DNA from: Erythrobacteraceae bacterium
Lineage (GTDB): Bacteria; Pseudomonadota; Alphaproteobacteria; Sphingomonadales; Sphingomonadaceae
Reading direction: 5' to 3'
Assembly: GCA_027486035.1 (NCBI GenBank)
Contig: JAIXPX010000011.1
Coordinates: forward strand, 44,579-108,578
Length of the DNA stretch: 64,000 nt
Positions 1 through 64,000 of the stretch are shown here, in pieces. Numbering within the stretch: the stretch's first letter is position 1; every line of letters starts with the position of its first letter. The translations under genes were made by a program, and so were the position numbers. The notes beneath the pieces were generated by a model that worked only from the letters and a program-made list of their open reading frames with translations, did not search any database and was not told where the DNA came from.

Positions 1-1779
1 GGCGAGGCGCGCTATCCGGTGCCGCGCCGCCTGCTGATCAGCGGGCTGATGAACCACATCTACGAAGGCCCCTACACGGTGCTGGTGCCGGTCACGCCGG
101 GACCGGGCGCGAGGGGACTCGCCGCGCCGCTCAAGGCCCATGTCGAATATCTTGCCTGCACCGACCAGATCTGCGTGCCGCAGGATGCCGTGCTGACGGC
201 CCGGGACGGCGGCGATTTCGCGCGCTGGCGGGCCGAGGCAGCGCCCCTGCTCGACGCGCGTGCGCAGTTCGCCATTCAGGGCAAGACCCTGCGCCTCGCC
301 ATCCCCTTGCCGGAGAGCATGGCCCTCGGCGACCCCCATGTCTTCGTCGGCAACGAGCGGCTCGTCGCCTACGCCGCGCCGCAGACCTTCCGCCGCGTGG
401 GCGACCTACTGGTCGCGGAGATCCCGCTCGATCCCTATGGCACCGGCAAGGCCGGGAGCCTGTCGGGCATCCTCGCTTTCGGGGACGGCGCGGGCGTTCG
501 TTTTGCCGCCGATCCCGGGCCGGTGCCGCAGGGGGGGGAGCGGATCGCGGGGCCAAGGCAGGCCGCGCCGCCGCCCTTGTGGGCGCTCGTCCTCGGCGCG
601 CTTGCCGGGGGTCTCCTCCTCAACATCATGCCCTGCGTTTTCCCGATCCTCAGCCTCAAGGCCCTCGCGCTGGCCCGCGCGGGGGAAAGCGAGGCCAGAG
701 CGCGCGCCGAGGGCCTTGCCTATACCGCAGGCGTGGTGCTGGCCTGCCTTGCCATGGGCGCGCTGCTGCTGGCCTTGCGTGCGGCGGGCGAGCAGGTCGG
801 CTGGGCCTTCCAGTTGCAGGAGCCGGGGGTGGTGGTTGCCCTGCTGGTGCTGGCGAGCGCCATCACCGCCAACTTCGCCGGCCTGTTCGAGCTCCCGGCG
901 ATCTCCGTCAACATGGGCGGCGAGAAGACGGGGGCCTTTGCCACCGGGCTGCTCGCGGCCTTCGTGGCGACGCCCTGCACCGGGCCGTTCATGGCGGCGG
1001 CGCTGGGCGCGGCGCTGCTGCTGCCGGTCGGCCAAGCGCTGCTGCTGTTCGCGTGCCTCGGGCTGGGCCTGGCGCTGCCCTTCCTCCTGCTCGGCTTCGT
1101 CCCGCCCTTGCGGCGGATGCTGCCGCGCCCCGGCGCCTGGATGGAGCGGTTCCGGCGGATCATGGCGGTGCCCATGGCGCTGACCGCGCTCGCGCTTTTG
1201 TGGCTGACGGTGCAGCTCGGCGGCCGGCCCTTTGGCCTTGTGGCGCTGGTGCTGGTCCTTGGCGTGGTGCTCGGGCTGCTGGTGACCGGCAAGCTCCAGC
1301 GCGGCGGTAAGCTGGCATGGCCCGCCTTCGGCCTCGTCGCCGCGCCCTTCGTCGCCTTTGCGGTCATCGCCCTGCCTTCGGTTTATGAGCGCGGGCGCGC
1401 GGCACAGGCGGACAGCATCCTCGGCGCGCAGCCCTTCAGCGCCGGGGCGCTCGCCGCCGCCCGCGCCAGCGGCAAGCCGGTGTTCGTCTATTTCACCGCC
1501 GACTGGTGCCTCACCTGCAAGGTCAACGAACGCGTGGCGATCGAGCGCGAAAGCACCCGCGAGGCCTTCGAGAAGGCCGGCGTGGTGACGATCGTGGGCG
1601 ACTGGACCCGGCGCGATGAAGCGATCACGCGCTTCCTCGACCAACAGGGCGCAGCCGGCGTGCCGCTCTATCTGTGGTATGCGCCAGGCGCCGCCGCGCC
1701 CGAGCAGCTACCGCAGGTGCTTACGCCGGAATTGCTGGCGCAGCAGGCGCAGCGTCCTTCTTCCCCCGGCACGCGGTGA
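1..1779 (+). CDS. dsbD: Protein-disulfide reductase DsbD family (5' truncated by window edge)
   Basis: Reading frame open from window start (EARYPVPRRLLISG...); polytopic membrane domain with NIMPCVFPILSLK and CTGPFMAAALG; C-terminal thioredoxin motif FTADWCLTCKVNE. Confidence 0.9.
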   Translation, partial: GEARYPVPRRLLISGLMNHIYEGPYTVLVPVTPGPGARGLAAPLKAHVEYLACTDQICVPQDAVLTARDGGDFARWRAEAAPLLDARAQFAIQGKTLRLAIPLPESMALGDPHVFVGNERLVAYAAPQTFRRVGDLLVAEIPLDPYGTGKAGSLSGILAFGDGAGVRFAADPGPVPQGGERIAGPRQAAPPPLWALVLGALAGGLLLNIMPCVFPILSLKALALARAGESEARARAEGLAYTAGVVLACLAMGALLLALRAAGEQVGWAFQLQEPGVVVALLVLASAITANFAGLFELPAISVNMGGEKTGAFATGLLAAFVATPCTGPFMAAALGAALLLPVGQALLLFACLGLGLALPFLLLGFVPPLRRMLPRPGAWMERFRRIMAVPMALTALALLWLTVQLGGRPFGLVALVLVLGVVLGLLVTGKLQRGGKLAWPAFGLVAAPFVAFAVIALPSVYERGRAAQADSILGAQPFSAGALAAARASGKPVFVYFTADWCLTCKVNERVAIERESTREAFEKAGVVTIVGDWTRRDEAITRFLDQQGAAGVPLYLWYAPGAAAPEQLPQVLTPELLAQQAQRPSSPGTR

Positions 1780-2278
1780 TCAGCTGCATCGGCAGCGGAC
1801 TTGCCTTGAGCTTCAGCAGCCCTGCGCCCGGCACCGTCAGGCTCGCATCGCGCTCGGGCTTGAGCGCAGCCCATTCGCGCGCCGAGGCTGGAACCTCGCC
1901 CTGCCAGATCGATGTGCCCGCGACTGGCGTCGCATCGACGGGAAAGCGCCCGATCCAGCCATTGCCGATCAGCGCGAGCAGCGCGGCCGCGCCCTCGTCG
2001 GCGGGGGCGTGGCGGGTGATCCTGAGGGCTGCCTCGCTCGTGCCCGGCGCACGGCATTCGAGCGCGAGCAGCACCGGCTTGCCGGGAACGCCATAGACCA
2101 GGCGCAGCGGATTGCCGGTCGCCGCCCACAGCGCGCCGGTGGTGTCGGGCGAGGGCAGCGGCTCGGAAGGGCCTCTCGTGGGGGCGAGCAGCGACACCCG
2201 CGCCACCGCCGCATCGGTCGGCGGCGGCTTGCAGGCGGCGAGCACCGCCAGCGCCGCGAACGGCAGCAGCGCCCTCAT
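1721..2278 (-). CDS. Hypothetical lipoprotein-like protein
   Basis: Frame from MRALLPFAALAVLAACKPPP (lipobox-like LAAC); ATGA overlap with upstream peptidase stop; convergent overlap with dsbD end. Confidence 0.6.
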   Translation of the reverse strand: MRALLPFAALAVLAACKPPPTDAAVARVSLLAPTRGPSEPLPSPDTTGALWAATGNPLRLVYGVPGKPVLLALECRAPGTSEAALRITRHAPADEGAAALLALIGNGWIGRFPVDATPVAGTSIWQGEVPASAREWAALKPERDASLTVPGAGLLKLKASPLPMQLITACRGKKDAAPAAPAIPA

Positions 2279-3789
2279 CGCGCGCGGATGAAGGCGCGGA
2301 TATCGGCCGAGAGCCTGGCCCGGTCCTCGTCGCGGACATACATCATGTGCCCCGCGTCGTAATATTTCCACGTGATCCGCTCCTGCGGGATGCCGGGCCG
2401 CTTCAGCGAGTATTCGGCGCCGAAGAAGGGCGTGGCGAAATCGAAATAGCCCTGCGCGTTGAACAGGCGCAGACCGCTGTTCTGGCGCATCGCCTGCCCG
2501 ATCAGCGGCGCGATGTTGAGATAGGCCTGCCGCCCCCAGCCGCTGCCCAGCGACCAGTCCCACTGCCCGCCGACGCTGCCGATGGACTGATACAGGCGGT
2601 CGGTCTTGTAGCCGAGGTTCTCGCGCGCCCAGACATTGATCGCGGCGGTGTAGCCTGCATCGATCCCGTAGAAGCTGGGATCATCATCGGGGGTCTCGCC
2701 CGCGTTGTCGTAATCCTGGCCGGTGTAGCGCGCATCCAATCGCCCGATGGTCAGCCCCCGGTCGCGTAGCAGCTCCTTGTAGAAGCGCTGGTCGGTGACG
2801 CGCAGGTTGGCCTGGTCGAGATATTCCTCGGAAAGGCCGGTGAGGCGCGACATTTCCTTGCGCACGGCTGCGCGCTCCTCGGCGGGCAGCTCGGCGCCCT
2901 TGAGCAGCGCGCTGGCGAAGGGGCCGATGGCGAAGGCGCGCGCCTCGGCCACGATGGCCTCGACCGAAGGCGCCTTGGCCTTGCCGTGATACCACGCGGC
3001 CGCCGCCATGTTGGGCAGGGTCACGACATAGGCCATCTCATTGCCCGGCGTCGGCTCGCGGCCCGCAAAGTCGAGGATGGTCGAGATCAGAATGAGGCCG
3101 TTGAGGCCGACGTCGTTGTAGGTCGAGCCTTCGAGCTCGTCGACCACCATCGCCGCGCGGCTGGTGCCGTAGCTTTCGCCGCCGAGGAACTTCGGGGAGG
3201 ACCAGCGGCCATTGTCGTTGATCCAGCGGCGGATCACGTCGGCCACCGCGCGGCCATCTTGCCTCAGGCCCAGATACTTCTTCGGATCGGTCCCCGGCGT
3301 CAGATAGCTGAAGCCCGTGCCCGGCGGGTCGATGAACACGAGGTCGGCGACGTCGAGCAGGCTGTCGGGATTGTCGAGCAGCGGGTAGGGCGGCGCCCCG
3401 TCGTCGCGCGCGTCGCTGGGGATCGCCACGCGCTTGGGGCCGAAGGCGCCCATCTGGAGCCACACCGAGCCCGAACCCGGCCCACCATTATAGAGGAAGA
3501 ACACCGGGCGCGCCGGGTCTGCCGGGGTTTTCACATAGGACGTGGTGACAATCACTGCCTCGGCCTTGCCTGCCTCGTCCGTGAGGATCGTGTCGGCGAT
3601 GGTCGCGCGGTAGGGGACGCGCTGCCCGCCGAAGGTGCCGGCGAGGTCGCGGGTGCGGACCTGCGGCATCGGGGCAGCGACCGCAGGCTTGGCCGCGGCT
3701 TCAGGCTTGAGCGCGTCCTGCGCGAGGGCCGGAAGGGAAAGGGGGAGAGTGCCGGCAGCAGCCAGCGCGGCAATGAGTCGGGCGTTCAT
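2275..3789 (-). CDS. S10 family serine carboxypeptidase-like peptidase
   Basis: Signal peptide MNARLIAALAAAGTLPLSLPALAQ; FFLYNGGPGSGSVWLQMGAFGP; GGESYGTSRA nucleophile elbow; C-terminal DAGHMMY. Confidence 0.88.
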   Translation of the reverse strand: MNARLIAALAAAGTLPLSLPALAQDALKPEAAAKPAVAAPMPQVRTRDLAGTFGGQRVPYRATIADTILTDEAGKAEAVIVTTSYVKTPADPARPVFFLYNGGPGSGSVWLQMGAFGPKRVAIPSDARDDGAPPYPLLDNPDSLLDVADLVFIDPPGTGFSYLTPGTDPKKYLGLRQDGRAVADVIRRWINDNGRWSSPKFLGGESYGTSRAAMVVDELEGSTYNDVGLNGLILISTILDFAGREPTPGNEMAYVVTLPNMAAAAWYHGKAKAPSVEAIVAEARAFAIGPFASALLKGAELPAEERAAVRKEMSRLTGLSEEYLDQANLRVTDQRFYKELLRDRGLTIGRLDARYTGQDYDNAGETPDDDPSFYGIDAGYTAAINVWARENLGYKTDRLYQSIGSVGGQWDWSLGSGWGRQAYLNIAPLIGQAMRQNSGLRLFNAQGYFDFATPFFGAEYSLKRPGIPQERITWKYYDAGHMMYVRDEDRARLSADIRAFIRAR

Positions 3790-3866
3790 GGGGGTAGGGA
3801 AGTGGCAGGCTTGGGCGGGGCGTTCAAGCACGTGAGAGCGCGTTGCGCCCAGCTTCGCACCGGGTG

Positions 3867-4148
3867 TCAGGCTGCGCGGGGGGTTATCCGGTCAAGCTCG
3901 CCATTGAGAGCGCGCTTGGCGGTGCGCAGTTCGCAATCGGTCTGAAGCCCCATGAAAAAGCCTTCCGACATTCGGAAATAACGGGTCAGGCGCAGATCGA
4001 TTTCACCATCAATCCGTTTCGAGCCATCAATGAGGGCCTCCAGACGCGATTGATCGACCCCAATCGCCTTGGCCAAGGCGGCGGCATCCATTCCGTAGGG
4101 CTCCATGAATTCCGACATGAGCAATTCTCCTGCATGCGGAATGTGCAA
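3867..4148 (-). CDS. higA: HigA family addiction-module antitoxin (start codon uncertain, TTG or other non-ATG)
   Basis: LHIPHAGELLMSEFMEPYGMDAAALAKAIGVDQSRLEALIDGSKRIDGEIDLRLTRYFRMSEGFFMGLQ matches the HigA/XRE pattern; directly downstream of higB. Confidence 0.82.
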   Translation of the reverse strand: MHIPHAGELLMSEFMEPYGMDAAALAKAIGVDQSRLEALIDGSKRIDGEIDLRLTRYFRMSEGFFMGLQTDCELRTAKRALNGELDRITPRAA

Positions 4149-4161
4149 CCAGTCCGAGGTA

Positions 4162-4443
4162 TCAATGGTAGTCGATGATTTCGACACCGTGCGCTTCTCC
4201 GTTTTCGAACACGAAGCATATACGCCATTGCATGTTGATGGAAATAGAATGCTGTCCTGCGCGGTCGCCACTGAGCGCGTGAAGGCGGTTCGACGGCGGG
4301 TTGCGTAAATCATCGATCGTCTTGACGCGATTGAGAAGGGCGAGCTTGGCAATTGCGCGCTGCTGAATGTCAGCCGGAAGCTTACGGCTGACACGACCGA
4401 GCCAGATGCGTTCGGTTTCCTTGCAGGCAAAGGATTGGATCAT
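4162..4443 (-). CDS. higB: HigB/RelE-ParE family type II toxin
   Basis: 93 aa MIQSFACKETERIWLGRVSRKLPADIQQRAIAKLALLNRVKTIDDLRNPPSNRLHALSGDRAGQHSISINMQWRICFVFENGEAHGVEIIDYH. Confidence 0.9.
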   Translation of the reverse strand: MIQSFACKETERIWLGRVSRKLPADIQQRAIAKLALLNRVKTIDDLRNPPSNRLHALSGDRAGQHSISINMQWRICFVFENGEAHGVEIIDYH

Positions 4444-4545
4444 GGCTGCCTCTTGAAATTGCAGCCACCCATTAATCGGATGCTTTGGACTTCAACAAGC
4501 GCGGACTTTTAAAAAAAGTGAAATCTTTCTGTTGATTCGTGCACA

Positions 4546-6768
<2,223 letters not shown>

Positions 6769-6892
6769 GGCCCATCTATGGGGAACAAAGCGGGGACGTG
6801 CAAGGCGGGCGAGACAGGCAGGCGCGCTTTTGCGGGCACGCTTTGCCGCAATCGCGGTTATCTCCCGCATGAGCCATCAGGAGATCACCAGC

Positions 6893-7423
6893 ATGACGCG
6901 CAACGCCCTTATCGCCGCACTCTGTGCCGCCTGCCTTGCGGGCTGTTCGGGAGAGGCAAACCGGCAAGAGGGCGAGGCGGTCGTGCTCGGGGACGCGGCC
7001 CGCGAAGTCGAGGCGCAGGGGCTGAAGCCGCAGCCGGGGCTCTACAAGACCACCATCACCATGACCGGGCTGGAGATCCCCGGCCTGCCCGAAGGGATGG
7101 AGGGCCACGGCGCAGGGCTGGCCCGCACGCTCGAAAGCTGTCTCACCCCGGCAGAGGTCGACAAGGGCTTCGACGCGCTGCTGAAGAAGGGACAGGACGG
7201 CGAATGCGCTTTCGAGCGGTTTGCCCTCGCCGGCGGGCAGCTCGATGCGGTGATGGTGTGCAACGCGCAGGGGCGCACCTCGCGCATGGCCATGAAGGGG
7301 ACGCTCACCGCCACCAGCGCCGATCTCGAGGCCGCCACCCGTCTCGCATTCGAGGGGATGGGGGAAGGCACCATGAACTTTACCGCCAGACACGAGCGGA
7401 TCGGGGACTGCGCGGCCCGGTGA
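6893..7423 (+). CDS. DUF3617-like lipoprotein
   Basis: MTRNALIAALCAACLAGCSG signal/lipobox; GLKPQPGLYKTTITMTGLEIPGLP...SCLTP pattern typical of DUF3617. Confidence 0.7.
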   Translation: MTRNALIAALCAACLAGCSGEANRQEGEAVVLGDAAREVEAQGLKPQPGLYKTTITMTGLEIPGLPEGMEGHGAGLARTLESCLTPAEVDKGFDALLKKGQDGECAFERFALAGGQLDAVMVCNAQGRTSRMAMKGTLTATSADLEAATRLAFEGMGEGTMNFTARHERIGDCAAR

Positions 7424-7494
7424 AGCGACATGACAAGCGAATGACATTGTTACACTTCAGGGAACATTCATGATGCGCCCGTGTATAGCGAACC

Positions 7495-8331
7495 ATGGCC
7501 TCCTTGCGCTTCGCCTTTGACCGTCCCCGTCTGCCCGCGCCGCTGCTGGCGGCTGCAAGCGCGGCCGGCGGGCGCGCGCAGCAGGCCTATGCCGCCACCG
7601 AGCTCGCGCGCCGCGTGGCTCTGGCGCGCGAGGTGATCCCCGAAGAGCACCAGAGCGGCAAGCCGCGCCTCGTGCGCCTGCTGGGCGAGGCGCAGGTGCT
7701 GCTCGAACCCGTCCGGCGCCACCGCCGCAAGCTTGTCCTCGTGCCGACCGCCAACCGCCAGCTGGTCATGCTGCTGCCCGGCTTTGCCACGCACCCCGTG
7801 CGGATGCGCTATCTCGCCCGGCAGCTCGAAAGCGCGGGCCACCTCGTCAAGCGCTGGGGGCTGGGCTTCAACTGGGGGCCGACCGAGCAGAATTTCGCCG
7901 CGGTCGAGACGCGCCTGCGCGAACTCCATGCCCGCCACGGGGTCAAGGTGGTGCTGATCGGCTGGAGCCTGGGCGGCCTCTATGCGCGCGAGATCGCCAA
8001 GCGGCAGCCGCAGGCGGTGGCCAAGGTTGTCACGATGGGCTCGCCCTTCAGCGGCAGCCCGCGCGCGAACAACGTGTGGCGCGCCTACCAGTTCATCACC
8101 GGCCATTCGGTCGACGCGCCGCCGATCGCGGCCGAGCTTGCGGTCAAGCCCCCGGTCGAGACCGTCGCCCTGTGGAGCGCCAATGACGGCGTCATCGCCC
8201 CGCGCTGCGCCGCCGGCCGCCCGGGCGAGCGCGACCGCGCCATACCGCTGCGCTGCACGCATCTCGGCTTCAGCTATGATCCGCAGGTCATAGAAACGCT
8301 GCTGGCAGAGCTCGAAAGCACCCGCGCCTGA
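7495..8331 (+). CDS. Alpha/beta hydrolase (esterase/lipase-like)
   Basis: LVMLLPGFATHPVRMRYLARQLESAGH and GWSLGGLYAREIAKRQP nucleophile elbow. Confidence 0.8.
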   Translation: MASLRFAFDRPRLPAPLLAAASAAGGRAQQAYAATELARRVALAREVIPEEHQSGKPRLVRLLGEAQVLLEPVRRHRRKLVLVPTANRQLVMLLPGFATHPVRMRYLARQLESAGHLVKRWGLGFNWGPTEQNFAAVETRLRELHARHGVKVVLIGWSLGGLYAREIAKRQPQAVAKVVTMGSPFSGSPRANNVWRAYQFITGHSVDAPPIAAELAVKPPVETVALWSANDGVIAPRCAAGRPGERDRAIPLRCTHLGFSYDPQVIETLLAELESTRA

Positions 8332-8413
8332 TCCCGCCTTGCGGCCACGGCGCGAGAAGCAATTCAGCCGCTTTCCTTTTGCAAAAGCGCGGTTAGATTG
8401 TTGCATTGCACAC

Positions 8414-9862
8414 ATGCACATGTGGGGGTCGATGCACGGGCGGGGCAGCAAGTTCGACGAGATGTTCGACGGCGCGGGGCTGACGCGGCCGGCCTATGCC
8501 GAATATTGCCGCTGGTTCGACGAGCAGGCGCCCGAATTCCTCCGCCGCAAGAACCGCGAGGCGGATGACACCTTCCGGCGCACCGGCATCACCTTCAACG
8601 TCTATGGCGAGAACGAGGCCGAGGAGCGGCTGATCCCCTTCGACATGGTGCCGCGCATCATCACCGCTGCCGAATGGCGCCGCCTCTCGCGCGGGATCGA
8701 GCAGCGGGTGCGGGCGATCAACTCCTTCCTCTACGACCTTTACCACCGCCAGGAGATCGTGCGCGCCGGGCGCCTGCCGGAACGCCTGCTGCGGGGGAAC
8801 GAGGCGTGGCTCGCCAACATGGTCGGCTTCACCCCGCCGGGCGGCATTTACACCCATATCGTCGGGATCGATCTGGTGCGCACCGGGCCGGACGAGTTCT
8901 TCGTGCTGGAAGACAATGCCCGCACCCCCTCGGGCGTTTCCTACATGCTCGAGAACCGCGAGACGATGATGGGGATGTTCCCCGATCTGTTCAGCCGGAT
9001 CGCGGTGGAGAGCGTGTCCAACTATCCGCGCCGCCTGGCCCGCAGCCTCGCGGCCTGCGTCCCGCCCGCCTATACCGGCGGCAAGCCCACGGTCGCGGTG
9101 CTCACCCCCGGCATCTACAATTCCGCCTATTTCGAACACGCCTTCCTCGCCGACCAGATGGGCGCCGAGCTGGTCGAGGGCAGCGATCTGCGCGTGGTCG
9201 AGGGCCGGGTGCAGATGCGCACCACGCGCGGCTACAAGCCGATTGACGTGCTCTATCGCCGGGTCGATGACGAGTTCCTCGATCCGCTCACCTTCAACCC
9301 CGATAGCGTGCTGGGCGTGCCGGGGATCATGGATGTCTATCGCTCGGGCGGGATCACCATCGCCAATGCGCCGGGCACCGGGGTGGCGGACGACAAGGCG
9401 ATCTATTCCTTCATGCCCGAAATCGTCGAGTTCTATACCGGCGAGCGACCCCTGCTCCCCAATGTCGAGACATGGCGCTGCGCCGACAAGGACGCGCTTG
9501 GATATGTGCTCGACAATCTCGCGGAGCTGGTGGTCAAGGAGGTGCACGGATCGGGCGGCTACGGGATGCTGATCGGGCCGACCTCGTCGAAGCGCGAGAT
9601 CGCCGCCTTCCGCGAAAAGCTGATCGCGCGGCCCGAAAACTACATCGCCCAGCCCACGCTCGCCCTGTCGACCTGCCCGATCTACACCGCCAAGGGCCTC
9701 GCGCCCCGGCACGTGGACCTGCGGCCCTTCGTGCTGGTCAGCCCGGAGGGGATCGACATTACCCCGGGCGGGCTGACGCGGGTCGCGCTCAAGAAGGGAT
9801 CGCTGGTGGTCAATTCCAGTCAGGGAGGCGGCACCAAGGATACCTGGGTGCTGAAGGACTGA
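8414..9862 (+). CDS. Circularly permuted type 2 ATP-grasp protein (start uncertain among clustered Mets)
   Basis: FDEMFDGAGLTRPAYAEYCRWFDE; GITFNVYGENEAEERLIPFDMVPRII; LEDNARTPSGVSYMLENRE; VKEVHGSGGYGMLIGP. Confidence 0.9.
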   Translation: MHMWGSMHGRGSKFDEMFDGAGLTRPAYAEYCRWFDEQAPEFLRRKNREADDTFRRTGITFNVYGENEAEERLIPFDMVPRIITAAEWRRLSRGIEQRVRAINSFLYDLYHRQEIVRAGRLPERLLRGNEAWLANMVGFTPPGGIYTHIVGIDLVRTGPDEFFVLEDNARTPSGVSYMLENRETMMGMFPDLFSRIAVESVSNYPRRLARSLAACVPPAYTGGKPTVAVLTPGIYNSAYFEHAFLADQMGAELVEGSDLRVVEGRVQMRTTRGYKPIDVLYRRVDDEFLDPLTFNPDSVLGVPGIMDVYRSGGITIANAPGTGVADDKAIYSFMPEIVEFYTGERPLLPNVETWRCADKDALGYVLDNLAELVVKEVHGSGGYGMLIGPTSSKREIAAFREKLIARPENYIAQPTLALSTCPIYTAKGLAPRHVDLRPFVLVSPEGIDITPGGLTRVALKKGSLVVNSSQGGGTKDTWVLKD

Positions 9863-9863
9863 C

Positions 9864-10808
9864 ATGCTCGGGAGGACCGCCAACGGATTGTTCTGGATGT
9901 TCCGCTATCTCGAGAGGGCCGAGAACACCGCGCGCCTGCTCGAGGCGGCGCTGCGGATGGCGCTGACCCGCGATGTCGTGACCGCCGAGGCCGAGTGGCG
10001 CTCGGTGATCGCGACGCTCGGGCTGACCCAGGCCTACCGCGCCGTGCACGACACCTATGACGGAGCCTCGGTCTGGAACTTCGTGCTGCGCGGCCCGTCG
10101 AACCCGGGCAACGTCCGCAAGATGTTCGGTGCCGTGCGATCGAACGCGAGGGAATCGCGGATCAACATCTCCTCCGATGTCTGGGAAGCGGTGAACGAGA
10201 ACTGGATGCGCCTCGACAGCCTGCTGGCGCGGCCTGTGGGACAGGGGGCCGTCGGCGAGGTGCTGGGCGCGATCCGCCGCGCCGGCACGCAGGTCCACGG
10301 CGCCTTCGACGGCTCGATCCTGCGCGACGAGGGCTACCACTTCGCCCGCGCGGGCACCTTCATCGAACGCGCCGACAGCTCGGCCCGCATCCTCGACATG
10401 AAATATTTCCTGCTGCTGCCCTCGCTCTCCTATGTCGGATCGAGCCTCGATACCGGGCAGTGGGAACAGGTGCTGCGATCGGTCGCGGGGGCGCGGGTCT
10501 ATTCGTGGCTCAACGCCGGGCAGATCGAGGCGCGCGGGATCGTGGAATTCGTGGTGCTCGACGAACGTTTCCCCCGCAGCCTTGCCTTTTGCCGCGGCGC
10601 GCTGCGCGAATGCCTCGCCGCGCTCGCACGCACCCATGGCAGCGAGGGGCGCGCGGCCGCGCTGATGCGCGAGGCCGATAGCCGGATCAGCCACCTCACC
10701 GTCGACCAGATCTTCGAGCAGGGGCTGCACGAATTCCTTGTCGATTTCCTCGCCCGCAACGGTGCGATCGCCCAGGCGATTGCCGAGGACTACCGGTTCC
10801 ACGCATGA
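9864..10808 (+). CDS. Alpha-E domain-containing protein
   Basis: MLGRTANGLFWMFRYLERAENTARLLEAALR; follows ATP-grasp gene by 1 nt; DSSARILDMKYFLLLPS. Confidence 0.9.
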   Translation: MLGRTANGLFWMFRYLERAENTARLLEAALRMALTRDVVTAEAEWRSVIATLGLTQAYRAVHDTYDGASVWNFVLRGPSNPGNVRKMFGAVRSNARESRINISSDVWEAVNENWMRLDSLLARPVGQGAVGEVLGAIRRAGTQVHGAFDGSILRDEGYHFARAGTFIERADSSARILDMKYFLLLPSLSYVGSSLDTGQWEQVLRSVAGARVYSWLNAGQIEARGIVEFVVLDERFPRSLAFCRGALRECLAALARTHGSEGRAAALMREADSRISHLTVDQIFEQGLHEFLVDFLARNGAIAQAIAEDYRFHA

Positions 10809-11677
10809 GCAAGCTCGTCCTCCAGGTCCGCCACACCACCCACTACGCCTTCGCCCAGCCGGTGGTGCACGCGCTTCAGCGGCTGCGGCTGACGCCGAAG
10901 GAAACCCAGGGCCAGCGGATCGCGGAGTGGCGCATGGGGTTCGAGAATGCCCGGGCCGAGCTCGAATATGACGACCAGCATTTCAACCATGTCACCCTGA
11001 TCAGCCTTGCGCCGGGCGCGCGCGAGGTGACGGTGACCTGCGAGGGCACGGTCGAGACCGAGGACAATGCCGGGGTGATCGGCCGCCATTCGGGCCACCT
11101 GCCCTTGTGGAGCTTCCTGCGCCAGACTCCGCTGACCCGGCCGGGCGCGAAGCTGCGCGCGCTGCTGCGCGAGGTGCCGGGGAACAGCGGGGAGGCGCCG
11201 CTGGATTTCCTGCACGCGCTCTCGGCCCTGATCCGCGACCGCGTGGCCTATGAGACCGGTCGCACCGACGCGCGCACCACCGCCGAGGAAGCGGCAGCGC
11301 AAGGGGCGGGGGTGTGCCAGGACCATGCCCATATCTTCATCGGCGCGGCCCGCGCGAGCGGCATCCCGGCACGCTATGTCAGCGGCTACCTGATGATGAA
11401 TGATCGCATCGATCAGGAGGCCACCCACGCCTGGGCCGAAGCCCATGTCGAGGGGCTGGGCTGGGTGGGCTTCGATGTCTCGAACAGGATCAGCCCCGAT
11501 CCGCGCTATGTGCGGGTCGCCACAGGCAGCGACTACCGCGACGCAGCGCCGGTCACCGGGATCAGCTTCGGCGCGAGAGCGGATCAGGTGCTGACAGTTG
11601 GCGTTGCGGTCTCCTCGCAGCCGCTCCCGCCGCCGGACCAGAGCCAGACCCAGAGCCAGAGCCAGGCGGGCCAGTAG
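10805..11677 (+). CDS. Transglutaminase family protein
   Basis: VRHTTHYAFAQPV N-terminus; GVCQDHAHIFIGAARASGIPARYVSGYL; THAWAEAHVEGLGWVGFDVSN (Cys-His-Asp triad). ATGA overlap with previous gene. Confidence 0.92.
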   Translation: MSKLVLQVRHTTHYAFAQPVVHALQRLRLTPKETQGQRIAEWRMGFENARAELEYDDQHFNHVTLISLAPGAREVTVTCEGTVETEDNAGVIGRHSGHLPLWSFLRQTPLTRPGAKLRALLREVPGNSGEAPLDFLHALSALIRDRVAYETGRTDARTTAEEAAAQGAGVCQDHAHIFIGAARASGIPARYVSGYLMMNDRIDQEATHAWAEAHVEGLGWVGFDVSNRISPDPRYVRVATGSDYRDAAPVTGISFGARADQVLTVGVAVSSQPLPPPDQSQTQSQSQAGQ

Positions 11678-11774
11678 CCCCGCGCAGGCGGTCTTGCGCC
11701 TTTGCGCTGTCTCGCCCATCGGGCTAGGGCGCAACCGGGCGGGGCGCCAAGGTGGCAGACAAGAGGATGACCGG

Positions 11775-12521
11775 ATGACCTATTGCGTTGGCATGGTGCT
11801 CGACAAGGGCCTTGTCCTGATGAGCGACACGCGCACCAATTCGGGCGTCGACAACATCTCGACCTTCCGCAAGCTGTTCCACTGGAGCGTGCCGGGCGAG
11901 CGCATCATCGCGGTGATGACCGCGGGCAATCTTGCCACGACCCAGGCCGTGATCAGCCAGCTCGAGGAGCGCACCAAGGCCCCCGGCGAGCGCGAGAACT
12001 GCCTGCTCAAGGGCGCGACCATGTTCCAGGTGGCGACCGAGATGGGGCGAATCCTGCGCGGCTCGATCGACGAGGTGCAGCGCGCCAATGGCGATAACGG
12101 CAAGGGTCGCTTCACCGCGACGATGATCGTCGCCGGCCAGATCAAGGGGATGCAGCCGCGCCTGTTCATGATCTATCCCGAAGGCAATTTCATCGAGGCG
12201 AGCTGGGACACGCCGTTCTTCCAGATCGGCGAGACCAAGTATGGCCGTCCGATCCTGATCCGCGGCTACGAACGCACGATGACCTTCGAGAATGCGGTCA
12301 AGCTGCTGATGGTGAGTTTCGATTCGACTCTCAAGGCAAACCTCTCGGTCGGCCTGCCGCTCGACCTGCTGGTGATCGGCAAGGATGAGTTTTCCGTCAC
12401 CCACGCCCACCGCGTGACCGAGGATGACGCCTATTTCGACAGCATTTCATCGGGTTGGGGCAATGCGTTGCGGGCAGCCTTCCACTCGCTCCCACCCTAT
12501 CGCTTCAGCGGTGACGCCTAG
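11775..12521 (+). CDS. Proteasome-type protease (Anbu family)
   Basis: MTYCVGMVLDKGLVLMSDTRTNSGVDNISTFRKLF: N-terminal Thr after Met and proteasome-type fold signature; genomic neighbours as in the Anbu cluster. Confidence 0.9.
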   Translation: MTYCVGMVLDKGLVLMSDTRTNSGVDNISTFRKLFHWSVPGERIIAVMTAGNLATTQAVISQLEERTKAPGERENCLLKGATMFQVATEMGRILRGSIDEVQRANGDNGKGRFTATMIVAGQIKGMQPRLFMIYPEGNFIEASWDTPFFQIGETKYGRPILIRGYERTMTFENAVKLLMVSFDSTLKANLSVGLPLDLLVIGKDEFSVTHAHRVTEDDAYFDSISSGWGNALRAAFHSLPPYRFSGDA

Positions 12522-12662
12522 GGAAAGGCCCTGATCTACCTCCGTAGTGGAGTTAAATTGACTAACGATTTTAGGTGCTTGCCTTATCCCGTATAGGATA
12601 AATCTCCGGATTGGCGACGCTCCTGCGTGTAACCTTCGTGGGGATGGCGCAAGCATCCCGGC

Positions 12663-13283
12663 ATGACACGCAAAGCTGTTCTCCACTTCATCGATTCTTG
12701 CAGCCGTCAGCGCGCCGAACTGGCGCGGGTCGGCTTCGGCCTGGGCCATCACTGCGAGGTCTATGGCGATCTCTCCGAGCTGGCGGTGCACCCGCCGCGC
12801 GACGGGATCATCCTTGCCCGCGACACGGCCGAGGAAGGCGGCATCAGCATGATCCTCGACCGGCTTGGCCGGCTCGGGGTGTGGCTGCCGCTGATCGCCT
12901 TCGACGCGCAGCCGCGACCGGGGCGGATCGTCGAGGCGATCAAGGCGGGTTCGCTGGACTACCTTGCCCTGCCGCTCGATCCGGAGCGTCTGACCCGCTG
13001 CCTGATGCGCATCGAGAAGGAGGCAGAGGTCTTCGGCGCGGCCCGGCGCCGCATGATCAAGGCGCGCGACCGCATCTCGACCCTCTCGGCCCGCGAGCGC
13101 GAGGTGCTCGACTGGCTGGCGGAGGGCAGCAGCAACAAGGTGATCGCCCGCGAGCTCGATATCAGCCCGCGTACGGTGGAAATCCACCGCGCCAACATGA
13201 TGAGCAAGCTCGGCGCACGCCACGCCGCCGAAGCGGTGCGCCTGAAGCTCGAGGCGAAGCTGGAAACGCGGATGCGCGCCTGA
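12663..13283 (+). CDS. LuxR/FixJ-family transcriptional regulator with degenerate receiver-like N-terminus
   Basis: C-terminal HTH: LSAREREVLDWLAEGSSNKVIARELDISPRTVEIHRANMMSKLGARHAAEAVR. Confidence 0.88.
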   Translation: MTRKAVLHFIDSCSRQRAELARVGFGLGHHCEVYGDLSELAVHPPRDGIILARDTAEEGGISMILDRLGRLGVWLPLIAFDAQPRPGRIVEAIKAGSLDYLALPLDPERLTRCLMRIEKEAEVFGAARRRMIKARDRISTLSAREREVLDWLAEGSSNKVIARELDISPRTVEIHRANMMSKLGARHAAEAVRLKLEAKLETRMRA

Positions 13284-13345
13284 CACCCGCGCCCCGCGCG
13301 GATCGCGGCGCGATGTCCCCTGCCTGTCTGGCGGGAGCGGCGCGG

Positions 13346-14032
13346 TCAGCGGCAGAAGACCCCGCCGGTGCCCTCGAGGTGCAAGTGGTCCGCGTGCGCG
13401 GCGTTGTAATCCGGGCCGAGGACGGTGCCGAAGCGCTTGCAGGCGCTCTTGTGGACGACCCGCAGGAAATCACGCGTGGCCGCATCGCCGCTGTGCCAGT
13501 CGCGCTTGACCACCACCCGGCGTCCATCTGCCAGGACGAAGGCCGACACGTCGATCGCCTCGGCCCGGGCATGGGCCGAGCGGCGCTCGGTCCCCGCGAC
13601 ATTGCGGCAGGAATAGGAGCCCATTGTCTCGATCCGTGCGAGCGGGCTGCCGAGGATCTCGCGCGCGGCGCGGTCGACCCCGAAACGCGCCCAGTCGCCG
13701 AATGTCCGGGCGACCCGGCATTGCACCGGCCCGAGATTGGCGACGCCGAGCGGCGCCCGGTCGCCGGCCAGCGCATTGAGCTGCACCGTGCCGAGCGCCG
13801 CGCAGCCGGGTGCGGCGTAGGTGTCGGGCAGCGGCTTGAAGCGCGCGCCGCTCGCGCCGAGATCGGCAAGGCAGCGGGCGTCATCGGGTCGCGGGGCCTG
13901 GCTCTGCGGCGCTCCCGGCCGGGGCGGAGTGCCCCCGCTCCGGCCGCCGCCCGGCAGCACCGAGCCGCAGCCGGCCAGCAGCAGCGCGGCTGCCGCCACA
14001 GTCCAAGCGCGCGTGATGCCCGTGGCTCCCAT
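13346..14032 (-). CDS. Extensin family (extensin-like C-terminal domain) lipoprotein
   Basis: ALLLAGCGS lipobox; SYSCRNVAGTERRSAHARAEAIDVSAFVLADG; NAAHADHLHLEGTGG. Confidence 0.85.
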   Translation of the reverse strand: MGATGITRAWTVAAAALLLAGCGSVLPGGGRSGGTPPRPGAPQSQAPRPDDARCLADLGASGARFKPLPDTYAAPGCAALGTVQLNALAGDRAPLGVANLGPVQCRVARTFGDWARFGVDRAAREILGSPLARIETMGSYSCRNVAGTERRSAHARAEAIDVSAFVLADGRRVVVKRDWHSGDAATRDFLRVVHKSACKRFGTVLGPDYNAAHADHLHLEGTGGVFCR

Positions 14033-14111
14033 CCCACAAGATTATCGCGAAAAGCCGATTAACTGCCAGAGAACAAATGCAAGGGCAGCGCATTTTTGGG
14101 CGGGCAAAGGT

Positions 14112-15581
14112 TCAGCCCTCGGCGGGTGCCTTGCCGGTGGCAAGGCTCACGGCAAGGATCGCGACCAGAGCGGCAAAAAAGCCCGGCACGATCTCGTAGA
14201 GGCCGGGGCCGCCCATGAAGCTCGCGTTCCAGCCGAGCGCGATCCATCCCGCGACCACGCCCGCGCCCGTCACCAGCCCGGCGACCGCGCCCGCGCCGGT
14301 CATGCGCTTCCAGGTCAGGGCGAGCAGGATCAGCGGACCGAAGGCCGCGCCGAAGCCCGCCCAGGCGTTGGCGACGAGGCCGAGCACCTCGCTCTCCGGG
14401 TCAGCCGCGATCACCAGCGCCGCCGCCGCGACCAGCACTACGCTGAGGCGCCCGATATTGACCGCCTCGCGCTCCGACGCATTCCGGCGCAGGAACAGCC
14501 GATAGAAGTCCTCGGTCAGCGAGGAGGAGGAGACCAGCAGCTGCGAGGAGATCGTGCTCATGATCGCAGCGAGCAGCGCGGCGTAGAGGAAGCCCGTCAC
14601 CGCCGGGTGGAACAGCAGCTTGGCCAGGACGATGAAGATCGTCTCCGGGTCATCGACCACCAGCGCGTTCGCCTCGGCAAAGGCGCGCCCCGCCAGCCCC
14701 ACAGCGACCGCGCCCGCCAGCGAGATCACCATCCAGATCATGCAGATCCAGCCTGCGAGCGGCACGTTCTCGACCTTGTCGATCGCCATGAAGCGCACGA
14801 TGATATGCGGCTGGCCAAAGTAGCCGAGGCCCCATGTCACCGCGCTGATGATGCCTATCACGGTCGCGCCATGGGTGAGGCTGAGGAAGCCGTCCTGCGG
14901 CACGGCAGCGATGCTGGTCGCCGCGCTCCCGTCGGTGCCCATCAGGATGAAAAGCGGCATGACGACGAGCGCGCACATCATGATCATGCCTTGCACGAAG
15001 TCGGTGAGGCTGACCGCGAGAAAGCCTCCGATCGTGGTGTAGACCAGCACGATCCCGGCGGTGAGCAGGATGCCGACCATGTAGTCCGACAGCCCCGCGA
15101 CCGGGAGTGCGCCCGCGAAGGCGGTCTCGAACAGCTTGCCCCCGCCGACCATGCCGGAGGCGGTGTAGACCGTGAAGAAGCCGACGATCACCACCGCCGA
15201 GACGACCCGCAGCAGCGTGCCCGTCTCCGGGAAGCGGTTGGCGAGGAATTCGGGGATGGTCAGCGCATCGCCCAGCCGCTCGGTCTGTTCGCGCAGGCGC
15301 GGAGCGACAATGATCCAATTGAGTGCGGCGCCCACGGTAAGCCCGATGGCGATCCAAGCCTCGACCAGCCCGCCCACAAACAGCGCTCCCGGCAGCCCCA
15401 GCAACAGCCAGCCCGACATGTCGGAAGCGCCTGCGCTGAGCGCCGTAACCGCCGGGCCCAAACCCCGCCCGGCGAGGAGGTAGCCCGAGGAGTCCGCACG
15501 GGTCTTGAACCAGGCATAGATGCCGATCGCGACCATCAGCAGGAAATAGGCGGCAAGGCTGGCGAGGGTGTAGGTGTTCAT
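14112..15581 (-). CDS. putP: Sodium/proline symporter
   Basis: MNTYTLASLAAYFLLMVAIGIYAW; SAGASDMSGWLLLGLPGALF; AIMSTISSQLLVSSSSLTEDFY; SSS-family topology. Confidence 0.92.
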   Translation of the reverse strand: MNTYTLASLAAYFLLMVAIGIYAWFKTRADSSGYLLAGRGLGPAVTALSAGASDMSGWLLLGLPGALFVGGLVEAWIAIGLTVGAALNWIIVAPRLREQTERLGDALTIPEFLANRFPETGTLLRVVSAVVIVGFFTVYTASGMVGGGKLFETAFAGALPVAGLSDYMVGILLTAGIVLVYTTIGGFLAVSLTDFVQGMIMMCALVVMPLFILMGTDGSAATSIAAVPQDGFLSLTHGATVIGIISAVTWGLGYFGQPHIIVRFMAIDKVENVPLAGWICMIWMVISLAGAVAVGLAGRAFAEANALVVDDPETIFIVLAKLLFHPAVTGFLYAALLAAIMSTISSQLLVSSSSLTEDFYRLFLRRNASEREAVNIGRLSVVLVAAAALVIAADPESEVLGLVANAWAGFGAAFGPLILLALTWKRMTGAGAVAGLVTGAGVVAGWIALGWNASFMGGPGLYEIVPGFFAALVAILAVSLATGKAPAEG

Positions 15582-15670
15582 GGGACGGGGGCGTAACAAG
15601 CGTGCGGGTGCTTGACCACCTGCGCCTCAGAGTTTCCCGCAGGCGGGCTTGGAGAAGGACCCACCCCTAA

Positions 15671-15735
15671 CCCCTCCCGCAGGCGGTAGGGGGACCGCAT
15701 TGCACCTGAATCACCCCTCCCGCGTGCGGGAGGGG
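15671..15735. repeat. Two REP-like GC-rich palindromes (CCCCTCCCGC-N2-GCGGGAGGGG family)
   Basis: 15714-15735 CCCCTCCCGC GT GCGGGAGGGG perfect; 15671-15692 same with one arm mismatch; third copy at 38396-38417. Confidence 0.75.
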
Positions 15736-15761
15736 CCGGGGGTGGGCATGTTCCGTCCCCC

Positions 15762-17597
<1,836 letters not shown>

Positions 17598-18025
17598 TCG
17601 AAGGCACTTCCGGTGAAGGGCCGGACGCTCTTGCGCATCCGGGTATGGAACAGGGCAGAGCGCGGGGGCACGCTGCTGGAGCAGAGGTTTGTTTCGGCTG
17701 GGCGACAATCCGCGACGCTACGGCCCCCTGCGGTTTCGGGCCGCGCGCGCGGATGTGCTGCGTTGCAACATCGCGGCGGCGCCTAGCAGGGGCCGTGTCG
17801 CGGGGCAAGGGTTGGCACAGCAAGCGGGGTGCCGACGCGGCGCCCACAGTGTGACTCTTGCGCCACATTATCCCCTGATGCCCGCGAAAAGCGCGGCTCG
17901 GCGGCTTGTCGGTGCGGTGTTGCTGGCTTATCAGGGCCGCCACGATCACGGGAGACAAGCGCGCAACAATGGTGCGTGTCCGCAACAGGGCGCCGGGATC
18001 GCGGGATTTTTGGAGAGGAGCTTCC

Positions 18026-20653
18026 ATGCAATCGACCTTCACCGGCACGGCCGGCGCACACCGATTCACCCTGCTTGCAGGCGCGGCCACCCTCGCGCTT
18101 GCCATGCCGGGTGCAGCTTTCGCGCAGGACGCCCAGAGCGACAGCGCGGCCCCCGAGGCTGACGACAACGTCATCATCGTCACCGCGTCCAAGCGCGAGC
18201 AGACCCTGCAGGAGACGCCGATCTCGGTGTCGGTGACCAGCGGCGAGACGATCGAGCGTGCGCAGATTCGCGACGTGCTCGACCTCCAGACCGTGGTGCC
18301 CTCGCTGCGCGTTAGCCAGCTCCAGACATCCTCGGCGACCACCTTCATCATCCGCGGCTTCGGCAACGGCGACAACAACTTCGGCATCGAGCCTTCGGTC
18401 GGCGTGTTCATCGACGGCGTGTTCCGTTCGCGCTCGGCTTCGGCCCTGTCCGACCTCAACATGGTCCAGCGCGTCGAAGTGCTGAACGGCCCGCAATCGA
18501 CCCTGTTCGGCAAGAACGCCTCGGCGGGCGTGATCTCGGTCGTGACCAAGGAGCCGCAGTACGAGTTCGGCGGCTCGGTCGAAGCGGTCTACGGCAACTT
18601 CAACACCGTGTTCCTGCGCGGCGAGGTGACCGGCCCGATCAACGAGCAGGTCGCCTGGTCGGTTGACGGCACCTACCAGAAGCGCGACGGCTTTGGTCGC
18701 ATCGTCAATCTGAACAATGCCGAGATCAACAACCGCGACCGCTGGTCGGCGCGCGGCCAGCTGCTCATCGAGCCCTCGGCTGACGTCAAGATCCGCCTGA
18801 TCGGCGACTACGGCAAGATCGACGAAGTGTGCTGCCAGACGAGCAATGTCGTTGTCGGCCCGGTCACCCAGCTCGCCGTCGGCGGCGTGGGCGGCCAGTT
18901 CCCGACGGACTTCTTCAGCAACAACAACTTCCTCAACGTCGTTCCGGTCAACACCAACGAGAACTACGGCTTCTCGGGCCAGCTCGACTGGGCGCTGGGC
19001 AATGTGTCGCTGACCTCGATCACCGCCTACCGCGAACTGCGCAACTTCTTCAATCAGGACATCGACTTCACCAGCGCGGACATTTCGAACGAAACCCGTG
19101 ACCAGGCCGTCGACACCTTCACCCAGGAAGTGCGCCTGACCTCGGATTTCGATGGTCCGATCAACTTCCTGCTGGGCGGCTACTACTTCGACGAGTCGAT
19201 CAGCCAGGACAGCTCGCTGTCGGTCGGCCGCGACTTCCGCAACTTCGCCGCCATCCAGGCCGCGCCTGCCAGCCTGCTGCCGCCGAACCCGACCGCCGCC
19301 CAGCGCATCGCTGTCGGCAATGCGGTTCTGCGCAACGCGGAAGGCGCGCTCGGTCTGCCGCTCGGCTCGATCCTCGCCGGTCAGGGCCTGACCCGCGAGC
19401 GCTTCGCGATCGACAACACCTCGTGGTCGATCTTCGGCACGGTTGACCTCAAGTGGACCGATCGCCTGACCTTCACCGTCGGCTTCAACTACACCGACGA
19501 CAAGAAGGACTTCGTGATCAACCAGCAGGCGCTCGATCCGCTTGCCGGCGTCAACCTCGTCGATGCCTTCATCACGCTCGCCAGCAGCGGCGCGGTGCGC
19601 AACCGGACGCAGTTCCAGGCGCTTCCCGCGGCGAACCAGCAGGCGCTGCTTGCGGCGGCCACCAGCCCGGCGACCAACAGCCTGCTCGGCCTTTCGGCGC
19701 TGCAGTTCCAGACCCCCTCGCCGTCGGTGCCGAACTCGGTCGAACCGGGCCAGACCCGCGACGACAAGTTCACCTACATCCTGCGCGCCGCGTATGAGGT
19801 CTCGGACCAGATCAACGTCTATCTGAGCTATGCGACCGGCTTCAAGGCGAGCTCGATCAACCTCTCGCGCGATAGCCGTCCGCTGCTCTCGGATTATACC
19901 CCGGGGCCGCGCGGATCGACCTTCGCGGCGCCGGCCTCGCCGATCATCAATGCTGGGCTCGCAACGCCGAACCTCACCACCGGCACCCGCTTTGCCGGGC
20001 CGGAAAACGCGGCGGTGATCGAAGCCGGCATCAAGGCCCAGTTCGACGGGATCGGCTTCAACCTCGCGGTGTTCGACCAGAAGATCGAGGGCTTCCAGTC
20101 CTTCGCCTTCACCGGTCTGGGCTTCGCGCTGCAGAACGCCGGTCAGCAGTCGGTCCAGGGCTTCGAGTTCGACAGCACCATCAAGCCGGTCGACTCGCTC
20201 GTCCTGACCTTCGCTGCGACCTACCTCGATCCGGTGTTCGACAGCTTCCCGGGTTCGGTGCTCGGCGACCTGAGCGGTCTGCGCGTGGGCGGCATTCCCT
20301 CGTGGAACGTCCGCACCTCGGCGACCCACACGCTCGACATCAATGATGCCGGCACCAAGCTCGTCACCCGCGTCGACTACAGCTACGAGAGCAACGTCAA
20401 CATCAACAACGGCCTGCCGACCTTCAACCGGGCTCTGGGCAACACCCGCCTCTTCGATCGCGAAGTGAACCTGGTGAACGCCTCGACCACGCTGGCGCTC
20501 GAAAACGGGCTCGAAGTCGGCCTGTTCGCGCGCAACCTGTTCAACGACCAGTACATCCTCACTGTCTTCGACGGTGTGGCGCAGGCGGGAACGGTCTCGG
20601 GCTACCCGAGCGCGCCGCGCACCTGGGGCGGTCTGGTGCGCTACCGCTTCTAA
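18026..20653 (+). CDS. TonB-dependent receptor
   Basis: Signal peptide; VTASKREQTLQETPISVSV (TonB box/plug start); FIDGVFRSRSASALSDLNMVQRVEVLNGPQSTLFGKNASAGVISVVTK; terminal GGLVRYRF. Confidence 0.95.
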   Translation: MQSTFTGTAGAHRFTLLAGAATLALAMPGAAFAQDAQSDSAAPEADDNVIIVTASKREQTLQETPISVSVTSGETIERAQIRDVLDLQTVVPSLRVSQLQTSSATTFIIRGFGNGDNNFGIEPSVGVFIDGVFRSRSASALSDLNMVQRVEVLNGPQSTLFGKNASAGVISVVTKEPQYEFGGSVEAVYGNFNTVFLRGEVTGPINEQVAWSVDGTYQKRDGFGRIVNLNNAEINNRDRWSARGQLLIEPSADVKIRLIGDYGKIDEVCCQTSNVVVGPVTQLAVGGVGGQFPTDFFSNNNFLNVVPVNTNENYGFSGQLDWALGNVSLTSITAYRELRNFFNQDIDFTSADISNETRDQAVDTFTQEVRLTSDFDGPINFLLGGYYFDESISQDSSLSVGRDFRNFAAIQAAPASLLPPNPTAAQRIAVGNAVLRNAEGALGLPLGSILAGQGLTRERFAIDNTSWSIFGTVDLKWTDRLTFTVGFNYTDDKKDFVINQQALDPLAGVNLVDAFITLASSGAVRNRTQFQALPAANQQALLAAATSPATNSLLGLSALQFQTPSPSVPNSVEPGQTRDDKFTYILRAAYEVSDQINVYLSYATGFKASSINLSRDSRPLLSDYTPGPRGSTFAAPASPIINAGLATPNLTTGTRFAGPENAAVIEAGIKAQFDGIGFNLAVFDQKIEGFQSFAFTGLGFALQNAGQQSVQGFEFDSTIKPVDSLVLTFAATYLDPVFDSFPGSVLGDLSGLRVGGIPSWNVRTSATHTLDINDAGTKLVTRVDYSYESNVNINNGLPTFNRALGNTRLFDREVNLVNASTTLALENGLEVGLFARNLFNDQYILTVFDGVAQAGTVSGYPSAPRTWGGLVRYRF

Positions 20654-20677
20654 GCGGTCCGCTCCGGCGACACATAG

Positions 20678-20716
20678 AAAAGGGCCTCGCACCAGCCGGT
20701 GCGGGGCCCTTTTTGC
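20678..20716. terminator. Intrinsic terminator (probably serves the TonB receptor gene)
   Basis: AAAAGGGCCTCGCACC-agcc-GGTGCGGGGCCCTTTTTG hairpin with T-tract. Confidence 0.8.
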
Positions 20717-20782
20717 GTTTGCTTCCCGCCCTGTCCGGCCATGGTCGCCGCGCTGCCGAGGCAGCAGGCAGCCCCTCTGCGA

Positions 20783-23320
20783 CTAGAGTTCCCGCAAGGC
20801 CCTTGCGGGCTTGGCCCGCAGCAGCGGCAGCGAACCGGCGAGCGCAAAGCCCAGCACCAGCGCAAGGCCCAGGGCCAGCACGCCGAGCACCTCGCCCCAA
20901 TCGGGCAGCCAGTCGAATTCGAACAGGCGGGTGATCACCACCCAGGCAAGTCCGCCGCCGAGCCCCAGCGCGACGGCAGCCAGCACCGCCGCCAGCAGGC
21001 CATATTCGGCCAATTGCAGCAAGAGGATCTGCTTCCGGCTGGCTCCCAGCACGCGCAGCATCACCGTGTCATAGGTGCGCGCCGCCCGCGCCGCCGCGAT
21101 CGCGCCCATCAAGACCGCGAGCCCCGCCAGCACCGTTACCGCCGCCGCCGCGAGCGTCGCCAGGCTCACCTGCTCCAGCAGCTTCCTTGCCTCGACCAGA
21201 ATGCCGCCCACCTCGATCACCGAGCTTGAGGGCAGCTCCCTGACCATCGCGCGCAGCAGGCGCCCTCTCGCGGCGCTGTCGGCACCCTCTGGCAGGTCGA
21301 TCGTCGCCGAAAGGTTGTGGGGCGCATCGGCAATCGCATCGCGGCTGAAGACCAGCGCGAAATTGAAGCCCATGCTCTCCCAGTCGATCTCGCGCAGGTT
21401 CGCAACCCTTGCGGTGCGCTCCACGCCGAGGATGCCGATGGTGAGATAGTCACCCGGCGCAAGGTCCACCGCCCGCGCGAAATCGGCATCGACTGAGACT
21501 TGCGGCTCGCCCGGCGCGGCGGCGTCCCACCATTCGCCTTCGACGACGCGGTTGCCCGGCGGCAGGGTGTCGGCATAGGTCAACCCGCGCTCGCCGCGCA
21601 GGGCCCATGCCCCCTCGGGAATCTCCTTGAGGTCGGCAACGCGGGTCATCCGGTTGCGGGCGCCATAGGCCAGCACTGCGCCGCGCATGGTTGGCACGGT
21701 GCGGATCGTGGCCGCGGGAAATTCGGCGCGCACCAGCGCGCGGAAGCGCGCCTCTCTGGCTGGCGGGACGTCGAGCACGAAGTAGTCGGGGGCTTCCTGC
21801 GGCACGCGCCGCTGGATGTTGCCGTCGATCGCGCTCTGCACCGCGGCCAGCAGCACGAAGGCGGCAAGCCCGAAGCCCAGCGCGGTCACCAGCGCTCCCG
21901 TCGGCGCGCCGGGGCGGTGGATATTGGCGAGCGCGCTGCGCAGCAGGGGATTGGCCGGGCGCGGCAGGCGGCGGACGAGGGCCTGAATCGCCCAGCCGAG
22001 ACCGGCCAGCAGCAGCAGAGCCCCGCCCGCGCCGATCAGGAACCCGCCGGTCAGCACCGGCTGTGCGGTGGTCGAAAGCGCGAGGGCGCAGATCGCCGCA
22101 AGGCCGAGGCCCGTCGCCAGCAGAGCGCCGCGGTCGCGGGCCAGCGGCACGACACCCGAACGCATCAGCGCCATCGCGGGGAAGGTCCGCGCGCGCAACA
22201 AGGGCGCAGCGGCAAAGGCGAAGGCCACCAGCAGGCCATAGCTGGCTGCCAGCGTCAGGGCCGGGGGCGAGATGATGAACCCGCTCTCGACCGGCAGCAG
22301 CCCCTGCAAGGCGCCCGCCAGCAGCGGGGTGATGGCAACGCCTGCGGCAAGGCCCGCAAGGCTGCCGACGAGTGCGGCGACGCCGATCTGCATGGCATAG
22401 ATGCGCAGGATATCGCCGGACGTAGCGCCCAGCACCTTGAGGGTCGCAATGCTGGCGCGGCGCTGGTCAAGATAGGACGAGACGCCCCCCGCGATACCGA
22501 TCCCCGCGATCACCAGTGCGGCAAGGCCCACCAGCGTCAGAAAATCGCTCATCTGCCGCACGAAGCGGTCGGCGCCGGGCGAGGCGCGGTCGCGGGTGCG
22601 GATATTGAGGCCGGCATTGGGGAAGCGCTTGGCCAGCGCTTCCTCTGCGGCCTGCGGGTCGCGTGCAGGGTCGGCAAAGGCGACGCGGTGCTTGCTCTGG
22701 TAGAGCGCGCCCGGCTGCAGCAGCCCGGCCGCTTCGGGGATCCCTTCCGCGACGATGATCGTCGGGCCGAGCTGGAAGCCCTCGGACAGGCGGTCGGGCT
22801 CGTCGGCGATCACGCCCGCCGCGCGAAGGGTGACGGTGCCGACCTTGAAGCTGTCGCCAACCGCGATCCCGAGCCGTTCGAGCGCGGTGCGCGCGATCCA
22901 TGCGTCATTGCCGGAAGGCGCGCCGACCATGCGCCCGTCGTCGAGCGTCAGGCGGCCGAACATCGGCCAGCGGACGTCCACGGCTTTCAATTCGATCGGG
23001 GCGGCTGCCTCGGGGGTGCTCGCCATCGCCTGCAGCCGGTAGCCGCTTGAAATCGTACCGAGCTTGCCGAGTTCCCCTCGCTCCTCGGCGCTCAGCGTTC
23101 GTTGCCAGACCTCGACCTGCAAGTCGCCGCCGAGCAATTCCTGCCCCGAGGAAGCCAGTTCGCGTTCGATCGCGGCGGTCAGCGTGCCGATCGCGGCGAG
23201 GGCGGCGGTGCCGAGGAAGATGCACACCAGCAGCAGGCGCAGCCCCCGGAAGCGCGCGTTGAGATCGCGCCTGGCGATGCGCCAGGCCGCGGCCCAGGAC
23301 AGGCGGGGCGGCAGGCTCAT
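20783..23320 (-). CDS. ABC transporter permease (FtsX-like, large)
   Basis: 845 aa with repeated MacB/FtsX-like cores (SIATLKVLGATSGDIL; VMLRVLGASRKQILLLQLAEY); overlaps ATPase gene by 4 nt. Confidence 0.9.
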   Translation of the reverse strand: MSLPPRLSWAAAWRIARRDLNARFRGLRLLLVCIFLGTAALAAIGTLTAAIERELASSGQELLGGDLQVEVWQRTLSAEERGELGKLGTISSGYRLQAMASTPEAAAPIELKAVDVRWPMFGRLTLDDGRMVGAPSGNDAWIARTALERLGIAVGDSFKVGTVTLRAAGVIADEPDRLSEGFQLGPTIIVAEGIPEAAGLLQPGALYQSKHRVAFADPARDPQAAEEALAKRFPNAGLNIRTRDRASPGADRFVRQMSDFLTLVGLAALVIAGIGIAGGVSSYLDQRRASIATLKVLGATSGDILRIYAMQIGVAALVGSLAGLAAGVAITPLLAGALQGLLPVESGFIISPPALTLAASYGLLVAFAFAAAPLLRARTFPAMALMRSGVVPLARDRGALLATGLGLAAICALALSTTAQPVLTGGFLIGAGGALLLLAGLGWAIQALVRRLPRPANPLLRSALANIHRPGAPTGALVTALGFGLAAFVLLAAVQSAIDGNIQRRVPQEAPDYFVLDVPPAREARFRALVRAEFPAATIRTVPTMRGAVLAYGARNRMTRVADLKEIPEGAWALRGERGLTYADTLPPGNRVVEGEWWDAAAPGEPQVSVDADFARAVDLAPGDYLTIGILGVERTARVANLREIDWESMGFNFALVFSRDAIADAPHNLSATIDLPEGADSAARGRLLRAMVRELPSSSVIEVGGILVEARKLLEQVSLATLAAAAVTVLAGLAVLMGAIAAARAARTYDTVMLRVLGASRKQILLLQLAEYGLLAAVLAAVALGLGGGLAWVVITRLFEFDWLPDWGEVLGVLALGLALVLGFALAGSLPLLRAKPARALREL

Positions 23321-24024
23321 GCCCCCGCCGTCGCGCCGGTGCGGGTGTCGGACACAATCACACCGTCGGCCATGGTCAGCACCCGCTCGCAGCGCTCGGC
23401 AAGGCTTGCGTCATGGGTGATGATGAGCAGGGTCGCCCCGGTCTCGGCGCGGCGCGCGAACAGCAGCTTGATGATCTCCTCGCCGGTTGCGGCATCGAGA
23501 TTGCCGGTCGGCTCGTCGGCGAAGATCAGGTCGGGGCGCGGGGCAGTGGCCCGCGCGATGGCGACCCGCTGCTGCTCGCCGCCCGAAAGCTGGGTGGGGT
23601 AGTGGCCGGTGCGGTGGGCAAGGCCCACGGCTGCCAGTTCCGCGAGGGCGCGGGGGGCGGCATCGGCCATGCCCGCGAGTTCCAGCGGGGTGGCGACGTT
23701 CTCGGCCGCGGTCATGGTGGGCAGGAGGTGGAAGGCTTGCAGCACGATCCCGATCCGGCCGCGCCGGGCGGCGGCCAGCCCGTCCTCGTCAAGGCTGGTG
23801 AAATCCGCACCCGCCACATCAAGGCTCCCGCCGCTGGCGCGTTCGAGGCCGGAGAGCACCGCCATGAGCGAGCTCTTGCCCGAGCCCGAGGGGCCGAGCA
23901 GCGCGACCACCTCGCCGCGCGCGATGTCGAGGTTGATCCCGCGCAGGATCGTCACCGGCGAAGCCGCCGAGCCGAGGGTGAGGGTGAGATTGCGGGCGCT
24001 GATCGCGAGAGAGGGGCTTGTCAC
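23317..24024 (-). CDS. ABC transporter ATP-binding protein (LolD/YbbA-like)
   Basis: LLGPSGSGKSSLMAVLSGLE (Walker A), LSGGEQQRVAIARA, LIFADEPTGNLDAATG. Confidence 0.95.
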   Translation of the reverse strand: MTSPSLAISARNLTLTLGSAASPVTILRGINLDIARGEVVALLGPSGSGKSSLMAVLSGLERASGGSLDVAGADFTSLDEDGLAAARRGRIGIVLQAFHLLPTMTAAENVATPLELAGMADAAPRALAELAAVGLAHRTGHYPTQLSGGEQQRVAIARATAPRPDLIFADEPTGNLDAATGEEIIKLLFARRAETGATLLIITHDASLAERCERVLTMADGVIVSDTRTGATAGA

Positions 24025-24083
24025 GGCTTTCCGATGGCATAGGTGGCGATTTGCAACAAGCTACAGGTAGGGAAGGCTGTCGG

Positions 24084-24812
24084 ATGCAAAAGGGTGGTTG
24101 GTCGAAAACCGGGATGGCGGCGGCAGCAGCAGCGGGGCTGGCGCTGGCGGGGTGTTCCGACGCCGCCGACGAGGCGATCGCGCCCGGGCAGGAGATCGCC
24201 GCAGACGGCAAGCCCGCGCTGCCCGCGATCCCGGTGATGGGGCCGGAGCGCAGGATCATCGCCTTCGGGGACAGCCTGTTCGCGGGCTATGGCCTCGATC
24301 CGCGCGATGCCTATCCCGAAAAGCTGGAGAGTGCGCTCAGGGCCAGGGGCATCAATGCCGAGGTGGTCAACGCCGGGGTCTCGGGGGATACGACCGCTGC
24401 CGGGCTGAACCGGCTGGAATTCACCCTCGCCGCGCAGAAGGACGGGCCCCCGGCGCTGTTCATCCTCGAGCTGGGCGGCAATGATCTGCTGCGCGGGCTC
24501 TCGCCGCAGGAGACCAGGGCCAATCTCGGCAAGATGCTGGCTGTCCTACGCGAGCAGAAGGTGCCAGTCCTGTTGATGGGGATGCGCAGCCCGCCCAATT
24601 ACGGCCCCGAATACCAGGCGCAGTTCGATGCGATCTACCGCGATCTGGCGAAGGAATACGGGGCCACGCTGATCCCCTTCTGGCTCGAGGAGATCTATCG
24701 GGATCCCTCGCTGTTCCAGCAGGACCGTATCCACCCCACGGCTGACGGGGTCGAACGGCTGGTTGCCTCGACTCTGGCCGAGGTCGAAGACGCGCTTCCG
24801 GCGGTTAAATAG
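24084..24812 (+). CDS. Arylesterase / SGNH-GDSL hydrolase (TesA-like)
   Basis: LALAGCSDA lipobox; IIAFGDSLFAGYGL; NAGVSGDTTAAGLNRLE; LELGGNDLLRG; DRIHPTADG. Confidence 0.93.
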   Translation: MQKGGWSKTGMAAAAAAGLALAGCSDAADEAIAPGQEIAADGKPALPAIPVMGPERRIIAFGDSLFAGYGLDPRDAYPEKLESALRARGINAEVVNAGVSGDTTAAGLNRLEFTLAAQKDGPPALFILELGGNDLLRGLSPQETRANLGKMLAVLREQKVPVLLMGMRSPPNYGPEYQAQFDAIYRDLAKEYGATLIPFWLEEIYRDPSLFQQDRIHPTADGVERLVASTLAEVEDALPAVK

Positions 24813-24857
24813 CGTTTTTTCAATGGTTTCATGATTTCGCAGGCCGTTTCAGGCCCT

Positions 24858-24940
24858 GTCCATGTGCGTCCAGAGCCCGTCCAGACCCGTCCAGACCCCT
24901 GCTAGACCCGCTCCACACCCCCGCCAGACACCCGCCAGAT
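24858..24940 (-). repeat. Helically phased array of ~GTCTGGANGGG units (array A)
   Basis: CCA/CTA cores on + strand begin at 24860, 24870, 24881, 24891, 24902, 24913, 24924, 24935 (spacing 10-11). Confidence 0.75.
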
Positions 24941-25990
24941 CGCGGATTCCGCGCGGATCGCGGCGAATGGGGCAAGTTCGGTGCCGGTCATCCAGACCTG
25001 CGCCTTGCCGGCCCGGAGCCGGTTGAACAGCTCGGTCCGGCGGAGGGGATCGAGGTGTGCGGCAACCTCGTCGAGGAGAAGGACGCTCGGGCGCCCGGCA
25101 GCAGCAAGGATGCCGTGGGCGAGAGTGATGGCGATCAGCATCGCCTTCTGCTCGCCGGTCGAGCAGGCCGCGGCAGGCTGTCTCGTGGAGGCCATTTCGA
25201 CAAGCAATTCATCGCGTTGTGCGCCCGTGAGCGCGCGGCCTGCGGCCCGGTCGCGGGGCCGCCCCCGGGCGAGTTCGGCGCGCAGCTCGGTCGCGTCGAG
25301 CGGACCGCCCGGTCGGTAGGTGAGGGTGGGGCGCGCGAAAGGCTCGGGCGGCAGGGCGGAGAGCTCGTCAGCGAGGCGAAGCACCAGGTCGGCGCGGGTC
25401 CGCCCGACCGCCGCGCCATGATCGGCGGCCTGCGCCTCGACCGCGTCCAGCCAACGCGGATAACTCTGATTTTCCAGCAATTTGCCACGTTCTCGCAGGG
25501 CCGTTTCAAGGGCATTCACCCGCCGCGCATGGTCGGGCGCAATCGCCAGCGCCATCCGGTCCATGAACCGCCGCCGTGCGCCGGCGCTGTCGGTGAAGAG
25601 CCCGTCCATGGCAGGGGTCAGCCACGAGAGCGCGAGCCATTCGGCGAGGCTCGCCGCGCTCGCCGGAGCGCCGTTGACCCGCACCAGCCGGCGACCGGGC
25701 TGGCCGGGTTCGGTATGGGTGCCGATCCGCGCCGAGACTGTCCCTGCTTCCGTCAGGCTTGCGCCGATGGCGAAGGGGAGAGGGGTTGCTCCCGGCACGG
25801 CGCGCCTGGCAAGGTCGCCCAGATTGGCGCGCCGCAGCCCGCGCCCCGGCCCGAGGAGGGACAGGGCTTCGAGCAGGTTGGTTTTCCCGGCGCCGTTTTC
25901 GCCCACCAGCAGGTTGAAATGCGCCGTCTCGCCCAGCGTGGTCGCCGCGTGGTTGCGGAAGTTCTCGAGGCTGATCCGGCTGAGGCCCAT
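24902..25990 (-). CDS. recF: DNA replication/repair protein RecF
   Basis: MGLSRISLENFRNHAATTLGETAHFNLLVGENGAGKTNLLEALSLLGPGRGLR; STGEQKAMLIAITLAH; PSVLLLDEVAAHLDP. Confidence 0.95.
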   Translation of the reverse strand: MGLSRISLENFRNHAATTLGETAHFNLLVGENGAGKTNLLEALSLLGPGRGLRRANLGDLARRAVPGATPLPFAIGASLTEAGTVSARIGTHTEPGQPGRRLVRVNGAPASAASLAEWLALSWLTPAMDGLFTDSAGARRRFMDRMALAIAPDHARRVNALETALRERGKLLENQSYPRWLDAVEAQAADHGAAVGRTRADLVLRLADELSALPPEPFARPTLTYRPGGPLDATELRAELARGRPRDRAAGRALTGAQRDELLVEMASTRQPAAACSTGEQKAMLIAITLAHGILAAAGRPSVLLLDEVAAHLDPLRRTELFNRLRAGKAQVWMTGTELAPFAAIRAESAIWRVSGGGVERV

Positions 25991-26152
25991 GGCGGGCATT
26001 CGGGTAGCGGGAGGGGGGCGGTTTGGCCAGTGCGAGCGAGGTGAAATCAGCAATCCCAACAGATGGGAAAAACTCCCAAGCTTTCGCTTCGCTGAACCGG
26101 TGGTTTGCGGGCTGACACCCGAGAAGTGGCGGAAAACTGCCGTTTTTCCCGT

Positions 26153-26169
26153 TTGGCACGCCTGATGCA
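26153..26169 (+). promoter_or_regulatory. Candidate sigma-54 (-24/-12) promoter upstream of small ORF + pspC
   Basis: TTGGCACGCCTGATGCA: TGGCACG-N4-ATGCA with GG-N10-GC spacing matching the sigma-54 consensus TGGCACG-N4-TTGCW (one mismatch). Confidence 0.6.
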
Positions 26170-26233
26170 AAGTCTCTGGCATCCCCGGGATGGTCCCGGA
26201 AAAACCAGACTGAAACACCACAGGAGACCCGCA

Positions 26234-26347
26234 ATGTTCGCCACCGAAACCTCGAACCGCCTGTTCGCCGCCGCTTTTTCGGTTGTGCTCTCGGCCGCTT
26301 TCTTCGCCTACGCGATCGTGCCCGCCAGCCCCGGCCTGATGGCCTGA
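26234..26347 (+). CDS. Small single-TM protein (37 aa), unknown
   Basis: MFATETSNRLFAAAFSVVLSAAFFAYAIVPASPGLMA with upstream AGGAGA ribosome-binding site; hydrophobic core; followed by pspC. Confidence 0.6.
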   Translation: MFATETSNRLFAAAFSVVLSAAFFAYAIVPASPGLMA

Positions 26348-26379
26348 TCGTCAACCCCACCTGAGAAAGACTGACTGAC

Positions 26380-26595
26380 ATGAGCGACATCATCGGCAAC
26401 CCGGGCGGAAAGCCCCCCCGCAGCGGCTTCCGCCTCGACAAGCGTGACGGCAAGCTCTTCGGCGTCTGCGCCGGGATCGGCAACTATTTCGGCATCGATC
26501 CGCTGCTCGTCCGCCTTGGCTTCGTCGTCACCACGCTGGTCGGCTTCGGCAGCCCCGTGCTGATCTACCTTGCAGTGGCGCTGATCGCCGACTGA
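26380..26595 (+). CDS. pspC: PspC domain-containing protein
   Basis: GFRLDKRDGKLFGVCAGIGNYFGIDPLLVRLGFVVTTLVGFGSPVLIYLAVALIAD. Confidence 0.9.
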   Translation: MSDIIGNPGGKPPRSGFRLDKRDGKLFGVCAGIGNYFGIDPLLVRLGFVVTTLVGFGSPVLIYLAVALIAD

Positions 26596-26657
26596 GTGCA
26601 GCGGCAGACAAGCGGTTCCCGGTTTTCGGGCCGCTGCACCTGATTGATGAAACCGGG

Positions 26658-26682
26658 AGGGGGCTCTTGGCCCCCTTTCTTT
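26658..26682 (+). terminator. Intrinsic terminator after pspC
   Basis: AGGGGGC-TCTTG-GCCCCCT followed by TTCTTTT. Confidence 0.7.
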
Positions 26683-26685
26683 TGC

Positions 26686-27468
26686 TCACATCGCGCTGAT
26701 GCCGCCGTCGAGCTTCAGCTCCGCGCCGGTCATGAAGCGACTCTCGTCGCTGGCGAGGTAGACCACCGCATTGGCGATGTCGTTGGGCTCGCCGACGAAC
26801 CTGAGGGGAATCTGCCGCGCCAGCTTCTCCATCAGCACGTCCTTGTCGAGCGCGTGGGCGCGGGCGGTGCCATCGAGGATCGGCGTGTCGACGAAGGTCG
26901 GGTGGACCGAATTGCAGCGGATCTGCATCCCCTTCTTCGCACAGTGGAGCGCAATCGACTTCGACAGCATCCACACGGCCGCCTTGGAGGCATTGTAGGC
27001 CGGCATGGTGTCGCTTGCGATCAGCCCGGCGATCGAGGAGATGTTAATGATCGATCCCGGCGCGTGCTCGCGCATCAGCGGCAGGGCCTTCTGGCAGCCG
27101 TGGAAGATCGAGTTGACGTTGATGTCGAAACAGCGCTGCCAGTCCCCGAAGTCGCAGGCCTCGATATTGCCGGGAACGCCGATCCCGGCATTGTTGACGA
27201 GCACATTGAGCCCGCCGAGCTTTTCCCGCGCGGCGTCCACGGCGGCCTCCCACTGGGCCGGGTCGGTCACGTCATGCGCCATGCCGAAAGCGGTGCCTTC
27301 GCCCATCTCGGCGTTGATGAGCGCCGCCGTCTCCTCGGCGCCCGCGCCGTTGATGTCGGTCGCCAGCACCCGCGCGCCTTCCTGCGCCAAGCGGATGCAA
27401 TGCGCGCGGCCGAGGCCCTGTGCGCCGCCCGTCACGAGGGCCATTTTGCCCGCTACACGTCCTGTCAT
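26686..27468 (-). CDS. SDR family oxidoreductase
   Basis: KMALVTGGAQGLGRAHCIRLAQEGARV; NNAGIGVPGN; YNASKAAV; terminal TGAELKLDGGISAM. Confidence 0.92.
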   Translation of the reverse strand: MTGRVAGKMALVTGGAQGLGRAHCIRLAQEGARVLATDINGAGAEETAALINAEMGEGTAFGMAHDVTDPAQWEAAVDAAREKLGGLNVLVNNAGIGVPGNIEACDFGDWQRCFDINVNSIFHGCQKALPLMREHAPGSIINISSIAGLIASDTMPAYNASKAAVWMLSKSIALHCAKKGMQIRCNSVHPTFVDTPILDGTARAHALDKDVLMEKLARQIPLRFVGEPNDIANAVVYLASDESRFMTGAELKLDGGISAM

Positions 27469-27471
27469 GGT

Positions 27472-28032
27472 CTAGTCCTCTCCCAGGTATTCCGGTGTCA
27501 AAAGCATCGCGATCCGCACGTCCACCCCGTGGCCGGCGCGCCGCCATTCGGCCACGAAGCGCGAAAGGTCCTTGAGGGCGACACGGTGGACGATGATGTT
27601 CTCGCCTTCGGTGCCGCCGCCATCGCTCACGCGCGCAAGGCTGGTCGCCTTCAGGAGCGTGAAGGCCTCGGAGACCATGCCCGGCGAGGAATAGAACTCG
27701 CCCAGCACCTCCAGCGTGCCGGCGCGGTAGCCGGTCTCCTCCTCAAGCTCGCGCGCGGCGGCCGTCAGCGCATCCTCGCCTTCGCCGCCCGCATCATCGC
27801 CCACGAGGCCGGCGGGGATTTCGAGGCTGAAGCAGCCGAGCGGCACGCGGTACTGGCTGACAAGGATCACATGGCGGGTGCCGTCGGGATCGCGGTCGAG
27901 AGCGATGATCGCAGCGGCGCGGATCCCGCGCGCGCGGCCGACATATTCCCACCGGCCCCGTTTCTTGGCGGTGATGAAGCGTCCCTCCCACATCACCTCC
28001 TCGGGCAGGTCGGCGTCGCGGTCTCGTTCCAA
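27472..28032 (-). CDS. NUDIX hydrolase (ADP-ribose pyrophosphatase-like)
   Basis: Nudix box GGEGEDALTAAARELEEETGYRAG. Confidence 0.9.
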   Translation of the reverse strand: MERDRDADLPEEVMWEGRFITAKKRGRWEYVGRARGIRAAAIIALDRDPDGTRHVILVSQYRVPLGCFSLEIPAGLVGDDAGGEGEDALTAAARELEEETGYRAGTLEVLGEFYSSPGMVSEAFTLLKATSLARVSDGGGTEGENIIVHRVALKDLSRFVAEWRRAGHGVDVRIAMLLTPEYLGED

Positions 28033-28040
28033 GGATGGCT

Positions 28041-28081
28041 CCGTCCAAAACTTCGGACGGCCCTTCGACAGGCTCGCGCCG
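28041..28081. repeat. Dispersed REP-like fragment with hairpin
   Basis: CCGTCC-aaaacttc-GGACGG inverted repeat joined to GGCCCTTCGACAGGCTCGCGCC, resembling the common proteobacterial intergenic repeat. Confidence 0.45.
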
Positions 28082-28103
28082 CAAGGGTCAAGGGGCTAAA
28101 TCA

Positions 28104-28784
28104 TCAGACCTCGATCAGCCGATCGGGAAGCTCGTTCACGTCATCGGCAGCGCGGGGGAAGTGTTCGGCCAGAACATGGCCGACATCGCGGATGCCGACC
28201 GCCAGCCCTTCGGCAAGGCGGCCCTTGCGGATCTCGGCGAGCATGTCGCCCATCGCCTCGCCCCAGATGGTGGCGGGGACAAGCGCCGCGATCGCCTCGT
28301 CGGCGACGATCTCGGCGCGGTGCTCGCGCATCGAGAGGTAGATCAGCACGCCCGTGCGCCCGTCGGTGCGACGATCGGCACCGACCTTGAACTGGCGCAA
28401 CGCCTGATCGTGGACGCGCATCGTGCGCACAGGGGCGGGGACCAGCGCCCATTTGAGCGGCTGCCACTGCTGCACCAGCATCACGCCCAGGAACGTGAGA
28501 AGCCCCAGGGCAATCACCATGCTGGCGATCTCGCCCGTGGTCCATTGATGGCCCCAGCCGGCAAAGAGGGCGTCCCAGGTGTCGAGGAAGGGCTCGGGGA
28601 AGGCTGCAAAGGCGCTCATCGCGGTGAAGGCTGCACCAATCGCCCAGAGCAGCGCGATATCGGTATAGCCGTCCGAGCTTTCGGCAAGCACGGTGACGAT
28701 CTCGCCCGAGGTCGCGCTCTCGGCTTTGGTCACCGCAGCGGCGACGAGCTGCCGTCCGGCATCGTCGATATAGGCCATCACCAC
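28104..28784 (-). CDS. TPM domain protein (TPM_phosphatase-like)
   Basis: DDAGRQLVAAAVTKAESATSGEIVTVLAESSDGY; RTGVLIYLSMREHRAEIVADEAIAALVPATIWGE. Confidence 0.82.
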   Translation of the reverse strand: MVMAYIDDAGRQLVAAAVTKAESATSGEIVTVLAESSDGYTDIALLWAIGAAFTAMSAFAAFPEPFLDTWDALFAGWGHQWTTGEIASMVIALGLLTFLGVMLVQQWQPLKWALVPAPVRTMRVHDQALRQFKVGADRRTDGRTGVLIYLSMREHRAEIVADEAIAALVPATIWGEAMGDMLAEIRKGRLAEGLAVGIRDVGHVLAEHFPRAADDVNELPDRLIEV

Positions 28785-29665
28785 CCTCCCGAAGCGCCGC
28801 CGCCGCCCGACGAGCCGCCGCCGAAGCCGCCGAAGCCGCCCCCGAAACCGCCGCCGCCACCCCAGCCATCGCCGCCGCCACCGCGCCCGCTGTTGATGAG
28901 GCCGCGCGCGACGGCGCTGCCGACCTCCCAGAGAATGATGTCGCGCGCCGTGTCACCAATGTCGCGGCTGCGGCTGCCCCAGGGGCCGGTGCCGCTCGAG
29001 CGGTAGCGCCGTCGGCGTCCCCGTCCGGCGAGAGCCGGCAGAACGAAGAAAAAGAACAGCAGGGCGAGCAGGATCAGCACGCCGAAGGGAAAACCGCCGT
29101 CGCTCCGGCTCTTCTGCGCATCGGCGGCCTGTGCGGCCTCCTCGATCGCGGCGGCGTCTGCCGGGCTCTTGGCGAGGTGGGAGAGGATTGCCGCGACGCC
29201 GTCGGTCACGCCCGCGTCGAAATCGCCCTCCTTGAAGCGCGGGGCGATCACGTCGTTGATGACGCGGCCCGCCATGATGCCTCCGAAATAGCCGTGGAGC
29301 CCATACCCGACCTCGATCCGCATCTTGCGCTCGGCGGGGGCGATTAGCAGCAGGAGACCCATGTCGCGGTTCGCGCCTCCAATCCCCCACTTGTCGGTGA
29401 AGAGCGTCGTCGCATAGGTCTCGATCGAGGCCCCGCCGAGGCTCGGGACGGTGGCGACGATGATCGCCCGGCCGGTCTGGGCGTTATAGGCGCGCAGCTC
29501 CTGATCGAGCCGGGCCCTGGTCGCTTCCGACAGGATATTCGCTCCGTCATAGACGGGGCCCTCGGGGCGGGGGGGATAATCCTGCGCGCTGGCCGCTGCG
29601 ACGAGGCCGATCAGGCCCGCGAGCAGCAGCACCGCATGGCGAAGGAAAGCGACGGCGCGGGTCAC
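28778..29665 (-). CDS. TPM domain protein (YgcG-like) with Gly-rich C-terminus
   Basis: YPPRPEGPVYDGANILSEATRARLDQELRAYNAQTGRAIIVATV; NRDMGLLLLIAPAERKMRIEVGYGLHGY; Gly-rich tail; overlaps the next gene. Confidence 0.88.
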   Translation of the reverse strand: MTRAVAFLRHAVLLLAGLIGLVAAASAQDYPPRPEGPVYDGANILSEATRARLDQELRAYNAQTGRAIIVATVPSLGGASIETYATTLFTDKWGIGGANRDMGLLLLIAPAERKMRIEVGYGLHGYFGGIMAGRVINDVIAPRFKEGDFDAGVTDGVAAILSHLAKSPADAAAIEEAAQAADAQKSRSDGGFPFGVLILLALLFFFFVLPALAGRGRRRRYRSSGTGPWGSRSRDIGDTARDIILWEVGSAVARGLINSGRGGGGDGWGGGGGFGGGFGGFGGGSSGGGGASGGW

Positions 29666-29666
29666 C

Positions 29667-30296
29667 TCAGTTGGCGGCCGCGGGGGTTGCGGTGCCGGTG
29701 ATCGCGCTCATGTCGACCTTGGGGTTCGCCTTGGCGCCCTCGTCCGCCTCGAAATATTCGAGCGGCTTGGCGCCGTGGATCACGTTCGCGCCGATGCTCG
29801 AGGGGAAGGTGCGGATCTCGGTGTTATAGTCCCGCGCCAGATCATTGTAGCGCACCCGCTCGGTGTTGATCTGGTTGTTGGCCTCGTCGATCGCCACCAT
29901 CAGATCGCCGAAGCGCGGCTGGCTGGCGAGCTGCGGATAGTTCTCGACCACGGTGCGCAGCTGGCCCAGCGCCTGGGTGAGCTGGTTCTGTGCATCGTTG
30001 AACTTCTTGAACTCTTCGGGGTTCGAGAGGTCATCGGTGGTGATGTTGATCGAGGTCGCCCGGGCGCGCGCATCGATCACGCTCTGGAGGATGTCCTTCT
30101 CGGAGATAGCGGCGGCCTGCACCACGCTGACGAGGTTGGGGATCTTGTCCGAACGGTTCTGGAGCGCGCTCTCGACATTGCCCCATTGCGCCTTGGCGGC
30201 CTCCTGCTTGGTCGGCACCGAGTTGATCCCGCAAGCGGCAAGGCTGAGCGCGGCAATGGCGGCCAAGGCACCGCGCAGCATGGTGGAAAGGCGCAT
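29667..30296 (-). CDS. lemA: LemA family protein
   Basis: ALSLAACGINSVPTKQEAAKAQWGNVESALQNRSDKIPNLVSVVQAAA; FNDAQNQLTQALGQLRTVVENYPQL; YNTEIRTFPSS. Confidence 0.93.
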   Translation of the reverse strand: MRLSTMLRGALAAIAALSLAACGINSVPTKQEAAKAQWGNVESALQNRSDKIPNLVSVVQAAAISEKDILQSVIDARARATSINITTDDLSNPEEFKKFNDAQNQLTQALGQLRTVVENYPQLASQPRFGDLMVAIDEANNQINTERVRYNDLARDYNTEIRTFPSSIGANVIHGAKPLEYFEADEGAKANPKVDMSAITGTATPAAAN

Positions 30297-30318
30297 TGAT
30301 CACTCCCTCGTGAAGCCG

Positions 30319-30337
30319 GCCGGCCTGTCAGGCCGGC
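30319..30337. repeat. Perfect inverted repeat upstream of lemA
   Basis: GCCGGCCTG-T-CAGGCCGGC, 9-bp arms, 1-nt centre. Confidence 0.6.
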
Positions 30338-30425
30338 ACGGCTGGCGTTCTGTATTGCGCATATAGCACACCCCGAACCCCTTTCAAGCGGTGCGGGTGC
30401 CATCGGGCAGGGGCTTGTGCCGCAA

Positions 30426-30441
30426 TGTTTCACGTGAAACA
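30426..30441. promoter_or_regulatory. parS (ParB-binding site)
   Basis: TGTTTCACGTGAAACA, exact 16-bp chromosomal parS palindrome. Confidence 0.88.
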
Positions 30442-30452
30442 CGGATTTACGG

Positions 30453-30525
30453 CAGGTCTGCAAGGCGTCTGGCGGGGGCCTGAACGCATCTGGAGGGGGT
30501 CTGGAAGGGGCCTGGAGCGGCTCTC
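30453..30525 (+). repeat. Helically phased array of ~GTCTGGANGGG units (array B)
   Basis: CTG cores begin at 30458, 30469, 30480, 30490, 30501, 30512 (spacing 11, 11, 10, 11, 11). Confidence 0.75.
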
Positions 30526-30603
30526 GCCCCACCTCGAACGCACGGGGCCTCGCCGCATCGCCATGCCCGTCCACTTCACATTCAGGATGGAGGCGCTATA
30601 TCC

Positions 30604-30985
30604 GCTCTCGCCGGTTTCGGCCGGCTATGGCGATAAACTGCTGCGTGCAATAGGCGCAACGGACCCGGGGGCAGTACCCGGCGGCTCCACCACTTGGGCC
30701 GAGCAACACGATCAGCATGCGTGAAGCGTGCCGACCGGGCGGCTCAGCTGATGGGGCCGAACCAGGATCGACGTGTGTTGAAAAGCGTAGTTTTCGCCCG
30801 GGCTGAGTAACCCGCATAAGGCTCAAAAACCATAAGTGCCAACGACAACGAAGCACTTGCTCTCGCTGCGTAATGTGACGGCCTAGCGGCCTGAATTTAC
30901 AAAGCTACGAGCACGGTTCGGACCGAACCGGGTAACAGAATCGGAAACCGGGCGCCCGGGGGAGCGTAGCAACAGAATCCCCCAC
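30604..30985 (+). ncRNA. ssrA: Permuted two-piece tmRNA (acceptor piece ending ~30692; coding piece from ~30753); outer ends approximate
   Basis: CCCGGGGGCAGTACCCGGCGGCTCCACCA (T-arm/CCA end, 30692) precedes GGGGCCGAACCAGGATCGACGTG (5' piece, 30753); GGGGCCG pairs with CGGCTCC; tag ORF GCC AAC GAC AAC GAA GCA CTT GCT CTC GCT GCG TAA = ANDNEALALAA at 30838-30873. Confidence 0.93.
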
Positions 30986-31042
30986 CTTGATGCGATCAGC
31001 CGCCCGTACGGTCCGGCCTTGCCCTGATCCGCGGCTCTCGCC

Positions 31043-31291
31043 CTATCGTGCGGCCGAATTCCCGCGCAGCTCCGCCACTTCGCGCTCGAGCCTCAGGCAA
31101 TCGAGGATCTTCGCTCCGCCCAGAAACACCGCGCCGGTGGTGGCGAGGAACAGCAGTTTGCCGCCGAAACCGGGGTAATCATGCAGATAGACTATCCCGC
31201 GCATGCACGAACCCAAGGCTAGGGCATAGATGATCACGAAGGCCTCGATCCGGGTCTTGATGACGAAGAGTCGCTTGATCTTGCCCAGCAT
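31043..31291 (-). CDS. Conserved-looking small membrane protein, unknown
   Basis: 82 aa MLGKIKRLFVIKTRIEAFVIIYALALGSCMRGIVYLHDYPGFGGKLLFLATTGAVFLGGAKILDCLRLEREVAEL, two TM-like segments. Confidence 0.65.
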   Translation of the reverse strand: MLGKIKRLFVIKTRIEAFVIIYALALGSCMRGIVYLHDYPGFGGKLLFLATTGAVFLGGAKILDCLRLEREVAELRGNSAAR

Positions 31292-31369
31292 GGCGGCGTC
31301 TCCTGTCAGGTCTGGAATGCCTAACGAGGAGTTAAGTATACGCCCTGAGGCCCCGAGTCGCCAAATGCT

Positions 31370-32620
31370 TTATCCAAGCTCCCCGAGGCCGAGCGCCTCC
31401 AGAAGTGCAAGGCGTGCCGCAATGGCACTGTTTGCCAGCACTTCACTGCCGAGATCGGCGGGATCGATCTGCGCGGGCCAACGGGCGGCGATGACACGCT
31501 CGATCAGATCGGCCTTGGCCTCATCCAGCAGAAAGCGCGAATCGACAGTGGCCGGATCGCACACCACCCTGAGGCGCAGGCAGGCGGGCCCCCCGCCGTT
31601 CGCCATCGACTGACGCACATCGACCGGAATGACCTGCCGGATCGGGCCGTTTCCGGCGAGCATGGTCTCCGCCCAGCCCCACACGGCTGCGCTCTCGCGG
31701 CATTCCTCGGGGACGATCAGCGCCATGCTGCCATCGGGCAGGGTGAGAAGCTGGGCGTTGAACAGATAGGTGCGGATCGCCTCCTTGAGGCTGACCGCCG
31801 AGGAGGGCACCTCGACCACCTCGAGCGCGGGGAAGGCGGCGCGCATCGCATCATAGGCGCCCTGCTGGTCGGCAAAGGCCATGTCGTGGGTGAACAGCAC
31901 CGGCCCGTTGGCGACCGCGACCACATCATTGTGGAAGGCGCCGGCGGCGATCGCCGCTGGGTTCTGCTCGATGAAGACGGTGCGCTCCGGCGCGAGGCCG
32001 TGGCGGCGCGCGACGAGGCGGCTGGCCTGTTCGTGCTGGCGGGCCGGGAAGGGGCCGCCGGTGCGCCCGTAGACGAACACCTCGACCCCGGGCGCATCAT
32101 GCGCCCCGCACAGCCGCATGTGATTGGCCGCGCCCTCGTCGCCGAAGGTCGGGGGCACGGCATCGTGCACCGCGAAGTGGCGGTGGTCGGCGAAAGCGAT
32201 CTTCAGCTGCGCCTGCGTGTCGGGCCATTCCTGCGCGCGGTGGAGCATGGTGACGAGGTTCGCCGGGGTCAGGTGGCAGCGCCCGTCCGCCGTGTCCGGG
32301 CCGGGCGAGACGGTGGCGGCGTTGGCGGTCCACATCGAGGAGGCCGACCATGGCGCGGCGCGCAGCTGCGGCGGCTCGCTGCCATCGCATGCTAGCGCTT
32401 CGGTCAGGGCAAGGTTGGGGCGGGGCAGCGGCAGGAGGAAGCCCTGCACGCCGAGGCGCGCGAGGTTGCCGCGCATCTTGGCGATGCCCTGCAGCGCCGC
32501 CGCGCGCGGATAGGAGGGATCGCCCGCATGGCTGGCGCTGGCGATATTGCCGAGGCTGAGACCGGCATAATTGTGCGAGGGGCCGACGATCCCGTCGAAA
32601 TTGATTTCGGTGAGGGTCAT
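31370..32620 (-). CDS. astB: N-succinylarginine dihydrolase
   Basis: EINFDGIVGPSHNYAGLSLGNIAS; FGDEGAANHMRLC; FHNDVVAVANGPVLFTHDMAF; SMANGGGPACLRLRV. Confidence 0.95.
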   Translation of the reverse strand: MTLTEINFDGIVGPSHNYAGLSLGNIASASHAGDPSYPRAAALQGIAKMRGNLARLGVQGFLLPLPRPNLALTEALACDGSEPPQLRAAPWSASSMWTANAATVSPGPDTADGRCHLTPANLVTMLHRAQEWPDTQAQLKIAFADHRHFAVHDAVPPTFGDEGAANHMRLCGAHDAPGVEVFVYGRTGGPFPARQHEQASRLVARRHGLAPERTVFIEQNPAAIAAGAFHNDVVAVANGPVLFTHDMAFADQQGAYDAMRAAFPALEVVEVPSSAVSLKEAIRTYLFNAQLLTLPDGSMALIVPEECRESAAVWGWAETMLAGNGPIRQVIPVDVRQSMANGGGPACLRLRVVCDPATVDSRFLLDEAKADLIERVIAARWPAQIDPADLGSEVLANSAIAARLALLEALGLGELG

Positions 32621-33633
32621 CGCGCCACGCTCCAGACCATGTCGCCCTCGTCCACATCGAGCAGGTCGGCGCTGGCGCTGTCGATGGCGATGCCCCCCTC
32701 GCCGTCCAGCACCCGCGCGCCGAAGCAGGCGCGGAAGGTGCCGAGCCGACCGGTGGCGAGAATTGCCTTTTCGCCCTCGCTCACGGAAAGGGCGGTGATC
32801 GTGGCGGCGGTGCTGTTCTTCACGCTGGTGACCATGTCGGTGCGCGCCGTCATTGTCGGCCCGCCGTCGAAGATGTCGACATAGTTCTCGAACCGGAAGC
32901 CCTCGTCCTCGAGCATCCGCATCGCCGCGCGCCCCGTGGGGTGGGGAACGCCGATCACGCTGCGCGCGTCATCGTCGAGCATGGCGATATAGACCGGGTG
33001 CTTGGGCATCAGGTCGGCGATGAACTGGTTGCCGTTGATCGCGTTGAAATAGTCCGCGTCCTGAAAGCTCATCCCGAAAAAGCGCCCCGCGACCCCGTCC
33101 CAGAAGGGCGATCCGCCGCGCTCGTCGATGATGCCCCGCAGTTCGGCCAAGATGCGGTCGGCAAAGCGCGCGCGGTGCATGGCGACGAAGAGGTAGCGCG
33201 AGCGGGCGAGCAGCAGGCCGAGGCCCCCGGCGCGTTCATTCGGATGGAGGAACAGCCCGCCGACCTCGCTCGACCCTTCGAGATCGGTGACGAGGCTGAG
33301 CAGCTCGGCGCGCACCGTGCGGTCCAATTCCTGCGAATATTGGGTGAGGGTGTTGAGGCGGTAGGAATAGAACGGCCAGCGCTGGCCGACCTGGGTCATG
33401 AGCTGGCAGGTGCCGCGCACTGCGCCGGTGCGGGCGTTTTCGAGCACCAGCACGAATTGCTCGTCGGCAAGGCTGTTGTCCTCGCGGGCGAAGGCGGCCT
33501 CGGCCCGCTCCAGCTTGCCGCCCAGCGCCGCCCGGTCGGGCGGCAGGTTGGTGAAGCCTCCGCCGGTGAGCTTGGCCATTTCATAGATTGCCTCGAGATC
33601 GGCGGCGCGCGCGGCGCGCAGGCGGAAGGTCAC
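32617..33633 (-). CDS. astA: Arginine N-succinyltransferase (GTG start)
   Basis: [65 protein letters not shown]; 4-nt overlaps on both sides. Confidence 0.93.
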
Positions 33634-34808
33634 GACAGGGCTCCTTGGGCGAGACGTTCTATCACACGAGCAGACAGGCGCGCACGCTCTGCGAGGCTGG
33701 CGACGATCAGGTATTCGTCCGGCGAATGGATCGCCCCGCCGCGCACGCCCATCGTATCGACCACCGGCACGCCGCAGGCCGCGATATTGTTGCCGTCGCA
33801 CACCCCGCCCGAGCGCTGCCAGCGGATGTCCTGGCCCAGCTCCGCCCCGCATTCGCGCACCAGATCGAACAGGCGCTGGGCCCCGGCATCAACCTTCTTG
33901 GGCGGGCGGGTGACGCCGCCATGGCGGTGGGTGGCGACCTCGTGCGCGGTCTGGATGTCGATCAGCAGGTGATCGAGCGCATGGTCGAACGCCGCGCCCG
34001 CCTCGACCGTCCGGGGGCGGATGTTGAAGCGCAGCACGGCATGATCGGGCACGACGTTGTTGGCCGCGCCGCCATCGAGCCTGGCGGGGTTGATGGTGAT
34101 CTCGGCCGTCTCCAGCGCCTTCAGCCGCAGGATCAGGTCCGCCGCCGCGACGATGGCATTGCGCCCCTCGTGCGGGTTGCGCCCGGCATGAGCGCTCCTG
34201 CCGGTGAAGGTGATCGCATAGTTCCCCGTGCCCCCGCGCTCGTGGGCGAGCGTGCCGTCGGGCAGGGCGGCGGGCTCGTAGGTCAGCGCGGCCAGCTTCC
34301 CGGCGGCGAGTTCGGCGATGAGCGCGGCGCTGGCGAGCGAGCCGGTCTCCTCGTCGGAATTGATCAGCACGTCATAGCCGAGCGCGGAGGCGCTGGCGGT
34401 CTGTTCGAAGGCGATCAGCGCGTGGAGCATCACCGCGATGCCGCCTTTCATGTCGGCCACGCCCGGGCCGTTCAGGGTCTCGCGATCCAGCCACGTCTGG
34501 CGCTGGAAGGGGTGATCGGCGGGAAACACCGTGTCCATATGCCCGGTCAGCAGGATGCGGCGGTTCGCGTGTGGGCGGACGCGGACCACCAGGTGCTGGC
34601 CGTGGGGTTTCTCAAACGCCGAACCATCGGCGGCGATGGCGGTAACGGGGGCGGGATCGACCAGAGTCGCCGTTCCCGGAAGCACGGCGAAGGCCTCGGC
34701 CAGCGCATCGGCCTGCTCGGCAAGGCCGGCGAGATTCGCGGTGCCGGTGTTGATCCGGCTCCACGCCTCGACCTGTGCGAGCATCGCGGCGGCGTCGATT
34801 GTGCCCAT
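33630..34808 (-). CDS. M20 family metallo-hydrolase/peptidase
   Basis: [59 protein letters not shown]. Confidence 0.9.
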
Positions 34809-34949
34809 GGACCCCTCTCGTCTCATCAACCCCATCTAGCCGTCCCTTCGCGCCTGTCCAACCCGTTGCAATCATGTCGCCCCTGCGCCATAGCGCCCGC
34901 GTCCTCTCCTCCCCGGGTTCGGCTTCACGCTTACCACACGAGGACCACC

Positions 34950-37049
34950 ATGACTGACATGACCGCCCGCGCCGCTATCGCGATAGATGCGCGTCTGGCG
35001 ACTTTCCTCGAGACCGAGGTGCTGGGGCCGCTGGGCCGGGATGTGGACGCCTTCTGGCAGGGCTTTGCCGCGCTGCTGGCCCACTTCGCACCGAGGAACC
35101 GCGCGCTGCTGGAAAAGCGCGAGAGCCTTCAGGCGCAGATCGACGCGTGGCATGTCGAGCGCGCGGGCAAGCCCCATGATCCGGCGGCCTATAAGGCCTT
35201 CCTGACCGCAATCGGCTACCTCGTCCCCGAGCCCGGCGACTTCCGGATCGGGACTGAGAACGTCGACCCCGAGATCGCGACCATGGCCGGGCCGCAGTTG
35301 GTGGTGCCGATCCTCAACGCCCGCTTCCTGCTGAACGCCGCCAACGCGCGCTGGGGGAGCCTCTATGATGCCTTCTACGGCACCGATGCGCTTGATGCGC
35401 CTGCTCCTACGCCGGGTGGCTATGACGAGGCGCGCGGGGCGGCGGTGATCGCGCGGGTGCGGGGTTTTCTTGATGAAACACTCCCGCTGGCAGGGGACAA
35501 GAGCTGGCATCAACTTGCGGCGCGCGAGGAAATCCAACTTGCGGACCCGGCCCAGCTTGTTGGGAATACCGACAAAGGTATTCTGTTCAGAAACAATGGC
35601 TTGCATGTGGAGGTCGTCTTCGATCCGAACACCCCGGTGGGCGCGACCGACAAGGCCGGGATCGCCGACGTCGTGATCGAATCCGCGCTCACCACCATCG
35701 CCGACTGCGAGGATTCGGTCGCCGCTGTCGATGCCGAGGACAAGCTCCTCGCCTACACCAACTGGCTCGGCATCATCCGCGGCGATCTTTCGGAGAGCTT
35801 CGCAAAGGGCGGCAAGACCCTCACCCGCACCCTGGCGGGGGACAAGAGCTACACAGCGCCGGACGGCACCGCGCAGACCCTCAAGGGCCGCAGCCTGATG
35901 TTCGTGCGCAATGTCGGCCACCTGATGACCAACCCCGCGATCCGCCTCGCCGATGGCAGCGAGGTTCCCGAGGGCATAATGGACGCGGTCTTCACCAGCG
36001 CGATCAGCACGCTTGATGTGGAAGGCCACGGCAAGTTCGGCAACTCGCGCTGCAAATCGATCTACATCGTGAAGCCCAAGATGCACGGGCCCGAGGAATG
36101 CGCCTTCACCAATGACCTGTTCGACGCGGTCGAGGATCTGCTCGGCCTCAAGCGCCACACCATCAAGGTCGGGGTGATGGACGAGGAGCGCCGCACCTCG
36201 GCCAATCTTGCCGCCTGCATCCACGCGGTGAAGGACCGCATCGTCTTCATCAACACCGGCTTCCTCGACCGCACCGGCGACGAGATCCACACCGCGATGC
36301 GCGCCGGCCCGATGCTGCGCAAGGGCGCGATGAAGGGGAGCGACTGGCTCAAGGCCTACGAGGCGCGCAATGTCGCCATCGGGCTGAAGCACGGCCTTTC
36401 GGGCAAGGCGCAGATCGGCAAGGGCATGTGGGCCGCGCCCGATCTGATGGGGCAGATGATGGTGGAGAAGATCGGCCACCTGAAGGCGGGCGCCAACACC
36501 GCATGGGTGCCGTCACCCACCGCCGCGACGCTCCACGCGCTGCATTACCACCAGATCGACGTCTTCCACGTGCAGAAGCACCTGCCCGAGCCCGCCGGGC
36601 TCGACGCGCTGCTGTCGATCCCGCTCGCCGAGGGCGCGAACTGGTCGGAGGAGGAAATCCGCGAGGAGCTCGACAATAATTGCCAGGGCCTCTTGGGCTA
36701 CGTGGTGCGCTGGGTCGATCAGGGCGTGGGCTGTTCCAAGGTGCCCGACATTAACGATGTGGGCCTGATGGAAGACCGCGCGACGCTGCGCATTTCCTCG
36801 CAGCACATCGCCAACTGGCTGCTGCACGGGGTGATCAGCGAGGCGCAGGTGATGGATTCGCTCACCCGCATGGCCGCCAAGGTCGACGCGCAAAACGCGG
36901 GCGATCCGCTCTATGTGCCGCTGACGGGCAACGAGACCGGCGCGGCCTTTAGCGCGGCCCGCGACCTGATTTTCAAGGGCGTCGAGCAGCCGAGCGGCTA
37001 CACCGAACCGCTGCTGCACGCGTGGCGGTTGCGGAAGAAGGCGGGCTAA
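34950..37049 (+). CDS. glcB: Malate synthase G
   Basis: [95 protein letters not shown]. Confidence 0.96.
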
Positions 37050-37133
37050 GGCGTGGTACCGGTCCACTAAAGGCTCTGGTGGCGAGCTAGCTTTTCGCGA
37101 TAGGCTCAGGCCTCGTTGCATCGGGAGGACAGC

Positions 37134-37553
37134 GTGGACGGCAAGCGCCTAAAGGATCTATTCGAACAAGCGATGTCGCGTGCGGCTGTGGCCGAACGGC
37201 AGGGTAACTTTGCGCTAGCCTTCGCTGAATTGGAACGGGCGCATATCCTTGGCCAGCGATGGCTGCTCCGGCACTTGCGTTCTCATTGGGCCATGCTGCG
37301 AATTGCGCGCAAGACAGGTGATCGCCGCGAGACTTCGGGCCAGATCACCCGCCTGATCGGATCGCCGTTCTTCTGGCTGATCGGCTGGCTGCCCAAGGGC
37401 AATTCTGGCGGCGCCAATGTCAGTCCCGTCAAGCCGATGCCCTTGCAAGGGGAATTGGCGATAGAACTCGCAGATTATAACGTTTGGTTAGATGTCGCCC
37501 AAAGGTTTGCCATTGCAGCGGCGGCCACTGCCATAGTGTTCCTGCTAGGCTGA
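37134..37553 (+). CDS. DUF3703-like protein (start uncertain, GTG)
   Basis: ALAFAELERAHILGQRWLLRHLRSHWAMLRIARKTGDRRETSGQITRLI...PKGNSGGANVSPVKPMPL. Confidence 0.75.
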   Translation: MDGKRLKDLFEQAMSRAAVAERQGNFALAFAELERAHILGQRWLLRHLRSHWAMLRIARKTGDRRETSGQITRLIGSPFFWLIGWLPKGNSGGANVSPVKPMPLQGELAIELADYNVWLDVAQRFAIAAAATAIVFLLG

Positions 37554-38381
37554 CAACGCTTTCGCCACAGCGACAAACTCCGCCACGCTGATGGTCTCGG
37601 CGCGGCGGGTTTCGTCGATGCCTAAGTTGGCGAGGGCCTCCAGCGCCCCCGGCACGCCCTTGAGGCTCTGGCGCAGCATCTTGCGGCGCTGGCCGAAGGC
37701 GGATTCGGTGAGGCGTTCGAGCATCCGGGCCGAGACCCCCTCCGGCATGGCGGCGGGGGTCACGTGGACGATCGCGCTCATCACCTTGGGCGGCGGGGTA
37801 AAGGCGCTGCGGTGCACCTTCATCGCCAGCTTGGCCTCAGCGCGCCATTGGGCGAGGACGGCGAGGCGGCCATAGGCGTCCTCGCCCGCGCTTGCCACGA
37901 TCCGGTCGGCCACCTCGCGCTGGAACATCAGCGTGAGCGATTGCCAGAGCGGCGGCCATGATTGCCCGTCCTTTGGCCCGCCGAGCCAGCGCACGAACAG
38001 CGCGGTGCCGACATTATAGGGCAGGTTCGAGAGCACGTGGAACGGCTGCCCGTTCATCAGCGCATTGTGGTCGAGCTTGAGCGCATCGCCTTCGATCACG
38101 GTCAATTGCCCCGGAAAGGCCTCACCCAGCTCGGTGAGGGCCGGGAGGCAGCGGCGGTCCATCTCGATCGCGGTGACCTTTGCCCCCGCCCGCAGCAGCG
38201 CCCGCGTCAGCCCGCCGGGGCCGGGGCCGACTTCGAGAACCCTTGCGCCCGACAGATCGCCCGGCAGCGCCGCGATCCGGGCGAGCAACTGTTCGTCGAG
38301 CAGGAAATTCTGGCCCAGCGCCTTGGACGCGGCAAGGCCGTGGCGGGCGATGACCTCGCGGATGGGGGGGAGAGTCGTCAC
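37545..38381 (-). CDS. rsmA: 16S rRNA (adenine1518-N6/1519-N6) dimethyltransferase
   Basis: KALGQNFLLDEQLLARIAAL; VLEVGPGPGGLTRALLRAGA; NLPYNVGTALFVRWL. Confidence 0.95.
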   Translation of the reverse strand: MTTLPPIREVIARHGLAASKALGQNFLLDEQLLARIAALPGDLSGARVLEVGPGPGGLTRALLRAGAKVTAIEMDRRCLPALTELGEAFPGQLTVIEGDALKLDHNALMNGQPFHVLSNLPYNVGTALFVRWLGGPKDGQSWPPLWQSLTLMFQREVADRIVASAGEDAYGRLAVLAQWRAEAKLAMKVHRSAFTPPPKVMSAIVHVTPAAMPEGVSARMLERLTESAFGQRRKMLRQSLKGVPGALEALANLGIDETRRAETISVAEFVAVAKALSA

Positions 38382-38395
38382 GTGCCCACCCCCAG

Positions 38396-38417
38396 CCCCT
38401 CCCGCAAGCGGGAGGGG
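38396..38417. repeat. REP-like palindrome, third copy
   Basis: CCCCTCCCGC AA GCGGGAGGGG, same arms as 15714-15735. Confidence 0.75.
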
Positions 38418-38468
38418 AGCGAGACTTGGCGGCGCTGCCGCCTAGTCGCAGCGGGGTGGGCCGCCGCC

Positions 38469-39476
38469 TCAGCCACGCTTGTGCGCCATGTCCGCCGCCA
38501 TGCGGATCGCCGCGGCCATGGCACCGGGGTCGGCCTTGCCTTGCCCGGCGATGTCGAAGGCGGTGCCGTGATCAGGCGAGGTGCGGATGATCGGCAGGCC
38601 GAGCGTGACGTTCACCCCCTCATCAAATTCCAGCGCCTTCAGCGGGATCAGCGCCTGATCGTGATACATGCACAGCGCCGCATCATAGGTCGCCCGCGCG
38701 CGCGGCGTGAACAGGGCGTCGCCCGGCACGGGGCCGACCGCATCGATCCCCTCGGCCTGAAGCGCGGCAATGGCTGGGGCTATGATGCGGTCATCCTCGT
38801 CGCCGAACTGGCCGCCTTCGCCCGCGTGTGGGTTCAATGCGGCAACGGCGAGGCGGGGTTCGGCGATCCCGAAATCGCGCCGCAAGCTTGCGGCCACGAT
38901 GCGGGCCTTGTGGATGACGAGCCCGGCCGAGATCAGCTGCGGCACCTCGGCCAGCGCGACGTGGACCGTCAGCGGCACGGTGCGCAGGGAGGGGCCGGCC
39001 AGCATCATCACCGCGTCGCGATAGGGGCGCCCGCAGGCATCGGCGAGGAATTCGGTCTGGCCGGGATAGTCCCACCCCACCGCCACCAGCGCGCTTTTGG
39101 CGATGGGGGCGGTCACCAGCCCGGACGCCACGCCCGAAATCGCGAATTTCACCCCCCATTGCAGCGATGCCAGAGCGAGGCGAGCGCCGTCTGCCGAGGG
39201 TTTACCGGGGTTCAAGGGGCCATCAACCCCGGCCATCACCGGCAATCCTGCTGCGCAGGCGAACATCGCTTCAGCCGGATCGGCGATTGGCACGATCGGG
39301 CAATCGATCCGCAAGGCTTCGGCGCTGCGCCGCAGCAGTTCCGGCCCGCCGACCACGAAGGCTGGCGGCGCGCGGCGCTCAGCCCGCAGCCGCGTCCACG
39401 CGCCAAGGATCACCTCCGGGCCGATGCCCGCCGGATCGCCCAGCGTGATGGCCAGCGGGGCGGGCAGATCGCTCAA
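38469..39476 (-). CDS. pdxA: 4-hydroxythreonine-4-phosphate dehydrogenase (TTG start overlapping surA stop)
   Basis: LAITLGDPAGIGPEVILGAW; PGQTEFLADACGR; ALNPHAGEGGQFGDEDDRI; CMYHDQALIPLKAL. Confidence 0.95.
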   Translation of the reverse strand: MSDLPAPLAITLGDPAGIGPEVILGAWTRLRAERRAPPAFVVGGPELLRRSAEALRIDCPIVPIADPAEAMFACAAGLPVMAGVDGPLNPGKPSADGARLALASLQWGVKFAISGVASGLVTAPIAKSALVAVGWDYPGQTEFLADACGRPYRDAVMMLAGPSLRTVPLTVHVALAEVPQLISAGLVIHKARIVAASLRRDFGIAEPRLAVAALNPHAGEGGQFGDEDDRIIAPAIAALQAEGIDAVGPVPGDALFTPRARATYDAALCMYHDQALIPLKALEFDEGVNVTLGLPIIRTSPDHGTAFDIAGQGKADPGAMAAAIRMAADMAHKRG

Positions 39477-40846
39477 TTGTACTCGATATAGGCGTCGTTG
39501 CGCAGGTCGCGCAGCAATCGCTGGGCGCGCTTGTTGACGCGATCCTGCTCGATCTGGTCCATCACCGCCGCAAAGGTCGGCGCGCCCGCGTCCTTGGGAT
39601 CGTCGCGGCCGCACAGCATCAGCACACGCACGCCTTCCTGAAGCCCGCCGAAGGGCGGGGTGGCCTGGCCGATCTGCAGTTGCAGCAGGATGTCGCGCAG
39701 CTGCGCCGGCAGGTTGCCGGCCTTGATCTGCTCGTTGGAGACGACGTCCGCCCCGATCTTCGCCGCACCGGCGTCGACATCGCCGCAGCCCTTGAGGCTG
39801 TCGATGAAGGCGCCGAACGCTTCGACCTTGGCTTCGGCCTGCTGCTGGGTGGTCCCCGGCGGAAAGGCGATCGAGATCTGCTTGAGGCTCAGCACCGCGT
39901 CCTCGAGGCTGGGCATCAGCACCTGGCGCTTTTCGATAAGGTAGAGGATCGAGAAGCCGCCCGGAATCTCGATCGGGCCCTGCATCTGCTTGGGGGTCAT
40001 GCTGCGCGCGGCGGCGGCAAGCTGGGGCGGAAGCTGGCCGAGCCGGACCCAGCCGAGCTCGCCCCCGACCACCGCGGTGCTGGCCTCGGAATATTGCCGC
40101 GCATAGGCCACGAAGCTGCCGCCCTGCTGCAATTGCTGGACGATCTCCTGCGCGTTCTTGAGCACCTCGGCGCGGTTCTCGCTGGTTGCCGAGAGGAAGA
40201 TCTCGCCCAGCCGGTATTCGTCGGTGCCCTTGGCTTCGGTCATCCGCTTGAGCGCGTCATTGACCTCGTCGGCCGAGACGTTGACGAAGGGCATGATGTT
40301 GCGGCGCAGGAGGTTTTCCCACGCGATTTCGCCCTCGATCTGGCGCTTGAGCGATTCGGCCGACGAGCCGATCGAGGCGAGGTAGGCGTCCATCTTCTTG
40401 GTGTCGCCGGCGAAGTTCTTGGCCGCGAGCTGCTGGTAGGTCTGCTCGACCTCCTCGGGCTTGACCTCGAGCTTGTCGGCCGCGGCGGCCTGGATCTTGA
40501 GCGTCTCGTCGATGAGGTTGCGCAGCACCTGCACGCGCAGGCGCAGCATCTCGTCGGGCGCGATATCCGCTTCGGAGGCCGAGGTGACGAGCGCGACGCG
40601 CTGGTCGATCTGGGTGCCGGTGATGACGAAGCCGTTGACGATGGCCTTGGCGGTGCGCTGGTTGGGATCGGATTTGGCAAACAGCGTCACGTCCGAAGGC
40701 AGGCCGAAGGGGTTATCGGCGGTCGGCACGGCGACGGTCTGGGCCGGCGCGGCCACGGGCGCCAGCGCGAGGCCGACGATGCCGGCCACGCTCAACGCGG
40801 TTCCGGTCCTGGCAAGCAGCGCCTTGGTAAACAGCTTCACACTCAC
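39473..40846 (-). CDS. surA: Peptidylprolyl isomerase SurA
   Basis: AKAIVNGFVITGTQIDQRVALV; parvulin-type segment YRLGEIFLSATSENRAEVLKNAQEIVQQLQQGGSFVAYARQYSEASTAVVGGELGWV. Confidence 0.93.
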   Translation of the reverse strand: MSVKLFTKALLARTGTALSVAGIVGLALAPVAAPAQTVAVPTADNPFGLPSDVTLFAKSDPNQRTAKAIVNGFVITGTQIDQRVALVTSASEADIAPDEMLRLRVQVLRNLIDETLKIQAAAADKLEVKPEEVEQTYQQLAAKNFAGDTKKMDAYLASIGSSAESLKRQIEGEIAWENLLRRNIMPFVNVSADEVNDALKRMTEAKGTDEYRLGEIFLSATSENRAEVLKNAQEIVQQLQQGGSFVAYARQYSEASTAVVGGELGWVRLGQLPPQLAAAARSMTPKQMQGPIEIPGGFSILYLIEKRQVLMPSLEDAVLSLKQISIAFPPGTTQQQAEAKVEAFGAFIDSLKGCGDVDAGAAKIGADVVSNEQIKAGNLPAQLRDILLQLQIGQATPPFGGLQEGVRVLMLCGRDDPKDAGAPTFAAVMDQIEQDRVNKRAQRLLRDLRNDAYIEYN

Positions 40847-41045
40847 TCTTTATGTCCCGCCTTGTCGCCTAGCACCCGTGCCGAAAGCGGCGCCGGTCAG
40901 GCGCCGATGCCCTGCACCGGCTGAATGGAAGCTGAGTCCCCCGCGCGACCCCATGCGGTTGCCCGCTTCCCGTGAGGGGCGCTTTAACGCCATTTGTCGC
41001 GTGTGCCAATCGACCGGGTGGCGCGCGCAGGGATTAAGGCAAGGC

Positions 41046-43331
41046 TCACCGGAAGCCGAGATTGCGCAGGGCGAAGAACACCTGGAAGGCATTGCCGCGC
41101 CGTGCGTCGCCCGCATCGATGAAGTCGCGCCGCCAGGTCGCGCCGAATTCGATGCAGTCGTCGGCATAGGCAACGCCGATCCGGGTGCGGATCGGCTGGA
41201 AGCCGTCGGGCTGGAAGATCGGATCTTCCTCCACGTCGGTGAGGTTGAACACGCCCGAGCCGAACACCGACCACTTCCGCCCGATCGCCACGCGCGCGGC
41301 GGCCCGCACCTCCTCGCGGTCGCGCAGGTCCTCGACCGTGGCGATGTCGCGGTTCAGACGCAGGTAGCCCCATTCGAGATAGGTGTGCCGCGAGCCGATC
41401 GTCGCGTCGATCTCGTTACGGCGGATCGCGAAATTGTCCTTGTCGAGGCGGAAGCGGTGGGTGAACTGCACGAGGTTGCGGAAACGCACTTCGGTGCGGC
41501 CGACGAAATCGGAGACGCGTTCCGACAGGCCGGTGCCCTCGGGGAACAGGCCGGGGCGGACATCCTCGAGCCGGAACGACTGGCCGACCGTGGTCTTGAT
41601 CCGCCAGCCGGGCCGCTGGAGCGACCAGTCCACGCCCCATGTCACGCGGCTGCCGTCCTCGACCCGGTCGTAGCCGGGGAAGCGGTTGAGGGCGAAGAGG
41701 TTCGAATCCTCCAGATCGATGGCCCGCGCGTCCTCGTTGGGGACAGCGAAGTTGCGGATCCTCGGGCTGGCGACGAGCTGGAGGCGCGGCTTGAACACCT
41801 GCGTGCCGCCGAAGGCCTGCCCGGCGAAGGGCCATTCGATATCGAGCGCGGCCGTGGCGATGCCGCGGGTCGTCCAGCCCTCCCTGCCGCGATAGGCAAG
41901 GGTGCTGGTGGCGATGGAATTGCCGGTGCTGTAGACATCCCCGCGCACGAGGCCGGTGAGGGTGACGACCTGCCCCATCGGCGTGAGACGCTTCAAGTCC
42001 CACTGCGCGCCGGCAAAGGCACGCCTTGTGTCCTGCCCGTCATTGCGCAGGAGCGCGAGCGAATTGGCCTGCACCATCAGATTGCCGCCGAGCACCTGGT
42101 CGCCGATCTTCTGGCGGAAGTCGATCGCGGGCAGGGCGAGGGGCACCTGCCCCTGATCGGCATTGAGCCGCAGCGTCTGCGTCACCCAGCCGGCAATCGA
42201 GAGATAGGAGCGGTCGGTGATCCGCTCGAGATTGACCGTCGAGCGCAGGCGGTCATCCCGGCTGATGTCGTAGCGGCGCAGGAAGGTGCGGTCGCTGGCC
42301 AGGCGGACTGATCCCGAAAAGCTCCAGTCGGACGAGAACTGGAAGCGGCCATTGGCATCGAGATAGCCGCGCGGGTCGCGCTGGAAGCTGGCGGCACCGG
42401 TCAGGTCGGTGGTGCGGTCCGAGGCGGTCGCAAAGCCGCTGACCTGATAGGCGCCTTTCCCGGTGAGGTGCTGCCAGCGCGCGCTGACCATCGGGGCGAC
42501 GTTGGAGAAGACATAGGCGCCGAGCGTCAGGTCGGCATTGTCGGCCACGCGCCAGTAATATTCCCCGTTCAGTTCAAGCCCGTTGACCTGCGTCACCCGC
42601 AGGTCGGGTACGAGAAAGCCCGATGCGCCCCGGCCGTCGGTGCGCAGGCCGAGGCCGGGCAGGGGCAGGATGCGCGCGCCGAACAGTTCCAGCATCGCGC
42701 CCGAGAAGTGGATCTCGCCTTCCGCACGGTCATAGACCACCCGCCGCGCGGTCACCCGCCAGCTCGGGTCCTTGGGGCAGCCTTCGCTGTCGATGACCGG
42801 GCAGGCGGTATAGGCGGCATCGATCAGCACCGCCTTGCCATCGGCGCTGCGCTCGGCCGAGCGCGCCGCCAGCCGCCCGCCGGCGCGCAGGGCGATCAGC
42901 AGTTCGGACATGGCGCCGGTGTCGAATTCCTCCGTCAGCTCGACCTGGTCGGTGAAGAGCTGGTTGCCAGCCTCGTCGACCATGCGGATATTGCCGGTGG
43001 CGATGATCCTGCCGGTGGTGCGGTCCCAGCTCACCGCATCGGCGCGCACCGAGCGGTCTTCGGAGCGCAGGATCACATTGCCGCTGGCGGTGACCGTGTC
43101 GGTCTCGTTGTCGTAGCTGAGCTGGGTCGCCTCGAAATCGATGGCGCGGCGCGAGGGCGTGGTCGCGGCAGCATCGGCCTGCGGCGCGGGCCCATCGTCC
43201 TGCGCGGCAAGCGGCGCGGCAGTGCCGGCAAGCAGCAGCGCCAGCGCCCAATGCGACGCCAGCCCCCGCGCCGGGAAGCGCTGGGCAGGACGCGCGAGGG
43301 TGCGCGGTGCGTCTTGCGAGCCTCCCGACAT
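41046..43331 (-). CDS. lptD: LPS assembly protein LptD
   Basis: DFEATQLSYDNETDTVTASGNVILRSEDRSVRADAVSWDRTTGRIIATGNIRM; outer-membrane beta-barrel C-terminus. Confidence 0.93.
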   Translation of the reverse strand: MSGGSQDAPRTLARPAQRFPARGLASHWALALLLAGTAAPLAAQDDGPAPQADAAATTPSRRAIDFEATQLSYDNETDTVTASGNVILRSEDRSVRADAVSWDRTTGRIIATGNIRMVDEAGNQLFTDQVELTEEFDTGAMSELLIALRAGGRLAARSAERSADGKAVLIDAAYTACPVIDSEGCPKDPSWRVTARRVVYDRAEGEIHFSGAMLELFGARILPLPGLGLRTDGRGASGFLVPDLRVTQVNGLELNGEYYWRVADNADLTLGAYVFSNVAPMVSARWQHLTGKGAYQVSGFATASDRTTDLTGAASFQRDPRGYLDANGRFQFSSDWSFSGSVRLASDRTFLRRYDISRDDRLRSTVNLERITDRSYLSIAGWVTQTLRLNADQGQVPLALPAIDFRQKIGDQVLGGNLMVQANSLALLRNDGQDTRRAFAGAQWDLKRLTPMGQVVTLTGLVRGDVYSTGNSIATSTLAYRGREGWTTRGIATAALDIEWPFAGQAFGGTQVFKPRLQLVASPRIRNFAVPNEDARAIDLEDSNLFALNRFPGYDRVEDGSRVTWGVDWSLQRPGWRIKTTVGQSFRLEDVRPGLFPEGTGLSERVSDFVGRTEVRFRNLVQFTHRFRLDKDNFAIRRNEIDATIGSRHTYLEWGYLRLNRDIATVEDLRDREEVRAAARVAIGRKWSVFGSGVFNLTDVEEDPIFQPDGFQPIRTRIGVAYADDCIEFGATWRRDFIDAGDARRGNAFQVFFALRNLGFR

Positions 43332-43465
43332 GGCCTTGCCTATTGCACCGCTCGCGCCTAATCGCAATCGCCATTGCGCCCCCGGCGCGCGCGGCTTGTC
43401 GCAGGCGTTGAGCGCCCCGTCAGCGGCGTGCCGCCAGCCCGGCCCACGCGTCTTTCGGAGTCATC

Positions 43466-44926
43466 ATGCAGATCCATTTCACCGCCGCCGCCCCTGCAGA
43501 CATCCGGCTCCATGCGCGGCTGGTCAATCAGGGGCAGGCACTCGCCCAGCTCGATGCGGCGCTGGTCGAGGGCGCGGCCGCCTCGAACTTCACCGGGCGC
43601 ACGGGTCAGGTCTTCGAAGGCTTTGCGAGCGTTGACGGAGCAGTCCGGCGCATCGCCCTTGCCGGTGCGGGCGATGCCGGCGCTGCCGACCGCCGCGCTG
43701 CCTGCGAGCGTACGGGTGCGGCGCTGACCGCCCGCTATCTGGTCTCGGGCGAGACCGCGCTGGTGCTCGATCTGGCCCATGCCGGGCTCTCGGCGGACGA
43801 GGCTGCCGCCGTGCTGCTCGGCTTGCGCCTCAGGGCCTGGCGCCACGACAAGTACCGCACGCGCCTTGCCGCCGACAAGCGCCCCTCGCTGGGCCATGTC
43901 CACGTCACCGGCGCACCGGCGGGCACCGAGGCGGCCTGGCAGCGCGAGGAAGCTGTCGCCAGAGGCGTGGAGTTCACCCGCGGCCTCGTCGCCGAACCTG
44001 CCAACATCATCTACCCCGCCAGCTTCGTGGCGGCCTGCGAGGAAGCCTTCGCGGGCACCGGCGCCGAGATCACCGTGCTGGGCGAGGCGGAGATGGAGGC
44101 GCTCGGCATGGGCGCGCTGATCGGGGTGGGCAAGGGTTCGGAGCGCGAATCGAAGCTCCTCGCGATCCGCTGGAACGGCGGCGCGGCGGGCGAGAAGCCC
44201 ACCCTCTTCGTCGGCAAGGGCGTGACCTTCGATACCGGCGGCATCTCGCTGAAGCCGCCGCCGGGCATGGAGGACATGAAGTGGGACATGGGCGGCGCGG
44301 GCGCGGTCGCGGGGGCGATGCTCGCGCTCGTCAGCCGCAAGGCCAGGGCGAACATCATCGGCGTCATGGGCCTCGTCGAGAACATGCCCGACGGCAAGGC
44401 GCAGCGCCCCGGCGATATCGTCACCACCATGAGCGGGCAGACGGTGGAGGTGCTCAACACCGACGCCGAGGGCCGCCTCGTGCTGTGCGACGCGCTGACC
44501 TGGGCGCAGGAGCAATATGCCCCCGCACGGATCGTCGATCTCGCCACGCTCACCGGCGCGATGATCATCTCGCTCGGCCATGAGCATGGCGGGATGTTCG
44601 CCAATGATGACACCCTCGCCGAGCAGCTGGTCGCAGCGGGCAAGACCAGCGGCGACAAGCTGTGGCGGATGCCGCTGGGCGAGGCCTACGACAAGCTGAT
44701 CGATTCGCCGATCGCCGACATCAAGAACGTTGGCCCCCGCGAGGCCGGCTCGATCACCGCGGCGCAGTTCCTGCAGCGCTTCATCAAGGACGGCACTCCC
44801 TGGGCGCATCTCGACATCGCGGGGATGGTCTGGTCGAACAAGCCGGGCGCGACGTGGGACAAGGGCGCGACCGGCTATGGCGTGCGCCTGCTCGACCAGT
44901 TCGTGCGGGACGTGGTCGAGGGGTAA
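43466..44926 (+). CDS. pepA: Leucyl aminopeptidase
   Basis: GKGVTFDTGGISLKPPPGMEDMKWDMGGAGAVAGAM; VLNTDAEGRLVLCDAL. Confidence 0.95.
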   Translation: MQIHFTAAAPADIRLHARLVNQGQALAQLDAALVEGAAASNFTGRTGQVFEGFASVDGAVRRIALAGAGDAGAADRRAACERTGAALTARYLVSGETALVLDLAHAGLSADEAAAVLLGLRLRAWRHDKYRTRLAADKRPSLGHVHVTGAPAGTEAAWQREEAVARGVEFTRGLVAEPANIIYPASFVAACEEAFAGTGAEITVLGEAEMEALGMGALIGVGKGSERESKLLAIRWNGGAAGEKPTLFVGKGVTFDTGGISLKPPPGMEDMKWDMGGAGAVAGAMLALVSRKARANIIGVMGLVENMPDGKAQRPGDIVTTMSGQTVEVLNTDAEGRLVLCDALTWAQEQYAPARIVDLATLTGAMIISLGHEHGGMFANDDTLAEQLVAAGKTSGDKLWRMPLGEAYDKLIDSPIADIKNVGPREAGSITAAQFLQRFIKDGTPWAHLDIAGMVWSNKPGATWDKGATGYGVRLLDQFVRDVVEG

Positions 44927-44970
44927 GCTCGTGCATTCAGGGCCTCAAGTAGCGCAGCGGTAGGCCCAGA

Positions 44971-45120
44971 ATGCCGAAGATGCGGAAGAATGGTGACCTG
45001 CCGTCGAAAACCTGCCTCGCCTGCGGGCTGCCTTTCGCTTGGCGCAAAAAGTGGGAGCGGGACTGGGACAACGTGAAGTATTGTTCCGACCGCTGCCGCA
45101 AGGGTAAGGCTCCGTCATGA
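44971..45120 (+). CDS. DUF2256-like zinc-ribbon small protein (49 aa; absent from ORF track)
   Basis: Translated by eye: [49 protein letters not shown]; CxxC...CxxxC; ATGA overlap with holC. Confidence 0.88.
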
Positions 45121-45551
45121 AGTTGGACTTCTGGCAGGTCACGCACGATCCCCTTGAGAAGGTCGTGACGCTCATCGCCAAGCGCGCCGTGGAGCAGGGC
45201 GAGCGGGTGCTGGTGGTCGCCGCCGATGCGCAGCAGCGCTCCGCCATCTCCGCCGCGCTATGGCAGGCCGGGCCGGAGAGCTTTCTCGCCAACGGGGAGG
45301 GCGATGCACCCTCTGCCGAGCGGCAGCCGGTCCTTCTTGCCGAAGAGCCCACGGCCGCCAATGGTGCGAGCCACCTGATCCTTGCCGATGGCACTTTCCG
45401 AGAGGTGGATGGCTTCGCGCGCGTCTTCCTGCTGTTCCCTCCCGATGGTGCACCTGCCGCCCGCGCCGCCTGGCGCGCGCAGGACGGGCGCGAGGGCGTC
45501 GAGCGCGCCTATTTCGCGCAGGAAGACGGGCGCTGGGTGAAGAAGGGCTGA
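45117..45551 (+). CDS. holC: DNA polymerase III subunit chi
   Basis: [49 protein letters not shown]...SFLANG...PVLL. Confidence 0.9.
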
Positions 45552-45725
45552 GGCCGAGCCCCAACCGAGAGCTTCGCCCAGCGCGTCCCGGCTGTCGGTC
45601 GCGCCGTCTTCGGTCAGGCACAGCCCGGTGATCAGCCGCACGCGCTTGCCATTTTGCACCGCAGCATCTACGGGGCGCGGCCAATAGCCCCCTCCCCATA
45701 AAAAGACGTTCACAGGAGCATTCCC

Positions 45726-46148
<423 letters not shown>

Positions 46149-46174
46149 GTCTTTCGCCGCCTTGAAACACGAAG

Positions 46175-46202
46175 GGCCGTCCCGCGAGGGGCGGCCTTTT
46201 TT
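46175..46202 (+). terminator. Intrinsic terminator after ndk
   Basis: GGCCGTCCC-gcga-GGGGCGGCC followed by TTTTTT. Confidence 0.8.
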
Positions 46203-46203
46203 G

Positions 46204-47412
46204 CTATCTGGCGTCTGTAAACCGCGCGAGCTGTGCGGCGTGGCCGTGGTGGTGGCCATCCTCGCTCGCGGCCATCACCTTGCGCATCGCCGCAGTCGCT
46301 TCCGGGGTGAGGGTGAGGCCAAGATCGGTGTAGATGCCGGTGATGGCGCTCTCCCAGTCGTCGTTCAGTGCATCGAAGCAGGCGCGCGCCGTCGGCCCGT
46401 GCCAGCCCTTGAGCGCCTCGGCCATGCGCGCCTCGCGCAGCGCGATCTTGTGCCGCCAGCGGGCTTCGATCCGCTCGAGGCAGCAATCGTCCGACTGCAT
46501 CGCCATCTGGTTGGCCGCGAGGCTGATCGCGCTCTTGAGCACCGCCTCGTGCTCGCGTGTCGCCAGCACCAACCGCGCGTCGGGGAACAGCGCGAGCAGC
46601 GTCGCCAGATCCTCGGCGAAGGCGGGGACCTTCAGCACGCGCGGCTTGTCGGCGAGGCCACGGTGCGCCGCATCGGTCATCAGGATGCGCCGGAACTCGC
46701 GGTAGATCGGCGCGGGATCGCGCGCCTCGCTCCATGCAGAATAGCTCGGGATATGCCACTGGCTCTCGTAGATCGAATGGTGCAGCGCGGCGGAAATCCA
46801 CGCCAGCTCCTCCTCGACCGCGGCGGGGGCCATCGGGTGGATCGATTGCATCCAGGGGTTGAGCAGGCCCAGCATCGCCAGCTCCATCGCCGCCTTCACC
46901 CGGTTGATGCCGAAGCGTGCGGGCACGGGGTGATAGGCATCGCAATAGCGCGTGTGCGCGTGCGCAGGGTCGGCCGCCAGCAGCGTGTGGATGCGGGTGG
47001 TGCCGCTGCGCATATGGCCCACCACGATGATCGGCGGCGCGAGCTCTGTTTCCAGCACCTCGGGCCGTTCGTTCCACAGCGTACCGAAGGCAAGGCGGTT
47101 CTTCACCACCCGCGTGAGCTGCCCCCAGGCGAGCGCGCGTCCCAGCGGGTTGAGATCGGCTTCGGCTTCGAGTGCGGCCAGAAGCCGGGCGAGCCGCTCG
47201 CGGAAATCGGCGGCGTCTTCCTCCGAGCGCCCGCCATGTTCCGCGCGCTCCGCCTTCGCGCCGTGGGGCCGCGTGGCGAGCGCCCACAGCGCGTCGGCTT
47301 CGAGAACCGGTGGGGGCAGCCAGCCGCGCTCCCAAGCCTTGCCGAGGAAGTCATTGGCCTTCTCGGCCAGCGGCCCGCGCGCGAGCAGGTGGTCGCGGGT
47401 CGGCGGGGCCAT
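46204..47412 (-). CDS. Sulfotransferase family protein
   Basis: APPIIVVGHMRSGTTRIHTLLAADP (PAPS-binding-type loop); RVLKVPAFAEDLATLLALFPDARLVLATREHEAVLKS. Confidence 0.88.
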   Translation of the reverse strand: MAPPTRDHLLARGPLAEKANDFLGKAWERGWLPPPVLEADALWALATRPHGAKAERAEHGGRSEEDAADFRERLARLLAALEAEADLNPLGRALAWGQLTRVVKNRLAFGTLWNERPEVLETELAPPIIVVGHMRSGTTRIHTLLAADPAHAHTRYCDAYHPVPARFGINRVKAAMELAMLGLLNPWMQSIHPMAPAAVEEELAWISAALHHSIYESQWHIPSYSAWSEARDPAPIYREFRRILMTDAAHRGLADKPRVLKVPAFAEDLATLLALFPDARLVLATREHEAVLKSAISLAANQMAMQSDDCCLERIEARWRHKIALREARMAEALKGWHGPTARACFDALNDDWESAITGIYTDLGLTLTPEATAAMRKVMAASEDGHHHGHAAQLARFTDAR

Positions 47413-48377
47413 CAGAAGGCGTCCGCCGCGTCGATCAGCCGGGTCAGCCGCTTCGGCGCGACCGCCCGCCAGCTGCGCGCGAGCCACTCGGCAACCTCGT
47501 CCCAATCGACGCCGGGGCGGTTGAGGATGATCCCCACCCAGCCGCTCGCGCCGTAATAGGCGGGCTTGTGATAGACCTCGGGCTGGCTCTCGACGAGGTT
47601 GAGAAGCTCGTCCATCGATCCGGTGCGGGCCAGCAGCGAGATGTGGGGCGTGCCGTGGTGCTGGTCGGCGAAATAGGCGAAGAACCGGCCCGCCTTCTCG
47701 CCGCCGACGCGGAAGCCGGGGCTGCCGTGGCTCTCGCGCTCCTCGGTTTCAGGCAGGGCGAGGGCGAGGGCGCGGACGCGGGCCAGCAGCGCCGCCGGAT
47801 CGCGCCAGCGGCTGACATAGTCGGCCACGGCGCGGGGATAGAGCTGGTGCTCGGCGAGCTTGACCCGCTCGGCAAGGCTCTCGGGCGTGTCACCGGGGGC
47901 GATCGGCACGGCGATCTGCGCCAGCACCTCGCCCGCGTCGAGCTCGGGCGTGACGAGGTGCACGCTCGTGCCGGCATGGCTGTCGCCGGCCGCGATGGCG
48001 CGGGCGTGGGTGTCGAGGCCCTTGTACCGCGGCAGCAGCGAGGGGTGGATGTTGAGCATCCGCCCGGCCCACCGTTCCACGAACCCGTCCGAGAGGATGC
48101 GCATATAGCCTGCGAGCACGATGTATGCGGCGCCCGCCTCCAGAACCGCGGCTTCCATCGCGGCGTCATGGTCCTCGCGGGTGCGCCCCTTGTGCGGCAG
48201 GGCGAAGGTCGCGATCCCCTCGGCTGCGGCAAAGGCGAGACCGGCTGCGGCAGGATCATTGGAGGCGACCAGCACCACCTCATAGGGGCAGCCCGCGATC
48301 CGGCTGGCATAGACCAGCGCGGCCATATTGGTCCCCGCGCCGGAGATAAGGACGGCGATGCGGGCCTTCTCAGCCAA
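47412..48377 (-). CDS. purN: Phosphoribosylglycinamide formyltransferase with C-terminal MmcQ/YjbR-like domain
   Basis: N-term [16 protein letters not shown]...[40 protein letters not shown]-term [33 protein letters not shown]...[32 protein letters not shown]. Confidence 0.92.
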
Positions 48378-49491
48378 GATGCGTCGCGCTCCAGTCGGAC
48401 TTCGCCGACCAGGTCTCGACCGAACCGCGCACGGTGCAGCCCTTCTCGCCCGCGTCGATCCGGCCGACGGGGAAGACCGTCTCGCCTGCCGCTTCGAGGC
48501 GCTCGGTCACTGCGGCGACCTTGTCCGCGCTCACCGCCAGCACCATGCCGACGCCGCAATTGAAGGTCCGCGCCATCTCCCCGGGCTCGATATTCCCTTG
48601 CGCCTGGAGGAAGGCCATCAGGCGCGGCTGGGGCCAGAGGTCGGCATCGACATGGGCGTGGGCGCCGTCGGGCAGGATGCGCGGGATGTTCTCGAGCAGG
48701 CCGCCGCCGGTGATGTGGGCGAGCGCATTGATCAGCCCCTCGCGGATCAGCGGCAGCAGGCTTGCGACATAGATGCGGGTCGGCGCGATCAGCGCGTCGA
48801 TCAGCAATTGCTCCTGATCGAAGAGGGCAGGGCGGTTCAGCTTCCAGCCCTTGTCCGCCGCCAGCCTGCGGACCAGCGAATAGCCGTTGGAGTGCACCCC
48901 CGAGGAGGCAAGGCCCAGCAGCACGTCGCCGGGCGCGACCCTGTCGCCGGTCAATTGCTCGCCGCGCTCGACCGCACCGACGCAGAAGCCGGCAAGGTCG
49001 TAGTCGCCGGGGGCATACATCCCCGGCATCTCCGCCGTCTCGCCGCCGATGAGGGCGCAGCCGGCCATCTTGCAGCCATCCGCGATTCCCGCGATCACGC
49101 GTTCGGCGACCCCGTTCTCGAGCTTGCCGGTGGCAAAATAGTCGAGGAAGAACAGCGGCTCGGCGCCCTGCACGATGAGATCGTTGACGCACATGGCGAC
49201 AAGATCGATGCCGACGGTGTCGTGGCGGTCGTGCTCGATCGCGAGCTTCAGCTTGGTGCCCACGCCGTCATTGGCCGCGACCAGCAGCGGATCGGTGTAG
49301 CCCGCCGCCTTCGGATCGAAAAACCCGCCGAACCCGCCCAGCTCGCTGGTTGCACCGGGGCGCGCGGTCGCCTTCGCCAGCGGGGCAATCGCCTTCACCA
49401 GCGCATTGCCCGCCGCAATCGAGACGCCGGCATCGGCATAGGTGTAGCCCTGGCCTTGCGGCGCGCTCTGGTCGTTTGTCCCCGAAGTCAT
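48370..49491 (-). CDS. purM: Phosphoribosylformylglycinamidine cyclo-ligase
   Basis: [69 protein letters not shown]. Confidence 0.96.
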
Positions 49492-49559
49492 GCACGCCGC
49501 CATAGCGGTTCGCGCTTGGAATTCCACCCGCCATTGGGCAAAGGACTTCGCGTTTCCCC

Positions 49560-50855
49560 ATGCGCGCCATTCCCCCCTCCTCCGCCCCGGCTGCGGCATC
49601 CTCCCGACCCCTGCGGCGCTGGCTTGCCGGGACGGGCTTGGCGCTTGCCCTTCTGGGCGGCGGCTATGCGGTGATCGCGCAGGTCGCGGGCGACCGCGGC
49701 ATCGCGCCGACCGCGGCGAGCGCCGACATCGAGGTCAAGGGCATCGCCGTCGACGTCCAGGGCAAAAGCGCCGAGGAGGCACGCGCCAATGGCTGGCGTG
49801 CCGCGCAGAAGCAGGCCTGGGCCAAGCTCGGCGGGCCGCAGCTTTCGGACAGCCAGCTCGACGCTCTCGTCTCGGCCATCGTGATCGAGCGCGAACGTCT
49901 CGGCCCGCGCCGCTACATTGCGACCCTCGGCGTGGTCTTCGACCGCCAGCGGGCCGGGAGCTATCTCGGCGGCCAGCAGCAGGCGAGCCGCTCCGCGCCG
50001 CTGCTGCTCATTCCGGTGGTCGAGAGCGGCGGCGCCTATATCACCTTCGAGCAGCGCAACCCGTGGCAGCGTGCCTGGGCCGAGTTCAATCCGGGCGGCA
50101 GCCGCATCGATTACGTGCGCCTCAACGGGGCCGGGGGCGATTCGCTGCTGGTCAATTTCGGACAGGCCAGCCGCCGCAGCCGCGCCTGGTGGCGCTCGAC
50201 GCTCGATCAATACGGGGCGACCGACGTGCTGATGGCCTTCGCCCGGCTCGAGCACCAGTTTCCCGGCGGCCCGGTCCGCGGCACCTTCACCGCGCGCTAC
50301 GGCCCCGACAGCCGCCCGCTGGAGAGCTTCACGCTGAAGATCGACAACCCCGACGCCCTGCCGGCCATGCTGGCGCAGGCGGTCGAGCGGATGGACACGA
50401 TCTTCTCCGCCGCGCTCGAGACTGGCAAGCTTGCCCCCGATCCCTCGCTGCGGCTGGGCGGCGACGGGCAGATGGACCCGGCGATCCAGCAACTCATCGA
50501 GATCGGCCGCGCCGCCGAAGCGCGCAAGGCGGCCGCGGCAGCCGCTGCGGCGGCGGGGCTGGGTGTGCCCCAGACCCCCGTCCAGTCGGTCATCGGCGGG
50601 CTGGCGATCGAGGCGCAGGTGCGGGTCATCACCGTGCAGTTCGCCACGCCCGATGCCGCCGCCTTCGACGCCTCGCTCGGCGCGGTGCGCGGCGCGGGCG
50701 GCGTGCGCGGCGTGGGCGTCACCAGCACCGCGATCGGCGGCACTTCGGTTATGGCGGTGAGCTATGCCGGCACCATCGAGGAACTGGCCGGCGCGCTCGA
50801 GGCGCGCGGCTTCAACGTGCGGCGAGGGGCGAACGCGCTCGCCATCAGCCGCTGA
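49560..50855 (+). CDS. Conserved hypothetical secreted/membrane-anchored protein
   Basis: N-terminal [38 protein letters not shown] (DUF2066-like start); C-terminal ferredoxin-like segment. Confidence 0.7.
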
Positions 50856-50865
50856 GGCAGGGGGC

Positions 50866-51537
50866 ATGAGCGTGAAGGGCCCGCCCTCGCAGATCGCCCT
50901 GCCGCTCGCCGGGCGCGCCCCTGCGGCGGCGCAGCGGATCGTCATCGGCCAAGCCAATGCGGGCGTGATCGAGGCGCTCCAGTCGCCCGGGCGCTGGCCC
51001 TTCCATGTCGCAGTGCTGACCGGCCCGCCGCGTTCGGGCAAGTCGCTGCTCGGACGCTGGGCAGCGGGACGCGCCGAGGGGCTCGAGGTGATCGACAATG
51101 CCGAGACCCTCGACGAGACCGCGCTGTTCCACCGCTGGAACGCCGTCCAGCAGGGCGGCCTGCGGGAGGGCGGCGCGCTGCTGCTGATCGCCAATGCCGA
51201 TCCCGAGCGTTCTGATGGACAAGGGGACGGCTGGCGCATCGCGCTCCCCGATCTGGCCTCGCGCATCGGCGGCTCGCTCCAGCTTGCCATCTCCGAGCCT
51301 GACGACGTGATGGCGGGCGAGCTGATCCTCGCCCATGCCGAGGCGCGCGGGCTCTCCCTTCCCGAGGGCGCCGCCGACTATCTCGTGCCGCGCACCACCC
51401 GCAGCTTTGCCGCGATCGAGGCGCTGGTGGTGGCGATCGACCGGATCTCCCTTGAACGCCAGACGCCTGCCACCATGTCTGTGTGGCGCGCCGCGCTCGA
51501 GGCCCTGCACGGCCCGGAGCAACAGCGCCTGATCTAG
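50866..51537 (+). CDS. hdaA: DnaA-related HdaA-like AAA+ protein
   Basis: N-terminal clamp-binding-like QIALPL; Walker A GPPRSGKSLLGRW; DnaA domain-III-like lid. Confidence 0.78.
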   Translation: MSVKGPPSQIALPLAGRAPAAAQRIVIGQANAGVIEALQSPGRWPFHVAVLTGPPRSGKSLLGRWAAGRAEGLEVIDNAETLDETALFHRWNAVQQGGLREGGALLLIANADPERSDGQGDGWRIALPDLASRIGGSLQLAISEPDDVMAGELILAHAEARGLSLPEGAADYLVPRTTRSFAAIEALVVAIDRISLERQTPATMSVWRAALEALHGPEQQRLI

Positions 51538-51582
51538 CGACCGATTGCATCGGACGCGCTTTGGTGGGACAAGCGAGGGGCG

Positions 51583-52317
51583 ATGTTCGAGCAATTGGTC
51601 AGCTATCTGGACTCGGTCCGCGCCCGTGACCCGGCGCCGCGTTCGCGCTGGGAGATCCTGCTTTATCCCGGCGTCTGGGCCCTGGGCTTCCACCGCGTCG
51701 CCCACTGGCTGTTCGAGGCGCAGCTCTATTTCCTCGCGCGTTTCGTCAATCATCTCTCCCGCCTGCTGACCGCGATCGACATTCATCCGGGTGCGCGGAT
51801 CGGGAAGAACTTCTTCATCGACCACGGCTTCACCGTCATCGGCGAGACCGCCGAGATCGGCGACAATGTCACGATCTACCAATGCGTCACGCTGGGCGGC
51901 ACCAACCCTGCCAACGGCAAGGGCGGCAAGCGTCACCCGACCCTGATGGACAATGTCATCATCGGCTCGGGCGCGCAGATCATCGGGCCGATTGTCGTGG
52001 GCGAGCGGGCGCGGGTCGGGGCCAATGCGGTCGTCACCGAGGACGTGCCCGCCGGCGCGACGATGGTCGGGATCAAGGCCCGCTCGACGCTGGTTCCCGC
52101 CGAGGCATGGATGCGCGAATTCGTGCCCTATGGCACCCCTTGCGACGATCCGCCCTGCGACGAGGAGGGTCGCCCGCGCCGCGACTGCATCGAGAAGCTC
52201 GAAGGCGAGATTGCGAGCTTGCGCGAGGAGATGGCGGCGATGAAGGCCCTGCTGGCCGAGCGCGCGCCGTCCGAAGCCGCCGAAGCGCCGCTGCGTCTGC
52301 GCGCCACGAAGGACTGA
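51583..52317 (+). CDS. cysE: Serine O-acetyltransferase
   Basis: DIHPGARIGKNFFIDHGFTVIGETAEIGDNVTIYQCVTLGGT hexapeptide repeat region. Confidence 0.93.
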   Translation: MFEQLVSYLDSVRARDPAPRSRWEILLYPGVWALGFHRVAHWLFEAQLYFLARFVNHLSRLLTAIDIHPGARIGKNFFIDHGFTVIGETAEIGDNVTIYQCVTLGGTNPANGKGGKRHPTLMDNVIIGSGAQIIGPIVVGERARVGANAVVTEDVPAGATMVGIKARSTLVPAEAWMREFVPYGTPCDDPPCDEEGRPRRDCIEKLEGEIASLREEMAAMKALLAERAPSEAAEAPLRLRATKD

Positions 52318-52318
52318 C

Positions 52319-52684
52319 ATGGCCGCACCCCATCAACCGGGCGTGCCCGGACAGGTGGTTCCCTTCCCCGGCCGGGCGGCCGATCAGGTCGGTTTCGAGC
52401 GGCCCGAACTGATGCGCATCCTCGACCTTTATGGCCGGATGGTCGCGGCCGGAGAATGGCGCGACTACGCGATGGACTTCACCCGCCACGCCGCCACCTT
52501 CGCCGCCTTCCGCCGCACCGCCGAACGTCCGCAGGCACGGGTGGAAAAGCGCCCCGCGCTGCGCGGCAAGCAGGGGATGTGGACTTTGTTCGGGGAGCAT
52601 GGGCAGGTGCTCAAGCGCGGGCACGATCTGGCGAATGTGCTGGCCCCGATGGAACGGCGGTTGCTGAAGGCGGTGGAGGATTAG
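52319..52684 (+). CDS. DUF2794-like protein
   Basis: FERPELMRILDLYGRMVAAGEWRDYAMDFTRHAATFAAFRRTAERPQARVEKRPALRGKQGMWTLFGEHGQVLKRG. Confidence 0.82.
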   Translation: MAAPHQPGVPGQVVPFPGRAADQVGFERPELMRILDLYGRMVAAGEWRDYAMDFTRHAATFAAFRRTAERPQARVEKRPALRGKQGMWTLFGEHGQVLKRGHDLANVLAPMERRLLKAVED

Positions 52685-52706
52685 GCGGCGGCATGGGGGG
52701 ACCGGC

Positions 52707-53477
52707 GTGAAATCATGGCTTCGTCTGGGCCTGCTCGCCGCGCTGGCGGCTACCGTGCCTGCCATGCCTGCGCTGGCGGGGGCCAAATACACTGCGCAGG
52801 GCTTTGCCATCGATCCGCAGCAGCCCCCACGCGTGGTGGTGGTGCGGCCCAAGATCTTCGTGGGCGTGCTCGATTCCCAGAACCGCGAGATCGAGGACCC
52901 CGAGTGGCTGGCCGAGACCCACGTCAACCTTCAGGCCGCGCTCAAGCGCAGCCCTTCGGCCAAGGCGGTGCAATGGCGCTTTGTCGACTGGAACGCGCCT
53001 GACTCCAAGCCCCTGTCGGACGCCGTTTGGCAGCCAGCGCGCTTCATCAACGGCGATCTGATCTTCAAGGTGCCGCAGGGCACGATGCCGGTGAAGCCGG
53101 GCGAGGACTGGCAGAAGCGATTGAAAGCCATTCCCAAGGGCTATTACGAATATGCCTTGCCGCCGGGCGCGGTGGAGGAGCTGCGCGCGACCGATCCCGA
53201 GGCGCAGTTCGCGCTGCTCATCAACATGCACGATGCCTTCACCACCGACGGCGCGAAGCTTGCGCGCTTGCTCGGCGGGATGGGCAATGTTCTTAGCGAC
53301 GGGGTCAACACCATGGCCCTGCCGCCGCATCACGGCTTTGCGATGCTGATCGATCTCAGCAATGGCAGGATCGTGTGGTTCTACAACGACGGCGCTTTCG
53401 GCGGCGATCTGCGTAAATCCGCCTCCGCCGACAAGCGGGTGGGCCAGATGCTGACCGGTTGGCCAGTCCCGCGCTGA
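52707..53477 (+). CDS. Hypothetical exported protein
   Basis: Signal peptide MKSWLRLGLLAALAATVPAMPALAG; long co-oriented frame; no family recognised. Confidence 0.65.
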   Translation: MKSWLRLGLLAALAATVPAMPALAGAKYTAQGFAIDPQQPPRVVVVRPKIFVGVLDSQNREIEDPEWLAETHVNLQAALKRSPSAKAVQWRFVDWNAPDSKPLSDAVWQPARFINGDLIFKVPQGTMPVKPGEDWQKRLKAIPKGYYEYALPPGAVEELRATDPEAQFALLINMHDAFTTDGAKLARLLGGMGNVLSDGVNTMALPPHHGFAMLIDLSNGRIVWFYNDGAFGGDLRKSASADKRVGQMLTGWPVPR

Positions 53478-53493
53478 TCTTAGCACAAAGCAA

Positions 53494-53521
53494 AGGCCCG
53501 CCCCCTTGCGGGGACGGGCCT
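53494..53521. terminator. Hairpin between convergent genes
   Basis: AGGCCCG-CCCC-cttgc-GGGG-a-CGGGCCT; weak T-tracts. Confidence 0.5.
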
Positions 53522-53547
53522 CCTCGATTCCGCTACGAAAAGCCGGG

Positions 53548-54477
53548 TCAGCCCCGCGCGCTCGACGGCCCCGTGCCGGTGACCTTCTGCATGGCCTTGA
53601 GGATATTGGCCGACTGTTCGCTGCCCGATTGCGGGGCGATGAGGTTGGTGAAGGCATTGATCTCCTCCCACCGCGCGGCGAAGCCTTCGAGGGTGCGCTC
53701 GCCTTCCGGGAGCCACACGGCGTCGTTCATCACCGTCCACGAGGAGTGATAGCCACCCGCACCCGCGCCGACGATGGCGTTGGTCGGCGCGTCTTCGCTG
53801 ACGAGGAACAGCGCGGCCGGCACCACGTTCTCGGGCGCGAAGAGCTTGAAGGCTTCCTCGGGGAAGAGGTCTTCGGTCATGCGGGTGCCCGCGACCGGCG
53901 AGAGGGTGTTGACGCGCACATTGTACTTCGCGCCCTCGAGCGCCAGCGTCTTGGTGAGGCCCGCGAGACCCAGCTTCGCCGCACCGTAATTCGCCTGACC
54001 GAAATTGCCGAACAACCCGGTCGACGAGGCGGTCATCAGGATACGGCCGTAGCCCTGCTCGCGCATCAGCTCCCAGCACGCCTTGGTGGCGAAGGCCGAG
54101 CCGGTGAGGTGCACCTTGACCACGAATTCAAAGTCGGCCGGCTCCATCTTGACGAAGGTCTTGTCGCGCAGCACGCCCGCGTTGTTGATCAGCACATGGA
54201 CGCCGCCCCACTTCTGCTTGGCGTCGGCGATCATCTTTTCCATCTGGTCGAATTCGGTGACCGACGCGCCGTTGGCGATCGCCTCGCCGCCCATCGCCTC
54301 GATCTCGGCGACGACCTGCGCCGCGGCGTCCGAGGTGCCGGTGCCGTCGCGCGAGCCGCCGAGGTCGTTGACCACGACCTTCGCGCCGCGCCGGGCGAGT
54401 TCCAGCGCATAGGCCTTGCCGAGCCCGCCGCCCGCACCGGTGACGATGGCGACCTTGTCCTTGAAGCTGATGGTCAT
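53548..54477 (-). CDS. SDR family oxidoreductase (17beta-HSD/multifunctional-enzyme type)
   Basis: [73 protein letters not shown]. Confidence 0.93.
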
Positions 54478-54603
54478 GGGTGTTCTCTCCTGTCCGAACC
54501 TGCGGTGCGCTTTACGCCCGCGTAAACCGAGTTGCGGGGCGCTGCGTGGCACTTTCGTGAGCGCGTTGCAACAGCCGAACTGACAGGAGGCTGTGCCGTA
54601 GGG

Positions 54604-55299
54604 TCAGGTGGCGGGCGGGAGGGCGTGTAAGGCGGGAATCAGGGCGTCAAACGAATCGATCACTGCGTCTGCGCCGAGGTCATGCGGGGGCCTGTCGCAA
54701 TAGCCATAGGCCGCCGCGATCACCGGCACGCCCGCGGCCTTGGCGGCGCGCACGTCATAGGTGGAATCGCCGAGGAACACGAAGCGGCCCCCTCCGGTCA
54801 CCTCGCGCGCCTTGAGGACGGGGGCGGGGTGGGGCTTGGCGAGGAACTGGCCGTCTTCGCCCCTGCCCATCGAATCCCCGCCGATCACGGCCTCGAAGGC
54901 ACCGATCAGATCGAGCTGCGTGAGGACATTGCGGGCGAAGCCCTCGAACTTGTTGGTGACGACCACCATCCGCACGCCCTCAGCGCCGAGCGCCGCGAGG
55001 GTCTCGCGCACCCCGGGGTACGGCACGGTGTGGACGGCGTTGTTCTCTTCGTAGAAGCCGAGCATCGCCTTGTAGAGCCGCTTGAACTCGTCGTCCGGCA
55101 GCCCGCCCTGCGCCTCGACCGCGCGGGCGAGCATGATCTTCGCCCCGCCGCCGATCAGATCCTTGCTGGTCTCGACCGAGACTTCCTCGAAGCCGCCGAG
55201 CACCAGCGCATGGTTCACCGCCGCGCCAAGATCGCGGAAGGTATCGAGCAGGGTGCCATCGAGGTCGAAACCGATCGCGCCGAAGGGGATGTCCGTCAT
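54604..55299 (-). CDS. gph: Phosphoglycolate phosphatase (HAD family)
   Basis: AIGFDLDGTLLDTFRDLGAAVNHAL; VVVTNKFEGFA; KPHPAPVLKA; FLGDSTYDVRAAKAAGV. Confidence 0.9.
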   Translation of the reverse strand: MTDIPFGAIGFDLDGTLLDTFRDLGAAVNHALVLGGFEEVSVETSKDLIGGGAKIMLARAVEAQGGLPDDEFKRLYKAMLGFYEENNAVHTVPYPGVRETLAALGAEGVRMVVVTNKFEGFARNVLTQLDLIGAFEAVIGGDSMGRGEDGQFLAKPHPAPVLKAREVTGGGRFVFLGDSTYDVRAAKAAGVPVIAAAYGYCDRPPHDLGADAVIDSFDALIPALHALPPAT

Positions 55300-55359
55300 G
55301 GCGGGCGAGGTGGCCGATGCGACTTCAAACCGCAAGCAATTGCTGTAAGGACGTGGACC

Positions 55360-56730
55360 ATGACCACGATGCCGCATCCCTTCGCCGCCATCATCCTTGC
55401 CGCCGGCAAGGGCACCCGCATGAAGAGCGACACCCACAAGGTGCTGCACAAGATTGCCGGCCGACCGATGCTAGAACACCTCATGGCGAGCGTCGCCGAA
55501 CTCGGGCCGGAGCGGACCGCGGTGGTCGTGGGCGCGGGGCGGGAGCAGATCGAGGCGGCGGTCGAGGGGCGGGCGGCGACCTGCCTCCAGGAACCGCAGC
55601 TCGGCACGGCCCACGCGGTGCAACAGGCCGAGGGCGCGCTCGCGGGCTTCGATGGCGACGTGCTGGTGCTCTATGGCGATGTGCCTTTCATCAAGGCGAG
55701 CACCATGCAGGCGATGCTCGAGCGGCTTCACGCCCCGGACAGCCCGGCTGCGGTGGTGCTCGGCTTCGAGCCCGACGATCCGCTCGCCTATGGCCGCGTG
55801 ATTGCCGACGACACGGGCGCGATCCTCAAGATGGTCGAATACAAGGACGCGGACGAGGGCGAGCGGGCCTGCCACCTGTGCAACTCGGGCCTGCTGGCAG
55901 CGCGCGCGCAGGACCTGTTCGCGCTGCTGGCGCGGGTCGGCAATGACAACGCCCAGGGCGAATTCTACCTCCCCGATATCGTCAACATCGCGATCGCCGA
56001 CGGCAAGTCCTGCGCCGTCATCACGGCCGCCAGCCCGGACGAGGTCGCAGGGATCAACAGCCGCGCCGAACTCGCCGCCGCAGAGGCCCGCTGGCAGGCC
56101 GCGCGCCGCCTCCGGGCGATGGACGAAGGCGCGACCCTGATCGCCCCCGAGACGGTGTTCTTCGCATTCGACACGGTGCTCGGCCGCGACGTTACCATCG
56201 AGCCCAACGTCTTCTTCGGCCCCGGCGTGCGCATCGCCGACAATGTCCTGATCCGCGCCAACAGCCATATCGAGGGCGCTTCGCTGGCGAGCGGCGTCAA
56301 GGTCGGGCCGTTTGCGCGCCTGCGCCCCGGCACGGTGCTTGAGGAAGGCAGCTTCATCGGCAATTTCGTCGAGGTGAAGAACGCGGTGCTGGGCGCGGGC
56401 GCCAAGGCCAGCCACCTCACCTATCTGGGCGACGCGACCATCGGCGCGGGCGCGAATATCGGGGCAGGGACGATCACCTGCAACTATGACGGCTATTTCA
56501 AATACAAGACCGTGATCGGGGAGCGCGCCTTCATCGGCTCCAACTCGGCGCTGGTCGCGCCCGTCACCATCGGTGCCGATGCGATTGTCGCGGCCGGTTC
56601 CACCGTCAGCCGCGACGTGGCCGAGGGTGAACTGCGCATGGTGCGTGCCGAGCAGCTGGTGAAGCCGGGCTGGGCGGACCGCTTCCACGACACGATGAAG
56701 AAGAAGAAGGCGGCGGAGAAGAAGGGGTGA
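55360..56730 (+). CDS. glmU: Bifunctional N-acetylglucosamine-1-P uridyltransferase / glucosamine-1-P acetyltransferase
   Basis: AAIILAAGKGTRMKSDTHKVLHKIAGRPMLEH; LQEPQLGTAHAV; C-terminal left-handed beta-helix; NYDGYFKYKTVIGERAFIGSNSALVAPV. Confidence 0.97.
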   Translation: MTTMPHPFAAIILAAGKGTRMKSDTHKVLHKIAGRPMLEHLMASVAELGPERTAVVVGAGREQIEAAVEGRAATCLQEPQLGTAHAVQQAEGALAGFDGDVLVLYGDVPFIKASTMQAMLERLHAPDSPAAVVLGFEPDDPLAYGRVIADDTGAILKMVEYKDADEGERACHLCNSGLLAARAQDLFALLARVGNDNAQGEFYLPDIVNIAIADGKSCAVITAASPDEVAGINSRAELAAAEARWQAARRLRAMDEGATLIAPETVFFAFDTVLGRDVTIEPNVFFGPGVRIADNVLIRANSHIEGASLASGVKVGPFARLRPGTVLEEGSFIGNFVEVKNAVLGAGAKASHLTYLGDATIGAGANIGAGTITCNYDGYFKYKTVIGERAFIGSNSALVAPVTIGADAIVAAGSTVSRDVAEGELRMVRAEQLVKPGWADRFHDTMKKKKAAEKKG

Positions 56731-56999
56731 GCGAAGAGGCCGGTCTCACCTGCTGGCTGTGCCAGCGCCCCTTGGGCGATATCGTCCAGTGGCATCACCC
56801 CGTGCCCAAGACGAAGAAAGGCAAGGTCAAGGTGCCGGTGCACCCGATCTGCCACAAGACGATCCACGCGAACTTCACCAACAACGAACTGGCGCGCATC
56901 GGCGAGGATGCCGCTACGATCCGCGACAATCCGGCCATCGCCAGATTCGTCGCCTGGATCGCCAACAAGCCCGCCGATTTCGACGCGCCGACGCGCTAG
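56727..56999 (+). CDS. HNH endonuclease-like small protein (GTG start)
   Basis: CWLCQRPLGDIVQWHHPVPKTKKGKVKVPVHPICHKTIHANFTNNELARIG; GTGA overlap with glmU. Confidence 0.8.
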   Translation: MSEEAGLTCWLCQRPLGDIVQWHHPVPKTKKGKVKVPVHPICHKTIHANFTNNELARIGEDAATIRDNPAIARFVAWIANKPADFDAPTR

Positions 57000-57026
57000 G
57001 CCCCAGTTCAGGCTCCGGCGAAGGCG

Positions 57027-57269
57027 TCAGGCCTGCTCCATCCGCTCGGCATCGCCCCCGGCCGCGAGGTATTCGGCCTCCCACTGATCGAATTCGCTGC
57101 GGCTGAGAAGGTAGCGCTCGCGCGCCTCCTCGAAGCTGATCGCCTGATTGCGCACGGCGCGCACGATGCCGTTCTTGCGCGCCCTCGACCAGTAGACGCG
57201 GTGAGTGCGGGGCAGGGCGTAATAGCTCTTGATCGCATCGGCGATAGAGACGTTGCTGGGATAGGCCAC
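57027..57269 (-). CDS. DUF1153/SciP-like protein
   Basis: LPRTHRVYWSRARKNGIVRAVRNQAISFEEARERYLLSRSEFDQWE, pattern of the DUF1153 (SciP) family. Confidence 0.75.
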   Translation of the reverse strand: MAYPSNVSIADAIKSYYALPRTHRVYWSRARKNGIVRAVRNQAISFEEARERYLLSRSEFDQWEAEYLAAGGDAERMEQA

Positions 57270-57430
57270 GGTGGTGCTCCTCGTCGCTGGTGTTCACGCC
57301 CCACGACCTGAATCTTGACGGCAAGGCTTAACGAGATGCTGCGAGGCAGGGTTAATCCGTCGGTGATGAGTCACGTCGTGCTTTCCCTGCGACGAGTGGA
57401 GGACGACTGTCGGGACGCTTTACAAGCCAA

Positions 57431-57462
57431 GGGGGCGGCACCCCGTTTCGGGTGCCGCCCCC
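57431..57462. terminator. Strong hairpin, probable terminator of the S9 peptidase gene
   Basis: GGGGGCGGCACCC-cgtttc-GGGTGCCGCCCCC (13-bp arms). Confidence 0.65.
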
Positions 57463-57487
57463 CTGTCTGTCGCGCGGAGGTGGACGC

Positions 57488-59635
57488 CTATTTGGCGGGC
57501 GCCGGCCCCATCAGGCGCTGCATCAGGTAGATGAACTGCAAGGCCTGGAGCTTGGCGCGCTGGTCGTTGTCGACCCCGCCCGAGTGGCCCCCGGTCGTGT
57601 CCTCGAAGTAGTAATAGGGCTGGCCCAGCGCCTTGAGCTTGGCCGCACCCTTGCGCGCGTGGGCGGGATGGGTGCGGTCATCCGCGGTCGAGGCCCAGAG
57701 GAACGGCGAGGGGTAATCCACCCCTGCGACGATCTTCTGATAGGGCGTATAGCCCTCGATCCACGCCCGCTGCTCGGGGATGCGCGGATCGCCATATTCG
57801 CCGATCCACGAGGCCCCGCGCCCGATCAGGTGGTAGCGCAGCATGTCGAACAGCGGGATCTGCACGATCGCCGCGCCGAACAGGTCGGGCCGCTGGGTGA
57901 AGGCGGTGCCGACCAGCAGACCGCCCTGCGAGCCGCCCTGGATGCCGAGGTGCTCCGGCTTGGTGAAACCGCGCTTCACGAGATCCTCGCCCACGGCGAT
58001 GAAATCGTCCCAGGTGCGCTGCTTGTTCTCGCGGATCGCGGTCTGGTGCCACTGGGGTCCGAACTCCCCGCCGCCGCGCAGGTTGGCGAGCACATAGGCG
58101 CCGCCCTTCTCGACCCACAGCTTGCCGGTCGAGCCGAGATAGGCGGGCAGGCGCGGCACCTGGAAACCGCCATAGCCGGTCAGCAGCGTCGCGGTGCTGC
58201 CATCGGCCTTCATGCCCTTGGGCTTGACGATGAAATAGGGGATCCTGGTCCCGTCCTTGCTCACCGCCTCATATTGCTCGACCGTGGCGCCGGCGGGGTC
58301 GAAGTACGACGGGCTGGTCTTAAGCACCACAGGGGCGGCCTTGCCGTCGGTGTAGTAGAGCGTGGTCGGCGCAAGGAAGCCGCTCACGGTGTACATGATC
58401 TGGTCGGTGTCGTCCGAGGAGGCAGCGATACCGATCGTCGCATTGCCGGGCAGATCGACCTGCGTGCTAGACCACTTGCCGCCCGCAAAATTGAACTTCA
58501 GCACCTTGCCCACGACGTTGTCGAGCATTGCAACATAGAGCCCGCCGGCGGTGACGGTGCTGCCCTGCTTGGTCTGGCGGTAACCCGGAGCCCACACGAG
58601 CGCCTTCCCGGCGCCGTTGGGGTTCTTCTTCCAGGCGGCAAGATCGACCGCGACGAGGCTGTCGGCGGGGAAGGTCTGCGTGCCGACGGTCCAGTCGACG
58701 TCGGGCGAGAACAGCATGTGCCCGTCGACGATCCCGACCGGGTTCGCCTTGGTCGGCAGATCGAGCTGGAGCCACTGGCCGTCCTTCCAGACATACCACA
58801 GGCGCTCGTGGAAGCTGATCCCGCGATAGGCGATGCGGGCGTGGATCGTGCCCTTGTTGTCGCGCAGCAGCGTCGCGCCCGAGGACACGTCCTTGGCATC
58901 GCCGCGGAAGATTTCCTTCGCCTCGGCCAGCGGCGTGCCGCGCTTCCATTCACGGGTGGTGAAGGGATATTCGCTCTCCGTGAGCGTGCCGGGACCGAAG
59001 TTGCGGCTGACCAGCAGGGTGTTCTCGTCCACCCACTCGACCCCGCCCTGGCTCTTCTGGTCGAGCACGAAGCCGCCTTCGACGAACCGCTTCGTCACCA
59101 TGTCGAACTCGCGCATGATGGTGGCATCCTCGCCCCCGTCGGAGAGCGCGATCATGCAGCGGGTTTCGGCGGGCGGCAGGCAGGTCGAGCCCTGATAGAC
59201 CCACTCCTTGCCCTCCGCCTTGGCGAGCGCGTCAACGTCGAGAACGACCTCCCACTTGGGGTTGGCGGTGCGGTAGCTTTCCAGCGTGGTCCGGCGCAGC
59301 ACGCCCTTGGGGTTCGCCTTGTCCTGCCAGAAATTATACAGGCCATCGGGGCGGAAGCTGACGAAGGGGATGCGATCATTGCTGTCGAAAATCGCCAGCG
59401 CTTCTGCCTTGAGCTGCGCATAGCGCGGGTCGGCCTCGAAGGCGGCGAGGGTGCGCTCGTTCTCCTTCGCGACCCAGTCGAGCGCCTCGGGGCTGCGCGC
59501 CTGTTCGAGGAAGATATAGGGGTCCTGCTCGGGTCCGGGCACGCCGGGAACGGGAGTCTCGTCGGCGGCCGAAGCGCCGGTGGCGGGTGCGATGGTCATG
59601 GCGAGAGCCAGTGCGAAAGTGGAGACAAGTTTCAA
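57488..59635 (-). CDS. S9 family prolyl oligopeptidase (TTG start proposed)
   Basis: GYGGFQVPRLPAYLGSTGKLWVEKGGAYVLANLRGGGEFGPQWHQ; GIQGGSQGGLLVGTAFTQRPDLFGAAIVQIPLFDMLRYH; C-terminal GGHSGG; upstream GAGGAGAGG before TTG. Confidence 0.92.
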   Translation of the reverse strand: MKLVSTFALALAMTIAPATGASAADETPVPGVPGPEQDPYIFLEQARSPEALDWVAKENERTLAAFEADPRYAQLKAEALAIFDSNDRIPFVSFRPDGLYNFWQDKANPKGVLRRTTLESYRTANPKWEVVLDVDALAKAEGKEWVYQGSTCLPPAETRCMIALSDGGEDATIMREFDMVTKRFVEGGFVLDQKSQGGVEWVDENTLLVSRNFGPGTLTESEYPFTTREWKRGTPLAEAKEIFRGDAKDVSSGATLLRDNKGTIHARIAYRGISFHERLWYVWKDGQWLQLDLPTKANPVGIVDGHMLFSPDVDWTVGTQTFPADSLVAVDLAAWKKNPNGAGKALVWAPGYRQTKQGSTVTAGGLYVAMLDNVVGKVLKFNFAGGKWSSTQVDLPGNATIGIAASSDDTDQIMYTVSGFLAPTTLYYTDGKAAPVVLKTSPSYFDPAGATVEQYEAVSKDGTRIPYFIVKPKGMKADGSTATLLTGYGGFQVPRLPAYLGSTGKLWVEKGGAYVLANLRGGGEFGPQWHQTAIRENKQRTWDDFIAVGEDLVKRGFTKPEHLGIQGGSQGGLLVGTAFTQRPDLFGAAIVQIPLFDMLRYHLIGRGASWIGEYGDPRIPEQRAWIEGYTPYQKIVAGVDYPSPFLWASTADDRTHPAHARKGAAKLKALGQPYYYFEDTTGGHSGGVDNDQRAKLQALQFIYLMQRLMGPAPAK

Positions 59636-59705
59636 GCGTCCTCTCCTCAGGGGAAATGCTGGGCCGTGTTGTGCCGAGGACGAACCGCAAAGTGAAGGGG
59701 ATAGA

Positions 59706-59736
59706 AGCAAAAAGGGCGAGCCATTGGCCCGCCCTC
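59706..59736 (-). terminator. Intrinsic terminator of the atp operon
   Basis: On minus strand GGGCGGGCCAATGGCTCGCCC followed by TTTTTGC. Confidence 0.75.
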
Positions 59737-59763
59737 GTTGGTCGTTCGTCGATGGGCGAGGTG

Positions 59764-60021
59764 TCACCCCTCGACGTGTTCGGCCAGAACCGTGAGGCCC
59801 TTGTCGCCCACTTCGGCAAAGCCGCCGCGGACCTGGATCACTTCCGGCGCGGCGCCCGCGGTGCGGAACACCTGCAGCGCGCCGTCGCGGATGGTGCTCA
59901 TGAAGGGCGCATGGCCCTCGAGCACGCCGAACTCGCCCTCGGTGCCGGGGACGACCACCATGTGGACGTCTTCCGAACGGACGAGCTTGGCCGGGGTGAC
60001 GAGTTCGAAGTGGAGGGGCAT
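59764..60021 (-). CDS. atpC: ATP synthase F1 subunit epsilon
   Basis: [47 protein letters not shown]. Confidence 0.95.
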
Positions 60022-60026
60022 GTGCC

Positions 60027-62404
<2,378 letters not shown>

Positions 62405-62416
62405 GTCAGGGCGTCC

Positions 62417-63952
<1,536 letters not shown>

Positions 63953-63956
63953 GGGA

Positions 63957-64000
63957 TTAGGCGCCCTTCATCAGGTTCGTCAGGTTGTTCAGTTTTGTAC
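63957..64000 (-). CDS. atpH: ATP synthase F1 subunit delta, C-terminal end only (runs off window)
   Basis: Minus strand ACA AAA CTG AAC AAC CTG ACG AAC CTG ATG AAG GGC GCC TAA = [13 protein letters not shown], immediately upstream of atpA. Confidence 0.75.

Follow-up and report, generated by a model that had tools for sequence, protein, structure and literature searches.

The phased arrays of short units described here appear to belong to a composite element, in which they form an arm on one side of parS, and such elements may serve as distributed ParB-loading sites that organize the chromosome, an interpretation from sequence to which we give about an even chance. The observations behind it are that the sites adjoining the arrays are parS, that the arrays keep a fixed phase and polarity relative to parS, that the elements are dispersed and lie at gene 3' ends, that their positions are conserved and their arrays turn over fast, and that they are restricted to one clade. 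The window, which is the whole 64,000-nucleotide stretch of DNA that was analyzed, contains two arrays, A and B, and the features discussed below are as follows.

24114..24812, + strand: GDSL esterase/lipase gene, convergent with recF (PF13472, 106 bits)
24852..24904, - strand: array A proper, phased units 3' of the recF stop, without parS
24902..25999, - strand: recF (TIGR00611, 206.9 bits)
24905..24940, - strand: sequence resembling array units, within the 3' end of recF, encoding conserved RecF residues AIWRVSGGGVERV
30426..30441, no strand assigned: parS TGTTTCACGTGAAACA, exact by sequence match, of the element that contains array B
30457..30520, + strand: array B, a phase-locked ladder with cores at 30469, 30480, 30490, 30501, and 30512

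An earlier note on this DNA had described a minus-strand array at 24858-24940, and the sequence does read that way. We located nine cores, starting at 24938, 24927, 24916, 24905, 24894, 24884, 24873, 24863, and 24852 (core-to-core steps of 11, 11, 11, 11, 10, 11, 10, and 11), and TRF detected the array independently. The identity of RecF is secure (206.9 bits against a TIGR00611 cut-off of 172), its TAG stop at 24904-24902 is embedded in an array unit, and recF (-) faces the GDSL esterase gene (+), whose transcript would bear the C-rich strand of the array; the stop and the convergent arrangement are both as previously described. The further proposal that coding and array constraints overlap here was not supported by comparison with relatives, since the RecF C-terminal residues AIWRVSGGGVERV are kept both with and without the array. 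The units inside recF are thus explained by conserved RecF residues, and array A proper spans only ~24852-24904. Among the recF loci compared, the C-terminal residues stay conserved and the non-coding array is mostly missing: it is present 3' of recF in the genome containing the window (G000), G030, and G016, weak in G003, and absent in most other relatives. An inverted repeat, CGTCATTGCGAGC...GCAATGACG, was also seen at gene ends in G024 (L170), where it lies at the recF junction, and in G007 (L270).

To place array A in its genome (2.55 Mb in 52 contigs), we scanned the whole assembly for TCTGGANNNNGTCTGGA with one mismatch permitted, using the reversed pattern as a control. There were 54 matches compared with 1 for the control, so array A is not a chance occurrence, and the dispersed class of elements that the earlier note had postulated is supported. 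Most of the ~36 arrays found initially adjoin an exact or near-exact copy of parS, TGTTTCACGTGAAACA, and in the flanks that were inspected this site lies upstream of most arrays, on the same side every time. Array B is typical in this respect; just 3' of it, at 30571-30964 on the + strand, is a permuted tmRNA gene (alpha_tmRNA, tag ANDNEALALAA). Array A is atypical: it is one of several arrays without parS, and is thus a parS-less member of the class. The earlier description, supported in part, had missed that most other members are built on parS in a fixed phase.

The exact 16-mer occurs at 40 places in G000, with near matches besides, and exact 14-mer cores number 44 in G000 and 55 in G003, a genome assembled as a single 3.09-Mb contig (detailed sequence comparisons used stretches around the sites). 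These sites match the 16-bp consensus palindrome of chromosomal parS, TGTTNCACGTGAAACA (PMC7022226). The dispersed sites also have the same sequence as the genome's own origin cluster, which lies beside mnmG, rsmG, and the cognate ParA-like and ParB genes; in this genome, the cluster beside parAB is without arrays. A Noc system was considered and rejected: parS-rich G003, G011, and G033 (parS counts of 55, 52, and 38) have a single parB_part match each, with no dedicated ParB paralog found in these three, so a Noc-like paralog is not needed. In five genomes (G000, G003, G034, G007, and G013), parS lies within an open reading frame of the same gene without a clear array (L095, L148, L246, L266, and L280).

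The arrays are locked in phase to parS. Across 85 elements from two species (G000 and G003), cores defined as NCTRR start 16/17, 27/28, 38, 48/49, 59/60, 70, and 81 bp after parS. Inter-core distances are 11, 21/22, 32, and 43 bp, with a best period of 10.7 bp, so that the 10-11-bp phasing first noted is true helical phasing. The coherent power of core offsets relative to parS is 238, where ~1 is expected at random; the array side was taken to be the one more similar to the unit consensus, a choice that alone would not produce a fixed parS offset. On the array side, A/T content oscillates with a period of 10.8-10.9 bp; no periodicity was detected on the opposite parS flank. The phase of this oscillation is steady across 100 bp and its amplitude drops from 0.23 to 0.06 moving away from parS. 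Units of other kinds, TCAAAA and GCAAGG among them, also occur in G003, so in general form a unit supplies one C(T/A)RR step and one G/C tract in each helical turn. A third species set (G024, G014, G016, G030, and G033) was chosen by the array pattern and is thus no independent evidence for arrays. The array is not universal: at the dispersed sites of G034, G022, and G007 it is weaker or of a different kind, with no clear lock to parS. Other ~11-bp phased units near parS, of the GCTTTG type and the GTTGTTGC type, were seen in G034 (L251, L226) and G022 (L228, L235, L254); they are possibly species-specific versions of the array, and their aggregate phase lock is not clear.

Such phasing could instead mark gene ends as places where gyrase, or a nucleoid protein, wraps DNA; the arrays would then correspond to BIME-2 of Escherichia coli, with parS as a partner site. 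With A/T steps and G/C tracts placed in phase with the helix, wrapping would be favored where convergent genes gather positive supercoils. Gyrase sites in E. coli show phased G/C variation, were modelled with a turn of 10.7 bp, and are found preferentially downstream of transcribed units (PMC6379681). The elements described here share the helically phased G/C variation (10.7-10.9 bp) and the enrichment between convergent genes. The gyrase motif, however, consists of 47 bp periodic, 36 bp central, and 47 bp periodic segments (PMC12393610), whereas the averaged array is continuous and one-sided, fading from parS over ~100 bp, with no two arms around a 36-bp core. We consider a wrapping site of this kind unlikely.

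The elements are located at gene 3' ends. We oriented 100 intergenic elements so that the array lay on the right: 56 were flanked by convergent genes, 7 by divergent genes, and the others by tandem genes, 24 in one order and 13 in the other, with genes called by a simple codon model under which single assignments may be wrong. Convergent gaps thus account for 56% of elements (56/100) versus 12% of neighboring gaps (34/287). The left stop lies ~13-20 bp from parS and the right stop ~103-117 bp beyond it; therefore, the element fills the intergenic gap. This location, together with a C-rich, G-poor strand read by the adjoining convergent gene, would also suit a Rho-dependent terminator, in which the transcript of the gene ending beside the array would carry the C-rich strand as its rut site. 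The spacing, however, tracks the DNA helix (11, 21/22, 32, and 43 bp) and keeps a fixed register with a DNA site, which weakens the rut-site reading. In tandem gene pairs, whose orientation is informative, the terminator orientation was seen 24 times versus 13 (p = 0.10). Such a terminator strikes us as quite improbable.

On the chromosome of G003, whose origin lies near the parS cluster at ~0.95 Mb by GC skew, 48 of the 55 exact parS sites are spread round the 3.09-Mb circle and are not confined to the origin domain. The nearest two dispersed sites are 8.3 kb apart (P = 0.0008); spacing is not regular, being random overall (CV 0.91, P 0.35) except for this short-range exclusion, and depletion of parS near ter was not significant in this genome. 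The repeat is G-rich and strand-asymmetric, as might be expected of a polar replication or recombination signal resembling KOPS or Chi. The earlier note had proposed mapping array orientation, and in this closed genome it is independent of replication arm (~14+/11- on one arm versus 11+/11- on the other). The missing arm bias already largely refutes a KOPS- or Chi-like role, which we regard as extremely improbable.

The parS sites are scattered over the whole chromosome in one Erythrobacter/Porphyrobacter branch. More than six parS cores were found in this genus only among 301 genomes of the order, and the highest count outside the genus was 9 among 399 genomes of the phylum. In a RecF tree, one clade with support 100/100 comprises 16 species, of which 15 carry at least 8 parS; the sole exception, G021, has no exact parS cores. 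The ParB HTH region of G021 (L288), which falls in or beside the expanded clade, reads TQVEIAKLVDKSRSHIANMHRL; that of most expanded species reads IQVDIAKMVEKSRSHVANMMRL. The array pattern is strongly enriched in G024, G014, G033, G003, G016, G011, and G030, with other genus members at about background, and exact matches to GTCTGGAGGGGGTCTGGA in a species-level collection came almost entirely from Erythrobacter, Porphyrobacter, or Sphingomonadales MAGs.

Between G000 and G003, 19 of 46 gene junctions are common by strict comparison (28 by loose comparison). At 23 orthologous sites, identity is 98% for parS and 43% for the arrays, compared with 39-41% for unrelated arrays aligned on parS and ~27% for shifted alignments. 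Orthologous arrays are thus no more similar to each other than unrelated ones, and the constraint is therefore on phase and consensus rather than on copied sequence; the array sequence turns over nearly completely as phase and consensus persist. Dozens of dispersed copies, with arrays that differ between species, could reflect a mobile or REP-like repeat that was copied around the genome and serves no host function. However, the non-array flanks are unrelated (28% identity), which speaks against a transposable element, the 39-41% identical arrays are nonetheless in phase, and the sites are common to species with nearly invariant parS; a repeat of this sort is very unlikely. More distant clade members have some junctions with parS in common, and such arrays are weak or missing there, which suggests that parS dispersal preceded the arrays. 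Since dispersed parS is present in G007, G034, G013, and G022, where arrays are weak, different, or undetectable, the arm is not required for its persistence.

We therefore return to the composite element, which would consist of parS followed by up to ~nine helical turns of the phased C(T/A)RR and G/C-tract unit. ParB is predicted to load at dispersed parS as at the origin cluster. Starting from parS, one face of the array might then be occupied by an assembling protein, which could be ParB itself, a partner of ParB, or a protein that wraps DNA. Some 45-55 such sites, at least ~8 kb apart in G003, could act as distributed anchors that organize the chromosome, the role that the earlier note had also thought the more plausible. 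By limiting or directing the spread of ParB, the arm might be what allows this lineage to tolerate parS far from the origin. Against distributed sites, by analogy, is the finding that an extra parS placed away from the origin (mid-arm) lowers fitness in Caulobacter (PMC5815017), and parS-less arrays and array-less dispersed parS count against a composite element. We would tentatively propose, at somewhat less than even confidence, a new chromosomal element in which dispersed parS sites each nucleate directional assembly on a rapidly evolving phased array, making ParB a genome-wide organizer in one clade. We found no prior description of such elements in the open-access literature, where a search combining parS, ParB, and Erythrobacter gave incidental mention only. 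A culturable genus with ~50 dispersed parS, most of them locked to a helical array, would reveal how distributed ParB loading can be tolerated, or exploited, by a chromosome. Natural comparisons are available among its relatives: some lack dispersed sites, some have them with weak arrays, and some have both sites and arrays.

Chromosomal parS normally occurs in few copies near the replication origin. The sites described here share with known ParABS systems the 16-bp palindrome and an origin cluster beside parAB; they differ in lying at gene ends all over the chromosome, in numbers that reach 44-55 exact copies in the richest species, and in mostly carrying a one-sided, phase-locked array, whereas the usual parS is confined to the origin domain. 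The Noc sites of Bacillus are likewise ParB-family sites spread over the chromosome, but the sequence used here is parS itself and no extra ParB or Noc paralog is needed. BIME/REP elements and the gyrase motif of E. coli resemble these elements in their placement at gene 3' ends and in convergent gaps and in their phased G/C content; unlike them, the elements have no 36-bp core and no palindromic REP units and are one-sided and tied to parS. Plasmid centromeres of the ParR/parC type consist of ~11-bp direct repeats, and they too combine helical phasing of short repeats with a link to partition; here, however, the units are chromosomal, dispersed, degenerate, and attached to parS, and a ParMR system is not implied. 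Finally, Pseudomonas aeruginosa ParB contacts half-parS sites genome-wide, which has been suggested to shape topology (PMC7022226); genome-wide ParB contacts are predicted here as well, but at complete palindromes that carry arrays and often keep their positions.

Follow-up and report, generated by a model that had tools for sequence, protein, structure and literature searches.

A helically phased array near the tmRNA gene forms one half of a parS-containing element dispersed at gene ends in an Erythrobacter/Porphyrobacter clade

Six degenerate repeats, spaced one turn of B-DNA apart, lie between a parS site and the tmRNA gene (ssrA) of an Erythrobacteraceae bacterium. The question raised by this locus is what kind of element such an array is, and whether it is connected to either of its neighbors. 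We analyzed the array in the window, the whole stretch of 64,000 nucleotides that contains it, and in sequence stretches around related sites in other genomes. The original prediction, made from the letters of the window, described six CTG cores at a spacing of about 10.8 bp beginning 12 nt after a perfect parS, took the conserved period to suggest selection on a single face of the helix, as opposed to slippage, and recognized no described element of this form.

Inspection of the sequence bore out this description: there is a perfect parS, TGTTTCACGTGAAACA, at 30426-30441, and the cores are at 30458, 30469, 30480, 30490, 30501 and 30512, that is, at +17, +28, +39, +49, +60 and +71 after parS. 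TRF independently reported an array at 30455-30524. The phased-chain score of the array was 55; for approximately 3000 random stretches of the window, the 99th percentile was 37 and the maximum 45. The features of the locus are as follows.

29667 to 30296, minus strand: left-hand neighbor gene, read as a LemA-type protein, with a weak MamQ-family match.
30426 to 30441, no strand: parS palindrome TGTTTCACGTGAAACA, identical to the centromere-cluster sites beside parA-parB.
30442 to 30454, plus strand: spacer that separates parS from the array, constant in length from locus to locus (first core CTG at +17 or +18) and variable in sequence.
30455 to 30524, plus strand: helically phased array of six units, unit consensus GGGG-T-CT-R-R-M, cores CTG.
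30575 to 30602, plus strand: ssrA promoter-like sequence (TTCACA, 16 bp, TATATC), a neighbor that is not thought to be part of the element.
30571 to 30964, plus strand: ssrA, the tmRNA gene and right-hand neighbor (30597-30964 by ARAGORN; 30571-30949 by Rfam RF01849).
24867 to 24939, minus strand: array A, a second array of the motif without parS, at the recF 3' end in a convergent junction.

A possible ssrA promoter had been proposed downstream of the array; the promoter-like sequence is now placed at about 30575-30602, and it is kept in relatives both with and without the parS-array element. Array A is an orphan: its 11-bp motif overlaps the 3' end of recF, and the nearest parS-like palindrome has 7 mismatches. 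There is also a short array-like run of three units without parS near position 1503 of locus L154 (G000:C52).

A similarity search with the window segment found 24 matches in its own genome, many of them consisting of parS plus array and often starting at parS. We therefore studied the array as a repeated element. The window genome, a 90%-complete draft, has a dispersed set of 61 near-perfect parS sites; 40 are perfect and identical to the sites in the centromere cluster, and a reversed-pattern control gave 0. Among 53 parS sites fetched, 40 had a CTGG array on one side, a set that excludes the centromere cluster and most sites within genes. When these 40 loci were stacked on parS alone, leaving the arrays unaligned, core positions peaked at +17.4, +28.2, +39.0, +49.6, +60.2 and +70.9 bp. 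The adjacency of array and parS thus stands in a refined form: the first core follows parS by 17 bp, a distance that is constant genome-wide. Across 76 elements from four genomes the best period was 10.8 bp, with a mean resultant length of 0.85. The same register was present in other genomes; loci from G221, G223 and G224 were selected for a core at about +17, which leaves only their later cores unbiased, and G180 loci were selected by their arrays. Because GGTCT-N6 is itself part of the array, the reversed-pattern control was unfit as a null for arrays and was replaced by shuffles and random windows, and phased runs were far above the expectation from these. We conclude that array and parS are the two halves of a composite element. 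That parS is part of the element, that the element is dispersed and that its positions are conserved were beyond the reach of a reading of one window.

The units are held together by their phase more than by their letters. Nearly all T in the unit is in the core. Neighboring units show a slight likeness (0.71), and non-adjacent units are no more alike within an array (0.655) than between arrays (0.659), which argues against recent slippage, as had been predicted. The period, 10.7-10.8 bp, and its phase recur in four other genomes, consistent with the proposal that one helix face is under selection. A/T periodicity was strong on the array side only (power 3.5-5.5, compared to about 0.9 in shuffles), with nearly equal phase in five genomes. 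The core-to-core spread grows with distance, somewhat more slowly than it would with independent steps of 10 or 11 bp; this difference is modest, and the growth itself counts against the explanation preferred below. A G-quadruplex was considered and rejected: 43 of the 76 arrays fit a loose pattern, compared to 17% of shuffles, but the G-runs are broken in many units and the phase persists. Also rejected, as secondary, was a conserved hairpin around parS; pairing of the flanks slightly exceeded that of permuted sequences (z 4.4) in array-bearing elements and not in G156 or G158.

The elements are found mainly at gene ends. With the array placed to the right of parS, 72 intergenic elements comprised 37 in convergent gaps, 14 in tandem ++, 14 in tandem --, 6 in divergent gaps and 1 unassigned, using gene calls from a simple codon-usage finder; of the 32 window gaps of 60 bp or more that served for comparison, 6 were convergent. 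In the usual layout parS lies 0-30 bp past a stop codon, and the end of the opposite gene is typically 70-130 bp past parS. In different species, many elements have kept both their place, at orthologous junctions, and their orientation. At least 10 elements of genome G180 are at junctions orthologous to those of window-genome elements, in the same orientation and with coding flanks that are mostly 75-90% identical. In one Erythrobacter/Porphyrobacter clade, then, the chromosomes have dozens of elements at gene ends all the way round.

Few elements occupy a divergent gap, and the window copy is among them. In most relatives the LemA-type gene and ssrA are separated by mscL, which is missing from the window (30297-30425), so the divergent arrangement was probably created by loss of mscL. 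The position between parS and the tmRNA gene is correct as a location; the proximity to ssrA is incidental, and at this junction the element is absent from several relatives and inverted in two. The inverted copies (L055, L059) have the opposite orientation to those in the window, L046, L052 and L057. Junctions of mscL and ssrA without the element (L044, L050, L056, L060, L061) often contain one or two copies of an inverted repeat, CCCCTCCCGC..GCGGGAGGGG.

We determined how widely the element is distributed. Perfect parS sites number 40 in the window genome and 0-4 in all others sampled from 151 genomes of the family. Allowing up to one mismatch, 47 of 114 genomes of the genus have 9-86 parS sites and the other 67 have 0-4, with none in between. 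All genomes whose full-length ParB shares 76% identity or more with that of the window genome belong to the parS-rich group. A parS followed in register by CTGR was found in 27 genomes, with up to 25 per genome, although single matches are within chance. The array thus recurs in relatives. Across the class (250 genomes), three genomes outside the genus exceed 9 parS sites (79, 18 and 13). In the loci read from two of them, G491 and G472, the CTGG array was not found; the G491 loci had short parS clusters, and the G472 loci had single parS sites with an outboard half-site.

These two genomes belong to other families of the class. G491 (L306, L316, L318, L320) has 79 parS-type sites in a 1.8-Mb genome, arranged in small clusters with other parS-like palindromes interspersed, and its expansion was apparently independent. 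G472 (L311, L315, L317, L319) has 18 parS sites, about ten of them outside the centromere cluster; at four of its loci parS is adjoined by GTTCACGAAA, the same outboard half-site as in G156 and G158.

Genomes G156 and G158 retain parS at junctions orthologous to some of the elements, and their phased units are weak or different; this pattern suggests that, of the two parts of the element, parS is older or under more constraint. A GAAC half-site is often found 11 bp outside parS in these genomes. Their loci (L165-L184) have parS at gene ends with AA..TT flanks, and some have a phased unit of approximately GGCAAAGC every 11 bp.

Which protein might read the dispersed sites? The window genome encodes ParA and ParB and has its own parS cluster beside rsmG-parA-parB; parB is at C5:7565-8524, beside the cluster, and its product matches TIGR00180 well above the cut-off. 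The most informative comparison was with G180, which at first looked like an exception within the genus. Its arrays seemed to be without parS, a reading we rejected because their flanks contain a C-type palindrome instead. This palindrome, TGTTCCACGTGGAACA, is present in 52 copies, in the centromere cluster (7 sites beside parB, C1:419815-423146) and at about 45 dispersed sites, and this form is absent from the window genome. Because G180 elements are at junctions orthologous to those of the window genome but have the C-type palindrome, many sites have switched both of their half-sites without moving, in step with the centromere. Homogenization of parS by gene conversion is unlikely, because orthologous arrays are 61% identical and unrelated arrays 59%.

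The ParB of G180 has changed as well. Seven of its ten specific changes at conserved ParB columns are in the DNA-binding domain (p = 0.002), and one, R to K, is at the equivalent of R204, a residue reported to contact parS (PMC7383237). The site sequence thus co-varies with ParB, the centromeric and dispersed sites having switched alongside changes in the DNA-binding domain. This pattern strongly supports ParB as the reader: the dispersed sites follow its specificity, and ParB very probably reads them. The ParB-type residues equivalent to R173 and G201 (SRSH, GHAR) are kept in the ParB of the window genome and its relatives, which indicates that the protein is ParB and not Noc; the Noc-type specificity residues (equivalents of Q173 and R201) were not found in these proteins, which have R and G instead. 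A clade-specific ParB paralogue was rejected as the reader, as longer ParB-like proteins are also present in genomes without dispersed parS.

The array is likely to be read differently. The base after CT in the unit is G in 83-84% of cases in G000 and G221, and A in 58% in G224, which has T-type parS, and 79% in G180, which has C-type parS. The third core base has thus shifted from G to A whichever type of parS is present. An array that keeps its phase and its side of parS while its letters drift points to a DNA-level interaction with one face of the helix, made by something that is not the helix with which ParB reads parS. The same drift makes it improbable that the units are weak ParB half-sites and the whole element one long cooperative ParB platform. 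That proposal draws on the binding of half-parS heptamers across the genome by Pseudomonas aeruginosa ParB (PMC10419367), on the GAAC half-site that G156, G158 and the distant G472 have at 11 bp outward from parS, and on a resemblance that we noted between the unit core TGGA and part of a parS half-site, but the letters of the unit drift independently of parS type and its invariant CT is absent from parS.

We think it probable that the elements are chromosome-wide ParB-loading sites, each joined to an array that is bound or wrapped on one face, and that they form a Noc-like network that uses the centromere protein. The chromosomal partition protein ParB would nucleate on the parS of each element. 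About six degenerate units on one helix face, at a fixed distance to one side of parS, would provide a second surface that gives the element its polarity, formed through cooperative binding or wrapping by another protein. With 40-80 such elements at gene 3' ends, the result would be a chromosome-wide network of ParB loading or anchoring points, as for Noc in Bacillus. The location at 3' ends and in convergent gaps might be explained if ParB spreading would disturb promoters elsewhere. Some observations count against this explanation: array A and L154 are array-like runs without parS, the arrays of some sister species that retain parS are weak or different, and the spacing of sites in G180 is only weakly more even than random among the sites listed (p 0.065).

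Several known systems resemble the element in part. The 16-bp palindrome is the same as in the chromosomal parS of the ParABS systems of Caulobacter, Bacillus, Pseudomonas and Streptomyces, and the genome has ParA-ParB. In the known systems a genome has few parS sites, most of them close to the origin (PMC5815017), whereas this clade has 40-80 copies chromosome-wide, each at the 3' end of a gene and flanked on one side by a phase-locked array. An origin-proximal location was not found in G180, where counts by quartile of distance from parB were 13, 8, 9 and 12 among the sites listed, and because the elements are spread over its chromosome we do not classify them as ordinary centromeric parS. 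Nor is there a clear Noc-like depletion near the terminus in these counts. Extra parS sites away from the origin are harmful in Caulobacter (PMC5815017), so the tolerance of dozens of them in this clade needs an explanation.

The system most similar in layout is that of Noc, a ParB-family protein of Bacillus with binding sites dispersed over the chromosome. Dispersal is shared, but the predicted reader here is the centromere ParB, the sites have the parS sequence rather than the Noc motif, and the protein has residues of the R173/G201 type. The centromere parC of R1-type plasmids consists of 11-bp direct repeats bound by ParR. Like the array, it places direct repeats on one helix face at a spacing of about 11 bp and has a link to DNA partition, but it is plasmid-borne, is without parS and uses different proteins; the likeness is one of layout. 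In P. aeruginosa, ParB is bound at half-parS sites at many places outside the centromere (PMC10419367); those sites are single heptamers, whereas the elements here are complete palindromes at conserved gene junctions plus an array. No publication on parS in Erythrobacter, dispersed parS or convergent placement, and no description of an element of this form, was found in the open-licence literature, in agreement with the statement that no such element was known.

A role in transcription was also considered. The array RNA could act as a Rho-utilization-like site, with ParB on parS as a roadblock, so that the element would be a terminator or collision barrier ending converging transcripts. The array strand is G-rich (46.6% G, 24.2% C) and its complement C-rich, such that a transcript from the gene facing the array would be C-rich with a cytosine every 11 nt; half of the elements are convergent, and parS is 0-30 bp after the stop codon. 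In rut sites the C-rich strand likewise has cytosines about every 11 nt over about 75 nt, and with its period of 10.8 and low G content the C-rich strand of the array fits a published description, a 78-nt stretch with C > G and cytosines every 11-13 nt (PMC6407284). However, only one tandem orientation gives C-rich RNA downstream of a gene, and the two are equally frequent (14 ++ and 14 --); with the inverted copies at the same junction in L055 and L059, the C-rich strand is not consistently the one transcribed as sense RNA beyond a gene end. Nor would an RNA signal be expected to keep a fixed register to a DNA palindrome. Intrinsic terminators are not significantly rarer at convergent junctions with the element (4 of 21) than without it (7 of 21; p 0.48), and at one orthologous junction there is an intrinsic terminator beyond the array. 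We therefore regard this explanation as unlikely, to about the same degree as the half-site platform. The element itself is not an intrinsic terminator, as G+C-rich hairpins followed by a T run were in no excess over shuffles. An exclusion of terminators seen in a first small sample vanished with more junctions.

A Chi or KOPS role, considered because CTGGAGG resembles some Chi sequences, was rejected since there was no replichore orientation bias in G180 (13/12 on one side and 10/7 on the other, among the sites listed). A selfish or neutral REP- or MITE-like repeat, spread by copying and surviving at 3' ends where it is least harmful, would fit the dispersed, intergenic, 3'-biased and lineage-specific distribution and the presence, absence and inversion at the ssrA junction, but is very improbable given that there are no near-identical copies (the best match in the same genome is 76% over 92 bp), that many positions are old and orthologous, that units within arrays have no shared local ancestry, and that the dispersed parS sites switched along with the centromere and ParB while orthologous arrays are hardly more alike than unrelated ones, so that neither copying nor gene conversion explains the switch.

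If the elements are ParB-loading sites, they may also do more. It is conceivable, although we consider it doubtful, that the centromere protein serves as genome-wide architecture, with the elements wrapping DNA at convergent gene ends and acting as polar loading or boundary sites for ParB and condensin, a role comparable to that of cohesin sites at convergent genes. Were this true, the centromere protein of a bacterial clade would have become an architectural system for the whole genome. No description of a DNA feature like the phase-locked array was found, and in the co-change of ParB with dozens of sites a centromere system has left a rare record of how its specificity switched. A clade with 40-80 parS sites, many of them at conserved gene ends and changing together with ParB specificity, offers a natural experiment on ParB and condensin loading outside the origin.
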